From: Opitutus sp. GAS368
GTDB lineage: Bacteria; Verrucomicrobiota; Verrucomicrobiia; Opitutales; Opitutaceae
NCBI GenBank assembly: GCA_945871085.1
Contig: CAMBVX010000002.1
Span: 1-64,000, forward strand
DNA length: 64,000 nt
Direction of reading: 5' to 3'
Part shown: in pieces, positions 1 to 64,000 of the stretch
Position numbering within the stretch: the stretch's first letter is position 1
Layout of the letters: each line of letters begins with the position of its first letter
Notes under the pieces: generated by a model
The model's database searches: none
Told to the model about the DNA's origin: nothing
Seen by the model: the letters and a program-made list of their open reading frames with translations, nothing else
Made by a program: the position numbers and the translations under genes

Positions 1-1166
1 TCTTCGCGGGCGAGGGTCATGTTGGCCTGCACGTCGTCGACGATGGTGGCGCCGAGGTAGAAACCGCGCGGGGCGTCGGCGACTTTGAGGTCGCGGCCGT
101 CGGCGATGACTTTTGCTCCTTCGGATTCGCCGCTCGCGACGAGGCTGAGCACGCGCTCGCGGTGGGCCGCGGTGATGACCGGACCCATGTCGGGCTGGGC
201 GGCGGGGGAGGGTTGGTCCGTGCGGCCGATCTTGATCGCACGAGCGGCCGCGACGAGGTCGGGAAGCAGGCGCTCGGCGGCGGCCCCGACGGTGAGCGCG
301 GTGGAGCCCGCCATGCAGCGTTCGCCGGCGCAGCCGAAGGCGGCGGTGGAGAGCGCCTCGACGGTTTTGGCGATGTCGGCATCGGGCATGATGACGATGT
401 AGTTTTTCGCGCCACCGTTGGCTTGGACGCGTTTGCCGTGGCGCGTGCCGGTTTCGTAGATGTATTTCGCGATGGGCGTGGAGCCGACAAAGGAGATCGC
501 GCGCACCGTCGGATGAGTGAGCAAGGTGTCGACCGCGTCGCGTCCGCCGTGGACGATGTTGAACACGCCCTTGGGCAGACCGGCCTTTTCGAGGAGTTCA
601 CCAAGGAGCACGGCAGTGAGCGGGACTTTTTCGCTCGGCTTCAGGATGAAGGTATTGCCGCAGGCAAGGGCGAGCGGGAACATCCACAGCGGCACCATCG
701 CAGGGAAGTTAAATGGGGTGATGCCGACGCAGACGCCGAGGGGTTGGTTGAGGGTCTCGCAATCCACGCTGCGCGCGAGGTTCTCGAGCGTGTCGCCGAA
801 AAGCAGGGTGGGCACGCCGCACGCGTATTCAATATTCTCGATACCACGGTGCACATCGCCGCGCGCCTCGGAGAGCGTCTTGCCGTGCTCGCGGGAAACG
901 GTGGCGCAAAGCGTGTCGTAGTTTTGTTCGATGAGTTGGCGATAACGGAAAAACACGCGGGCGCGCTCGACGGCGGGCGTCTCGCTCCACGCCGGAAAGG
1001 CGGCGTGCGCGGCCGCGACGGCGGCATTGACCTCGGCCGCGCCGCCGACGGGGCATTGCGCGATGACGTCGCCGGTGGAGGGATTGAAGACGGGCGTGGT
1101 GGCGAGTTGAGGGGAGCGCAGCCATGCGCCAGCGATGTAGTGGGGGACGAGGGGAGTGGTATTCAT
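1..1166 (-). CDS. iolA: Methylmalonate-semialdehyde / malonate-semialdehyde dehydrogenase (CoA-acylating), 3' end truncated by window edge
   Basis: Reverse-strand translation MNTTPLVPHYIAGAW...NPSTGDVIAQCP...GITPFNFPAMVPLWMFPLALACGNTFILKPSEKVPL...GERCMAGSTA is typical of MMSDH/IolA; adjacent to iolE and iolD. Confidence 0.88.
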   Translation of the reverse strand, partial: MNTTPLVPHYIAGAWLRSPQLATTPVFNPSTGDVIAQCPVGGAAEVNAAVAAAHAAFPAWSETPAVERARVFFRYRQLIEQNYDTLCATVSREHGKTLSEARGDVHRGIENIEYACGVPTLLFGDTLENLARSVDCETLNQPLGVCVGITPFNFPAMVPLWMFPLALACGNTFILKPSEKVPLTAVLLGELLEKAGLPKGVFNIVHGGRDAVDTLLTHPTVRAISFVGSTPIAKYIYETGTRHGKRVQANGGAKNYIVIMPDADIAKTVEALSTAAFGCAGERCMAGSTALTVGAAAERLLPDLVAAARAIKIGRTDQPSPAAQPDMGPVITAAHRERVLSLVASGESEGAKVIADGRDLKVADAPRGFYLGATIVDDVQANMTLARE

Positions 1167-1173
1167 AGAGGGT

Positions 1174-1244
1174 AGGGCGGACTTCAGTCCGCCGAGGGGG
1201 CAAGGGGCGTTGGGGGTGTTCGCAGGCGGACGGAAGTCCGCCCT
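1174..1244. repeat. Palindromic intergenic repeat (arms AGGGCGGACTTCAGTCCGCC / GGCGGACGGAAGTCCGCCCT)
   Basis: 20-nt arms at 1174-1193 and 1225-1244, 19/20 complementary. Confidence 0.8.
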
Positions 1245-1248
1245 GCTT

Positions 1249-2307
1249 TCAGAGCGGCAACATGCGCGAGCGCACGGAGGCGATCAAGTCGCCATAACCG
1301 CCGAGGAATTGACTGAGCGTGTGCTGGGTCGCGCCGTAGCTGAGGAATTCGGCGGGCTGCATGCCGCCTTCGTCGTGGGCGCGGATGAAGTCGGGGAACT
1401 TCGCGCGGAGTTCGGCGAGGATTGCGCCGTCGACGGGCTGTTCGAGCGTGAGGGAGGGCGCGGTGGTGGAGGTGTTGAACTTCGTCCACCACGTGTAGGG
1501 CACGGTCTGGAGCACGTCGCGGCCGATGATTTGTGACCAGTGGTTTTCGTGGCGATAGGCGGCCGCGAGGAGCGTGCCGGGGAGACCGCGTTGTTTGAAA
1601 ATACGGTGCGCGTTTTTGAAGACGGCGAGGCCGGACCACTCGATGGTGCCGGGGCTGACGGAGATTTTTTGTGCTGCGGCGACGCGCTTCAGTTGGTCAT
1701 CCACGCGGCCGATCATGAGCGTGATATAGGGGCGAATGGCGTCGGCGTCGCGCCCGGCGGCGCGGGCGCGTTTGAGTCCACGGGCAAGCGCGGCGGAGAC
1801 GGCGAGGGCTTGCGGCACGGTGAAGCTCACCGTGGCGTTTACGCGGATACCGCGGGCCGTCATCTCCTCCATCGCGGCGATGCCGACTTCGGTGGCGGGC
1901 GCCTTGATTGCGATGTTGGGAGCGAGCGAGGCGAGTTGGGTGGCCTGCGCGACCATGAGGTCGAAGTTCGGATAATACTTCGGATTTACCTGCGCGGAGA
2001 GAAATCCCTTGGCGCCGCGCGTGGCCGTGTAGACCGGCATCAGGCGAGAGGCGGCGTCGATCGCGAGAGTGTGGATGAGTTTCCACGCAATGTCGTCTTC
2101 GGTGTCAGCGGGGTGGTCGAAGAGCAGGCGGTCGATGATCGGGTGGCACAGCGCGGGCTGCGCTGTGACGGCCTGCGAAACAATCACGGGATTGGAGGTG
2201 CCGCCGACGGCCCCGAGGGCGACGCCTGCGGAAAGCTCGGCGGGGACGCCGGAGTCGTTCCACCAATCGGCGCCGAGCGCCGTCATTTGGGACATGCGGG
2301 AGATCAT
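1249..2307 (-). CDS. Transaldolase family protein
   Basis: TSNPVI motif, NIAIKAPAT (Schiff-base Lys context), NATVSFTVPQAL; start taken at internal ATG (MISRMSQMTALGADWWNDS). Confidence 0.85.
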   Translation of the reverse strand: MISRMSQMTALGADWWNDSGVPAELSAGVALGAVGGTSNPVIVSQAVTAQPALCHPIIDRLLFDHPADTEDDIAWKLIHTLAIDAASRLMPVYTATRGAKGFLSAQVNPKYYPNFDLMVAQATQLASLAPNIAIKAPATEVGIAAMEEMTARGIRVNATVSFTVPQALAVSAALARGLKRARAAGRDADAIRPYITLMIGRVDDQLKRVAAAQKISVSPGTIEWSGLAVFKNAHRIFKQRGLPGTLLAAAYRHENHWSQIIGRDVLQTVPYTWWTKFNTSTTAPSLTLEQPVDGAILAELRAKFPDFIRAHDEGGMQPAEFLSYGATQHTLSQFLGGYGDLIASVRSRMLPL

Positions 2308-2348
2308 GGGAAGAAAGAGAGAAGGCGAGAGGGGGAGATGGATCGGGG

Positions 2349-2424
2349 GTAGGAGCCGGCTTGCGGGCGAAGTTGAGGCGTGAAGACGACGAGCATTTTG
2401 AATCGCCCGCAAGCGGGCTCCTAC
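2349..2424. repeat. REP-like palindrome, family GTAGGAGCCYGCTTGCRGGCGA
   Basis: Arms 2349-2370 and 2403-2424, 21/22 complementary; related copies near 14656, 19641 and 38595. Confidence 0.85.
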
Positions 2425-3428
2425 ACTCCCGCGTGCGTGCGAATGTAGTCGCGGGCGGCGCGGGCTTTGGGGAGGGCGGGGACTTTGACGGGATCTTCCT
2501 CGGCTTCGGCGACGAGCCAGCCGCGGTAGTCGACGGATTTGAGGATGCGGAAAATCGCGGGGAAATCGACGCAGCCATCGCCGGGAATGGTGAACACGCC
2601 CTCGGTTACGGCGCGGCAAAACGACCAGCCCTCGCGGCGCACGCGCTCGGCGATGGCGGGGCGCAGGCTCTTGAGGTGGACGTGCCGGATGCGGGCGGCG
2701 TGGCGTTGCGTGACGGCGACGGGATCGATTCCGGCAAGCGCGAGGTGGCCCGGGTCAAGGAGCAGAAAGAGCGCGGGCACGTCGGCGAAGAGGCGGTCGA
2801 GTTCGGCTTCGGTCTGGATGACCGTGCCCATGTGGTGGTGATACACGACGCGCATTTCTGCGGAGGCGGCGACCGTGCAGAAAAGTTTCAAGCCGATGAC
2901 GAGGCGGTCCCATTCGGCCGCGTCGAGCGCGCGGCGGTCGGAGGTGCAAAAACCGAGGGCGGCCTCGCGTGTGCCGTGGATGCAGTGGCTGCATTCGGCA
3001 ACGATGGCGACGCGGGCACCGAGAGTTTTTAAGAGGTTGAGATGCGCGCGGAAGTTTTTCTCCTCGGCCGCGAGGTCGGCGGTGGCGAGGTAGGTGGAGT
3101 GCCACCCGCTGACGAGGCGGAGGTCGTGGCGGCCGAGGGCGTCGGCGAGCGCGGTGGGGGTTCGCGGGTAGGCGTGGCCGAGTTCGCTGCCGGCGTAACC
3201 GGCGGCGCGCATTTCGCGGAGAATCGTGTCGAGGGGGACATTGCCGGCGAGTTCGTTGAAGTCGTCGTTGCTCCAGATGATGGGATTGGCACCGACGAGG
3301 CAGTCGCGGTGGAGGGTGGTGCTTGGCGTGGGGTAGCGCGGTGCTTTAGCCCGCGTGCGGGAACGCTGAGTCGCGGGCTGAAGCCTCGCGCTACCTCGGA
3401 CTGCACCTTCGAGTCTTTTCTTTTTCAT
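2421..3428 (-). CDS. iolE: Inosose (2-keto-myo-inositol) dehydratase
   Basis: GANPIIWSNDDFNELAGNVPLDTILREMRAAGYAGSELG matches the IolE TIM-barrel family; adjacent to iolD; N-terminal about 50 aa are atypical. Confidence 0.85.
   Translation of the reverse strand: MKKKRLEGAVRGSARLQPATQRSRTRAKAPRYPTPSTTLHRDCLVGANPIIWSNDDFNELAGNVPLDTILREMRAAGYAGSELGHAYPRTPTALADALGRHDLRLVSGWHSTYLATADLAAEEKNFRAHLNLLKTLGARVAIVAECSHCIHGTREAALGFCTSDRRALDAAEWDRLVIGLKLFCTVAASAEMRVVYHHHMGTVIQTEAELDRLFADVPALFLLLDPGHLALAGIDPVAVTQRHAARIRHVHLKSLRPAIAERVRREGWSFCRAVTEGVFTIPGDGCVDFPAIFRILKSVDYRGWLVAEAEEDPVKVPALPKARAARDYIRTHAGV
3332..3395. repeat. Palindromic repeat located inside the iolE reading frame
   Basis: Arms GGTAGCGCGGTGCTTTAGCCCGCG (3332-3355) and CGCGGGCTGAAGCCTCGCGCTACC (3372-3395), 21/24 complementary. 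Confidence 0.85.
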
Positions 3429-5299
3429 CAGTAATAGAATTTCTGCCGCTTGATCGCGCGGTCATAGGCTTTGCTCGCGGCGCGCACGCCGGGGAGCTGC
3501 GATGTGGCGGAGACGGGCACATCCCACCACGAGTAGCCCGGCAGACCGACGTCGGCGCGGACGGGGACGTGGATGACGACGGTGCCTTTCGCGGCTTTCG
3601 CGGTCACGAGGGCGGCGGTGAGTTCGGCGAGCGTCGCGGCGCGGAGGCCAGTGGCGCCTAGGCTTTCCGCATTTTTGGCAAAATCCACAGCGACCGGTTT
3701 GCCTTCGAGTCGGCCGGGTGTGCCGAGGCGGTGGCGGAATTCGTTGCCGAAACTCTTCCCGCCGCTGCCGCGCTGGAGATTATGGATACAGCCGAAGCCG
3801 TGGTTGTCGTTGACGACGATGATGAGTTTCAGGCCTTCCTGCACGGCGCTGACGATCTCGGTGTGCAGCATCAGGTAGCTGCCGTCGCCGAGAAACGCGA
3901 AGACCTCGCGGCGCGGGTCGGCGAGTTTCACCCCGAGGGCGCCGGCAATCTCGTAGCCCATGCACGAGTAGCCGTATTCGGAGTGGTAGTCGTTGGGGGC
4001 ATGCGAGCGCCAGAGTTTATGGATGTCACCGGGGATGCCGCCGGACGCGTGGACGGCGGTGCCGGTGGTGCCGCAGGCGGTGTTCACGGCGTCGATGACT
4101 TGCGCTTGAGTGAGCCCGGGCGCGTCGTGGCGCGGGGCGACGAGGGCGGCGCGTGTCTCGGACCACGTGGTGCGCACGCGAGCGATTTTCGCGCGATAGG
4201 TCGATGAAATGGACCAACCGGCGAGGGCGCGGGTGAGCTGAGTCAGGATCGCGCGGGCGTCGCCGACGAGGGGAAGTGCGCCGTGTTTGTGCGAATCGGC
4301 GGCGTGGATGTTGAGGCCGATGAAGCGGACGCGCGGATGTTGAAACTGGCTCTTGGACGCGGTGGTGAAATCGCTGAGACGCGTGCCGAGGTGGATGACG
4401 AGGTCGGCTTCGCCGGCGAGGGCGTTGGCGGCGGCGGTGCCGGTGACACCGATGGCACCGAGGCAGGACGGGTGCGCGTCAAGGATGGCGCCTTTGCCGG
4501 CCTGCGTGACGGCGACGGGGATACCGGTGGACTCGGCGAATTGCGCGAGCGCGGCCGTGGCAGCGCTGTAGTGGACGCCGCCGCCGGCGACGATGAGCGG
4601 ACGCCTTGCGGCGCGGAGGAGTGCGACCGCCGCCCGGAGTTTCTCCGCGGAGCAACCGGGGCGTTCGACCGTGTAGACGCGTTTCTCAAAAAAGTGCTGC
4701 GGGTAGAGGCCGGTCTCGGCCTGCACGTCTTCGGGTATCGCGATGGTCACGGCGCCGGTTTCCGCCGGATCGGCGAGGATGCGCATTGCTTCGGGCAGGG
4801 CAGTGAGGAGCTGTTCCGGCCGGTTGATGCGGTCCCAATATTTCGAGACCGGGCGGAAGCAGTCGTTGACGCTCACATCTTGGCTGCCGGGAAATTCGAG
4901 CTGTTGGAGCACGGGGGCGGGGCGGCGATTGGCGAAGATATCGCCGGGCAGCAGGAGGACGGGCAGGCGGTTGACGGAGGCGACGGCGGCACCGGTGATC
5001 ATGTTCGTCGCGCCGGGGCCGACGGAACTGGTGCACGCGTAGGTGCCCAGGCGTTGGCGGGCTTTGGCGAACGCGACGGCGGAGTGGACCATGGCCTGCT
5101 CGTTCTTTGCTTGAAAATAAGGGAGCGCGGTGCCGCCGAATTCCTCGAGAGCCTGGCCGAATCCGGTGACGTTGCCGTGGCCGAAGATACCGAAGACGCC
5201 GTGGATGAGGCGATGCTCGGTGCCATCGCGGCGGATATATTGTTGCTGGAGAAATTTCACCAAGGCCGCGGCCATGCTGAGGGGAACAGTTTTGCTCAT
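3428..5299 (-). CDS. iolD: 3D-(3,5/4)-trihydroxycyclohexane-1,2-dione hydrolase
   Basis: ThDP enzyme of 623 aa: ALVKFLQQQYIRRDGTEHRLIHGVFGIFGHGNVTGFGQAL, GDGSYLMLHTEI, typical of IolD. Confidence 0.93.
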   Translation of the reverse strand: MSKTVPLSMAAALVKFLQQQYIRRDGTEHRLIHGVFGIFGHGNVTGFGQALEEFGGTALPYFQAKNEQAMVHSAVAFAKARQRLGTYACTSSVGPGATNMITGAAVASVNRLPVLLLPGDIFANRRPAPVLQQLEFPGSQDVSVNDCFRPVSKYWDRINRPEQLLTALPEAMRILADPAETGAVTIAIPEDVQAETGLYPQHFFEKRVYTVERPGCSAEKLRAAVALLRAARRPLIVAGGGVHYSAATAALAQFAESTGIPVAVTQAGKGAILDAHPSCLGAIGVTGTAAANALAGEADLVIHLGTRLSDFTTASKSQFQHPRVRFIGLNIHAADSHKHGALPLVGDARAILTQLTRALAGWSISSTYRAKIARVRTTWSETRAALVAPRHDAPGLTQAQVIDAVNTACGTTGTAVHASGGIPGDIHKLWRSHAPNDYHSEYGYSCMGYEIAGALGVKLADPRREVFAFLGDGSYLMLHTEIVSAVQEGLKLIIVVNDNHGFGCIHNLQRGSGGKSFGNEFRHRLGTPGRLEGKPVAVDFAKNAESLGATGLRAATLAELTAALVTAKAAKGTVVIHVPVRADVGLPGYSWWDVPVSATSQLPGVRAASKAYDRAIKRQKFYY

Positions 5300-5525
5300 G
5301 GGGATTTAGGAGAAGAGGGGAGGGGGGGCGGTATCCAGCCCTGTGGCAGGGGACCAAGCGTCCACATGTGCTCGGGGGCGAACGTGAAACCAGTATCGGG
5401 CTGCGAGGATTTGGTCTGCGAAAAAGCAGAACGCAAATCCGCAAAAATCTAACGTTGGAATATTTTGCCAGTCCGGCTGTCGAGGAGCTTCACTTCAGGG
5501 GAAATTGCCGCACGCTGGCGGTGAA

Positions 5526-6344
5526 ATGTCCGTCAAAGTAGACCCCATGCCGTCATCACGAGCAGTTGCATCCGGCGAGTGCTCGGACCCGTTTTCGCTG
5601 CGCGGACGGCGGGCGCTCATCACGGGTGCGGGACAAGGAATCGGATTTGCGCTGGCCCGCGGGCTTGGCGTGGCCGGGGCGGAATTGGTGCTCAACGACG
5701 TCGATCCCGTCCGTTTGGAGCAGGCGGTGGCGACGTTGCGCGGTGAGGGCTTCACGGTGAACGGTCGTTGTTTTGATGTGACGAATGGCGCTGACGTCGA
5801 GCGGAGTGTGGCGGAGGTCGAACGGGGGATCGGACCGGTGGACAGCTTGATCAACAATGCGGGGATCCATCGCCGGGCGCCGTTGGAAACGATGCCGACC
5901 GAGCGCTGGCAAGCCGTGCTCGACGTGAATTTGACCAGTGCGTTTTTGGTCACCCGTGCGGTCGTGGGTGGCATGATCCGGCGCCGCGCGGGCAAGATCA
6001 TCACTATCTGTTCGCTCAACTGTGAAGTCTCCCGGCCAACGATCGCCAACTACGCCGCTGCCAAGGGTGGATTGAAAATGCTGACGCGCGCGATGGCGGT
6101 GGAGTGGGCGCGGCATAACATTCAGGTCAACGGACTTGGTCCCGGCTATATTCGCACCGCGATGACGGGCACGCTCACGATCGAGGCGGAGTTTGATCGC
6201 CTGATTTGTGCCCGGACGCCGGCCGGGCGTTGGGGTGAATCTCGGGAGTTGGTGGGCACCGCGGTGTTTCTCTCCTCGCGCGCGGCAGATTTTGTAAACG
6301 GCCAGATTCTCTACGTCGATGGTGGGTTGTTGGCGGCTCTGTGA
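5526..6344 (+). CDS. SDR family oxidoreductase, gluconate 5-dehydrogenase-like
   Basis: GRRALITGAGQGIGFALA, NNAG, YAAAKGG; gluconate 5-dehydrogenase-like overall. Confidence 0.8.
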   Translation: MSVKVDPMPSSRAVASGECSDPFSLRGRRALITGAGQGIGFALARGLGVAGAELVLNDVDPVRLEQAVATLRGEGFTVNGRCFDVTNGADVERSVAEVERGIGPVDSLINNAGIHRRAPLETMPTERWQAVLDVNLTSAFLVTRAVVGGMIRRRAGKIITICSLNCEVSRPTIANYAAAKGGLKMLTRAMAVEWARHNIQVNGLGPGYIRTAMTGTLTIEAEFDRLICARTPAGRWGESRELVGTAVFLSSRAADFVNGQILYVDGGLLAAL

Positions 6345-6393
6345 GTTCCGAGAATTGTGCTCAAAGGCCATCGTTCCCGTCACGCTCTCTCTC

Positions 6394-7215
6394 ATGCGCT
6401 CACTGCTTTCCTTCGTCTTGTTCGCGATTTTCAACTCCGGCATGGGCGCTGCGGCGGCAGACGCACCGCCCCTGATCCGGGCTCACGCCCATAACGATTA
6501 CGAACATCCGCGCCCGTTACTCGATGCCTTGGCCTGTGGCTTTGGTAGCATCGAAGCGGATGTTCACCTCGTCGATGGAGGATTGCTCGTGGCGCATGAG
6601 CGCAAGGCGGTGCAGCCTGCGCGCACGCTGGAAGCACTCTACCTCGATCCTCTGCGCGAGCGAGTGAGGCAAAACGGCGGGCGCGTTTACCGAGGTGGAC
6701 CGACGATTATTCTGTTGATTGACGTGAAGTCCGAAGCGACGGCGACCTATGGTGCGCTGCACGACCTGCTCAAAAACTATGCGGAGATGCTCACGGTCTT
6801 CCGTGACGGCGGCACGACGCCCGGAGCGATTACGGTGATTGTGTCCGGTTCCCGCGCCCCCGGCGTGATGGCGGCCCAGTCGCTCCGCTACGCCGCCATG
6901 GATGGCCGGATTGACGATCTTGCCGGCCAAACGGCGCCCGCGTTCATCCCGTTGGTCAGTGATAACTGGCAGAAGGTTTTCACGTGGCGCTGGACCGGAC
7001 CCATGCCGGCGGAGGACGCCCGGAAGCTGAAAAACCTCGTCGAGCAAGCCCACGCCCAAGGCCGCCAGCTGCGGTTTTGGAACACGCCTGATAGGCCCGC
7101 GGCGTGGAGTCTGCTCTACGAAGCCGGCGTGGATCTGATCAACACGGACCAACTCGTCGGGCTCCAAGAGTTTTTGCGCGGACGGAAATCTGGGGAGAAA
7201 ACTAAGAGCCGCTGA
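6394..7215 (+). CDS. Secreted phosphatidylinositol-specific phospholipase C / glycerophosphodiesterase-like protein
   Basis: Signal peptide, then IRAHAHNDYEHPRPLLDALACGFGSIEADVHLVDGGLLVAHE (GDPD/PI-PLC TIM barrel). Confidence 0.7.
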   Translation: MRSLLSFVLFAIFNSGMGAAAADAPPLIRAHAHNDYEHPRPLLDALACGFGSIEADVHLVDGGLLVAHERKAVQPARTLEALYLDPLRERVRQNGGRVYRGGPTIILLIDVKSEATATYGALHDLLKNYAEMLTVFRDGGTTPGAITVIVSGSRAPGVMAAQSLRYAAMDGRIDDLAGQTAPAFIPLVSDNWQKVFTWRWTGPMPAEDARKLKNLVEQAHAQGRQLRFWNTPDRPAAWSLLYEAGVDLINTDQLVGLQEFLRGRKSGEKTKSR

Positions 7216-7327
7216 CCACATTGGCGGGGTGCGGGCAATATATGCGCAGTGTTTCACAAGGTGCGCTGCCATTCGGCGCTTTGCTCCGAAACGAGCACCG
7301 CGCAACGTCGGATAAACCTATCTCATT

Positions 7328-8635
7328 ATGCCTTCTAATTGGAAATCCCGTGCGGTGTCCGCCGCCGATGCCGTCGCGATCGTCGGTAACGGACACCGTC
7401 TCTTCATTCATGGTGCGTGTGCCACGCCCGCGCCCCTGCTCGAAGCGCTCTGCGCGCGAAAGGACTTGGCTGATGTGTGCCTCTACCACTTGCACACGGC
7501 GGGCCCGGCACCCTTCGCGATGACCGGCCGGGAGCGGGAATTCCGCTCGGTTTCACTCTTTACCGGCGCGCCGCTGCGGCAGGCCATCGCGGAGGATCGG
7601 GCGGACTACATCCCCATTTTTCTCTCGGATATTCCCGGCCTTTTTCTTTCGGGTGCGGTGAAACTCGACGTCGCGTTTCTCCAACTGTCGCCGCCCGACG
7701 CGCACGGTTTTTGCTCGCTGGGCACATCGTGTGATGCCGCCAAGGCGGCGGCAGAGACCGCTCGCGTCGTCATCGCGGAAATTAACGAGCAGATGCCCCG
7801 CACGCACGGCAACAACGTGGTGCCGCTCGATCGGGTTCATGCGTTCGTCGCGACAGACCGGGCGCTCATCGAGCATCACCCGGAGCCCGAGACTGCGGTC
7901 GAAGCGAGGATTGGTGAACTCGTGGCTGACCTCATCGACGACGGTTCCACCTTACAAATGGGTATCGGCGGCATCCCCGATGCGGTGCTCGCGCGCCTTC
8001 ACCAGAAGCGGGACCTTGGGATTCACACCGAGATGTTCTCCGACCGGATTGTCGATCTCGTCGAATCGGGCGCGGTCACCAATCGCCACAAAGTCGTCGG
8101 CGTGGGGCGCATCATCACGAGTTTTATCAACGGCACTCGAAGGCTCTTCGACTTCGTGCACGACAACCCCATGGTCGCATTTTATCCGTGCGACTGGACG
8201 AATGACACGTCGGTGATTCGCAAGAATCCCAAGGTCGTCGCCATCAACTCCGCCATTCAGATCGATCTCTCGGGGCAGGTCTGTGCCGACTCGATCGGGC
8301 ACCGCATCTACTCGGGCATCGGCGGGCAGATGGACTTCATCCGCGGCGCCGCGCTGTCAAAAGGCGGGAAGCCGATCATCGCCCTGCCCTCGCTGGCGGC
8401 CGGCGGAAAAGTTTCTCGGCTGGTCGTGCAGCTCAACGCGGGCGCAGGCGTGGTGACGACCCGCGGCCATGTCCATTGGGTCGTGACTGAATACGGCGCC
8501 GTGAATCTGCACGGTAAGTCGCTGCGGGAGCGGGCCGAGGCGTTGACGTCGATCGCTCACCCGGATTTTCGCGCCGAATTGCGCCGCGAAGTCAGGCAGG
8601 CCCGCAGCTTTCCGCCGAAGCCCGCGCCAGCGTAA
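7328..8635 (+). CDS. Acetyl-CoA hydrolase/transferase family protein (4-hydroxybutyrate CoA-transferase-like)
   Basis: LQMGIGGIPDAVLARL, GIGGQMDFIRGA, VTTRGHVHWVVTEYGAVNLHGKSLRERA. Confidence 0.88.
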   Translation: MPSNWKSRAVSAADAVAIVGNGHRLFIHGACATPAPLLEALCARKDLADVCLYHLHTAGPAPFAMTGREREFRSVSLFTGAPLRQAIAEDRADYIPIFLSDIPGLFLSGAVKLDVAFLQLSPPDAHGFCSLGTSCDAAKAAAETARVVIAEINEQMPRTHGNNVVPLDRVHAFVATDRALIEHHPEPETAVEARIGELVADLIDDGSTLQMGIGGIPDAVLARLHQKRDLGIHTEMFSDRIVDLVESGAVTNRHKVVGVGRIITSFINGTRRLFDFVHDNPMVAFYPCDWTNDTSVIRKNPKVVAINSAIQIDLSGQVCADSIGHRIYSGIGGQMDFIRGAALSKGGKPIIALPSLAAGGKVSRLVVQLNAGAGVVTTRGHVHWVVTEYGAVNLHGKSLRERAEALTSIAHPDFRAELRREVRQARSFPPKPAPA

Positions 8636-8795
8636 AATTCCGAGCGACGCGAGTGGTCGTTAGCGGGCGCGTGCGACGAGTGCTTTTCGGTAGCGGCAGC
8701 CGTGACGCTTTTGGGGCTGGGGTGCCCGTTCTTAAAAGCAACGCTCATGCGTTCCGCGCCATGAATCTCCGCTCTTCGCCTTTTTGGACGCCCAC

Positions 8796-9809
8796 TCAGA
8801 CCGCGATGATCGCTTTCAGCACGGCGGGATTTCCGGCGATGTCCCGCGGGAATACGGTGGGCGTTTCGGCCAGTGCGAAGCGGTGCGTGATCCAGGGCCG
8901 CGTGTCGATGCGACCCGCTTCTACGAGGTGGATGATGTCGCGAAAGGTCTGCGGGAGGGCGTTGCGGCTCGCGCAGAGCGTGAGCTCACGCCGGTGGAAA
9001 TTGGGATCGTTGAACGTGACGTCACCTTGAAACAGGCCGACGAAGACGATGCGGCCGCCGTGGGCGACGAGCTCAAAGGTGGCGGCCATCGACGTCGGAT
9101 TGCCGGTGGCGTCGATGACGATGGTGGGCAGGTCGCCGCCGCCAATGGCCTTGAGTTGGGCGGTGGCGTCGGCGCCGGCGATGACGGTGTGGATCACGCC
9201 GAGTTGGTCGCGGCAGAACGCGAGTCGCGTCTCGCTGACATCCATGACGGCGAGCGTCGCGCCGGTAATACGAGCGAACTGGATGACGCTGAGGCCGATG
9301 GGGCCGGCGCCGATTACGAGGACGAAGTCCTGCGACGTGCCTTCGGCCCGCTCAATGGCATGGGCCCCGATGCCGAGAGTTTCGATGAGCGCGAGTTGCT
9401 CGTAGTCGAGTTTCGCGGAGCGATGGAGTTTGTGCGCCGGGATCGCGATGAAGGGCCGCATGCCGCCGTCGCGGTGCACGCCAATGACGTTGAGCGAGGC
9501 GCAGCAGTTGGGTTTGCCGCGGCGGCAGGCGACGCAGTGGCCGCAATTCAGGTAGGGTTCGACGGAGCAGCGGTCGCCGACTTTGAGATCCTGCGGGTCG
9601 CTGCCGGGATCGATCACTTCGACACCGAGCTCGTGGCCGAGGATGCGCGGGTAGCTGAAGAAAGGCTGGTGGCCGGCAAACGCGTGGAGATCCGTGCCAC
9701 AAACGCCGATACGATGGACGCGCACGAGGGCCTCGCCGGGCGCGAGCGTGGGTGTGGGGCCGTCGGTGGTGAGGAATTGGCCGGGTTTTTCGAGGACGAT
9801 TTGGAGCAT
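8796..9809 (-). CDS. Zinc-dependent alcohol dehydrogenase family (L-galactonate 5-dehydrogenase-like)
   Basis: GVCGTDLHAF, GHELGVEV, CGHCVACRRGKPNCC (Zn ligands), GAGPIGLSV. Confidence 0.8.
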   Translation of the reverse strand: MLQIVLEKPGQFLTTDGPTPTLAPGEALVRVHRIGVCGTDLHAFAGHQPFFSYPRILGHELGVEVIDPGSDPQDLKVGDRCSVEPYLNCGHCVACRRGKPNCCASLNVIGVHRDGGMRPFIAIPAHKLHRSAKLDYEQLALIETLGIGAHAIERAEGTSQDFVLVIGAGPIGLSVIQFARITGATLAVMDVSETRLAFCRDQLGVIHTVIAGADATAQLKAIGGGDLPTIVIDATGNPTSMAATFELVAHGGRIVFVGLFQGDVTFNDPNFHRRELTLCASRNALPQTFRDIIHLVEAGRIDTRPWITHRFALAETPTVFPRDIAGNPAVLKAIIAV

Positions 9810-9907
9810 GATCTTAAACCGAAAATTTGCGCTAACCTGCGCTGATTAGAACGAGCGCGTGGGGATCGAAATATTAGCGGGGATGAGCGTCGATGAGCGG
9901 TTCTATT

Positions 9908-10861
9908 TTAGGCAATAACCGCGTCCCGGTTTTCTGGGAGGCCGCGGGTGAAGTTGTGGTTGTGGATCGGTTTCAGCAGATCGAGCACCTTGGCCAGCAG
10001 TTCGAAGTCGATCGGTTCGTCGAGGTAGCCGATGTTCTTGCGGATGTTGGCGGGGTTGGCGCTGCCGATGAGCGTCGTCGCGATTCCGGGATGGGTGACG
10101 CAGAATTGCACGGCGAGTTTTACAATGTCGGCACCGACCGATTTACAGTAGTCCACGGCCCGCCGGGCACCGGCGACCATCGCGGGCGGGGCGGGATGCC
10201 ACGTGGGCACGCCGCGTTCGGTGAGCAGGCCCATGCCCGTAGGCGAGGCATTGATAATACCGACATTCTTTTCGCGGAGGTAGGGGACGAGACCGTCGAG
10301 GGCGGTGTCGTTGAGTTCGTAACGGCAGAACGAGAGCACCGTTTCGACGACGCCGGGAGCCGTGCGGTCGAGCACGCCGGGGAATACCTTGAGGGGCAGG
10401 CCCGTAATGCCGATGTGACCGATGCGGCCTTGCTCCCGCAGGCGCACGAGGGCAGGAAGGGTTTCGTCAACGATTTGAGTGAGGTCGGCGAATTCGATGT
10501 CGTGGCACTGGAGGAGATCGATGTAGTCGACGCGAAGGCGGGCGCAGCTCTCGTCCAGGGAACGGGCGACGCGGGCGGCGGAGAAATCGAATTGGCTGTC
10601 GCCGTATTGGCCTATCTTGGTGGCGAGGTAGTAACCGTCGCGGGGGATGCCCTGCAGGGCGCGGCCGAGCACCGTTTCGGCCTTGGTGGCGCCATAGTAG
10701 GGTGCCACGTCGATGAAGTTCATGCCCAGATCGAGGGCGGTGTGAACGGTGCGAATGGCCTCGGCGTCGTCGGTGGCCCGAAACACCCCGCCGAGTGACG
10801 AGGCACCAAAACTGAGCACCGAGACATTAAGGCGGGTGTGGCCGAGTGGGCGGAAATTCAT
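9908..10861 (-). CDS. Aldo/keto reductase (L-galactose/L-fucose dehydrogenase-like)
   Basis: FGASSLGGVF, NFIDVAPYYGATKAETVLGRAL, YYLATKIGQYG, LRVDYIDLLQCHDIEF. Confidence 0.83.
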   Translation of the reverse strand: MNFRPLGHTRLNVSVLSFGASSLGGVFRATDDAEAIRTVHTALDLGMNFIDVAPYYGATKAETVLGRALQGIPRDGYYLATKIGQYGDSQFDFSAARVARSLDESCARLRVDYIDLLQCHDIEFADLTQIVDETLPALVRLREQGRIGHIGITGLPLKVFPGVLDRTAPGVVETVLSFCRYELNDTALDGLVPYLREKNVGIINASPTGMGLLTERGVPTWHPAPPAMVAGARRAVDYCKSVGADIVKLAVQFCVTHPGIATTLIGSANPANIRKNIGYLDEPIDFELLAKVLDLLKPIHNHNFTRGLPENRDAVIA

Positions 10862-10991
10862 AGGGAAGTCGTGATCTTACGCGGGGCGGCGTGGAGCGGT
10901 GACCTCCGGTGAAATGAAGGCGGGTGGCGGGCCCCGGTAACGACGCTTCGCGGCGGTGCCATGAGGCCAAGCATGCTCACGTGCGAGTCGC

Positions 10992-12002
10992 TCAGGGAGC
11001 GCGGAGCACGCGGAGGCTGGCGCGATCCGCCGCGAGGGCGGGGGCTTTTGGTGCGGGGAGCGTGACCTGGCCGGTGGCGGCCCATTCGGTGCCGCGCGCG
11101 AGGGTGACTTGGAAGCCGAGGCCATTCACCGCGTCGACGTAGTGACCAAGTGCGGTGTGGAAGACGCGGCCCTGGCCGTAGGGGATCACCATGAGCATGG
11201 GTTCCTGTTCTTTGGTTTTGTCGGAGAGCGCGGAGGCGAGGACGGTGACGTTTTCGGCGGGTCCGCGTAGGCTATCGTAGAGTTCGTCTTTGGCGTGCAT
11301 CCATTTGGCCGGGAGGCCGCGAAGGATCGGGTGGTCGGGGGTGCTGGCCTCGACGAGGAATTCGTGCTGCGGACCATGGCTGCCACCGCGGCCGGGGGTC
11401 ATATCTTTCGTCCAAGTGGATTGGCGCAGACGCAGGTAAGGGCCGGATTTTTCAGTGCGGCCGCCCCAGCCACCGAGGCCGATCATGGCGTTGTATTCGG
11501 GCCACTCGGGAAAGGAGTTGTTGGCCGCATGATAGGAGACGAAGCCGCCGCCATTTTTCACATACGCGACAAACGCGGTGCGCACCTCAGCGGGCCAGCT
11601 GTCGCCGTTATAGTTGGAGAGGACGACGGCGTAGGGGGAGAAATTCGGGCGCCATTTGGCCCAGAGCGCGGGTGAGGCGGCCTTGTGCGCGGCGACGGCG
11701 GCGGCGTGCTTCGTGAGGCTTTCGGTGTGCGCGGTTTTCTGCGCGGGGGAGGCGTCCTTGGCCATTCTGGGCGCGGCGGGGGCGCTGGCGGGCGTGGTCG
11801 AGACATCGACCGTGAAGCGGCCGGTGTCTTCCAGAATGCGCTTCAGCAGTGGGGTGGTCGCCGCCCACTGGTGGTTGTTTTGGCCGTCGACGATGAGGAC
11901 TTTGATTTTGGCTTGGGCGTGGGCTCCGGCGACGAAGACCACGGCGAGGAAAGCGGCGAAGGCCAGACGGAGAGGGTGCGGTGAATTGAGCAGGTTTTTC
12001 AT
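10992..12002 (-). CDS. ThuA-like domain-containing secreted protein
   Basis: Signal peptide; [62 protein letters not shown]. Confidence 0.85.
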
Positions 12003-12222
12003 AGGAGAGGAGGCTTGACGATAGGGGGATGTCGCGGGCGGAAGCCAGCTGGTTTTCGCGGCGAGCGGCGAGTGATGATCGGCGCAGCGAGATTCGCGGA
12101 TGGTCGCTGGGCGCGTGGAGCGGAAAGGGTGCCCCCCGTGCTCGATCCAGCGAGATCGATTGCGGCCCGAGATCGACGACGAAGGAGGCCATACTCAGGG
12201 ACCTTGATATTTGGATTCTATA

Positions 12223-12273
12223 GTAGCCGCGAGCGCCACCGAGTGGGCGAACCACTCGCTGGCGCTCGGCTAC
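12223..12273. repeat. Palindromic repeat (GTAGCCG..GAGCGCCA..CGAGTGG)
   Basis: Arms 12223-12246 and 12252-12273 near-complementary, short loop. Confidence 0.75.
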
Positions 12274-12330
12274 GGTTTCGGGCAAAGTCTGAATCACTGG
12301 GGCCGCAAAATACGTCAGAGGCCTCGAATC

Positions 12331-13371
12331 ACGTCAGATCTTGACTCGTGACAAAAGTGAAGTGGAGGCCGCTTGCCCTTCTTTGGTCAAGAGGTGTCGG
12401 CGCACAAATTGGCTCGCTGACGCCGGTTGGCCCATCCCGAGGCGCGTCGCCAACCATCGGTTGGACACCGAAGAGCTCTGCTTCATCGCCGCCGCGAGCT
12501 GCACTTTATCGGGATGCGATTTTTGCCGACCGAGTTTGGTGAGATCTATTTTCCCCGCCGTGGCGAAAGCCACGAGGCGTTTCTCCCATGATGCGGCGCG
12601 TTCCGCGCGCACCGTCGCTGGTTCCAGACCCGCAAAGCGCTCCTCGACCGTGCTGCGGTCGGCCATCCCCTGCATGATCTCGGCCTTGAATTTTGCTGCT
12701 CCGACGCACCAGCCCTGGCTGAGCCGCGCTGCCACCAGTATTTTTTTGGACGTTTCGTCCTGCGCCAAGAATTCCAAATAGGTCAGATATTTTTTCCAAC
12801 CCGTCGGCGTGTCATTGAGCCCGCCGGCTTCGTGCAGCAGCACGGATGCATGCAGCCAGGTCGGACGTTTCCGTTCGCAGAATCGGGGCAAGCTGCCCGC
12901 TGAATACTTGATGGCCTGCGCCGGTGGAACGAGGCGGGCGCGAACCGGGTTGAGGTGGATGTAGTGGCACACTTGCGCGAACGCGGGCCCGGGCTCTACG
13001 AGCAACGCCTTGTAGCGGCCCTGAAACGGCCGGCCGACCAACCGGCGCAGGGAGTTGGAGCGGCGAATCCACGTGCCTTGAAGCCACTTCATGCCGTCAC
13101 TGAGGTTTGGCTCGGCAATCTGGACGGCCAAGTGAAAGTGGTTGTTCATTACGACATAGGCGTGGATGCGCCAGTGGAAGCGTTCCGCGGCTTCCGCAAG
13201 CGTCCGTTCGAAGGCCGCCGCCACGCCGGACCCCGCAAAGAGATTCCGCCGGTAGTTTCCCCGGTTGATCACGTGAAAGCATGCTCCCGCATATTCGATT
13301 CTCAAGGGTCGTGGCATGCCCCCTGCAATGGCGAAAAACGATCGCTCCTGTCAAGAGTCAAGACCTGACGT
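12331..13371 (-). mobile_element. RAYT (REP-associated tyrosine transposase, Y1/TnpA_REP family) element bounded by inverted repeats
   Basis: ACGTCAGATCTTGACTCGTGACA (12331-12353) and TGTCAAGAGTCAAGACCTGACGT (13349-13371) are inverted copies with 2 mismatches flanking the transposase ORF. Confidence 0.8.
12334..13317 (-). CDS. REP-associated tyrosine transposase
   Basis: MPRPLRIEYAGACFHVINRGNYRR, YVVMNNHFHLAVQ (HUH-like), RYKALLVE, CHYIHLNPVRA. Confidence 0.92.
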   Translation of the reverse strand: MPRPLRIEYAGACFHVINRGNYRRNLFAGSGVAAAFERTLAEAAERFHWRIHAYVVMNNHFHLAVQIAEPNLSDGMKWLQGTWIRRSNSLRRLVGRPFQGRYKALLVEPGPAFAQVCHYIHLNPVRARLVPPAQAIKYSAGSLPRFCERKRPTWLHASVLLHEAGGLNDTPTGWKKYLTYLEFLAQDETSKKILVAARLSQGWCVGAAKFKAEIMQGMADRSTVEERFAGLEPATVRAERAASWEKRLVAFATAGKIDLTKLGRQKSHPDKVQLAAAMKQSSSVSNRWLATRLGMGQPASASQFVRRHLLTKEGQAASTSLLSRVKI

Positions 13372-13594
13372 GTTTGATTCGCTCCGTCGAGCTGGACGCC
13401 CCGCTTCCGTTCCTCGGGCTCGCGAAGAAAAATCAGAACGTGAAATATCCGTAGCGGTAGGGCCGCGGTGAAACTAGGCTCGGTGATTTCGCGGCAGAAG
13501 GATTTTGTCTCACCCCCGTACGGGACATGAGCGGACGGAAGCGGTGAGTTGGTGGTTGAAGATACGGTGCGGAGAAATAGACCGGAGCCGCCCC

Positions 13595-14611
13595 ATGAAA
13601 ATCAATGTTGCCCTGCTACTCGCGCTTTCACCGCTTGGTATTTTCGCCGCCGACGATCCGCCGCATCCGTTTGTCGGCGTGATCGAGCGGCTCGATCCGG
13701 CGTTCGACAAGCTGGTGGCGCCGGGTGCGGCGATGGAAAAACTCGCCGAGGGTTTCCGCTGGTCGGAAGGGCCGACGTGGTATGACGGCGGGGTAATTTT
13801 TTCGGACGTGCTGGCGAACACCGTTTATCGTTGGAAGCCGGGCGCGACGGTGGGCAAGGTGAACGGCGCGGATGTTTTTCTGCGGCCGAGTGGGCTGTGG
13901 AAAGCGACGCCGGGATTTCGCGAGCCGGGGAGCAATGGACTGACGACCGACTCGCAGGGCCGACTGCTCCTCGCGCAGCACGGCGAACGGCAGATCGCGC
14001 GCTTTGAGAAAGGGGTGTTCACGACGATTGCGGATCGGTTTGAGGGCAAACGATTCAACAGCCCCAACGATCTCGCGGTCCACCAGAGCGGGGCGATTTA
14101 CTTTACCGATCCGCCCTACGGTTTGGAAAAGATTGTCGATTCGCCGCTGCGGGAGCTGCCGTATGCGGGCGTTTATCGCGTCGCGACGGACGGCAAGGTC
14201 ACGCTGTTGACGAAGGAGCTCACGTTTCCGAACGGGATTGGATTCTCGCCCGACGAAAAAAAGCTCTATGTGGCGGTGAGCGACTCGAAGGCGACGCGGG
14301 TCGCGGCTTTTGACGTCAAGGCCGATGGCACCCTCGGCGCTGAGCGGACATTCTTCGACGCGCAACCGCGCCGCAAACCCGGCGTGCCGGGACTGTGCGA
14401 CGGCCTGAAAGTTGACCGGGAGGGCAACGTGTGGGCGACGGGTCCGGGCGGCGTAATGGTGATTTCTCCGGCGGGGAAACTTCTCGGTGTGATCAATACG
14501 AATGAGCCGACGGGGAATTGCTGCTGGGGCGATGACGGCAGCACGCTCTACATAACGGCAAATTATTTTTTAGTGCGCGTGAAGACGCTCACCAAGGGCG
14601 CGGGGTGGTAA
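13595..14611 (+). CDS. SMP-30/gluconolactonase/LRE family secreted protein
   Basis: Signal peptide; FRWSEGPTWYDGG, GSNGLTTDSQGRLLLAQHGERQIARF, FNSPNDLAVHQSGAIYFTDPPYGL. Confidence 0.88.
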   Translation: MKINVALLLALSPLGIFAADDPPHPFVGVIERLDPAFDKLVAPGAAMEKLAEGFRWSEGPTWYDGGVIFSDVLANTVYRWKPGATVGKVNGADVFLRPSGLWKATPGFREPGSNGLTTDSQGRLLLAQHGERQIARFEKGVFTTIADRFEGKRFNSPNDLAVHQSGAIYFTDPPYGLEKIVDSPLRELPYAGVYRVATDGKVTLLTKELTFPNGIGFSPDEKKLYVAVSDSKATRVAAFDVKADGTLGAERTFFDAQPRRKPGVPGLCDGLKVDREGNVWATGPGGVMVISPAGKLLGVINTNEPTGNCCWGDDGSTLYITANYFLVRVKTLTKGAGW

Positions 14612-14655
14612 GGTGCTTTCACGACGAGCGAAACAGTGGTTTTTTGTAGCAACAA

Positions 14656-14707
14656 GGAGCTTGCTCGCAGGCGATTCACGACGTGAAATCGCCCGCCAGC
14701 AGGCTCC
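14656..14707. repeat. REP-like palindrome (GGAGCTTGCTCGCAGGCGATT / AAATCGCCCGCCAGCAGGCTCC), diverged copy
   Basis: Imperfect inverted repeat between convergent genes; same family as 2349-2424. Confidence 0.65.
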
Positions 14708-14786
14708 TCCCACCGAGCGGGTTAAGCTCAGCTTGACGGTAAAATGTCATAAGGCGACGAGAGGCGCCCGGTGCTGAGGCAACGCG

Positions 14787-15830
14787 CTACGGTTTCAACC
14801 AGCGCACAAGCCATTCGCGGGCGGCGACCATGGAGTCGGGATTCACTTTGTGGCCGGTGTTGGGTTGGACGCGGAGCACGAATTTTTCGTCGGCTCCGGC
14901 GGCGTGGTAGGCGGCACGCGCGGCGTCGGCGCAGAGTTGCAGGCCCGGCAAAGGAGTGCGGGCGTCGGTCCCGCCATTGATCGCGAGTAACGGGCGCGGC
15001 GCGATCAGCGGGAGCATGGCGGGGCCGTCGAACGCGCCGTCGATGCCGGGGGCGACGCGCGCATAAAAAGTGCGCACGAAGTCAGCGTCGGGCGTCGCGA
15101 TGCCGGACTCTTTCGCGGCGGTGTTGAAGGCGGCTTGCACGGTGCTGATGCGGGATTGCCAGGAGTTGTTTTCAACGGCCCAACGGAAACTCTGCACGCC
15201 GATGCAGGAGACTGAAACGGCGACGCGCGGATCCGCGGCGGCCGTGAGGTAGGTTTCGATACCACCTTTGGAGAAACCCATGAGGCCGATGCGGCGTGGA
15301 TCGATGTCGTCGCGCGTTTCCAAATAGTCGATCAGGCGCATGACGTCCCACGCGGTATCGAAAAAGAAAGGATGCTCTTGGCCGGTGCGAAACGTGCGGA
15401 GAATCGCGGCGACATATTCGGTGGCTTTGGCGGCTTTTCCACCTTGTGCGCGCGCGCCATGATAGCGGCCGTCGATTGCGACGCCGACGAGCCCAACGCG
15501 AGCGTAGTCCATAAGCAGGGCGCGCTCGGCTTCTTTGTTTCCACCCGTGCCGTGCAGCACGACCACGGCGGGACGACGGGCGGGTGGTGAGGCGGGCGCG
15601 GGAGAGGAAGCTGATTTGACGATGATGCCGGAGACGCGTTGGCCGGCTTCGGTGGCGTAGCTGAACGCGATTTCGACGAGATCGTCCTTGGCGGCGGGGA
15701 TGCCGACTTCGGCTGCGAGCGGCACGCGCGGGCGTTCGAGGAGTTGGAGAAACGCCGTGCGAGAATCAGTGGCGTGGACAGTGCACGCGGTGAGCAAAGC
15801 GAAGGCGGCGAGGGTGAGCCGAGACATCAT
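14787..15830 (-). CDS. Alpha/beta hydrolase, dienelactone hydrolase/acetyl xylan esterase-like, secreted
   Basis: PAVVVLHGTGGNKE, RIGLMGFSKGGIETYL (GxSxG-type), C-terminal NTGHKV. Confidence 0.8.
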   Translation of the reverse strand: MMSRLTLAAFALLTACTVHATDSRTAFLQLLERPRVPLAAEVGIPAAKDDLVEIAFSYATEAGQRVSGIIVKSASSPAPASPPARRPAVVVLHGTGGNKEAERALLMDYARVGLVGVAIDGRYHGARAQGGKAAKATEYVAAILRTFRTGQEHPFFFDTAWDVMRLIDYLETRDDIDPRRIGLMGFSKGGIETYLTAAADPRVAVSVSCIGVQSFRWAVENNSWQSRISTVQAAFNTAAKESGIATPDADFVRTFYARVAPGIDGAFDGPAMLPLIAPRPLLAINGGTDARTPLPGLQLCADAARAAYHAAGADEKFVLRVQPNTGHKVNPDSMVAAREWLVRWLKP

Positions 15831-15928
15831 GGTCGCGATTCAGCCGGTGCCGCCGGACGAGCGCAAGCGAGGACGTCCCGAAACCTCCCGGAGCACATCC
15901 GGGAGGCAGGAGGGGACCCGAGGCCCGA

Positions 15929-17593
15929 TCACTTGGACAACGTGCGATTGAGGGCGCTGACGATGGCCTTGATGGAGGCGAGTTCGATATTGGTATCGAT
16001 GCCGGCGCCGTAGAGCGTGTGGCCGCGTTCGGTCTTGATCTGGATGTAACTCACGGCGCGCGCCTCGGCGCCCTGGCCGAGCGAGTGTTCGGAGTAGGAG
16101 AGGACGTCGAATTTTGGGAGCTTGGTGGCACTGAGGGCGCGCACGAAGGCGTCGATCGGGCCGTTGCCGGTCGCGGTGAGGGTGTGGAGTTTTTTGTCGA
16201 AACCGATTTCGGCTTCGCACGTGACGATGCTGTCGCGCTCGGTCGTTTTGAAATGCTGGAGTTCGACGGGCGCGGTGCGGGCGAGGTATTCGCGGTGGAA
16301 GACGTCGTGGATTTCCTGCGGAGTGAGCTCGGTGCCCTTGGCGTCGGCATAGTCGTTAATGATTTTGCCGATCTCCTTGTGCATGAGTTTCGGCAACGCG
16401 TAGCCGAAGGAATCTTCGAGCACGTAAGCGACGCCGCCTTTGCCGGACTGGCTGTTGATGCGGATGATGGCCTTGTAGCTGCGACCGAGATCGGCGGGAT
16501 CGATGGGAATGTAGATGACATCCCACGGGGCGTCGGGTTTTTGCACGGCCCAGGATTTTTTGATGGCGTCTTGGTGCGAGCCACTAAAGGCCGTGAAGAC
16601 CAACTCGCCGGCGTAAGGCTGGCGCGGCGGGACTTCGAGGCGCGTGCAGCGTTCGTAGACATCGCGGATGCCGTTGATGTCGGAGAAGTCGAGCCCGGGA
16701 TGGATGCCGTGCGTGTAGAGGTTCAGCGCGACGGTCACGATATCGAGGTTGCCGGTGCGTTCGCCGTTGCCGAAGAGCGTGCCCTCGACGCGGTCGGCGC
16801 CGGCGAGCAGGGCGAGTTCGGTCGCGGCGATGCCGGTGCCGCGGTCGTTGTGGGTGTGCAGCGAGATGAGGGTAAGCGCGCGGCGCGTGAGGTGCGTGGA
16901 CATCCACTCGATCTGATCGGCGTGGATGTTGGGTGTGGCGTATTCGACGGTGGCCGGGAGATTCAGGATGATTTTGTTGTCGGGGGTCGGCTGCCAGACG
17001 TCGGTGACGGCTTCACAAATCTCCAACGCGAAGTCGAGTTCGGTGCTCGTGAAGCTCTCGGGCGAATACTCGAAACGCATTCGCGTGCCGGCGGCGACCA
17101 GTGGGGCGGAGGATTGTTTCACCCACTTCGTGCCCTGGACGGCGATGCCGACGACGTCGGCGCGAGTGGCGTTGAAGACGTGCTGGCGTTGGGCCGGCGA
17201 CGTGGAGTTGTAGAGGTGGAAGATGGCGTTCTTCGCGCCGCGGAGGGCGGCGATGCTGCGGCTGATCAGCTCTTCACGGCATTGGCAGAGCACCTGGATC
17301 GCGACGTCGTCCGGGATGCGGTCTTCCTCGATGAGACGACGGCAGAAATCGAATTCGATTTGAGAAGCCGACGGGAAACCGACCTCGATTTCCTTGAAAC
17401 CAATTTTCACGAGCAACTCGAAATATTCGAGTTTTTCATCGACGCTCATGGGCTGGGCGAGGGCTTGGTTGCCGTCGCGGAGATCGACGCTGCACCAGAG
17501 CGGGGCGCGGTCGAGAGTGCGGTTGGGCCACTGGCGGTTGGGCAAGGCGACGGGTGGGAACGGGCGATATTTGCTGACGGGTGCGGGTTGCAT
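15929..17593 (-). CDS. leuA: 2-isopropylmalate synthase
   Basis: WCSVDLRDGNQALAQPMSVDEKLEYFELLVKIGFKEIEVGFPSASQ, SLHTHNDRGTGIA, GNGERTGNLDIV. Confidence 0.97.
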   Translation of the reverse strand: MQPAPVSKYRPFPPVALPNRQWPNRTLDRAPLWCSVDLRDGNQALAQPMSVDEKLEYFELLVKIGFKEIEVGFPSASQIEFDFCRRLIEEDRIPDDVAIQVLCQCREELISRSIAALRGAKNAIFHLYNSTSPAQRQHVFNATRADVVGIAVQGTKWVKQSSAPLVAAGTRMRFEYSPESFTSTELDFALEICEAVTDVWQPTPDNKIILNLPATVEYATPNIHADQIEWMSTHLTRRALTLISLHTHNDRGTGIAATELALLAGADRVEGTLFGNGERTGNLDIVTVALNLYTHGIHPGLDFSDINGIRDVYERCTRLEVPPRQPYAGELVFTAFSGSHQDAIKKSWAVQKPDAPWDVIYIPIDPADLGRSYKAIIRINSQSGKGGVAYVLEDSFGYALPKLMHKEIGKIINDYADAKGTELTPQEIHDVFHREYLARTAPVELQHFKTTERDSIVTCEAEIGFDKKLHTLTATGNGPIDAFVRALSATKLPKFDVLSYSEHSLGQGAEARAVSYIQIKTERGHTLYGAGIDTNIELASIKAIVSALNRTLSK

Positions 17594-17696
17594 GGAACGA
17601 AAAAGACGAGCGATTTTTGAGAGCTAACGGGGCCGGCTTCAAACCGGACTTGGTATCTTCACACCACGAATGGCGGCGGTAGGATCCGGGGACTGA

Positions 17697-17740
17697 CGCA
17701 CGACCGGCCGCTCGGCGGCCTCCTCTTAGAGGTCGTGCGT
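17697..17740 (-). promoter_or_regulatory. Perfect 10-bp inverted repeat hairpin upstream of leuA (attenuator candidate)
   Basis: ACGCACGACC (17697-17706) / GGTCGTGCGT (17731-17740) with nested GGCCGCTCGGCGGCC. Confidence 0.55.
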
Positions 17741-17776
17741 GGTGGTAAGTCGAAGGGACTGGAGCGAAGCTCGCAT
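17726..17776 (-). CDS. Putative 16-aa leu leader peptide MRASLQSLRLTTTHDL
   Basis: Short ORF upstream of leuA with 4 Leu codons; its 3' end forms one arm of the 17697-17740 hairpin. Confidence 0.4.
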   Translation of the reverse strand: MRASLQSLRLTTTHDL

Positions 17777-17977
17777 TTCGTGGTGCAGGTATCGGAGCGT
17801 GGCGGAAAAAGTCAAGGGACGGTTCGGCAGGAAACGTCGGGAATCACGGCGAAACGGGGACGTAAATCTCAGATGAAGAGCGATGGTGGCGCGCGCCGAA
17901 TTCGCGGGATCGATCCTGTAACCGCGCGCTGGAAGGCGCGTCTTGCCTGAGGTGCCTGACCTTGCCTCCATTCGCGT

Positions 17978-18571
17978 ATGCCTGACGACGATCCGCCGCT
18001 CGATCTGGCCGATTGCCTCAATCGAGTGCGTCGGCACGACCAGGCGGCTGCGCGTGAATTGGTGGAGCATCTGCACCCATTGGTCATCCGCATCGTGCGT
18101 TCACACTTACCCCGGCGGGTCGCCGAAGAGGATTTGTCGCAGGAAATTTTTCTGAAAATGTTTACGCGACTTGCACAGTATCAGGGGGCGGTGCCGTTTT
18201 CGCACTGGGTGTCGCGGATTGCCGTGACGACCTGCATCGATCATCTGCGCGCCCAGAAGCGTCGACCGGAATTCCGCTGGGCGGACTTGTCCGAGACGGA
18301 GGCCGAGGTGCTCGACAACATCATCACGAATGAAAACGACGTGCCCGCCAACGATGCGATGGCCGCGCACGAGCTGGTGCACAAGTTGCTCAGCCAGCTC
18401 AAACCGGACGATCAGATGGTGATTCGCATGCTCGATCTGGAGCAGAAAACGATTGCGGAAATCAGTGGGATCACCGGTTGGAATCAGTCGTTGATCAAAG
18501 TCCGTGCCTTCCGGGCTCGACGGAAGTTGCAGAAGCTATTTCAAGAACTACAAAAAACGGAACGCACATGA
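17978..18571 (+). CDS. ECF-type RNA polymerase sigma factor
   Basis: Sigma70 r2 (EEDLSQEIFLKMFTRLAQYQGAVPFSHWVSRIAVTTCIDHLR) and r4 (KPDDQMVIRMLDLEQKTIAEISGITGWNQSLIKVRAFRARRKL). Confidence 0.93.
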   Translation: MPDDDPPLDLADCLNRVRRHDQAAARELVEHLHPLVIRIVRSHLPRRVAEEDLSQEIFLKMFTRLAQYQGAVPFSHWVSRIAVTTCIDHLRAQKRRPEFRWADLSETEAEVLDNIITNENDVPANDAMAAHELVHKLLSQLKPDDQMVIRMLDLEQKTIAEISGITGWNQSLIKVRAFRARRKLQKLFQELQKTERT

Positions 18572-18870
18572 ATCTCAACGAACCCAAGCATCCTTGGAAT
18601 CGGCTCACGGCCGCCGCCCGGAAGCTGGCCCCCGAACGCGACACGGCGGCCCCCTATGGTTTTGCGGCCCGCGTCGCGGCCCTCGCGATGGCGCAGGAGC
18701 GCAGGGTCGCCTCGTTGTTTGAACGCTTTGCCTTTCGCGCGCTCGGTGCCGCCGTTGCGCTGGCGCTGCTCAGTGTTGTCGTAAATTATTCCAGCGTGGG
18801 CAGTGCGATGTCGTCCGCTGATGACGAATTAGCCGTCGAAGATCCGGTCGCGGTCCTGCTCGATACCTGA
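18568..18870 (+). CDS. Small membrane protein, possible anti-sigma factor
   Basis: ATGA overlap with sigma gene; single TM segment (FRALGAAVALALLSVVVNY). Confidence 0.6.
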   Translation: MNLNEPKHPWNRLTAAARKLAPERDTAAPYGFAARVAALAMAQERRVASLFERFAFRALGAAVALALLSVVVNYSSVGSAMSSADDELAVEDPVAVLLDT

Positions 18871-18874
18871 GCGC

Positions 18875-19480
18875 ATGGAAAAGCCTTGGAAAGTCGTGGT
18901 GGCCTTTGTTGGCGTATTTATTGCCGGCGCAGTTTTTGGTGGATTTTTTGCGCTACGGGTGAACCAACGAGACGTGCGGCCGCGTTTTTTGCCGATAGTG
19001 TCGTCGCCGGCTCCGGCGGGGGTGCCGCCGGCCGGGGAAACCCCGTCGCTGCCGAAGGGAGCGGGTGGTATCCGTCCGAACACTCCACTGCCGCAGTTGC
19101 CATTGCCGGCCGCGATGGCGGTGCAAGCGCCGCAGCTCATGCGGCGCTACGTGGAGCGCCTTGATCTCACGACAGAGCAAAAGGAAAAGATCAACCCGCT
19201 GCTCGTGCGGGCGGCGGCGGACATTCGCCGTCAGCAACAGACCAATCTGCGGGAGACGGCGATTATCATCCAACATTTGCAGGAGGATCTCGACAAAGAG
19301 CTGACTCCGGTGCAGCGCGTGCGCTTGGAAGAAATGACCGAAAATCAGCGTCAAATTGTTGAGCAACGGGAGCGCCAGCAGGCGGAGAAGCCGCGTAATT
19401 TGCCGGGGCAGAAACCGCCGTTCAAAGATGGGGTGAAGCCGAAGAAGGCGACGGGCAAGTCGGTCGACGAGGGAAATTGA
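18875..19480 (+). CDS. Membrane-anchored Spy/CpxP-like periplasmic protein
   Basis: N-terminal TM; RYVERLDLTTEQKEKINPLLVRAAADIRRQQQTNLRETAIIIQHLQEDLDKELTPVQRVRLEEM helical repeat. Confidence 0.6.
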   Translation: MEKPWKVVVAFVGVFIAGAVFGGFFALRVNQRDVRPRFLPIVSSPAPAGVPPAGETPSLPKGAGGIRPNTPLPQLPLPAAMAVQAPQLMRRYVERLDLTTEQKEKINPLLVRAAADIRRQQQTNLRETAIIIQHLQEDLDKELTPVQRVRLEEMTENQRQIVEQRERQQAEKPRNLPGQKPPFKDGVKPKKATGKSVDEGN

Positions 19481-19523
19481 CTTTGAGGTTGCGCGCGCCG
19501 CATCGCACCCCATGGTCCGCGTC

Positions 19524-19619
19524 GGCCAGGTGCCATGCATGAGCAGGCGCGTGAACTCCGCCAGGACCGGAAGGTAGCAACGGCAACGACGTTCTCTTAG
19601 TGCCGTGGAGTGCCTGGCC
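19524..19619 (+). ncRNA. ffs: Bacterial SRP RNA (4.5S-like, small SRP RNA)
   Basis: GTGAACTCCGCCAGGACCGGAAGGTAGCAACGG core matches the conserved SRP domain IV; GGCCAGG...CCTGGCC closing stem; lies upstream of dnaX. Confidence 0.92.
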
Positions 19620-19640
19620 ACTTATTTTTTCGCGGCGGGC

Positions 19641-19704
19641 AGGAGCGGGCTTGCAAGCACTCCGGCGGTTGCGCTGAGTTTTGCTCGCCTGCAAGCAGGC
19701 TCCT
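19641..19704. repeat. REP-like palindrome, GGAGCGGGCTTGC...GCAAGCAGGCTCC
   Basis: Inverted repeat between ffs and dnaX start; family of 2349-2424. Confidence 0.65.
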
Positions 19705-19711
19705 ACAAAAA

Positions 19712-20881
19712 ATGGCGGGCACATATCAAGTTATCGCGCGCAAGTGGCGGCCTCAGACCTTCGCCGACCTCGTCGGTCAAGATCACGTGGTCCGCACGCT
19801 GACCAACGCCATCAACCGCGGGCGGATCGCCCACGCTTACCTGTTCGTCGGACCGCGCGGTACCGGCAAGACTTCGACGGCGCGGATTTTTGCGAAGGCG
19901 CTCAATTGCACTGACGGACCGAAGGCGGATTTTGACGTCAACGACCCGGCGTGCGTCTCGATCGCCGAGGGTTCCCATCTCGACGTGGTGGAGATCGACG
20001 GTGCTTCCAACAACGGGGTCGATCAGGTGCGGGATCTCCGCGAGACGGTGCGCTACGCGCCGGCGCAGGGAAAATTCAAGGTCTACATCATCGACGAGGT
20101 GCACATGCTTTCGGCGCAGGCGTTCAATGCGTTGCTCAAGACCCTCGAGGAGCCGCCGGCACATGTGAAGTTTGTTTTTGCGACGACCGATCCGCAAAAG
20201 GTGCTGCCGACGATTATCTCGCGTTGCCAGCGCTTCGATCTGAAACCGATCCCGACCGACCTGATCGTGGAGCGGCTCAAAAAAATCGCGGTCGACGAGA
20301 AGATCAAAGTGACGGATGCCGCGCTCGGGTGTATCGCGCGCATGGCGGATGGAGGGATGCGCGATGCGCAGTCGATCTTTGACCAGATGATTTCGTTTTG
20401 TGGGGCGGAGATTTCCGAGCCCGACGTGCTGGATGTCTACGGGTTGGTGTCCGCCGAGAAAATCGCGGCGCTCGCGGCGGCGCTCGCGGCGGGCGATCAC
20501 CAGAAGTTGGTGGCGATCGTAGATGACTGTGACGCGGGCGGCCGCGATCTGGTGCGGTTGCTCGTCGATTTGCAGGCGTTGGTGCGGACGGCGTTGCTCG
20601 ACGCGATCGCGAAGGGCGGGCGGAGCGATGCGCTCGGAGGCGTCGCGATGACCACCGAACAAATCACGCGGATGCTCGACGGCCTGCGCGAAGGCGAGGG
20701 GAGTGTGAAGCTCGGGCTCGCTGAGAAAATTAATTTTGAAGTGACCTTGCTGAAGGCCGTCGAGGCGAGCCGGTCGCGGGCGATCGACAGCCTTATCAAA
20801 GAACTCGCGGCCCTGGCCGACGAGTCGCCGGCGGCCCCTGCAGTGGCCGGGACAGACGACAGCGAAAAAAAAAAGGACTGA
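19712..20881 (+). CDS. dnaX: DNA polymerase III subunit gamma/tau, zero-frame (gamma-like) product
   Basis: [72 protein letters not shown]; terminates just after an A10 tract. Confidence 0.96.
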
Positions 20882-21300
20882 TTGAGCGATTGGAGATGCG
20901 CTTGGCCGCCGCGCTCGTGGCCGAGGGCCATGGCCGAGTGCTGACGGCGAAGGTGGACGTCGCCGAAAACGTGGAGAAGACGAGCGCACAGGCTGAGGAC
21001 GTGGCCGAGGCGGCCGCGACCGCAGCTCCGGCGACGATGGAAAATGGCGCGAATGTTTGGCCCGATGAAAACGCGGAGGCGGCGTTTATCGCGGATGCGC
21101 GTCAGCGGGGCGAGCCGGCCAAGGCAGCGGCGACCACGGTTCGAGCGGCGGAGGAAAAAGAGGATTTGCAGCGAGCGCTGCCACCGCTGGCGGAGTTGGT
21201 GAACCGGCTTTCACCGGCGGTGAGGGAGACGCTGGACGATCTTTTCCGGGTGAAGTTTACGGCCGTGCGTCGAGTGCCGAAAAGCGTGTTGAAGGGGTGA
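20882..21300 (+). CDS. dnaX: -1 frame continuation of dnaX (tau-like C-terminus), probably reached by frameshifting or transcript slippage
   Basis: Frame -1 from the A10 tract reads [18 protein letters not shown]...LPPLAELVNRLSPAVRETLDDLFRVKFTAVRRVPKSVLKG* without stops. Confidence 0.7.
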
Positions 21301-21384
21301 GGAGTAGGCTCGCGGTTTTGGCGCGACTGGGCGGGGCCAGAGAGGAATCGGTGCCGGGCGCGCAGTGGATGAGCGCGGCGCGGT

Positions 21385-21753
21385 TTACTCTTTCCAGATC
21401 GAGCCCACCGCGAGTCGGTCATCGATGCTTCGGGCGTAGAGGTAACCCTCGATTCCGCGGTCGGCGTAAGGCGCGAGCAACGGAACGATTTCGCGGCGAT
21501 ACATTCCCTCCTTCAAACCCTCGAGGCCGTCGAGGCGGACCAGCGCGTCGGCATCGACCGACCAGATCTCTCCGACGACGCCGTCGTGATCGTCGGGCTT
21601 GGCGACCATGCCGGGGAAACCGTCGAGTGCGTAGAGGCAAAAGCCGGGGGCGGTGCGGGCTTCGCCGACGAATTTCTGATCACTCAAATAGTGGTGATTG
21701 GAACAGGCGCGCTTGAGTGTGCCGTAAACGAAGACGAGTTTTTCCGTGCTCAT
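21385..21753 (-). CDS. Gamma-glutamylcyclotransferase (AIG2-like) family protein
   Basis: KLVFVYGTLKRACSNHHYLSDQKFVGEARTAPGFCLY...GFPGMV. Confidence 0.9.
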   Translation of the reverse strand: MSTEKLVFVYGTLKRACSNHHYLSDQKFVGEARTAPGFCLYALDGFPGMVAKPDDHDGVVGEIWSVDADALVRLDGLEGLKEGMYRREIVPLLAPYADRGIEGYLYARSIDDRLAVGSIWKE

Positions 21754-22640
21754 GGTGAGGGTGGCGGGGTGGTGGTCGCGTCAGAGGGGCGAGTAGCAGA
21801 CGGGATTTCTAGCACAAGTGCCGTGGTGTTGTCGCGTCCCGAAGCGTTCACGGCCTCCTCGACGAGGCGTTGGGCGGGCGTCGCGTCGGTGGGCGCTGGC
21901 GGCGAGCGGATGAGGTCTTCGAGTTGGCGGTCCCATAGACCGTCGGTGAGACCGTCGGAGCAAATGAGGAAGCGATCACCGGGGCGGTGATCGATGGCGC
22001 CGATTTGTGGATCGATAAACTGGTTGCCGGCGCCGAGGGCTTGATTGAGGGCGTGGCGGCCCGGGTGTTCGCGAGCTTGCCGCTCGTTGAGGTCGCCTTT
22101 GCGGCGTAACCAGCCGACGTAGCTGTGATCGTGAGTGAGTTGACGGATGCCGCCCGCGTGCGGGAGGTGATAAATCCGGCTGTCCCCGATGTGCGCGAAA
22201 TACATCCACTCAGGGGTGAACCAAGTGAGGCTGAGGGTCGCGCCCATGCCCGCGCACTCCTCGTAAGAGCGGCCATACTGAATCAGGTCGGCATGAATGG
22301 CGGAGAACAACTCGACAAGGATGTCGCTAAAACCGCTGACTAGGCCGACGGCGGAAAGGCGGAAGCCGCGCGGGAGTAGACGGGTGATGCGATCAATGGC
22401 GATGCGGCTCGCGAATTCGCCGGACTTCGCGCCGCCCATGCCATCACTCACGGCAAAGACGAAATCGGCTCCGGCGAGCGGGGCTTGGCCGGTTTTGCCC
22501 AGATAGCGCACTTCGTGGCCGTTGAACGTGAGGGCGAGGAAGGTGTCCTCGTTGTTTTTCCGCACGCGACCGACGTGGGTAAGACCGGACCAACGCACGT
22601 CGGCGGATCGGGGAGAGTCTGACGCAGGGACGGGGGGCAT
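21750..22640 (-). CDS. PP2C-family serine/threonine protein phosphatase
   Basis: HVGRVRKNNEDTFLAL, FAVSDGMGGAKSGEFAS, GATLSLTWFTPEWMYFAHIGDSRIYHL, DRFLICSDGLTDGL. Confidence 0.95.
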   Translation of the reverse strand: MPPVPASDSPRSADVRWSGLTHVGRVRKNNEDTFLALTFNGHEVRYLGKTGQAPLAGADFVFAVSDGMGGAKSGEFASRIAIDRITRLLPRGFRLSAVGLVSGFSDILVELFSAIHADLIQYGRSYEECAGMGATLSLTWFTPEWMYFAHIGDSRIYHLPHAGGIRQLTHDHSYVGWLRRKGDLNERQAREHPGRHALNQALGAGNQFIDPQIGAIDHRPGDRFLICSDGLTDGLWDRQLEDLIRSPPAPTDATPAQRLVEEAVNASGRDNTTALVLEIPSATRPSDATTTPPPSP

Positions 22641-22661
22641 AGGGAGAGAGCGAAAAAAAAC

Positions 22662-23072
22662 TCAGCCAGAGGGCTTGAGCGACACGGTGCCTTCGCCGCC
22701 AGCGAGCAGCGTGGCGAACTCGAAATCGATCACACAAAAGCGACCGTCGGAGATGCGGTAGGTGATGTTGCGCAACTCGCGATCTTCGTGGCGCACGCCG
22801 TAGAGCTCGATTTCGGCAAAGATCTCCGTTTGGCGTTTGGCATCCATGTGGTCGACGCGTGTGCCGCAGTTGGTGGTGACCATTTTCAGCTCTGCGGGCT
22901 CGACCTCCAGCAGGCGAGGAACGAAGGTGCAGCCTTGGGCTTCCAGATGACGGAGCACCCGCACCTCGTGATCGAAACGCTCCTTGGCCTGGTGCCCGCG
23001 GAAGGTTTTGTGGACCCGGCCGTCGTAGCCGATGCGCACGAGGGCCCGGGCGGTGTCTTTCATTTCGCGCAT
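22662..23072 (-). CDS. Small kinase-fold protein (putative mini protein-kinase-like)
   Basis: VHKTFRG, FDHEVRVLRHLE, GVRHEDRELRNITY (HxDxxxxN-like), FCVIDFEFA (DFG-like); start assigned at MREMKD, an upstream start is possible. Confidence 0.6.
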   Translation of the reverse strand: MREMKDTARALVRIGYDGRVHKTFRGHQAKERFDHEVRVLRHLEAQGCTFVPRLLEVEPAELKMVTTNCGTRVDHMDAKRQTEIFAEIELYGVRHEDRELRNITYRISDGRFCVIDFEFATLLAGGEGTVSLKPSG

Positions 23073-23210
23073 GATGATTGGTGCGGAGAGCGTTCGGGTG
23101 GGTGCGAGCGCTGGCAAGCGCGTCGTGCGGGCGGGCCCGCGAGTGGGCCAGAGCGACAAATGCCGTTGATGCCGCAAAAAAATGTCATGAATGAAACTTC
23201 TGATTGCCTC

Positions 23211-23226
23211 TGGCATATAAGGTGCT
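23211..23226 (+). promoter_or_regulatory. Candidate sigma-54 (-24/-12) promoter for glutamine synthetase
   Basis: TGGCATATAAGGTGCT: GG and GC spaced as in TGGCACGNNNNTTGCW; about 95 nt upstream of the ATG. Confidence 0.45.
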
Positions 23227-23320
23227 GATTTCGACATTGAATTTTCGTTCCAGCAATGGGGCGGAACCTCGTCTCTCCCTCCACAAAAAACCTCAGCGCC
23301 CGCGCTCAAACCCACCTCTT

Positions 23321-24352
23321 ATGGCCAAATACAAACTGGAATACATCTGGCTCGACGGCTATACGCCCCTCGCCAGCCTCCGCAGTAAAACTCAAATCAA
23401 GGACTTCGCCAGCTTCCCCAAGCTCGAAGAACTTCCCGCTTGGGGCTTCGACGGAAGTTCGACGCAGCAGGCCGAAGGCAAGAGCTCAGACATCGTGCTA
23501 AAACCCGTCGCGGTCTATCCTGACTCCACGCGCAAGAACGGAGTGCTCGTGATGTGCGAATGCTTCCAGCACACCGGCGTGGCGAGTCCGTCGAACTCAC
23601 GCGCCACGATTCCCGATGACTCGGGCACCTGGTTTGGTTTCGAACAGGAGTATTTCTTTTACAAGGACGGCGCTCCACTCGGCTTTCCGAAGGACGGTTA
23701 TCCGGCCCCGCAGGGTCCCTACTACACCGGCGTCGGTTACAAGAACGTGGGTTGCGTCGCACGGGAGATTGTCGAAAAGCACATCGATATCTGTCTTGAT
23801 GCCGGCATCAACCTCGAGGGGATCAATGCTGAGGTCGCCAAGGGCCAGTGGGAATTCCAGATTTTCGGCAAAGGCTCGAAGAGCGCAGCCGACCAAATGT
23901 GGGTCGCTCGCTACATCCTCGCCCGGCTGGCCGAAAGCTACGGCATCGACATCGAATGGCGCTGCAAGCCCATCCTCGCGCCCTTCAACCAGCCGCTCGA
24001 TTGGAACGGTTCCGGGATGCACGCGAATTTCTCGACGACTCATATGCGTGAAGTCGGTGGCAAGGCCTACTTCGAGAAGCTCATGGCGGCCTTCAGCGCC
24101 AACTGCAACGAGCACATCGCGGTCTACGGTCCCGAGAACCACCTGCGGCTCACCGGTCTTCACGAAACCCAGTCGATCGATAAATTCAGCTACGGCCTCG
24201 CCGATCGTGGCGCGTCGGTTCGCATGCCGCATAGCTTCGTGAACAACGGCTATAAGGGCTACCTTGAGGACCGCCGTCCAAATTCCGCTGCCGATCCGTA
24301 TCTGGTCGCCGGTCGGATTCTCAAAACGATTCAGTCGGTGCCGACGACCTAA
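23321..24352 (+). CDS. glnII: Glutamine synthetase, type II (eukaryotic-like GSII)
   Basis: MAKYKLEYIWLDGYTPLASLRSKT, WGFDGSSTQQAEGKSSDIVLKPVAVYPD, GPYYTGVG, WNGSGMHANFST. Confidence 0.93.
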   Translation: MAKYKLEYIWLDGYTPLASLRSKTQIKDFASFPKLEELPAWGFDGSSTQQAEGKSSDIVLKPVAVYPDSTRKNGVLVMCECFQHTGVASPSNSRATIPDDSGTWFGFEQEYFFYKDGAPLGFPKDGYPAPQGPYYTGVGYKNVGCVAREIVEKHIDICLDAGINLEGINAEVAKGQWEFQIFGKGSKSAADQMWVARYILARLAESYGIDIEWRCKPILAPFNQPLDWNGSGMHANFSTTHMREVGGKAYFEKLMAAFSANCNEHIAVYGPENHLRLTGLHETQSIDKFSYGLADRGASVRMPHSFVNNGYKGYLEDRRPNSAADPYLVAGRILKTIQSVPTT

Positions 24353-24387
24353 GGGGGTCGAGTCTCGATCTCGCTTTGGTCCTTTCC

Positions 24388-24425
24388 ACGGCGTCACCCC
24401 TTTTTTGGGGTGGTGCCGTTTTTTT
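24388..24425 (+). terminator. Rho-independent terminator of glutamine synthetase gene
   Basis: ACGGCGTCACCCC-TTTTTT-GGGGTGGTGCCGT followed by a T run. Confidence 0.92.
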
Positions 24426-24494
24426 GTGCTCGGAGCGCGCGTGAAATAGGTCGCATAGTCGTCCTGCGACCGACGTGGTTGCGTTTCGATTCTC

Positions 24495-26438
24495 ATGCCC
24501 GCTCAACTCGCACCGTCGTCGCCGCGCGCCTCCATCTGGGAGTGGATGCAGACGGGGTTGCTCGCGATGAATCTCAGCTGGACAACGCTGTGTCTCGGCG
24601 GTTACCGGGCGGAGACCATGGTGGTCACGAGCGCGCTCAACGCCGTGATGCTCGCTCTGCATTTTGGTCGCCGTGCGACGTCGACGGAGTTGCCGCCGCT
24701 GCATCCTGCGGGGTGGTGGTTATTGCCGTTCCTGTCTTATGCGGCGGCCAACGTGCGGTGGTTTTCACCAGTGCCGTGGCTCGGTTGGCAGGATTGGCTG
24801 GGCTGGGCGCAATTGGCCGGTGTCTTCTGGATCGTGATCAATGACATTCGGACTGCGGCGGCGCGCAAGTTTCTGTTCAACGTCATCCTTGCTCTCGCGA
24901 TCTGCTCCGTCGCGCTCGCGTGTTATCAGCGATTCGTGAAGCCCGACTGGCTGATGTTGGGCGGGACACAGACTGCGCAGTTTCTAGCGAGGTCGAGCGG
25001 GCCGTTTGCGGTGCCGAACAGTTTTGCGGCAATGCTTGTCCTCGTTCTCCCGGCCGTCGCGTTCCCGATGTGGCGTCGCGGTGCGACCGCCGTGGCGCGC
25101 GTGTGGGCCGGATACCTGACGGCGGTGCTTTTGCTCGGATTGGGGCTGACCATCAGCCGAGGGGCGTGGATCGGACTGACCGTGGCGGTGATGGCTTCGC
25201 CGTGGCTGGTGGCAGGAATTGGTTGGCGCCGCCGAATGGCAATGTCAGCCGGGATCTTGGCTGCCGTGATGGCCGCGGGAGCCGTGGTTTATACGGCGGT
25301 GCCGCAGACCCGTGAGCGGCTGGATTTCCTGATGCGTGACGGAGGCGAGAGAAGCCGACCGGTCATGTGGCGCGCGGCCTGGCGTATATTCATCGAGAGT
25401 CCGGCCTTGGGGGGTGGCGCGGGCAGCTACAGCACCTTATTTGAAAAGCACCGGCCGGAGCATGAGCAGAAAGACCCGCAGTGGGCGCACAACGACTACC
25501 TCAACACGCTGAGTGATTACGGAGCGGTAGGGTTTGGACTTTTTTTCGGGGCCTGTGGTGTGATGGTCTGGCGAGCGGCGCGTGGCCGACGCGCGCGTGG
25601 CTCCACTGAACGGGTGAATGCCGTGGCGGCGATGGAACGTGATGACGGGGAATCACGCGGGATGGTGACCGCGTGGGCCGTTGGGTTGCTCGCATTCGCC
25701 CTGCACCTCGTGGTGGATTTTCATTTGAAGATTCCCGCGCTCGCGATGCTCGCGGCAACGATCGCCGGATTGAGCGTAACAGGGCTAGGGCCGCGAGTGG
25801 ACCGTTTGCGGGAATCGTCGGTGACGTTAGGGAACTCGTGGCTTCGGCGTACGGCAAACGGGGTGACGGGCGGATTGATTCTTGGGTTGGGAATTTGGTG
25901 GGTGGTTCCGCTTTACCGGGCCGAAGGGCTGCGCGACAACGTCCGCCGCCGTCTCGATGCGTTGTCGGTGCCTGGGCGATCCGCGATGGACCGGCAGGTC
26001 GTGGCGTCGAAAGCCCGCGAAGAATTGTCCCATGCGTTGGAGCTTGATCCCGCCAACGCCCAAGCGTGGGCGGACCGCGCCTATGCGACCGCGATTCTCG
26101 GCCACGATGATCGCGCCCGAGAGCAGGAGTTGGGGCGTGCGGCCGAGGCCGACGCGCGGCGCGCGCTCGCGCACGGACGCGGAGTGCCGGCTTTTTTTCT
26201 GCGTTTGGGCGTGGGCCTCGACCTGCAGGGGCGTTGGTTGGAGGCGGGCGCAGCATTTTCCGAGGCCCTGCGACTCGCGCCGGTAAGCGCGACGACTTGG
26301 TTTCACTACGCCTATCACCTCTCGCTCAATCGCGTGACAATCCCGCTCTCTCGCGCCGCCATTGCGACCAGCTTGCGTCTTGACCACTCACGGCCCGAAG
26401 CCGAAAGTCTGCGGCAGCAACTGGGAGAGCGTCGCTAG
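24495..26438 (+). CDS. O-antigen ligase/polymerase-like membrane protein with C-terminal TPR-like region
   Basis: Multiple TM segments; SRGAWIGL, GGGAGSYSTLFEKHRPEHEQKDPQWAHNDYLNTLSDYG; helical repeats at C-terminus. Confidence 0.82.
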   Translation: MPAQLAPSSPRASIWEWMQTGLLAMNLSWTTLCLGGYRAETMVVTSALNAVMLALHFGRRATSTELPPLHPAGWWLLPFLSYAAANVRWFSPVPWLGWQDWLGWAQLAGVFWIVINDIRTAAARKFLFNVILALAICSVALACYQRFVKPDWLMLGGTQTAQFLARSSGPFAVPNSFAAMLVLVLPAVAFPMWRRGATAVARVWAGYLTAVLLLGLGLTISRGAWIGLTVAVMASPWLVAGIGWRRRMAMSAGILAAVMAAGAVVYTAVPQTRERLDFLMRDGGERSRPVMWRAAWRIFIESPALGGGAGSYSTLFEKHRPEHEQKDPQWAHNDYLNTLSDYGAVGFGLFFGACGVMVWRAARGRRARGSTERVNAVAAMERDDGESRGMVTAWAVGLLAFALHLVVDFHLKIPALAMLAATIAGLSVTGLGPRVDRLRESSVTLGNSWLRRTANGVTGGLILGLGIWWVVPLYRAEGLRDNVRRRLDALSVPGRSAMDRQVVASKAREELSHALELDPANAQAWADRAYATAILGHDDRAREQELGRAAEADARRALAHGRGVPAFFLRLGVGLDLQGRWLEAGAAFSEALRLAPVSATTWFHYAYHLSLNRVTIPLSRAAIATSLRLDHSRPEAESLRQQLGERR

Positions 26439-26457
26439 GCGTTTTTCCTCGCCCACT

Positions 26458-27495
26458 ATGCAAACCAAGCTCTCGCCCTGGATGTCGCTCATCGCCTTTT
26501 TGGCGCTGTTCACTTTTCAGGCAGCCGCCCAACCGTCGGCGCCGGCGGCGGCGGGAGTGCCGGGTGCAGCTCCCTCGGAACAGCTGCCTGGCACGATTCG
26601 CGCGACGCGCGTTGTGGGTAAAGTGAGTGTCGAGGAAATTGCTTCCAAAGTTCGCGGGCCGTTGGCCAATGACCAGATCATCCAACAAGGCACGATTGTT
26701 CGCACCGAGGTCGGGTCCAGTGTCGTGTTGATGTTTTCCAACGGAGCCTCGGTCAGTCTGAACTTTTCTTCGGAACTTAACATCGAGACGTTTACGCAAG
26801 ATCCGTTTGCCGGGAATTACGAGCCGTCGAAGGAGACTGACGAACCGAGCGTTTCGACCACGAATATCAAGCTCACCCAAGGTGAACTCGTCGGCAATGT
26901 GAAGAAACTCAAAAGGGGTGGGGCCGTGGAATCCAAATTTACCGTCGGGACGCCGGTGGGCGCAGCCGGTATCCGCGGAACCACGTTTAAGATCACCTAC
27001 CGTCCGTCCGGTGACGGTCGTACCTTCAACTTCACGGTCACGACCGTGGAAGGAAACGTGGAGGTCAAGGTCGCCTCGGGGGCAGTGAATGCGCCCCCCG
27101 TGTCGGTCACCGACAATAAGGAAATTACCATTACGAACGTCGAAGTGAACGTGACGACGAATCAAGTCACTGCTACGACCGCAACCGGCCAGACGGTCGC
27201 CGTGACCGTGCCCCCGGCGGCCGTGGATGCTCCGGTCACGACGGTGCAACAGGTGGCGGCCGTCGCTACGCAATTGGTCCAGGCGGTCGCTACGGTCGTG
27301 TTCGCGCCGCCAGTCCCAGTTCCCGTGTCGAAGCCAACCGTGACACCCACGCCGACTCCGGCGCCTGAGCCCACGCCCACGCCCACGCCGACTCCAACTC
27401 CGGAGCCAAAGCCTCCGGCGACGCCTCCTCCGGTCACGACGCCACCGCCTGCGCCACCGCCCACGACGCCGCCGCCGCGAATCACTTCACCGTGA
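26458..27495 (+). CDS. FecR domain-containing secreted protein with Pro/Thr-rich tail
   Basis: Signal peptide; IIQQGTIVRTEVGSSVVLMFSNGASVSL, GIRGTTFKI; PTPTPAPEPTPTPTPTPTPEP tail. Confidence 0.85.
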   Translation: MQTKLSPWMSLIAFLALFTFQAAAQPSAPAAAGVPGAAPSEQLPGTIRATRVVGKVSVEEIASKVRGPLANDQIIQQGTIVRTEVGSSVVLMFSNGASVSLNFSSELNIETFTQDPFAGNYEPSKETDEPSVSTTNIKLTQGELVGNVKKLKRGGAVESKFTVGTPVGAAGIRGTTFKITYRPSGDGRTFNFTVTTVEGNVEVKVASGAVNAPPVSVTDNKEITITNVEVNVTTNQVTATTATGQTVAVTVPPAAVDAPVTTVQQVAAVATQLVQAVATVVFAPPVPVPVSKPTVTPTPTPAPEPTPTPTPTPTPEPKPPATPPPVTTPPPAPPPTTPPPRITSP

Positions 27496-27622
27496 CGCGC
27501 CAAGTGAGTGTGGTGTCGCTTGAATTGTTAAGTGCTCGGATGGACGCCGATTCTGCCTGAGGGGATTCTGCCTCGAACTAATTCTGCCTTCCGTTCGTCG
27601 CTCGCTTGCCTAGGTTGGCGCG

Positions 27623-29899
27623 GTGGCTCAGCCCATGAAAAAAACGAATCTGTCCTGGATGCGCTGGCTGTTGTTGCTGCCCATCCCCGTGGTTTGGGCC
27701 CTGCTGACCCATTTCGAACTCTTGGATTTTTTTGAGAACCGCACGATCGATTGGCGGTTTCAGAAACGCGGCGAAATCCAGGCTCCGATCAAGATCATCT
27801 ACGTCGATATTGATTCTCGCAGCACGAGCGAAATTGGTAACTGGCCTTGGTCGCGGCACTACTTCGCGAAGGTGACGGAGGTATTGTTGCAAAAGGCGGG
27901 AGTGCGGGCGATCGGCTTCGATATAATGCTCGTGCCCAAGGCACCGGCGGAAATCGCCGACCGTAACCGTATGCGGGCCGGCGACGTGGCATTGGGTCGC
28001 CTGGTGTTTCAACCGATGGCGGCGACGCCTCCCCCGGTGCTGTTTGCCGCCTCATTTGCCGCGCGGAATTTCCGCTCGGCAGAAGGCACGCTGGAGCAGC
28101 GCGGTCTACCGCTGGTCGCCAGCGATCCTCCCCCCCGGGTGAGCGACATCGAACCGCCCGAGGAGAGCGCGCTGGAGACGCCGAGTGGTAAGGCGCTTTC
28201 GCCACCGTTGGTCGGCTTGATCGACACGATGGACAGCGGCACCCGGACGGTGCCGGTGTGGGCGCCGACCCGAACGAAAGACTATTACCACATGGCGGTG
28301 GAACTGGCGCGGCTCCATTGGGGGTTGCCGATCGGGAGCGTGAAACGCAGTGCCGACCATCTGGATTTCGTCGATCCACGGGGCTCGATCGTCAGCCGGG
28401 TGCCGCTCCGGGGCAAACAACTCGTGGATATCAACTGGTTTTCGCCGTGGGGGGCAGACGTGAATATCAGCCTTTTCGAGGTTTTTGTTTACGCGGGAAT
28501 GCTCGAATCGAAAGATGAGGCAAAACGAAAAACAGCGGTGGAGTATTTCGCCCAGGACGCCTGGAAGGATGCCATTGTGCTGATTGGCCCGGTGGACCCG
28601 CTGCTGCAAGACTTGGCGAGCACGCCACTGGACGAAACGCCGGTGCCCAAGGTGGGCGTGCACGGGAATTTATTGAAGACCATTGTCTCAGGAATCTACC
28701 TAAAACGCCTGCCGCCTTGGGCAAACTATGCGATCATTTTTGCGCTCACGGTGCTGATCAGCGCGTTTGCGGCGGCTGGCGGAGCAAAAGGTGCGCGCAC
28801 CAAACTGACGGCGGCGCTGCTCCTCGTTGCCTACATCTGGCTGACGTTCGAGCTTTTTGCTGAACTGCACCTGATATTGCCGCTCACGGCCCCGATCGGT
28901 GCGATTTTTACCACGAGTTTTTCCGCCATCATCTGGCAGCTCATCGACGAGGAGAAACAGAAAGGGCGGATCAAGGGGATGTTTGGCACCTACCTCTCGC
29001 CCGAACTGGTCAGTAAAATGGTGGAGTCTGGTGATGACCCGCAACTCGGTGGGCACGACTCCGAGATCACGGCGTATTTTTCGGACATCCAATCATTCTC
29101 CACGTTTTCGGAGAAGCTCGGCTCCGCGCGACTCGTCGAGCTGATGAACGAGTATCTGACCGCCTGCACCGACATCGTGCAGTCGCAGGGTGGCACGCTC
29201 GATAAATATATCGGCGATGCCGTCGTGGCGATGTTCGGAGCGCCGATTCCCTTGCCCGACCACGCCTACCGGGCCTGCGTGACGACGCAATTGGTCCACC
29301 TGAAACTGGCCGAGTTGCGTGCGAGGTGGCGGGGTGAGGGAGAAAAATGGCCGGAGATCGTGTGGAAAATGCAGACTCGCGTCGGCCTCAATACCGGCGT
29401 GTGCATGATCGGTAATATGGGCAGCCGCACGCGTTTTAACTACACGATGATGGGGGACAATGTGAACCTCGCGGCGCGCATGGAATCGGGCGCGAAGAGC
29501 TGGGGTGCCTACACGATGTGCGCCGAGGCGACGAAGCTCGCCTGCGAACAGCACGGCGGTGACCGCGTCGTGTTCCGTGCGCTCGGCCGCATCGTGGTGA
29601 AGGGACGCACGAAGGCGGTTCCGATTTTTGAGATTGTGGGACTCAAGGAAAATGTGACGGCGCAAACGCGCGAGTGCATTGGGCTCTTCGAGCAAGGGCT
29701 GGCGAAACATTATGCGCGCGACTGGGACGGTGCCTTGGCACTCTTTGCACAGAGCCGCGAACTCGAGCCAAACGTTCCCGGCAAAACTCCCGGGGTGCTG
29801 AGCAATCCTTCGATTGTTTATCTGCAGATCACCGCAGACTACAAAGTGGAGTCTCCCGAGGAAAATTGGGATGGCGTCTATCACATGAAAGAGAAGTGA
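27623..29899 (+). CDS. CHASE2 domain transmembrane adenylate/guanylate cyclase (class III)
   Basis: N-terminal CHASE2 (TIDWRFQKRGEIQAPIKIIYVDIDSRST), TM helices, cyclase (AYFSDIQSFSTFSEKL, LDKYIGDAVVAMFGAP, GLNTGVCMIGNMGSRTRFNYTMMGDNVNLAARME). Confidence 0.95.
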   Translation: MAQPMKKTNLSWMRWLLLLPIPVVWALLTHFELLDFFENRTIDWRFQKRGEIQAPIKIIYVDIDSRSTSEIGNWPWSRHYFAKVTEVLLQKAGVRAIGFDIMLVPKAPAEIADRNRMRAGDVALGRLVFQPMAATPPPVLFAASFAARNFRSAEGTLEQRGLPLVASDPPPRVSDIEPPEESALETPSGKALSPPLVGLIDTMDSGTRTVPVWAPTRTKDYYHMAVELARLHWGLPIGSVKRSADHLDFVDPRGSIVSRVPLRGKQLVDINWFSPWGADVNISLFEVFVYAGMLESKDEAKRKTAVEYFAQDAWKDAIVLIGPVDPLLQDLASTPLDETPVPKVGVHGNLLKTIVSGIYLKRLPPWANYAIIFALTVLISAFAAAGGAKGARTKLTAALLLVAYIWLTFELFAELHLILPLTAPIGAIFTTSFSAIIWQLIDEEKQKGRIKGMFGTYLSPELVSKMVESGDDPQLGGHDSEITAYFSDIQSFSTFSEKLGSARLVELMNEYLTACTDIVQSQGGTLDKYIGDAVVAMFGAPIPLPDHAYRACVTTQLVHLKLAELRARWRGEGEKWPEIVWKMQTRVGLNTGVCMIGNMGSRTRFNYTMMGDNVNLAARMESGAKSWGAYTMCAEATKLACEQHGGDRVVFRALGRIVVKGRTKAVPIFEIVGLKENVTAQTRECIGLFEQGLAKHYARDWDGALALFAQSRELEPNVPGKTPGVLSNPSIVYLQITADYKVESPEENWDGVYHMKEK

Positions 29900-29993
29900 G
29901 GCGCACGGGTAGGCCGTGTCGTTGGGCGCGCGCGGTGGGTGATTCATCCCGAAGGGCCCACGATTCCTTGAGTTTGCGGGTGCTGTCGGTGGA

Positions 29994-30155
29994 GTCGCAA
30001 CCTCCGGGCGCGTCCGCACAAGAAATACTGAGTAAGTCCAACGTCTCGTGATATTTGGACGATAGTCGAAACAGGCCTCGCTCACGCTCGCAGCTACCAG
30101 CAGTCAAAAACTCAAATGACGTTGGTATAAGTCCGTCGCGCCCGGAGGTCGCGAC
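29994..30155. repeat. Nested palindromic intergenic element, about 162 bp
   Basis: Outer arms GTCGCAACCTCCGGGCGCG / CGCGCCCGGAGGTCGCGAC (18/19); inner arms CCAACGTC / GACGTTGG. Confidence 0.75.
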
Positions 30156-30181
30156 GCAAGCACTCGGTGAGGCGAAGCCAC

Positions 30182-30211
30182 AAAAAAGCCCGGATCGTGC
30201 GGACCCGGGCT
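30182..30211 (-). terminator. Rho-independent terminator of ilvB
   Basis: On minus strand AGCCCGGGTCCGCACGATCCGGGCTTTTTTG. Confidence 0.88.
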
Positions 30212-30238
30212 GGAGGAAAGTGCGCGAGCTTTCGCGGC

Positions 30239-32017
30239 TTATTTCAGGATCATCTCTTTCACCGATTTTCCGGCCGGGATCATCGGTAGCACGTGTTCCG
30301 TGTAGGGCACGATGATGTCCAAGACGAACGGGCCGTCGTGATCGAGCATCTCTTGGATGGCTGCCTTGAGTTCGCTCTTTTTGTGGACGCGGCGGCCCTT
30401 CACGCCAAAGCCTTCGGCGATTTTAACGAAATCTGGATACAGGCCGGCGAGGTTGTCGGGACCACCGACATTGGTCTCGTCGCCGAGGATGGTGTTGCCG
30501 CGGACGCTGCCGTAGAAGCGATCTTCCCACTGGACGACCATGCCGAGGTGTTGGTTATTGAGGATCATCGCCTTTGCCGCGATTTTCTCAATGTGGCAGG
30601 TGGCGAGTTCCTGGATGTTCATCATGAACGAGCCGTCGCCATCAATGTCGATGACCTGCTTGTCGGGGCAGGCGACCTTCGCGCCCATCGCCGCGGGATA
30701 ACCGAAGCCCATGGCGCCGAGACCGAGCGAGCTGATGTAGCGGCGGGGTTCATTGAAGCGATAGAACTGTGCGGCCCACATCTGGTGCTGACCGACACCG
30801 GTCGTGATGATGGCGTCGCCTTTGGTGAGTTCGTAGAGAGCCGCGACGGCCTCTTGGGGCACGATGTGCTTGCTCTCTTCGAAACGGAACGGGTGTTCCT
30901 TCTTCCAGGTCGCGATCTGCGCATGCCACGCGGCGGTGTCGGGTGGAGCGAACTTGTGCGCTGCGGCGAGCTCGTTGAGACGGACGAGCGCGGGCTTGAT
31001 GTCGCTGACGATCGGCAACGTGACGCGTTTGTTCTTGTTGTGCTCGGACGCGTCGATGTCGACGTGGACGATCTTGGCGTGGGTCGCGAATTTGTTGGTG
31101 TCGCCGGTGATGCGGTCATCGAAGCGAGCGCCGAAGCAGAGCAGCAGGTCGCACTGGTCGACGGCCCAGTTGCCATAGGCGGAGCCGTGCATGCCGAACC
31201 ATTGCATCGAGAGCGGGTGGGACTCAGGGAAACCGCCGACGCCCATGAGCGTGGTGGCGACAGGGACGTTGGTTTTTTCCGCGAAGGCCTTGAGGTCAGC
31301 GTGAGCCTCGGCCGAAATGATGCCGCCGCCGGCGTAGAGGACGGGGCGCTTCGCCTCGGCGATCAAGGCCAGCACCTGTTTGAGCTGATCATCCGGGGCC
31401 TTGAACGTCGCGGTCGCGTAGCTGCTGCGAAACTCGACCGTCGCAGGAAACACGGGCTGAAATTTCGCTTGTTGCACATCCTTCGGGATGTCGATGACCA
31501 CGGGGCCGGGGCGACCGCTGCGGGCGAGGTAGAACGCCTCTTTGAAAATGCGCGGTAGATCCTTCACGTCCATGACGAGATAGGAGTGCTTCACGATTGG
31601 CAGTGTCATGCCGTAGAAATCGGTCTCCTGAAACGCCATCTTGCCGATATATTTCGAGAACACCTGGCCGGTGATCGCGACCATGGGGATCGAGTCCATG
31701 AACGCATCGGCAATGGCGGAGACGAGGTTGGTGGCACCGGGGCCGCTGGTGGCCATACAGACGCCGACTTTGCCAGTGGCGCGAGCGTAGCCCTCGGCGG
31801 CAAAGGAACCACCCTGCTCGTGACGCGGCAAAATCGTGCGGATCTTGTCGGTGCGGGCGAGGGATTGATGGAGTTCCTGCGAGGCGCCGCCGGGATAGGC
31901 AAAGATCACGTCGACACCCTCGCGGATGAGGCACTCGACGACGCAGTCGGCGCCCTTCATTTCGCGGCCGATCTCGGCCTGGGGAAACGCAGCGGGGGAG
32001 GTGTGATCTTTTTTCAT
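30239..32017 (-). CDS. ilvB: Acetolactate synthase large subunit
   Basis: [61 protein letters not shown]. Confidence 0.95.
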
Positions 32018-32127
32018 GGCGATGAGCTCTGGATAGAGAGCCTCGTATCAAAAAGGAGCGAGAGGGCGGGAAGCAAGCCTGCGGATGGGGCGGATTTTGG
32101 CTGGCGCTCTCGGTCGGGCGTTACAGG

Positions 32128-32919
32128 GTGTCGCTCGTGTTAAAATTGCTTTTCATCGGCGACATCGTGGGTCGGCCCGGCCGGGATATTCTCGCCGAGA
32201 AACTGCCGCGCGTGCGCACCGAGCACGGGCTCGATTTTGTGATTGCCAATGGCGAGAACGCCGCCGCCGGTGCGGGCATTACTGGAACGATTGCCAAATC
32301 CATCCTCGGGAGCGGGGTCGACGCGATCACGTTGGGTGACCACGTGTGGGATCAACGCGGCTGGGAAAACGAGATTGGCCAAATCGAACAGGTGTGTCGT
32401 CCGGCCAATCTGCCGAAGTCGAATCCCGGTTGGGATCACCTTATCATTGAAAAACGTGGCTTTCGGGTGGCGGTGTTCACGGTGCTCGGTCGCACGTTTA
32501 TGGGCATAAAAGCCGACTGCCCGTTCCTCTGTGCCGACCGCATGATTGAGCAACTTAAGGGTCAGGCCGATGCGATCATCGTGGAGATTCACGCCGAGGC
32601 GACGTCGGAGAAAATTGCGCTCGGTTGGCACCTCGACGGGCGGGTGACGGCGGTGCTGGGCACGCACACTCACGTGCCGACGGCGGATGCGCGGGTGCTG
32701 CCGAAAGGCACCGCGTTTATGTGCGACGTGGGGATGACGGGGCCGTATGCGGGAGTGCTCGGCCGTGAAGTCGCGCCGGTGGTCGCGAAGTTTTTGGACG
32801 GCATGCCGCGGCGGTTCGAAGTCGCGACGGACGACGTGCGGATTTCCGGTGCTTTAATCGAGATCAGTCCGTCGATGGCGCGGGCGGAGAAGATCGAGCT
32901 GTTGACGGTGCGGCGGTAG
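32128..32919 (+). CDS. YmdB/TIGR00282 family metallophosphoesterase
   Basis: [71 protein letters not shown] start. Confidence 0.92.
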
Positions 32920-32947
32920 CTGCGGCGAGGTCGGGTGGAACCTCTTC

Positions 32948-33077
32948 TTCTAGCAGGCTGTCAGACTGTGGCCGCCGAAGGCATTTGCAGCTCGATATTT
33001 GATCTTTTTTGAAAATATTTTCGCGATTATCGCATTGTGGACGCCTTTAATTTCTAAGTCCGACAGGCTGCTAGGAA
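32948..33077. mobile_element. MITE-like element / IS remnant, about 130 bp
   Basis: Terminal inverted repeats TTCTAGCAGGCTGTCAGACT and AGTCCGACAGGCTGCTAGGAA, AT-richer interior, no complete ORF. Confidence 0.7.
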
Positions 33078-33145
33078 ATTGGCTCTGTTTCTTCCCTGTC
33101 GGGGCAGGAGCAGCACTGCGGAAGAGGCGGCGAATGAACACAGAG

Positions 33146-33243
33146 GGTTTGTCATTGCGAGCCCGGCTTGGCGGGCGCGGCCATCCCGCTGAAATTCCCG
33201 ATGGACTGCCCCAGTCGGCCAGCCTCCTGCGCAATGACAAACC
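33146..33243. repeat. Palindrome-bounded repeat of the GTCATTGCGAG type
   Basis: Perfect 14-bp terminal arms GGTTTGTCATTGCG / CGCAATGACAAACC. Confidence 0.8.
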
Positions 33244-33628
33244 GCGGAAGGTTTATTGCCACCACCACGCCAGCTCGCGTGCTCTGAGCTCTCGCAATGA
33301 TCAGACTTGGAGTGGGGAGGTCAAAAGGTGTCGCGGTTGCACGCGTGAGCGTGAGCTTGTGGGCTAGCGACGCTCAACGCTCCTGCGGCAACCTGTTCCG
33401 ACTACCGGCACGGCCACGCATTGTTTTTTGCTTCGGCCGTTGTGAAGCAAATGAGCCCATCGGGTTTTGGCCGTCTTCGCTGAAGTAAAAGACTCGCCGC
33501 CCGCCCCCCCGTTCTCCGTCCGCGGTCCAGCATTTTCGTGCCCTCAATCTGGGGCCCCCGTAAGCGGTGCGGCTACGGCACTGGGATGAGGCGGCGGCAG
33601 GAATGCCGTCGGTCCGCGGGAGCGCGAG

Positions 33629-34525
33629 TTATGTGCTGGCCAGCGCGTTCGCGGTGTTCAGGTGTTCGACGCCGGTGTATTTTTGCGACTGTTCGTCCGC
33701 GTGGTAGCTGGAGCGGACGAGGGCACCGCTTTCCACGACACCGAGGCCGATGCTGAGGCCGAAGTTTTTCCAGTGGAGGAATTCTTCCGGCGGGGCCCAG
33801 CGCGAAATCGGCAGGTGCTTCGGGGTGGGCTGTAAATACTGGCCGATCGTGAGAATGTCGGTCTGGTCGGACGCGATGTCGCGGAGGGTCTGCTCGATCT
33901 CATGCGGTTCTTCGCCCACGCCGAGCATAATGCCGGTCTTGGTGACGAAACCGCGGCTCTTGGCGTGGCGGAGAACGGAGCGGGAGCGGTCGTAGCGGGC
34001 CTGCACGCGGACGGGTTTCTGGAGGCGTTCGACGGTTTCAAGGTTGTGGTTGTAGATATCGGGCTTGGCGTCGAGGACGAGGTCGACGTGCTCGAGGTGA
34101 CCTTTGAAATCGGGGACGAGGACTTCGATCGCAGTATGGGGATTGAGGTGACGAATGGCGCGGATCGTCATGGCCCAGACGGCGGCACCCCCATCGGCGA
34201 GTTCGTCGCGGGCGACACTGGTGATGACGCAGTGTTTGAGATTCATCTTGGCCACGGCGTCGGCGACGCGGGCGGGTTCGCCCAGGTCGAGTTCCGTGGG
34301 GCGGCCGGTCTGGATCGCGCAGAAATTGCAGGAGCGCGTGCAGATGTTGCCAAGGATCATGACCGTGGCGGTCCCGCGGGACCAGCATTCCCCGAGGTTG
34401 GGGCACTGGGCGCTCTGGCAGACGGTGTGGAGTTTGTTTTCGTCCACGAGTTTGCGGGTGGCGAGATAGCCGGGGCCGGAAGGGAGCTTGGCTCGGAGCC
34501 AGGAAGGTTTGCGCGTGGTGTCCAT
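33629..34525 (-). CDS. lipA: Lipoyl synthase
   Basis: CQSAQCPNLGECWSRGTATVMILGNICTRSCNFC radical-SAM and auxiliary cluster motifs. Confidence 0.97.
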   Translation of the reverse strand: MDTTRKPSWLRAKLPSGPGYLATRKLVDENKLHTVCQSAQCPNLGECWSRGTATVMILGNICTRSCNFCAIQTGRPTELDLGEPARVADAVAKMNLKHCVITSVARDELADGGAAVWAMTIRAIRHLNPHTAIEVLVPDFKGHLEHVDLVLDAKPDIYNHNLETVERLQKPVRVQARYDRSRSVLRHAKSRGFVTKTGIMLGVGEEPHEIEQTLRDIASDQTDILTIGQYLQPTPKHLPISRWAPPEEFLHWKNFGLSIGLGVVESGALVRSSYHADEQSQKYTGVEHLNTANALAST

Positions 34526-34781
34526 TAAATCGGAGATCGGAAATCAGAGATGGGAGATGAAGAAAAGGAGAGAGCAGAGTTAACCACGGATGGCACGGTT
34601 GAACACGGATTTTTTAGGAAAATGATGAAGGCGCGGCGATGGGCGAGATGCTGCGTTCTACCGAACGAGCGAGAGGACCTGGGGAGGGAGGTGCGGACGG
34701 AGTATTTTCAAGGAGGCGCAACTTTTGGGAGGCGCAACTCTGGACGTTACAGAAGGCCTCGGTTCGTCTAGCGGTGAAGCG

Positions 34782-35624
34782 ATGACTGTGCCGCAACTTC
34801 ATATCGAAAACGTAAACCGTTCGGGAGAAATCGTGACGGCGGCGCTCGCCGGGCGGAGGCCAAGGGTTGCGCTGGTGCTGGGCTCGGGGTTGGGCGGTCT
34901 GGCGGACCGGGTCGCCGAGGCGGTCACGGTGCCTTACGCGGAGCTACCGGGGTTTCCCGTGCTGACGGTGCCGGGCCACGCGGGGGCGTTGGTCGCGGGC
35001 CTCCTGAGCGGCGTGCCGGTGATCGTGCTGCAGGGGCGAAAACATTTTTATGAGACCGATGATCCGTATCCTCTGAAGACGATGGTACGGACGTTACGTG
35101 CGGTCGGAGTCGAGCTGCTATTTTTGTCGAACGCGGCGGGCAGCTTACGGGCGCACATCGGGGTGAGCCAGTTGATGCTGATCACGGATCACATTAACGC
35201 GCTGGGATTGAATCCGCTGTCGGGGGCGAACGATGAAATCTTTGGTCCGCGGTTTTTTGGGATGAGCGATGCCTGGGATGCGGTGCTGGCGGAAAAGATT
35301 CGGGCGGCGGCGGCGGCGGAGCGGATTCCGCTGCACAGCGGCGTCTATCTGGCGCTGCGCGGGCCGTCGTTTGAGACGCCGGCGGAGATCCGCATGGTGC
35401 AGGCGTGGGGGGCGGACGCGGTCGGGATGTCGAGCGTGCCGGAGTGTCTGATCGCGCGACACTGTGGGCTGAGAGTCGTGGGCGTCTCGTGCATCACGAA
35501 CATGGGCGCGGGCTTGTCGGACGAAAAACTTTCGCACGCGCACACGCTGGAGAACGCGGCCAAGGGAGCGGCGGATTTCGAGCGATTGGTGATGGCGGCG
35601 GTGCCGTTGCTGGTGACGGTGTAG
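34782..35624 (+). CDS. Purine-nucleoside phosphorylase
   Basis: RVALVLGSGLGGLADRV, GRKHFYETDDPYPLKTMVRTLRAVGVELLFLSNAAGSL, SFETPAEIRM. Confidence 0.93.
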   Translation: MTVPQLHIENVNRSGEIVTAALAGRRPRVALVLGSGLGGLADRVAEAVTVPYAELPGFPVLTVPGHAGALVAGLLSGVPVIVLQGRKHFYETDDPYPLKTMVRTLRAVGVELLFLSNAAGSLRAHIGVSQLMLITDHINALGLNPLSGANDEIFGPRFFGMSDAWDAVLAEKIRAAAAAERIPLHSGVYLALRGPSFETPAEIRMVQAWGADAVGMSSVPECLIARHCGLRVVGVSCITNMGAGLSDEKLSHAHTLENAAKGAADFERLVMAAVPLLVTV

Positions 35625-35648
35625 TCGGGTGGGTTTCCAGCCGCCCAT

Positions 35649-35687
35649 GCACGGCGACAGGATGGTCGCCGGTCCGCCGGAAGCGTG
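35649..35687. repeat. Dispersed repeat copy (GCACGGCGACAGG..GGTCGCCG.TCCG.CGGAA)
   Basis: About 34/39 identity to a copy near 52281; contains GGCGAC..GTCGCC hairpin. Confidence 0.6.
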
Positions 35688-35783
35688 TCCGCTGCGGACA
35701 CGGACCACCACAAGATGCGCCCCTGGCCTGGGCGGAGTTTCCGTTTGCGCAAGGGCGCGCCGCATGGCTTGGTCTTCGTTTCC

Positions 35784-37262
35784 ATGAGCGATTCACCTCT
35801 GCCGGATATTTCCCACGACCAACATGCCGTGCGGCGCAACAAACTCGCCGAGATGCGCGCGGGCGGGTTTGACCCGTTTCGGGCCAATGTCGCGACCACG
35901 CATTTTTCGGCCGACGCGATCAAACTGCACGTCGCCGGCCAAGACAATGCGGTGACGGTGACGGTCGCGGGGCGGCTGGTGACGATCCGTGACATGGGGA
36001 AGAGCCAGTTCGTCAAAATTCTCGATCAGCAGGGGCAAATTCAGCTTTATGTGAAGAAAGACGTCGTCGGCGAGGTGGCTTACGCGGCATTTAAGAAACT
36101 GGATTTGGGCGATATTTTGGGCGCGAAGGGCACGTTGTTCATGACGAAGACCGGTGAGATCACGGTGCGTGTGGAGAGCTACACCCTCGTCGCGAAGGCC
36201 CTGCATCCGTTGCCGGAGAAGTGGCATGGCCTGAGCGATCCGGAGCAGGTTTATCGCCAGCGGTATTTGGATCTAATCGTGAACGCGGAGTCGCGCGCGC
36301 GGCTGCTGCTGCGGTCGCGGATCGTGTCGCACATCCGGCGGTTCCTCGAGGCCCAGCAGTTCATCGAGGTGGAGACGCCGGTGTTGGAGAACACGGCGGG
36401 TGGTGCGGCGGCGCGGCCGTTCAAGACGCACCACAATGCGCTCGATGTGGATTTTTTCCTCCGCATCGCGACGGAGCTGCGGCTGAAACGACTGCTTGTG
36501 GGCGGCTTTGATCGGGTGTTTGAAATTGGGCGAATTTTTCGCAACGAAGGCGTGTCGCGGAAGCACAATCCCGAGTTCACCATGCTCGAGGTCTACCAAG
36601 CCTACAGCGATCACCGCGGGATGATGACGCTCATCAAAGATATGCTCACGACGCTGTGTCGCGACGTGCTCGGGACGACGAAGATCAAACACGCGGCGAG
36701 CGGCCAGGAAATCGACTTCGCGGGCGAGTGGCGGGAAGTGAACTACAAGGATTTGATTCGCGAGGCGACAGGCGACGCAGAGTGGTTTGCGCGCAGCAAG
36801 GCGGACAAGATCGCGGGCGCGGAAAAGCTCGGGCTGTCGGTGAGCCCGGCGTGGGAAGAGTTTGAAATTACGAACGAGATTTTCTCGAAGAAGATCGAGC
36901 CGACGCTGATCCAGCCGACGTTTGTGCTGAAGTTGCCGAAGGAGCTTTGTCCGCTGGCCAAGATCACGCTCGACGATCCGACGACGATCGACGTGTTCGA
37001 ACTGACGATTGGCGGGATGGAAGTGGCGCCGGCCTACTCGGAGCAAAACGATCCCGACGTGCAGCGTGCGATGTTCCAGGCGCAGGCGGGCGAGGAAAAG
37101 CAGAACATCGACCACGATTTCCTCCTGGCGCTGGAGCATGGGATGCCGCCGGCGGGAGGCATGGGTGTGGGCATCGACCGGTTGTGCATTCTGCTGACCG
37201 GGGCCGAGAGTATTCGGGATGTGATTTTGTTTCCGCAATTGCGGCCGGGGAGCACTGCGTGA
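35784..37262 (+). CDS. lysS: Lysyl-tRNA synthetase, class II
   Basis: GRLVTIRDMGKSQFVKILDQQGQIQLYV, YRQRYLDLIVN, FRNEGVSRKHNPEFTMLEVYQAY, GMGVGIDRLCILLT. Confidence 0.97.
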   Translation: MSDSPLPDISHDQHAVRRNKLAEMRAGGFDPFRANVATTHFSADAIKLHVAGQDNAVTVTVAGRLVTIRDMGKSQFVKILDQQGQIQLYVKKDVVGEVAYAAFKKLDLGDILGAKGTLFMTKTGEITVRVESYTLVAKALHPLPEKWHGLSDPEQVYRQRYLDLIVNAESRARLLLRSRIVSHIRRFLEAQQFIEVETPVLENTAGGAAARPFKTHHNALDVDFFLRIATELRLKRLLVGGFDRVFEIGRIFRNEGVSRKHNPEFTMLEVYQAYSDHRGMMTLIKDMLTTLCRDVLGTTKIKHAASGQEIDFAGEWREVNYKDLIREATGDAEWFARSKADKIAGAEKLGLSVSPAWEEFEITNEIFSKKIEPTLIQPTFVLKLPKELCPLAKITLDDPTTIDVFELTIGGMEVAPAYSEQNDPDVQRAMFQAQAGEEKQNIDHDFLLALEHGMPPAGGMGVGIDRLCILLTGAESIRDVILFPQLRPGSTA

Positions 37263-37353
37263 GTTTAAGTGGGAAGTTGAAGTTTAAGAACTGCGTGATG
37301 GAACGGGACCAGATGGTGCTCACTTCGACTTAAACTGCTGACTTCAACTGGCT

Positions 37354-38586
37354 ATGCCCTGGTATATTTATCTCGCCTTCAAGCAGCTCTTCCCGAGCGG
37401 GAGGTTTCCGTTTTTCACGGCGATCTCGGTGCTGGGCGTCACGCTCGGCGTGGCGGTGCTGATCATTGTAACCAGCGTGATGGGCGGATTTGGCTACGAG
37501 ATTCGGCGGATGATCGTGGAGACGGAAGGAGAGATCGACGTGAAGGCGACCGGTTACCTGAGCGATCCGAAGGACGTACTGGCGCAGATCACAGCGATCC
37601 CCGGAGTCGCGGCCGCGACGCCCTATGTGAAGAGCGTGGTGGGGGTACAAGCGAACGGCCGGCCGGCGTATCCGATTTTTCGAGGGGTGGAGGTGAGCAC
37701 GATAGAGAGTGTCGCCAATCTCTCCCGCTTCACCAATCCGCGCGGCGCCCTCGCGAACCTCGATGATGATGGGGTGGTCGTGAGCTCCCAACTCGCGACG
37801 TCGCTCGGAGTTCGCGTGGGCGACAAGATCGAGGTTTATTCGCCGTTGCTCATCGAGAAACTCAAGAACGACGAGGTGTTTTTTCCGCGGGAGTTTCGTG
37901 TGGTGGGCGAGCTCTATATTGGACACCAGCAGCTCGATAGCAGCACGATCTATGGGACACTGCGCGCGGCGCAGGAGCTGTATGGTCTGGGGCGATCCGT
38001 GCATGGAATCTACGTGCGGGTAAAACCGGGCATTGATGAACATGGGGTTGTCGCACAACTGAACGCGACTTTGCCGCGAGCCACGACGCGGGCGTATTCG
38101 TGGATGGAGAGTTGGGCGGATTTTCTGTGGGTGCTGAACCTGGAGAAGAGCATTAATTTTTTCCTGCTGCTGTTCATTGTGATCATCGCGGCATTTTCGG
38201 TGATGAGCTCGCTGTTGATTTCGGTGGTGCGGAAGACGCGGGAGATCGGGCTGCTGGGGGCGTTGGGCGCGCGGCCGCGGGATGTGGCGCTGTGTTTCTG
38301 TGCGCAGGCGTTCATTATTGGTCTGACGGGGACGGCCATTGGGGTCGGCGTGGGCTTTGGAGTCTTGGCGATCCGCAACGATTTGGTGCATGGCATCGCG
38401 CGGCTGATGCAACGCCAGGATACGCTGCGGCAGTTTTATCAATTTTCCGACCTGCCGTCGCACACCCTAACGAGCGATCTGGTGCTGACGGTGGTGGCTG
38501 CGATTTTTGTTTCGACGCTGGCGGGGTTGCTGCCGGCTTGGCGGGCGGCGCGACTCAAACCGGTGGAGGCGCTGCGCAGTGAATAA
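37354..38586 (+). CDS. lolC: Lipoprotein-releasing ABC transporter permease
   Basis: N-terminal MPWYIYLAFKQLFPSGRFPFFTAISVLGVTLGVAVLI; FtsX-like C-terminus TREIGLLGALGA, GLLPAWRAARLKPVEALRSE. Confidence 0.9.
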   Translation: MPWYIYLAFKQLFPSGRFPFFTAISVLGVTLGVAVLIIVTSVMGGFGYEIRRMIVETEGEIDVKATGYLSDPKDVLAQITAIPGVAAATPYVKSVVGVQANGRPAYPIFRGVEVSTIESVANLSRFTNPRGALANLDDDGVVVSSQLATSLGVRVGDKIEVYSPLLIEKLKNDEVFFPREFRVVGELYIGHQQLDSSTIYGTLRAAQELYGLGRSVHGIYVRVKPGIDEHGVVAQLNATLPRATTRAYSWMESWADFLWVLNLEKSINFFLLLFIVIIAAFSVMSSLLISVVRKTREIGLLGALGARPRDVALCFCAQAFIIGLTGTAIGVGVGFGVLAIRNDLVHGIARLMQRQDTLRQFYQFSDLPSHTLTSDLVLTVVAAIFVSTLAGLLPAWRAARLKPVEALRSE

Positions 38587-38594
38587 CGCGCATA

Positions 38595-38622
38595 AAATCG
38601 CCCGCAAGCGGGCTCCTGCCCA
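38595..38622. repeat. Half copy of REP-like family (AAATCGCCCGCAAGCGGGCTCCTGCCCAC)
   Basis: Matches right arm of 2349-2424 palindrome; between lolC and lolD. Confidence 0.6.
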
Positions 38623-38634
38623 CGGAGGTGCGGC

Positions 38635-39288
38635 ATGAGTGGGGCGGTGTTGGCGGCGCAGGGGATGCGCAAGAGTTACCAGAGCGGTGACCGCCGCATC
38701 GAGGTGCTGCGCGGAGTGGATCTGGCCGTGGGCGCGGGCGAAAGTGTGAGCATTCGCGGTGAGTCGGGGTCGGGTAAATCCACGCTCCTCAATCTGCTGG
38801 CGGGCTTGGATGCGCCGGACGGTGGCACGCTTGCATGGGGCGGAGAGCCGGCGCAGGCGAATCGTCGAGCAGGGTTTCTCGGCATCGTCTTTCAGTCCTT
38901 CTACCTGATTCCTGAAATCGACGCGTTGGCGAATGTCTTGATGGCAGCGCGAATGGTCAAAGCGCCGGGCGCGGCCGAGCGGGCGCGGGCGAAAGAGTTG
39001 ATCGCGCGCGTGGGGTTGGCCGAGCGTGCGACGCACCTGCCTGCTCAGCTTTCCGGCGGTGAACGTCAACGGGTGGCGGTGGCGCGGGCGCTGATGAATT
39101 CGCCCAAACTTCTCCTGGCCGACGAGCCGACCGGGAACCTCGACGAGCACACGGGGGATGCGGTGGTCGAGCTTTTGCTCGGGTTGTGCCGCGAGACCCA
39201 AACGGCGTTGGTGCTGGTGACGCACAATACGGCCTATGCGGCGAAGACCGGACGTCAGCTGTTCCTGCGTGACGGAGCGTTGAGTTGA
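38635..39288 (+). CDS. lolD: Lipoprotein-releasing ABC transporter ATP-binding protein
   Basis: GESGSGKSTLLNLLAG, LSGGERQRVAVARALMNSPKLLLADEPTGNLD. Confidence 0.92.
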   Translation: MSGAVLAAQGMRKSYQSGDRRIEVLRGVDLAVGAGESVSIRGESGSGKSTLLNLLAGLDAPDGGTLAWGGEPAQANRRAGFLGIVFQSFYLIPEIDALANVLMAARMVKAPGAAERARAKELIARVGLAERATHLPAQLSGGERQRVAVARALMNSPKLLLADEPTGNLDEHTGDAVVELLLGLCRETQTALVLVTHNTAYAAKTGRQLFLRDGALS

Positions 39289-39416
39289 GTGGCGAAGTGA
39301 CTCGGCAGAGGCAGGAACGGCGGGCCGTTGGATTCGACGCAAGGCACCGCGGAGCGGGCGCCGTCGGAGTTAAGCCTGTTAATCCCGGCAATCCTCTTTA
39401 GAACCAAAACCATCGT

Positions 39417-40409
39417 ATGTTTTCCAAGCCCAAGAAAAAAATCCGCTGCGGGGTGGTCGGGGTCGGCTCGCTGGGGCAGCACCACGCGCGGATTTACGCG
39501 GCCCTGCCGGGGGCGGAGTTGACCGGGATTTTTGAGACGAGTGACGCGCGCGCGGCGGAGATTTGCGCGAAGTTTAACTGCCGGAGGTTTGCCACGCTGG
39601 CGGAGTTGGGCGCGGCGTGTGAGGCGGTGTCCGTGGTCGTGCCGACAGACAAGCACGAGCAAGTGGCGTTGCCGCTGCTGGCCCAGGGCTGTCATTTGCT
39701 GATTGAGAAACCGATCTGTGCCTCGCTCGAAGAAGCAGAGCGGGTGGTGGCGGCGGCGCGGGCGAAAGCGTGTATCGTGCAGGTCGGGCACATCGAGCAC
39801 TTCAATCCGGTGATGAGTTTCTTGGAGAAAGAAATCGATGAGCCGCGCTACATCACGGCGGAGCGTCTGGCTCCTTATCAACCGCGGGGAACCGAAGTCG
39901 GCGTGGTGCTCGATCTGATGATCCACGATATTGGCATTGTGCTGGCGCTCGTGAAGTCGCCGATCGCCAAGATCGACAGTGTCGGCGTGACGGTGCTCTC
40001 GAAGAGCGAGGATATCGCAAATGCGCGGATCCAGTTTGCGAATGGTTGCGTGGCGAATCTCAGCGCGAGCCGCATGAGCACGAAGAAAGCGCGGGAGATC
40101 CGGATCTTTCAGGGCAACGCTTACCTCTCGCTCGATTTCATGAACCAGGCGGGGCACCTCGTGAAGAAGAACGATATCATCGCGTATGGAGTGAAAATGA
40201 AACTCGGGCTAGTGAAGGTGGGGGACCTCAGTGCGATTCCGGTGAAGAAAATTCCGATCGAGAAGGGCGAGCCGTTGGCCTTGGAACTCGCGCATTTCAT
40301 CGAAGCAGTGGGGCAAGCGAAGCAGCCCAAGGTCGGCGCGGCGCTCGGGATGAGTGCGCTCGAGGTCGCGATGAAAATTACGGAGCAAATTCGCGCGGCA
40401 CAGAAATGA
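39417..40409 (+). CDS. Gfo/Idh/MocA family oxidoreductase
   Basis: GVVGVGSLGQHHARIYAALPGAELTGIF, EKPICASLEEAERVV, VGHIEHFNPV; between lolD and lpxB. Confidence 0.9.
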   Translation: MFSKPKKKIRCGVVGVGSLGQHHARIYAALPGAELTGIFETSDARAAEICAKFNCRRFATLAELGAACEAVSVVVPTDKHEQVALPLLAQGCHLLIEKPICASLEEAERVVAAARAKACIVQVGHIEHFNPVMSFLEKEIDEPRYITAERLAPYQPRGTEVGVVLDLMIHDIGIVLALVKSPIAKIDSVGVTVLSKSEDIANARIQFANGCVANLSASRMSTKKAREIRIFQGNAYLSLDFMNQAGHLVKKNDIIAYGVKMKLGLVKVGDLSAIPVKKIPIEKGEPLALELAHFIEAVGQAKQPKVGAALGMSALEVAMKITEQIRAAQK

Positions 40410-40455
40410 ACTGGATTTTGAAACACGGAGGACGCGGAGAACGCGGAGAGGGAAA

Positions 40456-41613
40456 ATGAGCGGACCCACGGGGCCGGTAGGTCTGCCTCCGCCTTTGGGC
40501 GGGCGCGTGGATCTCCTGGTCATCGCGGCGGAGCATTCCGGCGATGACCACGCCGCGCGGATGGTGCGGGAACTGCGGGTGCAGCAACCCGGAGTGCACG
40601 TGGTCGCGTTGGGCGGACCGAAGCTCGCGGCGGCGGGGGCGCAGTTGTTGGTTGATCTCACCGTGTCTTCGGCGATTGGGCCGGGTGAGGTGCTGAGAAA
40701 GCTCGCTTTTTTTTGGAGGCTGCGGGCGGAAATCGTGAGCTGGATCGCGGAGCATCGCCCGAGGGCGGTGTGTTTTGTCGATTCGTCGACGTTGAATTTG
40801 AGCATCGCAAAGGTGCTGTTTGGTCGCGGGCTCAGCGCGAAGGCAGGCGGACCGACGCGGGCGCTCTACTACATCAGTCCGCAGCTCTGGGCTTCGCGGG
40901 CGGGGCGGAGGTTTAGCATGGCGCAGCGGCTGGACGGGTTGGCCGTGATTTTCCCGTTCGAGCCGGCGGTGTATGCCGATACTGGATTGGCGGTGGAATT
41001 TGTGGGGCATCCCTTCGTGGCACCGGACTATCGAGCCCCGGTGGCCTATGATCCGAACGGTCCCGTGTTGTTGTTGCCCGGCAGTCGAAAGTCGTCGGTG
41101 GCGCGAATTTTTCCGGTGCTGCTCAAGGCGTTTGCGACGGCGGGTGTGAAACGGGGGGCGGTGGTGCTCTACCCCAGCGAGGGGATTTTGACGGTGCTGC
41201 GCGCGGCGAATCCGCCGCCCGAGGTGGTGTTACGACGCCTGGGTGAGGGTGCCGACCCGGTGAAGGCCGCCGCAGTGCTGACCTCGAGCGGCACAATGTC
41301 GATGCAGTGCGCGCTGGCGGGAATCCCCGGTGCGGTGACCTATCGCACGGATGCGCTGACCTACTGGCTGGGGAAATTATTGGTGAAGGTCGACTACCTC
41401 GGCATCGCGAACCTCCTCTTGAACGAGCCGATGTATCCCGAGTTTATCCAAGGAGCGGCGAAGCCAGCGGCGTTGGCGGTGCAGTTGTGCGAGTGCTTGG
41501 AGAATCCGGCGCGACGGGAGCGGACGGCAGCGCAAGCGAGGCGACTCAGGGGATTGTTGAGCGTGCCGGCCACCGGCACGGCGGCGGAATGGCTGGCGCG
41601 GATGATCCGGTGA
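40456..41613 (+). CDS. lpxB: Lipid-A-disaccharide synthase
   Basis: LLVIAAEHSGDDHAARMV, YYISPQLWASRAGR, FPFEPAVYADTGLAVEFVGHPF, LLPGSRKSSV. Confidence 0.93.
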   Translation: MSGPTGPVGLPPPLGGRVDLLVIAAEHSGDDHAARMVRELRVQQPGVHVVALGGPKLAAAGAQLLVDLTVSSAIGPGEVLRKLAFFWRLRAEIVSWIAEHRPRAVCFVDSSTLNLSIAKVLFGRGLSAKAGGPTRALYYISPQLWASRAGRRFSMAQRLDGLAVIFPFEPAVYADTGLAVEFVGHPFVAPDYRAPVAYDPNGPVLLLPGSRKSSVARIFPVLLKAFATAGVKRGAVVLYPSEGILTVLRAANPPPEVVLRRLGEGADPVKAAAVLTSSGTMSMQCALAGIPGAVTYRTDALTYWLGKLLVKVDYLGIANLLLNEPMYPEFIQGAAKPAALAVQLCECLENPARRERTAAQARRLRGLLSVPATGTAAEWLARMIR

Positions 41614-41637
41614 GGGTGCATCTCAGGTTCTTGTAAG

Positions 41638-41692
41638 TGTAGGGGGGGCCTTGATGCCTGCCACGGCATGGCGGGGATAACCCCCCCCCACA
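41638..41692. repeat. G-run/C-run inverted repeat downstream of lpxB
   Basis: TGTAGGGGGGG ... CCCCCCCCCACA. Confidence 0.5.
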
Positions 41693-41767
41693 GGAGACCT
41701 CTGAACCGATGGGGCAAGAAAGTGAGATGAGACCATCAAGTGAGGAACGGCCAAAGAGGAGTGGTCA

Positions 41768-44700
41768 TTGCGCTGCTTTCTGGTTTTCTTGCGCCCGATG
41801 TCAGGAACTGATCGCAGCCTTCTCATCCCTCAGAGGCGCAGCCGAGTGTTGCCTTGGCTGGTGCTGGCGAGCGGCCTGATGCTTTCGTTGATGGGGTGGC
41901 GCGCGGTGCAGATCGAGTTACAGCGACAGGACGAGGCACGATTTGAGCGATTGAAAGAACGGGTGCTCGTGGCGATCAACGCGCGATTTCAGGCGGCGTC
42001 GGAGGCGCTCTATGGCGGACGGTCGTTTGTCGACGTGCAGTCGACTTTGGCGCAGGCGGAATGGCAGACGTATGCGAAATCGGTCGCGCGTTTTTTTGAC
42101 CGTGGCGTCGTGGGATTGGGATTTATCGAGCGAGTCGAACGTACGCGGCTGCCCGAGCTCGTCGCGCGTGTCCGGGCGGGCGGTCTGCCGGAATTTAGAG
42201 TCGAAGAGCGGGGCACGGCGGAGTGGTGCGGCGTGGTGACGCATGCCGAGCCGCGGGAGCGAAATGCGAGCGTGCTGGGTTTGGACGTTTTGTCGGGCAC
42301 CACGCGCCGCGCAGCGGCCGAGGAGTCGGCGCGCACGGGAGAGTTGGTGATCACGCGGCGGATCAACCTCGTGGAGGGTGCCGAAACCGTGCCGGGGTGC
42401 TTGCTTTTTTTGCCGGTTTATCGTGGTGGAGTCATGCCCGTGGACGCCGCCTTGCGGGAGAGGGCGGTGCGGGGTTGGGTGTATGCGGCGCTACGCCCCG
42501 ATTGGCTTCTGCGCGGGGTCGCGGCGGCAGGCGAGGGCCTGGTGGATTTCGAAGCGTTCGAGAGTGGGCAGGCCAATGCGGACACGGTCCTCTTCGACGC
42601 GCAGAGTCCCCTGAGTTTCACAGATGCGGGTTGGCCGACGTTGCAAGCGGCAGGCGACGGCACGTTGTTTGCGTCGCTCGAAGTGCCGGTGCATGGCCGG
42701 GTGTGGACGCTGCGCATGCGGACGGGGGCGGCGTTTGCCGAGCGCGGAAACGAGTGGCTCGCCTGGATACTCCTCGGCGGCAGTGGGGTCGTGAGCTTGC
42801 TGGGCGCCGGCTTCACGTGGGCGCTGGTGCATGCGCGGGTGCGGGCTTTGGTGTTGGCGGACGAGATGACCGCGGGGATGCGCCGGGCGGAAGCCGAAGC
42901 GCAGAAACTCGCGCTGGTGGCCAGTCACACGGCCAACGCCGTAACCCTGACCGACGCGGACTGGAAAATCGAATGGGTGAACGAGAGTTTCACGAAGTTT
43001 TTTGGCCATACGCTCGCGGAGGCCAAGGGCCGGCGCCCGGACGAACTCTTACGCGGCCCCGGCACCAGCGATCACACGCTGGCGGCGATCGCGGCGGCGT
43101 GCGGTGCCGGGCAGCCGTTCAAAGGTGAGATCCAAAACTACTCGAAAGATGGGCAGTCGCACTGGGTGGAACTCGATATTCAGCCGCTGCGCGACGCGCG
43201 TGGCTGCGTCACGGGCTACATGACGCTGCAACTCGATCTGACGGAGCGGAAACTTAACCAGGAAGAACTGGCGCGGGCGGAGGCGCAGTTTCGTTTTATC
43301 TTCGAGGCGGTGCCCGTCGGGATTTATTGGCGGCAGAGCCGCGCGGATGGCACGAGCATCCGGCGGGTGAACGACGCGCACCTGCGGCTGTGTGGCCTGA
43401 CGAGGGCAGAATTAGGGGAGCCGGGCGCTTTCAAGACGGTGAGCTTTCCCGAGGAATATCGGGAGCAGCAAACGCTCTATCAGCAATTGGAGCGCGGCGA
43501 GACCGACCATTTTTCGATCGAGAAACGTTACCGCCACCGCGATGGAAAAATCGTCTGGACGGTGTTGACGCAGCAACGCCGGAATTCCTCGGACGGTGGT
43601 TTCCAAGAATTGTCCACGGTGGTCGACATCACGGACCGCCACGAAGCGCAGGCCCGAACGGCGCGGACCGAAGCGCAGTTTCGTTTTATCTTTGAGGCGG
43701 TGCCGTTTGGCGTCTCATGGCGGCGGGTGCAGGCCGACGGCACGGAAGAGCGGTTGATCAACGACGCGCATCTGCGGCTGTGTGGGCTGACGCGTGAAGC
43801 GTTGGGGGTGCCCGGAGTGTTTCAGGCGATCACGCATCCCGACGACCGAGATCGGCAACACGAGCTGATGGAGGCGCTCAAGCAGGGGCGGACCGATTTC
43901 CTCGCGATGGAAAAACGCTACGTGCGGCCCGACGGAGTCATGGTGTGGGTGGTCTTTACGATGCAGCGCCGGGACTATCCGGACGGGAGCCAAGAGTTTT
44001 TGTCCACCGCCATGGAGATCACCGCGCTCAAGCGCCAGGCGGCGGAATTGCAGACCGCCAAGGAAGCGGCCGAGGCGGCGAATCTCGCGAAGAGCCAGTT
44101 CCTCGCGATGATGAGCCACGAAATTCGCACCCCCATGAACGGCGTGATCGGGATGACGTCGTTGCTTCGCGACTCGGCGTTGACCCAGGAGCAGGCCGAC
44201 TACGTGGAGACGATCCGCCATAGCGGCGATTCGCTGCTGACGATCATCAACGACATTCTCGATTTTTCGAAGATCGAGTCCGGGCGACTGGAGTTGGAGC
44301 AAGCCGAGTTTGCCGTGCGGGAATGCATCGAAGGGGCGCTCGACCTGCTCTCCCCTCGCGTGGCCGAAAAGGGGCTCGATCTGCTGTTCGAAGTGGCCGA
44401 TGGCGTGCCGGGCAATGTGCGCGGGGATGCGACCCGGCTGCGGCAAATCCTCGTGAACCTGTTGGGCAATGCCGTGAAGTTCACGGAGCGGGGTGAAGTG
44501 ATGTTGTCGGCGCGCGCGGAGGCCCGCGACGATGGTCGGGTCGTGCTGACGTTTGCGGTGCGCGACACGGGCATCGGTATTCCGCCGGCGGGCCTGGCGC
44601 GGCTTTTCCAATCGTTTTCCCAAGTCGATGCATCGACGACGCGGAAGTTTGGCGGCACGGGCTTGGGCTTGGTGATCAGCAAGCGCCTGGCGGAGTTGAT

Positions 44701-45634
44701 GGGCGGCTCCATGTGGGTGGAGAGCACGGTCGACCAAGGTTCGACGTTTCACTTTACCATCGTGGCGGAGCCCTGCGTGTCGAAGCCGCGTCCGTGGCTG
44801 TCGCCCGGTCAGGCGCATCTCGCCGGCCGCCGCCTGCTCATCGTCGACGACAATGCGACGAACCGGCGGATTCTGGTGGATGTGTCGGCGGGTTGGGGCA
44901 TGGAGTCGCGGGCCGCGGCGACGCCGGCCGAGGCGCTCGCGTGGCTGCGGGATGGGCAGTTGTTCGACGTCGCGGTGTTGGACATGCACATGCCGGTGAT
45001 GGACGGCGTGACGTTGGCGCGGGAGATTCGTCGGGTGCGGGGCGCGACCGCGATGCCGCTGGTGATGCTTTCTTCGCTCGGGGAGCGGGACATTGCGGCG
45101 GAGTCGGAATTATTTGCGGCCTACCTCACCAAGCCGGCGAAGCCGGCGCAGTTGTTCGGCGTGCTGGCGGGTTTGTTCAAACCGGACGCGTTGCCGGAGC
45201 GTTCGGTTTCCGCGCATCCGTTCGTCGTCGCAGCGGCCGCGACGGCCTCGCGCACCGAAGCGGTGCTCCTCGCCGAGGACAATGCGGTGAATCAAAAAGT
45301 TGCGCTGCTGATGCTGGCGAAGGCCGGCTACCGCGCTGATGTGGCGGCGGATGGTCACGAGGCCATTGCCGCAGTGAAGCGCCAGCATTACGACATCGTG
45401 CTCATGGATGTGCAGATGCCGGAGCTGGATGGTTTGGAGGCGGCGCGACAAATCAATGCCCTCAGGCCCGCGCGCGCGGATCGGCCGTGGATCATCGCGA
45501 TTACAGCCAATGCCATGCAGGGCGATCGGGAACTCTGTCTCGCCGCCGGCATGGACGACTACATTTCGAAACCAATGAAGACCGAGGAGCTCGCGGCGGC
45601 GTTGGAACGGGCGCGGGCGGCTCGCGGGAAATAG
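41768..45634 (+). CDS. Hybrid sensor histidine kinase (CHASE-like, three PAS, HisKA, HATPase, two REC domains)
   Basis: Tandem AEAQFRFIFEAVPxG PAS copies; FLAMMSHEIRTPMNGVIGMTSLL; FGGTGLGLVISKRLAELMGG; two REC domains (LLIVDDNATNRRIL; VLLAEDNAVNQKVA...DIVLMDVQMPELDGLEA). Confidence 0.95.
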   Translation: MRCFLVFLRPMSGTDRSLLIPQRRSRVLPWLVLASGLMLSLMGWRAVQIELQRQDEARFERLKERVLVAINARFQAASEALYGGRSFVDVQSTLAQAEWQTYAKSVARFFDRGVVGLGFIERVERTRLPELVARVRAGGLPEFRVEERGTAEWCGVVTHAEPRERNASVLGLDVLSGTTRRAAAEESARTGELVITRRINLVEGAETVPGCLLFLPVYRGGVMPVDAALRERAVRGWVYAALRPDWLLRGVAAAGEGLVDFEAFESGQANADTVLFDAQSPLSFTDAGWPTLQAAGDGTLFASLEVPVHGRVWTLRMRTGAAFAERGNEWLAWILLGGSGVVSLLGAGFTWALVHARVRALVLADEMTAGMRRAEAEAQKLALVASHTANAVTLTDADWKIEWVNESFTKFFGHTLAEAKGRRPDELLRGPGTSDHTLAAIAAACGAGQPFKGEIQNYSKDGQSHWVELDIQPLRDARGCVTGYMTLQLDLTERKLNQEELARAEAQFRFIFEAVPVGIYWRQSRADGTSIRRVNDAHLRLCGLTRAELGEPGAFKTVSFPEEYREQQTLYQQLERGETDHFSIEKRYRHRDGKIVWTVLTQQRRNSSDGGFQELSTVVDITDRHEAQARTARTEAQFRFIFEAVPFGVSWRRVQADGTEERLINDAHLRLCGLTREALGVPGVFQAITHPDDRDRQHELMEALKQGRTDFLAMEKRYVRPDGVMVWVVFTMQRRDYPDGSQEFLSTAMEITALKRQAAELQTAKEAAEAANLAKSQFLAMMSHEIRTPMNGVIGMTSLLRDSALTQEQADYVETIRHSGDSLLTIINDILDFSKIESGRLELEQAEFAVRECIEGALDLLSPRVAEKGLDLLFEVADGVPGNVRGDATRLRQILVNLLGNAVKFTERGEVMLSARAEARDDGRVVLTFAVRDTGIGIPPAGLARLFQSFSQVDASTTRKFGGTGLGLVISKRLAELMGGSMWVESTVDQGSTFHFTIVAEPCVSKPRPWLSPGQAHLAGRRLLIVDDNATNRRILVDVSAGWGMESRAAATPAEALAWLRDGQLFDVAVLDMHMPVMDGVTLAREIRRVRGATAMPLVMLSSLGERDIAAESELFAAYLTKPAKPAQLFGVLAGLFKPDALPERSVSAHPFVVAAAATASRTEAVLLAEDNAVNQKVALLMLAKAGYRADVAADGHEAIAAVKRQHYDIVLMDVQMPELDGLEAARQINALRPARADRPWIIAITANAMQGDRELCLAAGMDDYISKPMKTEELAAALERARAARGK

Positions 45635-45649
45635 ATCCCGCTCGACGAA

Positions 45650-46750
45650 TCAGTCGGCGCGTTGGTGGCTGGGGCGGGGCAGGGCAGGACCGAGGTCCGC
45701 GGAAGGTGCCTGCATCAAAGCAAGGACTTGGGCCTCCACCTGCTTCCAGAGGGCATCGGCTTTCGCGGCGACGATGGTGCGGGCCTTGACGAGCTCGACG
45801 ACGCGGGCGGCCCGGTTTTCCTCGGCGATTTTTGCGAGGTCGTCGAGGTTGTAGACAAACACGTTGTCGAGCAGAGCGACCGATGGCTCGACATCGCGCG
45901 GGAGGGCGAGGTCGATAAAAAATAGCGGCCGAGCCGGGCGCTTGCGGATCGCCGATTCTGCGGCGGAGAGTGAAACCACGGCCTCCGGTGCCGCGGTGGC
46001 GCAGACCACGACGTCGAATTCCCCGAGCCGGGCGTCGGTTTGCTCAAACGGCATCGCGCTCGCACCCAGCGTCGTCGCGAGGGCCATGGCGTGTTCCAGG
46101 CGGCGACTCGCCACGGTGAGCGCCGCCGCGCCGCGACTTTGAAATGCTTTGGCCGTTTTTTCGCCGATGTCGCCCGCGCCGAGGAGGAGAATGCGGGTCT
46201 CGGTGAGTTGTCCGAAAATGGTGAGGGCGAGGTCGACGGCGACGTTGGCCACGCTGACTTGGCCGGCGGAAATCGCGGTCGTGGTGCGGATGTGTTTGGC
46301 CGCCTGAAAACCTTTTTGAAACAGACGGTTCAGCACCGGACCGGTGGAACGGCGGGCTTGAGCCGTGGCGTAGGCGTTTTTGACCTGACCGAAAATCTCG
46401 GTTTCGCCGATCATCTGGGAGTCGAGCCCGGCGGCGACGGCGACCAAGTGTTGCACGGCATCACGACCACGGAGGCTCAAGCGGATTTTTTCGAAGGCGA
46501 CGGCATCGAAATTTTGGCGGGCACAAAACGCCGCCGAGACGCGGGCAGCGGTTTCCGGGTGCGAGGCTACGCCATAAAACTCGATACGGTTACAGGTGCT
46601 GAGCATCGCGAACTCGTGCAGACCGGCGACGCCGGCCAGTTCCACGCGGAGGGCTTCCGCCGTTTCGACGGCGAGGGAAAGTTTTTCCCTCACCTCCAGC
46701 GGGGCACGATGATGAGTGGCCCCAATGACAAAGAATCCCGCGACGTTCAT
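45650..46750 (-). CDS. hemA: Glutamyl-tRNA reductase
   Basis: GATHHRAPLEVREKL, MLSTCNRIEFYG, LLLGAGDIGEKTAKAF. Confidence 0.95.
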   Translation of the reverse strand: MNVAGFFVIGATHHRAPLEVREKLSLAVETAEALRVELAGVAGLHEFAMLSTCNRIEFYGVASHPETAARVSAAFCARQNFDAVAFEKIRLSLRGRDAVQHLVAVAAGLDSQMIGETEIFGQVKNAYATAQARRSTGPVLNRLFQKGFQAAKHIRTTTAISAGQVSVANVAVDLALTIFGQLTETRILLLGAGDIGEKTAKAFQSRGAAALTVASRRLEHAMALATTLGASAMPFEQTDARLGEFDVVVCATAAPEAVVSLSAAESAIRKRPARPLFFIDLALPRDVEPSVALLDNVFVYNLDDLAKIAEENRAARVVELVKARTIVAAKADALWKQVEAQVLALMQAPSADLGPALPRPSHQRAD

Positions 46751-47601
46751 GGCCGGGCCGCGCCGCTGAGCGGCGGATTAAGCGCACCGGGTTGACGGGT
46801 TGAATTGACGACTTCGAGGGACAACAGCGCGAGCGGGAAGATCACGAGGCACGTCAGAGCGAAGCGTCGCGCGAGGAGGCGTCCACCGAGGCGCAGACCA
46901 AGGGTGAGCGCGTAGGCCGCCCAGACGGCGACGGTGCAGACAATTTTTAAAACGTTCGCACTCGCGGTATCGCGAAACCAGTAGGCGGAGGCGACGGCGA
47001 GGGAGGTGGCGAGGATGGCTACGCCCATGCCGAGCAAGCGGACTCCGATGTGATCAAGATCAAGGATGGAAGGGAGGAACGATACCCAGCCGACGAGCTG
47101 CTTGGACTTGAGCGAACGGTTGCGCGCAAGAAACATGATGGAGGTGAGAGCGAGGAGCCCGAAGACTCCGTAGCTGAAGACCGCGAGCGCGGCGTGGAGC
47201 TCGATCCACGGATTGCCGCCGAAGATGTGCAGCCGCAGCGGCGGATCCCAGGAAGGGATGGCCAGCGACACGAGCGTGAGCGCCGCCGCGAGGCAGGAGG
47301 TGAAGTAGCCGAGGAGGCTGGTGCGGAAGGTGACGCCGATCACGAGGTAGAGCGTAATGGCAGACCACGCGGTGAACTGATAAATTTCCAAGTTGTTCCC
47401 GAGCGGGCAACCGCCCACGGCCCGACCGCGCAGGCCGAGGCCGACGAGCTGGAGCGCGTAGCCAATGGCGATGAGGAGATACATCCCCGCCCCCGAGGGA
47501 CGCCCGCCCCGCAAAATTGAGAACGTGCCCAAGACGAACCCCGCCAAGTAAAAACCGGCCGCAGTCCAGAGCCATGCGCGATCATTGAGTCCGGCAAACA
47601 T
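46747..47601 (-). CDS. Cytochrome c biogenesis protein CcsA/HemX-like
   Basis: Multi-TM; GGCPLGNNLEIYQFTAWSAITLYLVIG, GGNPWIELHAALAVFSYGVFG; overlaps hemA start. Confidence 0.85.
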   Translation of the reverse strand: MFAGLNDRAWLWTAAGFYLAGFVLGTFSILRGGRPSGAGMYLLIAIGYALQLVGLGLRGRAVGGCPLGNNLEIYQFTAWSAITLYLVIGVTFRTSLLGYFTSCLAAALTLVSLAIPSWDPPLRLHIFGGNPWIELHAALAVFSYGVFGLLALTSIMFLARNRSLKSKQLVGWVSFLPSILDLDHIGVRLLGMGVAILATSLAVASAYWFRDTASANVLKIVCTVAVWAAYALTLGLRLGGRLLARRFALTCLVIFPLALLSLEVVNSTRQPGALNPPLSGAARP

Positions 47602-47736
47602 TGGGCGGGAAATTACAGGCGGTGGGGCGCGGAGCAAGGCCGGTGACGCAGGGAGGCCCAAATTGGGCCATGCCTTGCGGCTTGCGCCCGGCGGCGGACA
47701 GCCTTTCGTGGCTGACAGCAAACCCTGCTATCCCCC

Positions 47737-49605
47737 ATGAAAAAACTCCTTACTGGCGCTGCAGCCGCCCTCGCTGCGATCACGCTCGCGGCGTCGGCGT
47801 TCGCACAAAACCGCACCTTTACTAACCAATATTCCTTTGGCGATAGCCTGAGCGATAGCGGTAATCTATTTGCCGCGACGAGTGCCTTGGGTGCGCCGAG
47901 TCCGCCGCCGCCGTATTTTCAGGGAAGGTTTTCCAACGGTCGCGTGTTCACCGAACTCTTGGGAAATACTGTGGCGCTGGTCGTGACCGCGCCGGCCAGT
48001 GTGAAGAGCAGCTTAAATTTTGCGTTTGGCGGCGCGACGGCCGGCGGGTCGAGCACCCTGCCTCCTGCGATGGCGATCCAGCTGGGTCTGTTCCAAGCCC
48101 GAGCTATCACGCCGGGGAAAACTGATTTATTTACGGTGCTCTACGGCGCGAACGATCTGATCCCGGTGCTCACGGCCCCGGCGACGGCGTCCAATCCGGC
48201 CAACATCGACACGGCGGGGTTCAACGCGGCCGTCACGGTGGCGGGTGGCGTGCAGACCTTGGTCGGCCTCGGGGCGAAGAACATCGTCGTGGGCGGTCTG
48301 CCCAACATCGGGGCCACGCCACGCTCGGTGGCGGCGGGCAGCACGGGCACGGCTTTCGGTCTGCGAGCGACCACGGCCTTTAACAACGAACTGACGTCGC
48401 GGTTGCGGACCATCGTGAGCGGCGCGGCGGCGGCGGATGTGAATCTGGTCTACCTCGATTTACAGGGTGCGTTGGACCGAATCATCCTCGATCACCGGGC
48501 GCTCGGATACACCAACGTCACGTCCTTTGTCATCGCGCCCGCAGCGGCCGGCGGTGGCGGCGATCCGAACAATTACGTTTTTTTTGACGACATTCATCCG
48601 ACGGCGAAGACCCATGCGCTGCTAGCCAATGCAATCATTGAAACCCTTAATCCCGAGCCCGTGATCGGCTTTGCCGCGACGCTGGGCAGTGCCGCGCTGG
48701 CGCTGAAGTCCTTAGCGTCGAGTGCGGCGGATACGCGGATCGGGCAGCTCGCGTCGTCGACGCGTGCGACCGGTCGTGCCGATGCCTACGCATCGTTCAA
48801 TTACGGGGATGGCAATCGGGCAGCGGACGGCTGGCGGAAGAAATTTTCTTATACCGCCCAGGTCGTGACGGCGGGTGCCGATATGAAAGTCAGCGACGGA
48901 TTTCTCGCGGGAGCGGCGCTCAACCGTGGCCGGCTCAACGCGGCGCTCAGCGCCGCGGGAGGCAACTACTCGATGGAGGATCTCACGGGTCGCGCCTACG
49001 GGGTTTGGCGCGGAGGACCGGTGACGTTCGTCTTCGATGCCGCGTATGGCACGCTCGACTTCAAGGGCATCCATCGCACATCCGGTTTCGCCGGCTTCCA
49101 GACCAGTGGAAAAACCAGTGGCTCCCATTGGGGGGCCGGGATGAAGGCGATGTGGAGCCTGGAAAATCCAGGATTCCAGATTCGTCCGTGGGCGGGCTTG
49201 CGCACGGAGCGGGTCAAGGTGGCTGGCTACACGGAAAAAGACGTGCCGGTGGTTGCGTTGGATTTCGCCGGGCAGGAGGCGAGGAGTTCCGCTGGGAGCG
49301 TGGGTGTCGATCTCGGCACGGACACAAAATTGGCGGCGCACGCGCTGCACTTCGATTTCCGCGCGGCGTGGCACGGAGAAATGACGAATAAAAATCGGAG
49401 CGTCTCCGGCAAGCTGGCGAATAATTTCACGCGTCCGACGACGATCAGCGTCGAGGACGGCGATGGTCGTGGCTTCGAACTGGGAGGCGCGGCGACGCTC
49501 TTCTTTGCGAAAAACTGGAGCGCTTCGTTGGGTTATGCGGGGGACATTCGCAGCGGCGACAAGCTCGCGAGCCGCGTATCGTTTTCGTTGCAGACAGGAT
49601 TCTGA
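47737..49605 (+). CDS. GDSL/SGNH esterase-type autotransporter
   Basis: Signal peptide; YSFGDSLSDSGNLF; VFFDDIHPTAKTHALL; C-terminal beta-barrel ending in VSFSLQTGF. Confidence 0.9.
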   Translation: MKKLLTGAAAALAAITLAASAFAQNRTFTNQYSFGDSLSDSGNLFAATSALGAPSPPPPYFQGRFSNGRVFTELLGNTVALVVTAPASVKSSLNFAFGGATAGGSSTLPPAMAIQLGLFQARAITPGKTDLFTVLYGANDLIPVLTAPATASNPANIDTAGFNAAVTVAGGVQTLVGLGAKNIVVGGLPNIGATPRSVAAGSTGTAFGLRATTAFNNELTSRLRTIVSGAAAADVNLVYLDLQGALDRIILDHRALGYTNVTSFVIAPAAAGGGGDPNNYVFFDDIHPTAKTHALLANAIIETLNPEPVIGFAATLGSAALALKSLASSAADTRIGQLASSTRATGRADAYASFNYGDGNRAADGWRKKFSYTAQVVTAGADMKVSDGFLAGAALNRGRLNAALSAAGGNYSMEDLTGRAYGVWRGGPVTFVFDAAYGTLDFKGIHRTSGFAGFQTSGKTSGSHWGAGMKAMWSLENPGFQIRPWAGLRTERVKVAGYTEKDVPVVALDFAGQEARSSAGSVGVDLGTDTKLAAHALHFDFRAAWHGEMTNKNRSVSGKLANNFTRPTTISVEDGDGRGFELGGAATLFFAKNWSASLGYAGDIRSGDKLASRVSFSLQTGF

Positions 49606-49632
49606 GCAGACGTGGCGGCCGACTGGCCGGTG

Positions 49633-50436
49633 CTACTTTCGCGCCGCCCAGAACCGGCACTCGTCGGAGAATTCGTGCACGGCCTTCGACTCTTTGGCGA
49701 TGGTGCGCCGGAGGCCGTCGAATTCATGCGTCCAGTCAGTGGCGGCAAGATCGGCGAGAATTTCGGCGCGATCAGGCAAGTGCATAAATGTGCGGCCGAC
49801 ACCTGATTCGTCGAAGTAGCGGTCGCCGAACTCGAGCAAGCGCGGGTCGTGTTCGCCCCGGGACCAACGCAGTTTTTCTAGACGCCATTGGGCGCGCTCA
49901 CTCGGCGACGAGTTGCGATCATGAGTCGTGAAGAGCAACGGCGCGCCGGGCGCGCAGACGCGGTGCAGTTCGCGGAGCGCGGCGCGACGATGCTGTCGGC
50001 CGGGAATTTGCATCAGACCGTTAAAGAGAAAAAGGACGCCGGAAAAACGAGTGTCACGTATGACGTGACAGTCGCTCAGGCGAGTGGCGTCGGCAGAGAG
50101 GAAACGAACGGCGTGCGGGCCCGAGTCGGCGCCGCGCTCGGCGGCGAGACTGCGAGCTTGGTCGACGAGTTCGTCGGCGAAATCAAAAGCGGTGAGAGCG
50201 TGATAGCCAAGGGCCCAGAGCGCGACGGTGACGCGGCCGGCGCCGCAGCCGGCCTCAAGGAGCGGGGCGGAGGGATCAGGGAAAAAGCGCTCGATGAGTT
50301 TACGCTCGGACGCCCAGAGGCCGAGTTCGTGGGCGGCTCGGGTATAGTGCACGACCGCGACGAGGTCGTTGAAATCGGCGCGGACGGTCGCGGCGGTGAT
50401 CTTTTCCAACGCAGGAGGCGGACGGTCAGGTGGCAA
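49633..50436 (-). CDS. Class I SAM-dependent methyltransferase
   Basis: APLLEAGCGAGRVTVALWALGYHALTAFDFADELVDQA. Confidence 0.85.
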   Translation of the reverse strand: MPPDRPPPALEKITAATVRADFNDLVAVVHYTRAAHELGLWASERKLIERFFPDPSAPLLEAGCGAGRVTVALWALGYHALTAFDFADELVDQARSLAAERGADSGPHAVRFLSADATRLSDCHVIRDTRFSGVLFLFNGLMQIPGRQHRRAALRELHRVCAPGAPLLFTTHDRNSSPSERAQWRLEKLRWSRGEHDPRLLEFGDRYFDESGVGRTFMHLPDRAEILADLAATDWTHEFDGLRRTIAKESKAVHEFSDECRFWAARK

Positions 50437-50980
50437 ACAGGGCGGAGACCGCGATCGTCAAGCCCGGGAGCAGCCCGCTGCCGAACGACTGGCCGGGGCG
50501 ATAAGTGGCGGCGGGGGTGGCGGGGTCTTCGGTCAGGCGGTAGAGCGCGAGCGTGCGCTGGGCGGGATCGACGATCCACATCTCCTCTACGCCGGTGCGG
50601 GCGTAGACGGAGCGCTTGATGCCCAAGTCGTATTTCTCGGTGGTCTTGGAAAGGATTTCGACGGCGAGGTCGGGGGCACCTTCGATGCCGTGCTCCTGGA
50701 TGATGGCCGTGTTTTCCTGCCGGATGAAAAAGAGATCGGGTTGGTAAATGTTGATGTCCGAGAGATGGACGTCGAGCGGGGCGAGGAACAGACGGCCGAG
50801 GGGGCGAGTTTGCAGGTATACACCGAGGAGGAGGTGCAGCTTGCCTGCGATGTCTTGGTGAAACGAGCCGGGGGACGGGGCCATGATGAGGTCTCCTTCG
50901 ATGAGTTGGTAGTTCGGTGCGCCGAACGGAATCGTGGCATACTCGTGACGCGTGATCGGGCGGGCGTGGGTCGAGAGCAT
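50426..50980 (-). CDS. Uma2 family protein (PD-(D/E)XK nuclease fold)
   Basis: YQLIEGDLIMAPSPGSFHQDIAGKLHLLL, QPDLFFIRQENTAIIQEHGIEGAPDLAVEILSKTTEKYDLGIKRSVYARTGVEEMWIVDP. Confidence 0.9.
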   Translation of the reverse strand: MLSTHARPITRHEYATIPFGAPNYQLIEGDLIMAPSPGSFHQDIAGKLHLLLGVYLQTRPLGRLFLAPLDVHLSDINIYQPDLFFIRQENTAIIQEHGIEGAPDLAVEILSKTTEKYDLGIKRSVYARTGVEEMWIVDPAQRTLALYRLTEDPATPAATYRPGQSFGSGLLPGLTIAVSALFAT

Positions 50981-51011
50981 GGCGGGAGATTGCGGCGAGG
51001 CGCCGGAAACG

Positions 51012-52148
51012 TCAACGGCGGCGCCACGCGGCGATGAACATGCCGTTGGCGTTGAGCTCGTGGGGCCAGAGGACGTGCTGGGAGCTGGGAGCGGAGGCCT
51101 GAGTGTTCGATCCGGGGGGGATTTGGAGCGGGAGCGGATCGAGTTCCGGGTGGGCGGCGCTGAACGCAGCGGTGACGGCGGTGGTCTCGCTGCGGGTGAG
51201 TGTGCAGACGGAATAGACGAGGCGACCGCCGGGCTTCAGGGCGACGACGACGTTGTTGAGGAGCGCGAGCTGGGTAGCGGCGAGCTCGCGGACGTCTTCC
51301 GGAGTGGTGGTCCAGCGGGCGTGAGGATTGCGCTGCCAGGTGCCGACGCCGCTGCACGGGGCGTCGAGGAGGATGCCGTCAAATTTCGTTTTTGACGGGA
51401 GGCGGGAACCACCGTCCCAGTATTCGGTGCGGTAGTTAAAAAGTTTCGCCCGGGCCGCGCGGCGCTTAAGGGTGTCGATCCGGCGTTCGTTGCGATCCGT
51501 CGCCCAGACGACGCCTTTGTTTTTCATCAGGTCGGCAAGGTGCAGGGTTTTGCCCCCTTCACCGGCGCAGGCGTCCCACCACGTCTCTCCGGGCACGGGT
51601 GCGGCGGCGACACCGACGAGTTGGGAGGCGAGGTCTTGGATCTCGAATTCGCCGGTTTTGAACTGTTCGGTCTTGAACAGATCCTGCGTGCCCGTGAAGC
51701 GCAGGGCGTCGGGCGCGCGGTCACTCTTTTCGCAGGCGAAAAGCGATTTTGCGAGCGCGGCGCTTTGGCCGGGGCGGGCCCGGAGCCAGAGTGCGGGGTC
51801 GCGTTGCAGCTGTCGCAGGTAGTCGTGAGGCAAGTCCATCTCGGTGGCGAGCCACGCGGGCACGGCGCGCACGGCGAGGGTTTCGGCCTTGACGGATTTC
51901 GGATCGGCGGTGAACCGCTCGTGCATGGCCACGGCGTGTTCGAGGCGGCGCTGGGGCGGGTCTTTCGGGTCGAGCCACGAGAACCAGCGGTAGTAGACAA
52001 AGACGGTGTGGCTGATCAGGCGCTTGGCGGGCGGCTGGAGATAGCGGTGGCCTTCGAAATAGAAACGCAGGGCGGTGTCGGCGCGTTGGTCGGCGGAGAC
52101 CGCGGCAAGAATCTGCGCGGCGTGATTGAGAATGGCTTGGTCAGGCAT
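51012..52148 (-). CDS. RsmB/NOP2-family rRNA (cytosine-5-)-methyltransferase
   Basis: VWDACAGEGGKTLHLA-type motif (WWDACAGEGGKTLHLADLMKNKG), LDAPCSGVGTWQRNPHARW, GGRLVYSVCTLTRSE. Confidence 0.9.
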   Translation of the reverse strand: MPDQAILNHAAQILAAVSADQRADTALRFYFEGHRYLQPPAKRLISHTVFVYYRWFSWLDPKDPPQRRLEHAVAMHERFTADPKSVKAETLAVRAVPAWLATEMDLPHDYLRQLQRDPALWLRARPGQSAALAKSLFACEKSDRAPDALRFTGTQDLFKTEQFKTGEFEIQDLASQLVGVAAAPVPGETWWDACAGEGGKTLHLADLMKNKGVVWATDRNERRIDTLKRRAARAKLFNYRTEYWDGGSRLPSKTKFDGILLDAPCSGVGTWQRNPHARWTTTPEDVRELAATQLALLNNVVVALKPGGRLVYSVCTLTRSETTAVTAAFSAAHPELDPLPLQIPPGSNTQASAPSSQHVLWPHELNANGMFIAAWRRR

Positions 52149-52280
52149 GAAACGAAACTGATTACGCGGATGCGGAGGAGAAGGGCGATGCCAATTTCCA
52201 CGGCGAGCGATTGGTGATGGGGGAGGGCGCGGTCAGGCCGTTGGCGGTTCACGCGGAAGGTCGGCTTCCCGGGGCTCGAA

Positions 52281-52319
52281 GCACGGCGACAGGCGGGTCG
52301 CCGATCCGGCGGAACGTGC
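52281..52319. repeat. Dispersed repeat copy (GCACGGCGACAGG..GGTCGCCG.TCCG.CGGAA)
   Basis: Pairs with copy at 35649-35687. Confidence 0.6.
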
Positions 52320-52432
52320 GGAGGTGAATCGGCTTGCTCGGGTTTCAGCGTGAGGGCTACTAGTGGTGTCCCCAGTCGAGCCGCTGGCTCGACTCAATCC
52401 TCCCCCACCGTTACATCCAAAAAAATATCACT

Positions 52433-53416
52433 ATGACTTCCTCCACTCGCCGTGAGTTTACCAAACTGGCGCTCACGGCTTGGCCGGCAGCCGCCATGTT
52501 TTCCTCGCTGAGTCCGTTGCGTGGCGCGGAGATGGCCGGCGCGTCGCAAAAAAAGCCCAACTCGAAAGTCGCGGGGGTCCATATTGGCTTGAACGTGCCC
52601 TACAGTTTTGGCGGGCGGACGATGGCCGGTGACGAGATTCTTAAAAATTGCCGCGAGCTTAATCTCAGTGCGGTCGAGTTGCGCGCGCAGCCGGTCGAGT
52701 TGTTTATGGGGATGCCGGCGATCGTGGTGGCGGCCAAGACCGGTTCGCCGAAGGCGGGCGCGGCGGCCGATGGCAACACCGTGAAGATTCGCGAGTGGCG
52801 GAAGACGGCAACGATGGATCGAGTGAAAGATTTTCGCCGCATGTATGATGAAGGCGGGGTGAGCATCGAGATTCTCAAGGTGGACGGGATCTTTGCGATG
52901 ACCCCCGAGGAACTCGATTACGCGTTCGCGATGGCGAAGGTGCTCGGAGCGCGGGCGATCTCGACGGAGATTTCGAAGGTCGATGCCGATGTCCGGCGGG
53001 TGGGTGAGTTTGCCGAGAAACACCGGTTGATGCTCGCTTTGCACGGTCACGCGAGCACGACCGCGGCGCAGTATGAACACAGCTACACGCTCGGGAAATT
53101 CGTCGGCACAAATCTGGACATCGGCCACTACGTCGCCGGGGACAATGGCTCGCCGGTGGAGTTCATAAAGCGGCACCACGCGCGGATTTCGCATGTCCAT
53201 ATCAAGGATCGGAAATTGAACAAGGAGACCAAGAACGGAGCGAATATGCCGTTTGGCGAAGGCGACACGCCGATCAAAGACGTGCTGTGCCTGATCCGGG
53301 ATAACAAATGGCCGATCCAGGCGACGATTGAATTTGAATATAAGGTGCCTGAGACATCCACGCGGATGGCGGAGATTGCGCGGGCCGTGAAATATTGCCG
53401 CGACGCTCTGGCGTGA
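52433..53416 (+). CDS. Sugar phosphate isomerase/epimerase family TIM-barrel protein
   Basis: Twin-arginine-like/secreted N-terminus; GVHIGLNVPYSFGGRTMAGDEILKNCRELNLSAVELRAQPVE, HHARISHVHIKDRK. Confidence 0.85.
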   Translation: MTSSTRREFTKLALTAWPAAAMFSSLSPLRGAEMAGASQKKPNSKVAGVHIGLNVPYSFGGRTMAGDEILKNCRELNLSAVELRAQPVELFMGMPAIVVAAKTGSPKAGAAADGNTVKIREWRKTATMDRVKDFRRMYDEGGVSIEILKVDGIFAMTPEELDYAFAMAKVLGARAISTEISKVDADVRRVGEFAEKHRLMLALHGHASTTAAQYEHSYTLGKFVGTNLDIGHYVAGDNGSPVEFIKRHHARISHVHIKDRKLNKETKNGANMPFGEGDTPIKDVLCLIRDNKWPIQATIEFEYKVPETSTRMAEIARAVKYCRDALA

Positions 53417-53435
53417 GGCGGCGGTGATCGGTGAG

Positions 53436-53465
53436 GCCACCCGCCTTGGTGCGGGTGGCTTTTTT
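53436..53465 (+). terminator. Rho-independent terminator
   Basis: GCCACCCGC-CTTGGT-GCGGGTGGC followed by T6. Confidence 0.9.
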
Positions 53466-53475
53466 GTTTCGGGTG

Positions 53476-54210
53476 ATGGCCGGAGAAGTCTCGCTTCCCA
53501 CGCGCGGAAAAACGGTGCACGTTCGCGGGGTGAAAGCCTCTGATTTTTTTATCCTGCCACCGTCGCTCGCGAGGTTTGCGGCCCATTTCCCCGCGGACAT
53601 TCCGCCGTGGGAATGGCTGCAGCGGATCGGAGCGGCGTTGGCGGCGCAGGATTTGGACGTGGCAGAGTCGGCGCGACCCGCGGGCGTTCACGTTGAGGGC
53701 CCAGTTTTCCTGCACCCGTCGGTGAAGCTCCCGGCCTATGCGACGATCATCGGACCTGTTTGGATCGGGGCGAATACCGAGATCCGGCCGGGCGCTTTTA
53801 TTCGCGGCAATGTGATTGTGGGTGAAGGCTGCGTCCTCGGGAATGCGTGCGAGTTCAAGAACTGCGTGTTGATGGACAAGGTGCAAGTGCCGCATTTCAG
53901 CTATGTGGGCGACTCGATTTTGGGGAACGGGGCGCACTTTGGTGCCGGTGTCATTTGCTCCAATCTGCGGCTCGATCAGCAACTGATCGTGGTGCGGACG
54001 GCGGGTGCGACCTATGAGACGGGCTTGAAGAAATTTGGAGCGATCGTGGGTGACAAGGCCGAGGTTGGGTGCAACGCGGTGCTCAATCCCGGCACGCTAC
54101 TCGGGCCGCGGGCGCTGGTGATGCCGGCGATGGCGTTTACGGGCTATTTGCCGGCGGCGACGATCGCGCACTGTCGACCGGCGATCAAACTGATCCCGCG
54201 TCGGGATTGA
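53476..54210 (+). CDS. Left-handed beta-helix nucleotidyl/acyltransferase (GlmU C-terminal-like)
   Basis: Hexapeptide repeats VFLHPSVKLPAYATIIGPVWIGANTEIRPGAFIRGNVIVGEGCVLGNACEFKNC. Confidence 0.82.
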   Translation: MAGEVSLPTRGKTVHVRGVKASDFFILPPSLARFAAHFPADIPPWEWLQRIGAALAAQDLDVAESARPAGVHVEGPVFLHPSVKLPAYATIIGPVWIGANTEIRPGAFIRGNVIVGEGCVLGNACEFKNCVLMDKVQVPHFSYVGDSILGNGAHFGAGVICSNLRLDQQLIVVRTAGATYETGLKKFGAIVGDKAEVGCNAVLNPGTLLGPRALVMPAMAFTGYLPAATIAHCRPAIKLIPRRD

Positions 54211-54249
54211 CGACGCGTCGGCGGGTCGCCGAAGCTCACTTTTCTTTTC

Positions 54250-55215
54250 ATGCGCACACTCACTGGCATCACGCCTTCGGGCACGCTTCATATCGGCAAT
54301 TATTTTGGGGCGATGCGTCCCGCCATCGACGCGCAGTCACGCGGCGACTGCTTCTATTTTATCGCCGACTACCACTCGATGACGACGGTGACGGATGCAG
54401 CCGAGCGTCGGAAGAACACTCAGGGCATCGCGCTGGATTGGCTGGCATGCGGGCTCGATCCGAAGACGAGTGTGTTCTGGCGGCAGAGCGATGTGCCGGA
54501 AGTCTGCGAATTAATGTGGATGCTTGGCACGCTCGCGCCGATGGGGCTGATGGAGCGAGCGCATAGTTTTAAGGACAAGACGGCGAAGGGGATATCGCCG
54601 AACTTCGGTCTCTTCGCCTATCCGGTGCTGATGGCGGCGGATATTTTGCTCTACGACACGCATCGCGTGCCGGTGGGGCGTGATCAGAAGCAGCACGTCG
54701 AAATGACGCGCGACATGGCGATCAAGTTTAACGAGGCCTACGGCGAAACATTGGTGGTGCCGGAATCGGAGATACGCGACGAAGTGGCCGTCATTCCCGG
54801 GCTCGATGGGCTGAAAATGTCGAAGAGCTACGGCAACACGATTGAGATTTTTGGCGACGAGAAGGTGCTGCGGAAAAAAGTGATGGGGATTGTGATGGAC
54901 TCGCGCACGCCGGCGGAGCCGAAGCCGGACGCGGAGAAGAATCTCGCGATCCAGCTGCTGAAGTTTTTCACGGCACCCGAGGTTGCCGCAGATTTTGAAA
55001 ATCGATTGCGTGCCGGCGGGCTCGGCTATGGCGACTTGAAGAAGGCGCTGTTCGAGCACTACTGGAATTATTTCTCGGTCGCGCGGGCACGACGCGCGGA
55101 GTTGGCGGCGAACCTCGATCACGTGGACGCGGTGTTGCGCGACGGCGCGCTGCGCGCGCGGGCGGTGGCGGAGCAGGTGATCGGCCGGGCGCGGAAGGCG
55201 AGCGGGTTGAGGTAG
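54250..55215 (+). CDS. trpS: Tryptophanyl-tRNA synthetase
   Basis: MRTLTGITPSGTLHIGNYFGAMRPAI (HIGN), GLKMSKSYGNTI (KMSKS). Confidence 0.96.
   Translation: MRTLTGITPSGTLHIGNYFGAMRPAIDAQSRGDCFYFIADYHSMTTVTDAAERRKNTQGIALDWLACGLDPKTSVFWRQSDVPEVCELMWMLGTLAPMGLMERAHSFKDKTAKGISPNFGLFAYPVLMAADILLYDTHRVPVGRDQKQHVEMTRDMAIKFNEAYGETLVVPESEIRDEVAVIPGLDGLKMSKSYGNTIEIFGDEKVLRKKVMGIVMDSRTPAEPKPDAEKNLAIQLLKFFTAPEVAADFENRLRAGGLGYGDLKKALFEHYWNYFSVARARRAELAANLDHVDAVLRDGALRARAVAEQVIGRARKASGLR
55150..55215 (+). repeat. Direct repeat copy 1 (3' end of trpS)
   Basis: 66 bp CTGCGCGCGCGGGCGGTGGCGGAGCAGGTGATCGGCCGGGCGCGGAAGGCGAGCGGGTTGAGGTAG. Confidence 0.92.
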
Positions 55216-55269
55216 AGCGCACTACGTCGCTGGCTTGCCACGGTTGCGAAATCGGCTTTGCTCCGCGCC

Positions 55270-55488
55270 GTGACGCCAGACGACATTAAAAAAGTCCTCC
55301 ATGGCGGCCATCCCTTCACGATCCGGATGGTGCGCGGGCGGGCCATCAAGATTCCGCACCCCGATTTCGTTGCTCTGACCGTTTCAAATTCATCGCTCTT
55401 GTTTTCGAGCGAAGAGTCGCTCGTGGAAATCATTCGTTTGACCCAAATCGAGAGCATTGAGATGCACCGCGACACGGTGAGTTCCTGA
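55270..55488 (+). CDS. Small uncharacterised protein (IRMVRGRAIKIPHPDFVAL...)
   Basis: ORF between the two trpS-tail repeats; resembles small conserved bacterial proteins with an 'F.i...dGr...VphPdfi' pattern; GTG or TTG start. Confidence 0.6.
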   Translation: MTPDDIKKVLHGGHPFTIRMVRGRAIKIPHPDFVALTVSNSSLLFSSEESLVEIIRLTQIESIEMHRDTVSS

Positions 55489-55554
55489 CTGCGCGCGCAG
55501 GCGGTGGCGGAGCAGGTGATCGGGCGGGCGCGGAAGGCGAGCGGGCTGAGGTGA
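55489..55554 (+). repeat. Direct repeat copy 2 (duplicated trpS 3' end, encodes LRAQAVAEQVIGRARKASGLR*)
   Basis: About 61/66 identical to 55150-55215; begins immediately after the small ORF stop. Confidence 0.92.
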
Positions 55555-55605
55555 ATTGCGACCAGCGGGCCGGTCACGCAGCGTATTAGCGGACGCGGCG
55601 GAAAA

Positions 55606-56268
55606 TCAGATCACGGTTACGGTCGGCGGCTGGAGCTGGGCAATCTCCGCCATGATGCGTTCGCTGGCGATCTGGTAGCGTTCTTTTCCGGCGGTGGGCA
55701 CATCGTAGGTGGAAGGAAGAATCGGCCGGCCGAAGACCACGGTCACGCGGGTGCCGAGGCGGGGGAATTTCACGCCCTTGCCGAAGGCTTCGAAGGAACC
55801 GAAAATGCGCACGGGCACCACGGGAACTTGGGTGCGGCACGCGATCAGGCCGACGCCGGCTTTGGCGGTTTGGAGTGTGCCGTCGAACGAGCGGGTGCCT
55901 TCGGGGAAGAGGATCAGGCCGCGGTTTTCCTTGAGGGCCTTGAGCACACGTTTGATGGCGCTCACATCCTGGCCACCGTCGCGGTCAACGGGAATAGTGC
56001 CGACGGAATCAAACCACCACGAGGAGAAGCGACCATGCCAGAGCGTTTTTCGCGCGAAGTAGGCGATCTGACGGGTGACTTGGCAGCCGATGAAAGGTGG
56101 ATCCAGAAAGCTCGTGTGATTGGCGGCGACGAGGAATCCGCCGGACAGCGGCAAGTTATCGGCGCCGACCACATCGCCGCGGAAAAACATGCCGTAGAGC
56201 GTCGCGAAGAAATAATGGCACACGCCGTAGACCGGCTGCATCTCGACCTGTGGAAACGCGCGGCTCAT
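55606..56268 (-). CDS. plsC: 1-acyl-sn-glycerol-3-phosphate acyltransferase
   Basis: VAANHTSFLDPPFIGC (HX4D), LILFPEGTRSFDG, VVPVRIFGS. Confidence 0.92.
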   Translation of the reverse strand: MSRAFPQVEMQPVYGVCHYFFATLYGMFFRGDVVGADNLPLSGGFLVAANHTSFLDPPFIGCQVTRQIAYFARKTLWHGRFSSWWFDSVGTIPVDRDGGQDVSAIKRVLKALKENRGLILFPEGTRSFDGTLQTAKAGVGLIACRTQVPVVPVRIFGSFEAFGKGVKFPRLGTRVTVVFGRPILPSTYDVPTAGKERYQIASERIMAEIAQLQPPTVTVI

Positions 56269-56359
56269 AGCGAGCAGACGAACCGTGGCGCGACGGCGAA
56301 CACGGGCTGGATCGCCGAGTCGCTGCGCTCCTCGCAAGGCCAAAAAGAGGCGGCGGGGT

Positions 56360-57061
56360 TCATGGGGTGGGCGAAGGGGCGAACCGCTGGGCAACGGTGG
56401 CGGCCATGAGTGCCACCACTTGCTCAAGGCCGATGTGGGTCGTGTCGATCGAGGTCGCGCCGACCGGGCAGGAAAGCGGCGCCGTCTTGCGGGAGGAATC
56501 GAGACGGTCGCGTTCGACGATGGAATCCTGCTGGCCCTCGTTGGCCCGGCGGCGGGCGCGTTCGACGGGATCGGCGTGCAGGAAGAAGCGGAAATCGGCG
56601 TCAGGGAAAATCACGGAGCCGATATCGCGGCCCTCCATCACGAGGCCGCGAAAGCCGTGGGCGCGGGCGACGTCGGCCTGGCCGCGCTGATACGCGAGGA
56701 GTGCGGCGCGCAGTTCGGGAATTGCGGCGAAGTGGGAAACGGCGGCGTTGACGGCCGGGGTGCGAATGTCGGCGTCGGCGATGGGCTGGCCGGCAATTTT
56801 CATCTGCGCGGACCGACCGTTCAACGCGGTGCCCAATTGGAGGGCGGAGAGGGCCGTCTGCACGGTCGCAAGATCGGTCGGCGCAGCGCCGGCGCGCAGC
56901 AAGCCGGCGGTGAGCGCCCGGTAAAACGAGCCGGTGTCGACGTGGAGGAGATTAAAACGCTCGCTGATGATGCGCGACGAGGAGGATTTCCCCGAGGCGG
57001 CGCCGCCGTCGATGGCCACGATGAGAAAAGGGGGGCTTGCGGCGTTCACGGAAGGCGTCAC
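56360..57061 (-). CDS. cmk: Cytidylate kinase
   Basis: LIVAIDGGAASGKSSSSRII, LLHVDTGSFYRALTA, GRDIGSVIFPDADFRFFLHADP. Confidence 0.95.
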   Translation of the reverse strand: MTPSVNAASPPFLIVAIDGGAASGKSSSSRIISERFNLLHVDTGSFYRALTAGLLRAGAAPTDLATVQTALSALQLGTALNGRSAQMKIAGQPIADADIRTPAVNAAVSHFAAIPELRAALLAYQRGQADVARAHGFRGLVMEGRDIGSVIFPDADFRFFLHADPVERARRRANEGQQDSIVERDRLDSSRKTAPLSCPVGATSIDTTHIGLEQVVALMAATVAQRFAPSPTP

Positions 57062-58488
57062 GGGGCGAGGGAGTTTTTTCGCAGTGTTTCCAGCAACTCA
57101 AAAAAGTGAGGAAATGTTTTGGCGCAGCAGGCGGGATGGCGGATCGAGAGCCACGGGCGGCCGTCGCCGTGAAGGTCGTGGCAGCCGAGGATGCCGAAGC
57201 TCATGGCGAAGCGGTGGTCGCCGTAGGTTTCGATTTCGATGGGCGCGGCAGCGGAGCGGCGACGGAGTTCGGCGAGGTCAGGCGTGACGGTGAGGCCGTC
57301 TTGGTCGGCGTGCTCGTGGACGTTTTGGCCAAGCTTGCGGAGCTCGGCAACCATGCCGGCGACACGGTCGGTTTCCTGTTTTCGCGAGTGAGCGATGCCG
57401 GTGATCGTGGTCGGGCTGTCGAGGAGCGGGGTGAGGGCGGCGAGGGTGAGAAAGGTGTCGGAGAATTCGGAGAAGTTTTGCGTAACTCCGCGGAGGGGGG
57501 TGGGCCGATCATACGAGCTGTCGATGCCGAGGGCGCGTGCCCCGAATTCAGAGGGTAGCGAAGGCGAGTGGGGGACGGCGACCCGGGATCGCAGGGCGAG
57601 GCCGACTTGAGCGAGCACGTCGACAAAGCGAGCGTCGCCTTGCAGCCCGGAGCCGGCCGCGAGAAAGCCGGGAAGATGGAGCGAGCCGCCGGCGGTCAAC
57701 GGCAGGGCGAGAAAATAGCTGGCGGCGGTTGCATCGGGCTCGATCAAGTAGGTTCCGCGGGAGCAATACGGGCCAACCCCGATGGAAATGGCACCGGTGG
57801 CTTGGGCGATCCCCGAGGCGAAGCCGAACTCGTCCATCAGCCTACGCGTCATCGTGACGAAGGGTTGGCGCAATTTGCCGAGAACAGTAATCGAGACGGG
57901 AGAATCAGCGCCGGGCGCGACCATGAGCAGAGCAGAGAGTAACTGACTGCTTTCGCTCGCGTCGATGCTCACCGGGCCACCACGGAGTCCGCGCGCGTGG
58001 ATTTCGAGCGGGAAAAACCCTTCGACGCCCGGGCAGCGAATATCAGCGCCGAGGGTGCGGAGGGCGTCGATGAGGGGCTTCATCGGGCGCTTCCGCATCT
58101 GGGGGACGCCATCGACGCGATAGATGCCGCGAGGTGCGGCGGCGCAGAGAGCGGTGAGGAAACGGGCGGCGGTGCCGGCGAGGCCGACGAAGAGGTCGAT
58201 GGGTGCGGTGACCGACGTACAGGGAAAAGCGGCGGCTTGATCCGAGACGCGGAGCGTGTGGAGCGATTCGTCGGCGGCGATGGTGAAGCCGAGTTTCCTC
58301 AGGGCTTCGGCCATCAGGTGGGTGTCCTCGCTAAAGAGAGCGCCGGTCAACGTGACGGGCTGGTCGCAGAGGGCGGCGAGGAGGAGCGCGCGGTTGGTGA
58401 GGCTCTTCGAGCCGGGCAGCGTGACGGTGCCACGGGCGGGCCGAGTGAAGGGCTGGATGGGCAGGAGGTCGGGGAGGGAGGTCGTCAC
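57058..58488 (-). CDS. aroA: 3-phosphoshikimate 1-carboxyvinyltransferase (EPSP synthase)
   Basis: LPGSKSLTNRALLLAALC, LFVGLAGTAARFLTALCA, ESSQLLSALLMVAP. Confidence 0.95.
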   Translation of the reverse strand: MTTSLPDLLPIQPFTRPARGTVTLPGSKSLTNRALLLAALCDQPVTLTGALFSEDTHLMAEALRKLGFTIAADESLHTLRVSDQAAAFPCTSVTAPIDLFVGLAGTAARFLTALCAAAPRGIYRVDGVPQMRKRPMKPLIDALRTLGADIRCPGVEGFFPLEIHARGLRGGPVSIDASESSQLLSALLMVAPGADSPVSITVLGKLRQPFVTMTRRLMDEFGFASGIAQATGAISIGVGPYCSRGTYLIEPDATAASYFLALPLTAGGSLHLPGFLAAGSGLQGDARFVDVLAQVGLALRSRVAVPHSPSLPSEFGARALGIDSSYDRPTPLRGVTQNFSEFSDTFLTLAALTPLLDSPTTITGIAHSRKQETDRVAGMVAELRKLGQNVHEHADQDGLTVTPDLAELRRRSAAAPIEIETYGDHRFAMSFGILGCHDLHGDGRPWLSIRHPACCAKTFPHFFELLETLRKNSLAP

Positions 58489-59354
58489 GGCAGCGGGCGG
58501 AATTGGTCGCGGTAGGCTTGGCCGCGTTCGAGGCGGGCGGCGATTTCGACGTAGTCGCGGTTGGCGAGAGCGGTGCGCAGGCCGTGGAGTTCGTCTTCGA
58601 AGCCGCTCAGGGCGCGGAGGACTTCGTCGCGATTTTGTTCGAGGATGGCGCGCCAGATCTGCGGATCACTACCAGCGATGCGCGTGGTGTCACGCAGACC
58701 GCCGCCGGCGTGGTTGCGCCACGCGGGATTTTTTTTGGCGAGAAATCCACAGAGACTCGACGCGATGACCTGGGGCAGGTGACTGATGTGCGCGACGATT
58801 TCGTCGTGTTCGTCCGGGGGGACGGTGACGACTTCAGCGCCGAGGGCATGCCAAAACGCCACCGCGGCGGCGGTGGCGGCGGGAGGGGTTTCGGGCAGCG
58901 GGGTGACGAAACAGGTGCGGCGTTCGAAGAGGGTAGCGGAGCCGTGTTTCCAGCCGGTTTTTTCAGAGCCGGCCATGGGGTGGGCACCGACGAAGTGTGC
59001 GTGGGGAGCGAGGGCGGCGTGTCCGAGGCGGGAAATTTCGCCTTTTACGCTGCCGACGTCGGTGACCAGCGTGCCGGGTGCAAGCTCGGGGGCGATGCGG
59101 CGGGCGAGTGGCACGATCTGGTCGACGGGTGCGGCGATCACGACGAGGTCGGCGCCGCGGACGGCTGCGTTGGGCGTGTCTGCGACGGCGTCACACCACG
59201 GTTGTTCGCGCAGTTCGAGACGTGATTCCGGCCGGCGGGTCCACAACACGATGCGCGGCGCGACACCGCTCGCACGGACGGCGCGGGCGACGGATGCACC
59301 GAGGAGGCCGGGGGCGAGAATCGTGATTTGAGTGAAGGCAGGCACGGCGGGCAA
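58485..59354 (-). CDS. tyrA: Prephenate dehydrogenase
   Basis: ITILAPGLLGASVARAVRASG, DVGSVKGEIS, FVGAHPMAGSEKTGWKHGSATLFE. Confidence 0.92.
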   Translation of the reverse strand: MPAVPAFTQITILAPGLLGASVARAVRASGVAPRIVLWTRRPESRLELREQPWCDAVADTPNAAVRGADLVVIAAPVDQIVPLARRIAPELAPGTLVTDVGSVKGEISRLGHAALAPHAHFVGAHPMAGSEKTGWKHGSATLFERRTCFVTPLPETPPAATAAAVAFWHALGAEVVTVPPDEHDEIVAHISHLPQVIASSLCGFLAKKNPAWRNHAGGGLRDTTRIAGSDPQIWRAILEQNRDEVLRALSGFEDELHGLRTALANRDYVEIAARLERGQAYRDQFRPLP

Positions 59355-59462
59355 AGACGCAAAATCGCCGGACGGTGTCGAGCTCTACGGGGGCAAACGG
59401 GGCCGGTGGCTGACCATAGACAACGCGTTGCAATTTTCGCGCGCCAACCTTTTCTCCGGAAC

Positions 59463-61196
59463 ATGCCTTACAAGCCGACGTGGAAAGACCGCCTCGAAGA
59501 CGCGGAGCCGTATATTGGTCCGGCGATCGCGGGGGTGGTCGTGCTGGCGCTTGTGGGCTGGTTGGGGTGGCACACGTTCGGGCCTGAAAAATCGACGAGA
59601 TCATTCACGGCGCCACCGAAGGCAGAAGTGGACCGGCTGGCCGCCATGCGGCGGGTGGCGGGTGAGGCCGAGGTGTTGGAAAAAACTTACCGCCGCGCGC
59701 TGGAATCGGGCGTGTCCGCGGAAACAGCCGCGGCGATGCTTGACCGGGCGATTGAAAAGCAGCGCGAATTGATGCGGTCTGAGCCGGCGGTGAGCACGGA
59801 GCAGGCCGCGAAGCTGGCGCGGTTGGAGGGGGCGCGGGGCTCGCAGCGTTCGCGCGCGGCGCTCGCGCGGAGCAGGGAGTTGGAGAAAGAGGCGCTGGCG
59901 GCGCAGCAGGCAGGGCAGGGGGCCGAGGCGAGGGAGAAAATGCAGGAGGCGTTGCGTCTGCAACGCGAGGCGAACGCGAATGCGACGAAGGATGAGGTAA
60001 AGGACGTGGCGCGCGAGTCGCGACTCGCGCGGGAGGTCTCCGGGGCCGAGGCGGAGCCGTTGCACGCGGCGGTGGCGACGGCCCTGACGCTGGCGCGTTC
60101 CGCAATCGCGCAGGAGAAATGGGAGGACGCCCAGAACGCCTACACGGAAGCGAGAAAATCGCAGGCGGAGTTGAACCAGCGTTTTCCCGCGACGCGTCAC
60201 GCGGACGTAGCGGCGTTGGACAAGATCGATGCGGAGTTGGCGTCGCTGCGGGCGGCGGGGCTTGCGGCGGCGGTGACGGCGCGGGAGCGGGAAGGCGACG
60301 CGGCGGCGCAGGCCGGGCGGGCGCAGGAGGCAGCGGCGTCCTTCGCGGCGGCTGCGACGTTGCAGCGGGAAATCAACACGAAATTTCTGAAGAGCCGCTT
60401 TGCCTCGGAGCCGCGCGCCGACGATCTGGAGGTGCGGCGACAGACGGTGCTTTCGTCCGTGCTACTGGGGCGAGCGGTGGGGCTCGATCGGGAGCTGGGT
60501 GACGCGTTGCGTCGTCGGCAGAATTCGGCGGCCACGGAAAAATTATGGGCGGCGCTAAAAATCTTGGAGAAGGTCGCGGCGGAATATCCCCGGAGTCGTT
60601 CGTTCGATCCGGCCTTGCAGCGGAAGCTGGCCTATCTCGCACTGCGAACGGGAGATTTGGATACGTTGCAGGAACAGGTTTTCACGCGACTCGGACCGCT
60701 GCCGGGGACGACCCGGCTCCAGATGCTCAAGACGGAAGTGCCGCAGGAGCTCTACACCCGGGTGATGAATATAAATCCGAGCCGCAATGCGGGGCGCGGG
60801 TTGCCGGTGGATTCCGTCAGCTGGCTCGACACCCAGGAATTTTGCGAACGCCTGTCGTGGGTGCTGGGACGGTTGGTGCGGTTGCCGTCGGAGGTGGAGT
60901 TTGCCCGGGCGTGGAGCGCGGGCGGCGCGGGCGCGTGGTCGGCCGACAACAGCGGTGGGCGCAGTCGGGAGACGGGAAAGTCACCGGCCACGCCGGCGGG
61001 TTATCACGACTTAGCGGGCAATCTCACCGAGTGGCTGCAGCCGCCGCTGCAGGTGGGTGAGACGGCGCCGGTGGCCGGCGGCAGTTATCTGGACCCGGCG
61101 GCAGCGCTAAAAACGCTGAAAGTCACCGTCGGCGAGAAGAGTGAACGCGCGCGGCACATCGGATTTCGCATCGTGATTGAGCCCGGCGTGAATTGA
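59463..61196 (+). CDS. Membrane-anchored coiled-coil protein with degenerate FGE-sulfatase-like C-terminal domain
   Basis: N-terminal TM (AIAGVVVLALVGWLGW), Ala/Glu/Arg-rich helices, C-terminal PVDSVSWLDTQEFCERLS...HDLAGNLTEWL...GGSYLD...HIGFRIV. Confidence 0.7.
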   Translation: MPYKPTWKDRLEDAEPYIGPAIAGVVVLALVGWLGWHTFGPEKSTRSFTAPPKAEVDRLAAMRRVAGEAEVLEKTYRRALESGVSAETAAAMLDRAIEKQRELMRSEPAVSTEQAAKLARLEGARGSQRSRAALARSRELEKEALAAQQAGQGAEAREKMQEALRLQREANANATKDEVKDVARESRLAREVSGAEAEPLHAAVATALTLARSAIAQEKWEDAQNAYTEARKSQAELNQRFPATRHADVAALDKIDAELASLRAAGLAAAVTAREREGDAAAQAGRAQEAAASFAAAATLQREINTKFLKSRFASEPRADDLEVRRQTVLSSVLLGRAVGLDRELGDALRRRQNSAATEKLWAALKILEKVAAEYPRSRSFDPALQRKLAYLALRTGDLDTLQEQVFTRLGPLPGTTRLQMLKTEVPQELYTRVMNINPSRNAGRGLPVDSVSWLDTQEFCERLSWVLGRLVRLPSEVEFARAWSAGGAGAWSADNSGGRSRETGKSPATPAGYHDLAGNLTEWLQPPLQVGETAPVAGGSYLDPAAALKTLKVTVGEKSERARHIGFRIVIEPGVN

Positions 61197-61266
61197 ACGA
61201 GAAGGTGGCGCGGTCGAGGTTGGCGGGATCGCCGGGAGGTGTTCGGCGATATGCGGACCTCGCGGG

Positions 61267-61695
61267 TCACGCTCCGAGCGCGGCGATGAGCGCAAATTCT
61301 TCGCTACTTAAGGGGAGCACGGAGAGGCGGCTTTGCCGGAGGAGGGCGACTTTGGCGAGGGCTGGCTCGGCTTTTATTTGGGCGAGCGTGACGGGGCGAG
61401 CGAACGCGCGGATGGCTTTCAGTTCGACGGCCACCCAGCCGGGCTCGTCGGCGGTGGTGTCGGCAAATGCAGGACGCGTCACCTCGGTGAGACCGACGAC
61501 GGCTTTGGTGGTGACGCTCTCGTAGAAAAGCACCTGGTCACCGGGTTGCATGGTATTGAGGTGAATCCGAGCTTGGTAGTTACGAACGCCGGTCCACGCG
61601 GTGCGGCCATCGCGGACGAGGTCGAGCCACGCGTAGGCGTCGGGTTCGGACTTGACGAGCCAGTGTTGAGGGAGGGCGTTTTTCTTTGGTTTCAT
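61267..61695 (-). CDS. EVE domain-containing protein
   Basis: HWLVKSEPDAYAWLDLVRDGRTAWTGVRNYQARIHLNTMQPGDQVLFYES. Confidence 0.95.
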   Translation of the reverse strand: MKPKKNALPQHWLVKSEPDAYAWLDLVRDGRTAWTGVRNYQARIHLNTMQPGDQVLFYESVTTKAVVGLTEVTRPAFADTTADEPGWVAVELKAIRAFARPVTLAQIKAEPALAKVALLRQSRLSVLPLSSEEFALIAALGA

Positions 61696-61707
61696 GATGT
61701 AGGAGGA

Positions 61708-63972
61708 TTAGCGCCAGCGAAACGCGCTGAGCAAGCTGGAGTAGTCGTCGGTCCAGACCGCCCGGTCGTTCCCGCGCGCGGGGCGCCAGCGGGAATCGCG
61801 GGAAAACGGTGCGAGGTAGTCAGCGTTGCGCGCGAGAATAAGCCACACAGAGGGGGCCTTGCCGAGGGCGGCTTCGGCCGGGGAGATGACGGTGTCGTCG
61901 CGAACCAGGCAAACGAGCTGGGCGTCGTGCGCCAAGTTGGCGAAAACGGGTTCGAGATCGAGATGGAGATTCGAAATATGGCAGGCAATCACGCCGCGCG
62001 GCGCGAGTTTGCTTTGATAAAGTGCGAAGGCTTCGCGGGTGACGAGATGGACGGGAATCGCATCGGAGCTGAAGGCGTCGAGGACGATCACGGTGAAGGC
62101 GGCGGCGGGTGCGGTGGCGAGCGTCAGGCGAGCATCGCCGAGGACGACGCGCAGCTCGGCGGCGGAATCGCGGAGAAACGTGAAGTAGCGTTCGGTGCGC
62201 GCGAGTTGTTCGACGACCGGATCAATTTCATAGAAGGTCCACGATTGCTGCGGCAGGGCATAGCTCGCGAGTGAGCCGGCACCCAAGCCAATGGCGGCGA
62301 TCTTCGCGGCCGGATCGCGGGCGACGGAGGCAAGCACCTGGCCGATGGGGCCGCTGCGGTGATAGTAGGTGAGGGGTTCACGGCGGTGCGCGGGGTCGAG
62401 ACTCTGCATGCCATGGAGCGTCTTCCCGTGAACGAGCAGATGAAAAGTTTCCGTGGGATCAAGCGTCACGCGATGCACGCCGAAAAAACTGCGCGCGGCG
62501 TGGAGCACGCGGCCTTTTTCGCCTTCGAAAAAATTTCCGGCGAGCAGCATCGCGCCAAGGCCGAGCGCGAAACGCAGCGGGCGCCGGGAAAAGAAATAGC
62601 AGACCAGGGCAGCTGGGCCAAAGATCAGACCGGCGAGGGTGGCATCAGGACGCAGGCGCGCGGCCGAGGCGACCCAGAGGAGACCAAAAATGAGCAGGCC
62701 GGGCAGCGCAGACCAGAGGAGGTCGAGGCTCAGACTGATCCTTGGATTCGGCGCGGGGGAAGTGGGCGGGGCGGTTTGATCCACGGTGGAGGGTGCGAGC
62801 GCCAGGAAGCACGCGAGCACCAGACCGACCGTATACTCGGCGACGGAGCGAAAAATGACAGGGGCGAGGAGGGCGTTGAACAGACCACCGAGGACGCCGC
62901 CGACAGACATCCAGAGGAAAAATTCGGTGAGGTGGGCCGTCTCGGGTCGGTCGGCGGCGAGACGGCCATGGCAGAGCATCGTCGCAAGGAAGAAGGCGAG
63001 TACGTGCAGGAGCATGAGCCAACCGATCGGTTGCGTCGCCTGGAGGTTCATCACCATGACCAGCGCCACAAAGGCAAGGGGCAGGGCGCGAACGAGGAGA
63101 GGCTGCGGGAGCATCGGCCGGGAAGCGAAGACGAGCACAAACGTCAGTAAATAGAGTGCGAGTGGAATGATCCACAACAGGGGGATGACCGCGACCTCGC
63201 TGGAGAGATAGGTCGTGACGCCCAGCATGAGACTCGACGGGGCGAAGGAGAGCAGCACCCAACGGAGGCGGCGGCGCGCGGAGAGTTTTTCAACGGGGAG
63301 TGCCGCGCTGGACGGGACGGCCCCGGCTGGGGCGCGCGAGGCCGATTTCCAAAGCGCGAGAGCACACGCAGCGATGAGTGCGGCGAGGGCGACATAGCCC
63401 CACTGCCAGAGTCGGCTCTGCTCGACCAAACTGATGTTGGGTTCGAGCCAGAGCGGGTAGCAAATTAACGCAAGGAGGCTGCCGACGTTACTGGCGGCGT
63501 AGAGGAAGTAAGGGTCCGCGGCGCGCCGGTGTCCGGAGGCGGCAAACCAGCGTTGGAGTAAAGGGCTCGTCGTGGAAACGGCAAAGAACGGTGCCCCGAC
63601 TGCGGCGAGCATGAGGGCGAGCAACCAAGGGCCAGGATGGCCGTGCACGGGCGGCGTCCACCCCGGGGGGATCGCGATCGGGAGCAACGCCAGCGGCAAC
63701 AACAACAGCAGCAGGTGCCACCGCGCATGGAGTCCGACACCGAGACGTGACGTGCACAGGTGGGCATAGGCATAACCGGCGAGCAGGGTCGCTTGGTAAA
63801 AAACCATGGCCGTGTTCCAGACGGAAGGTGCGCCCCCGAGCAGAGGGAGCACGAGACGCGCAAACATCGGCTGCACCAGAAAGAGCAGCGCGGCACTGAC
63901 AAAAAGGGTGACGGAATAGAGCGCGACCATGAGGGCCAGATCGTGTCTGGCGACGGCGCGGATACTAATCAA
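61708..63972 (-). CDS. Fused membrane/spermidine synthase-like protein
   Basis: N-terminal polytopic membrane region (LFLVQPMFARLVLPLLGGAPSVWNTAMVFYQ), C-terminal spermine/spermidine synthase fold (IGLGAGSLASYA, VILDAFSSDAIPVHLVTREAF). Confidence 0.88.
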   Translation of the reverse strand: MISIRAVARHDLALMVALYSVTLFVSAALLFLVQPMFARLVLPLLGGAPSVWNTAMVFYQATLLAGYAYAHLCTSRLGVGLHARWHLLLLLLPLALLPIAIPPGWTPPVHGHPGPWLLALMLAAVGAPFFAVSTTSPLLQRWFAASGHRRAADPYFLYAASNVGSLLALICYPLWLEPNISLVEQSRLWQWGYVALAALIAACALALWKSASRAPAGAVPSSAALPVEKLSARRRLRWVLLSFAPSSLMLGVTTYLSSEVAVIPLLWIIPLALYLLTFVLVFASRPMLPQPLLVRALPLAFVALVMVMNLQATQPIGWLMLLHVLAFFLATMLCHGRLAADRPETAHLTEFFLWMSVGGVLGGLFNALLAPVIFRSVAEYTVGLVLACFLALAPSTVDQTAPPTSPAPNPRISLSLDLLWSALPGLLIFGLLWVASAARLRPDATLAGLIFGPAALVCYFFSRRPLRFALGLGAMLLAGNFFEGEKGRVLHAARSFFGVHRVTLDPTETFHLLVHGKTLHGMQSLDPAHRREPLTYYHRSGPIGQVLASVARDPAAKIAAIGLGAGSLASYALPQQSWTFYEIDPVVEQLARTERYFTFLRDSAAELRVVLGDARLTLATAPAAAFTVIVLDAFSSDAIPVHLVTREAFALYQSKLAPRGVIACHISNLHLDLEPVFANLAHDAQLVCLVRDDTVISPAEAALGKAPSVWLILARNADYLAPFSRDSRWRPARGNDRAVWTDDYSSLLSAFRWR

Positions 63973-64000
63973 GGCGGAGCGTGCGCAAACCCGGGCCCCA

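Follow-up and report, generated by a model that had tools for sequence, protein, structure and literature searches.

The window analysed here is a stretch of 64,000 nucleotides, positions 1 to 64,000 of contig CAMBVX010000002.1 of Opitutus sp. GAS368 (assembly GCA_945871085.1), and it contains a dnaX gene that a run of ten adenines (A10) divides between two reading frames: the zero frame encodes the short form and the -1 frame the tail. The features of the locus, in window coordinates, are as follows.

19524-19622, forward strand: immediately ahead of dnaX, the gene for the bacterial small SRP RNA (Rfam RF00169, 61.4 bits).
19712..20881, forward strand: dnaX zero frame, from ATG 19712 to TGA 20879-20881, encoding a gamma-like DnaX of 389 amino acids with clamp-loader domains I-III.
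20865..20874, forward strand: A10 slippery run, read directly; zero frame GAA AAA AAA AAG, which holds A_AAA_AAG in phase.
20879..20881, forward strand: zero-frame TGA that closes the gamma-like product.
20875..21300, forward strand: continuation in the -1 frame, the tau-specific C-terminal region, 141 amino acids, with its stop TGA at 21298-21300.
20875..20904, forward strand: conserved start of the -1 product, consensus gLIdRLEaRL, predicted to form a helix.
21178..21297, forward strand: conserved tau C-terminal motif, LPPLxELVxRIPxxVRExLDDLFRAKFxxVRRVPKxxLK.

The zero-frame product carries the gamma/tau AAA+ core with domains I-III, matching the NCBIfam model dnaX_nterm (TIGR02397; 424.7 bits, cut-off 250) and the Pfam families DNA_pol3_delta2, DNAX_ATPase_lid and DNA_pol3_gamma3 (27.9 against a cut-off of 24.4). 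Its 3' end reads ...GAC AGC GAA AAA AAA AAG GAC TGA, whilst the -1 frame is open from upstream of the run to the TGA at 21298-21300 (about 420 nucleotides), giving a product that ends in LPPLAELVNRLSPAVRETLDDLFRVKFTAVRRVPKSVLKG. Direct reading of the sequence thus bears out what a preliminary description of the site had reported, namely the coordinates, the A10, the in-phase A AAA AAG, the stop two codons on and the -1 frame that stays open as far as 21300. No second full dnaX is found in the 7.37 Mb draft genome (630 contigs), the window copy being the only one. A match to Rfam sR32 at 20892-20946 was disregarded, as its score lies far under the gathering score.

What, then, does the -1 frame encode? 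Among close relatives, substitutions in this frame occur at 0.22, 0.19 and 0.41 at codon positions 1, 2 and 3, respectively, and the dominance of third-position changes marks the tail as a real coding region under purifying selection. In related families where dnaX is one continuous open reading frame, the same tail follows the gamma part within the zero frame, and comparison of the -1 tails with the C-termini of continuous Opitutales DnaX proteins by hhalign gives an E-value of 1.4e-11. An HMM built solely from the tails of relatives with a continuous dnaX frame was also run against 156 loci that bear the run: in 142 of them the match fell in the expected frame, in none did it fall in another frame, and the remaining 14 gave no match. 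Because a model derived from continuous genes detects the tail, the -1 frame encodes the tau C-terminus. The assignment of the gamma-like form to the zero frame and of the tau C-terminus to the -1 frame, as originally proposed, is therefore supported by this homology and by conservation within the family.

The end of the tail, whose consensus may also be rendered LPxLdeLVxRIPxxvRExLDeLFRAKFtxVrRVPkkaLK, holds L, F, R and V residues that are invariant across 18 diverse sequences. The tail has no match in Pfam, NCBIfam or the PDB, and homology to the tails of other Verrucomicrobia was not detected, so that its recognition as a tau-specific C-terminal region runs only through the continuous Opitutales relatives. 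AlphaFold predicts a helical tail, though with low confidence (pLDDT 68, pTM 0.23), and a role in polymerase or helicase binding is suggested by the position of the tail in the protein. Long acidic or proline-rich C-terminal extensions are present on the tau tails of several loci of the order, including L117, L120, L125, L148 and L150.

Conservation in relatives, which the preliminary description had named as a check, is complete within the family. The Opitutaceae sample comprises 110 dnaX loci from 49 genus codes, one of which is interrupted by a contig end, and all 109 that reach the site have an uninterrupted run (A10 in 93 and A9 in 16), a zero-frame stop just past it that closes a product of 380-396 amino acids, and an open -1 frame. 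Runs of fewer than nine adenines were not found among these 109. An identical arrangement is seen in a named set of 14 loci, for instance in Cephaloticoccus primus and Opitutaceae MAGs, a set that overlaps partly with the genomes of the family sample. The run occurs in the family as two different sequences, GAA AAA AAA AAG and TCA AAA AAA AAG/C. A_AAA_AAG stands in phase in the window, as it does in 104 of the 123 Opitutaceae and named loci; in the other 19 the last codon of the run is AAC or AAA. Where lysine is conserved at other sites of these genes, its codon is AAA in only 6-36% of sequences, so the run is maintained against codon bias. Counted on both strands, the 7.37 Mb genome has just three A10 runs, that of dnaX among them; given this rarity and the recurrence of the run in all Opitutaceae dnaX genes extending to the site, the arrangement is beyond chance.

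The survey also took in 80 loci of the order that lie outside the Opitutaceae, their families being referred to by the genome collection's own codes. Here, 30 loci have a continuous open reading frame, 24 have A9 or A10 with a -1 tail, and 19 have A9 or A10 with a +1 tail, the remainder being three short genes without a run and four loci cut by contig ends. The +1 tails are spread over five families (f7, f13, f15, f16 and f18), several of which also hold continuous genes, and 17 of the 19 are confirmed by the HMM, with E-values down to 2e-12 (L141). The clearest case is family f16, where L141, with its +1 tail, groups with the continuous L116, L124 and L280. At some loci of these families the run ends in ACG, AGT, ATG, AAT or ATC. 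A tree of the gamma part calls for a minimum of 11 switches between slippage and continuous genes and of two changes of direction, and that of a smaller set for 12 and four, respectively; the gamma-part tree was built quickly and many of its forks are weak, and the number of changes is blind to gain versus loss. The three short genes without a run (L170, L171 and L172, families f6 and f23) come from genomes of about 0.8-1 Mb and encode 366-406 amino acids; L170 and L171 have a short terminal tail that resembles the tau C-terminus, and in these lineages the tau extension may have been lost, or just its end kept.

These observations lead us to infer that production of the long dnaX product probably requires programmed transcriptional slippage at A10, with RNA polymerase rather than the ribosome as the main slipping agent and with both proteins made. 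In this process the standard readout of A10 would yield an mRNA that is translated as far as the TGA two codons after the run, giving the 389-amino-acid gamma-like clamp-loader subunit. Slippage of RNA polymerase on the run would generate transcripts with A11 (or A8, or other lengths of the same phase), in which the zero-frame stop is bypassed and translation proceeds in what is the -1 frame at the DNA level. The product would be a tau of about 530 amino acids whose C-terminal region, by analogy with other bacteria, may contact the helicase, the polymerase alpha subunit or both. A single gene would thereby supply both gamma and tau, each with its own presumed role, and slippage would be obligatory for tau. 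In keeping with this interpretation, a run of at least nine adenines is kept throughout the Opitutaceae loci that reach the site, and in relatives both its phase and the base after it vary. Transcripts of variable length are favoured further in that a single device serves both -1 and +1 tails, when -1 ribosomal slippage cannot decode a +1 tail; Antonov et al. (PMC3711429) took opposite shift directions within one gene family as a criterion for transcriptional realignment. At the level of the order, it is rather likely that an A9/A10 slippage cassette at the gamma/tau boundary of dnaX has been gained or lost at least 11 times among the Opitutales and has switched between -1 and +1 tails, whilst being fixed in the Opitutaceae, so that RNA-polymerase slippage would be an obligatory yet evolvable route to the tau of an essential replicase, the level of slippage possibly setting the gamma:tau ratio.

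The leading alternative is that the ribosome, rather than RNA polymerase, shifts by -1 at A_AAA_AAG and so bypasses the TGA to make tau, using the type of signal found in E. coli dnaX with a reversed outcome. In E. coli, tau is encoded in the zero frame and gamma arises through -1 ribosomal frameshifting at A_AAA_AAG, aided by a Shine-Dalgarno (SD) sequence and a stem-loop. The window gene shares with it the same gene identity and the same heptamer in phase, which in the window and in most of the Opitutaceae and named loci lies directly ahead of the stop; moreover, A_AAA_AAG is the most shift-prone heptamer of its type in E. coli, A_AAA_AAC and A_AAA_AAA being far less so (PMC5009743). However, the heptamer demands merely six adenines and a G, yet every locus has at least nine adenines, and it is missing from the 19 exceptions noted above and from many loci of the other families; relatives, moreover, have +1 tails. 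Nor are the usual stimulators apparent: SD-like sequences upstream of the run are not enriched (23 of 115 loci against a background of 19%), and RNAalifold on 18 loci returned no conserved downstream stem-loop (no structure, energy 0.0) and no covariation. Compared with controls, the 60-nucleotide windows downstream of the run show marginally higher stability (mean z -0.46, controls -0.10), which counts against slippage of the polymerase. The combination of a fixed run of at least nine adenines, both shift directions, run ends other than AAG, and the lack of SD enrichment and of conserved downstream structure nevertheless favours RNA-polymerase slippage and makes E. coli-type frameshifting an unlikely main mechanism, though a ribosomal contribution at A_AAA_AAG in the window gene, and joint use of the two mechanisms, are possible. 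Thus, of the two mechanisms that the preliminary description offered, the transcriptional, Thermus-like one is retained and the ribosomal one is disfavoured. The hairpin it reported downstream (CTCGTGGCC...GGCCGAG) does exist in the window, but finds no support as a functional element, as its arms are confined to three near-identical genomes, the window and two others (L005 and L006), and the downstream fold in the window is no more stable than that of shuffled sequences (z -0.57).

A second alternative, which is very improbable, is that the two frames yield separate polypeptides, the -1 frame being translated alone by reinitiation after the gamma stop. Candidate starts do exist in the window, with non-ATG codons (TTG at 20890) and an ATG shortly downstream of the stop, but across the 123 loci a -1-frame ATG or GTG lies near the stop in just 67, and in eight of those with an SD-like sequence; continuous relatives encode this tail and the gamma part as one protein, and reinitiation leaves the keeping of at least nine adenines without a reason. 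Finally, that dnaX is really one reading frame (A11 or A8) misread by sequencing or assembly, or a broken gene, can be dismissed, since, even granting that homopolymers are error-prone and that this is a draft genome in many contigs, the same frame relation recurs in more than 100 loci (the 109 of the family, single-contig genomes such as L184-L190 and both run sequences included), the homopolymer is held against codon bias, the -1 frame bears the marks of purifying selection, and the sole dnaX of a genome is not plausibly dead.

The programmed transcriptional slippage proposed here has precedents. Thermus thermophilus dnaX undergoes transcriptional slippage on an A9 run (PMC1088944, PMC5009743), and the likeness extends to an A9/A10 run at the gamma/tau boundary and to the production of gamma and tau from one gene by what is, in our case, inferred polymerase slippage. 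The organisation is nonetheless the reverse, for in Thermus tau is in the zero frame and slippage gives gamma, and the window dnaX lacks the Thermus arrangement of a zero-frame tau with stops in both other frames. A further parallel is provided by Shigella mxiE and slippage genes of IS elements, where slippage on a homopolymer joins two open reading frames into a longer protein, although mxiE is an unrelated gene and its run is composed of U's (PMC1088944). The closest match is the reversed, two-ORF dnaX type, in which recoding is needed for tau. As described in 2013 by Antonov et al. (PMC3711429), it comprises 17 genes from 12 genera, nine of them with 10 A's, and includes Chloroherpeton and Chlorobium with 7-9 A's; the short form is read in the zero frame, the long form continues into the -1 frame past an A-run that is often A10, and transcriptional realignment was proposed. 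It was summarised again in 2016 (PMC5009743). The Opitutaceae genes have the same hallmarks, with a zero-frame stop right past the slip site, a tail in another frame and a conserved poly-A run at the junction, and they belong to this known type. The contrast with E. coli drawn in the preliminary description is consequently correct, but the type had already been published (PMC3711429). What is new is the conservation across the order and the switching of direction: relative to PMC3711429, the present study adds an order-wide survey, full conservation in one family, both shift directions and continuous relatives. Opitutales are not named in the main text of that paper, though its survey included four Verrucomicrobia genomes and some overlap is possible. 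Full-text literature searches pairing dnaX with Opitut- or Verrucomicrobi- turned up no other account.

If RNA polymerase is indeed the slipping agent, a core replisome subunit that is normally essential appears to depend on the infidelity of transcription throughout a bacterial family. Why the gamma form exists has long been debated, and the order offers a set of natural replicates, with both shift directions and continuous genes, in which the purpose of that form and the choice between ribosomal and transcriptional recoding can be tested by comparison. Automated annotation probably calls such dnaX genes as proteins of 380-396 amino acids and so misses tau.

The other two A10 runs of the genome lie outside dnaX. 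The second (L255, G000:C74:12511-12520, minus strand) is found near the end of a long Ala-rich open reading frame, where the zero frame stops 44 nucleotides after the start of the run and the -1 frame continues for about 330 nucleotides to a LysM-like tail (GRTHTVVGGDTLTKIAQRYYG...). In relatives of the same genus the LysM tail belongs to a long uninterrupted frame, and no such A10 run was found there, such that the run looks lineage-specific, a homopolymer frameshift or an error that slippage could mask. The third (L256, G000:C143:2860-2869, minus strand) sits inside a continuous open reading frame that, by the look of its sequence, resembles a Gfo/Idh/MocA-type oxidoreductase, and slippage at this run would truncate the product.
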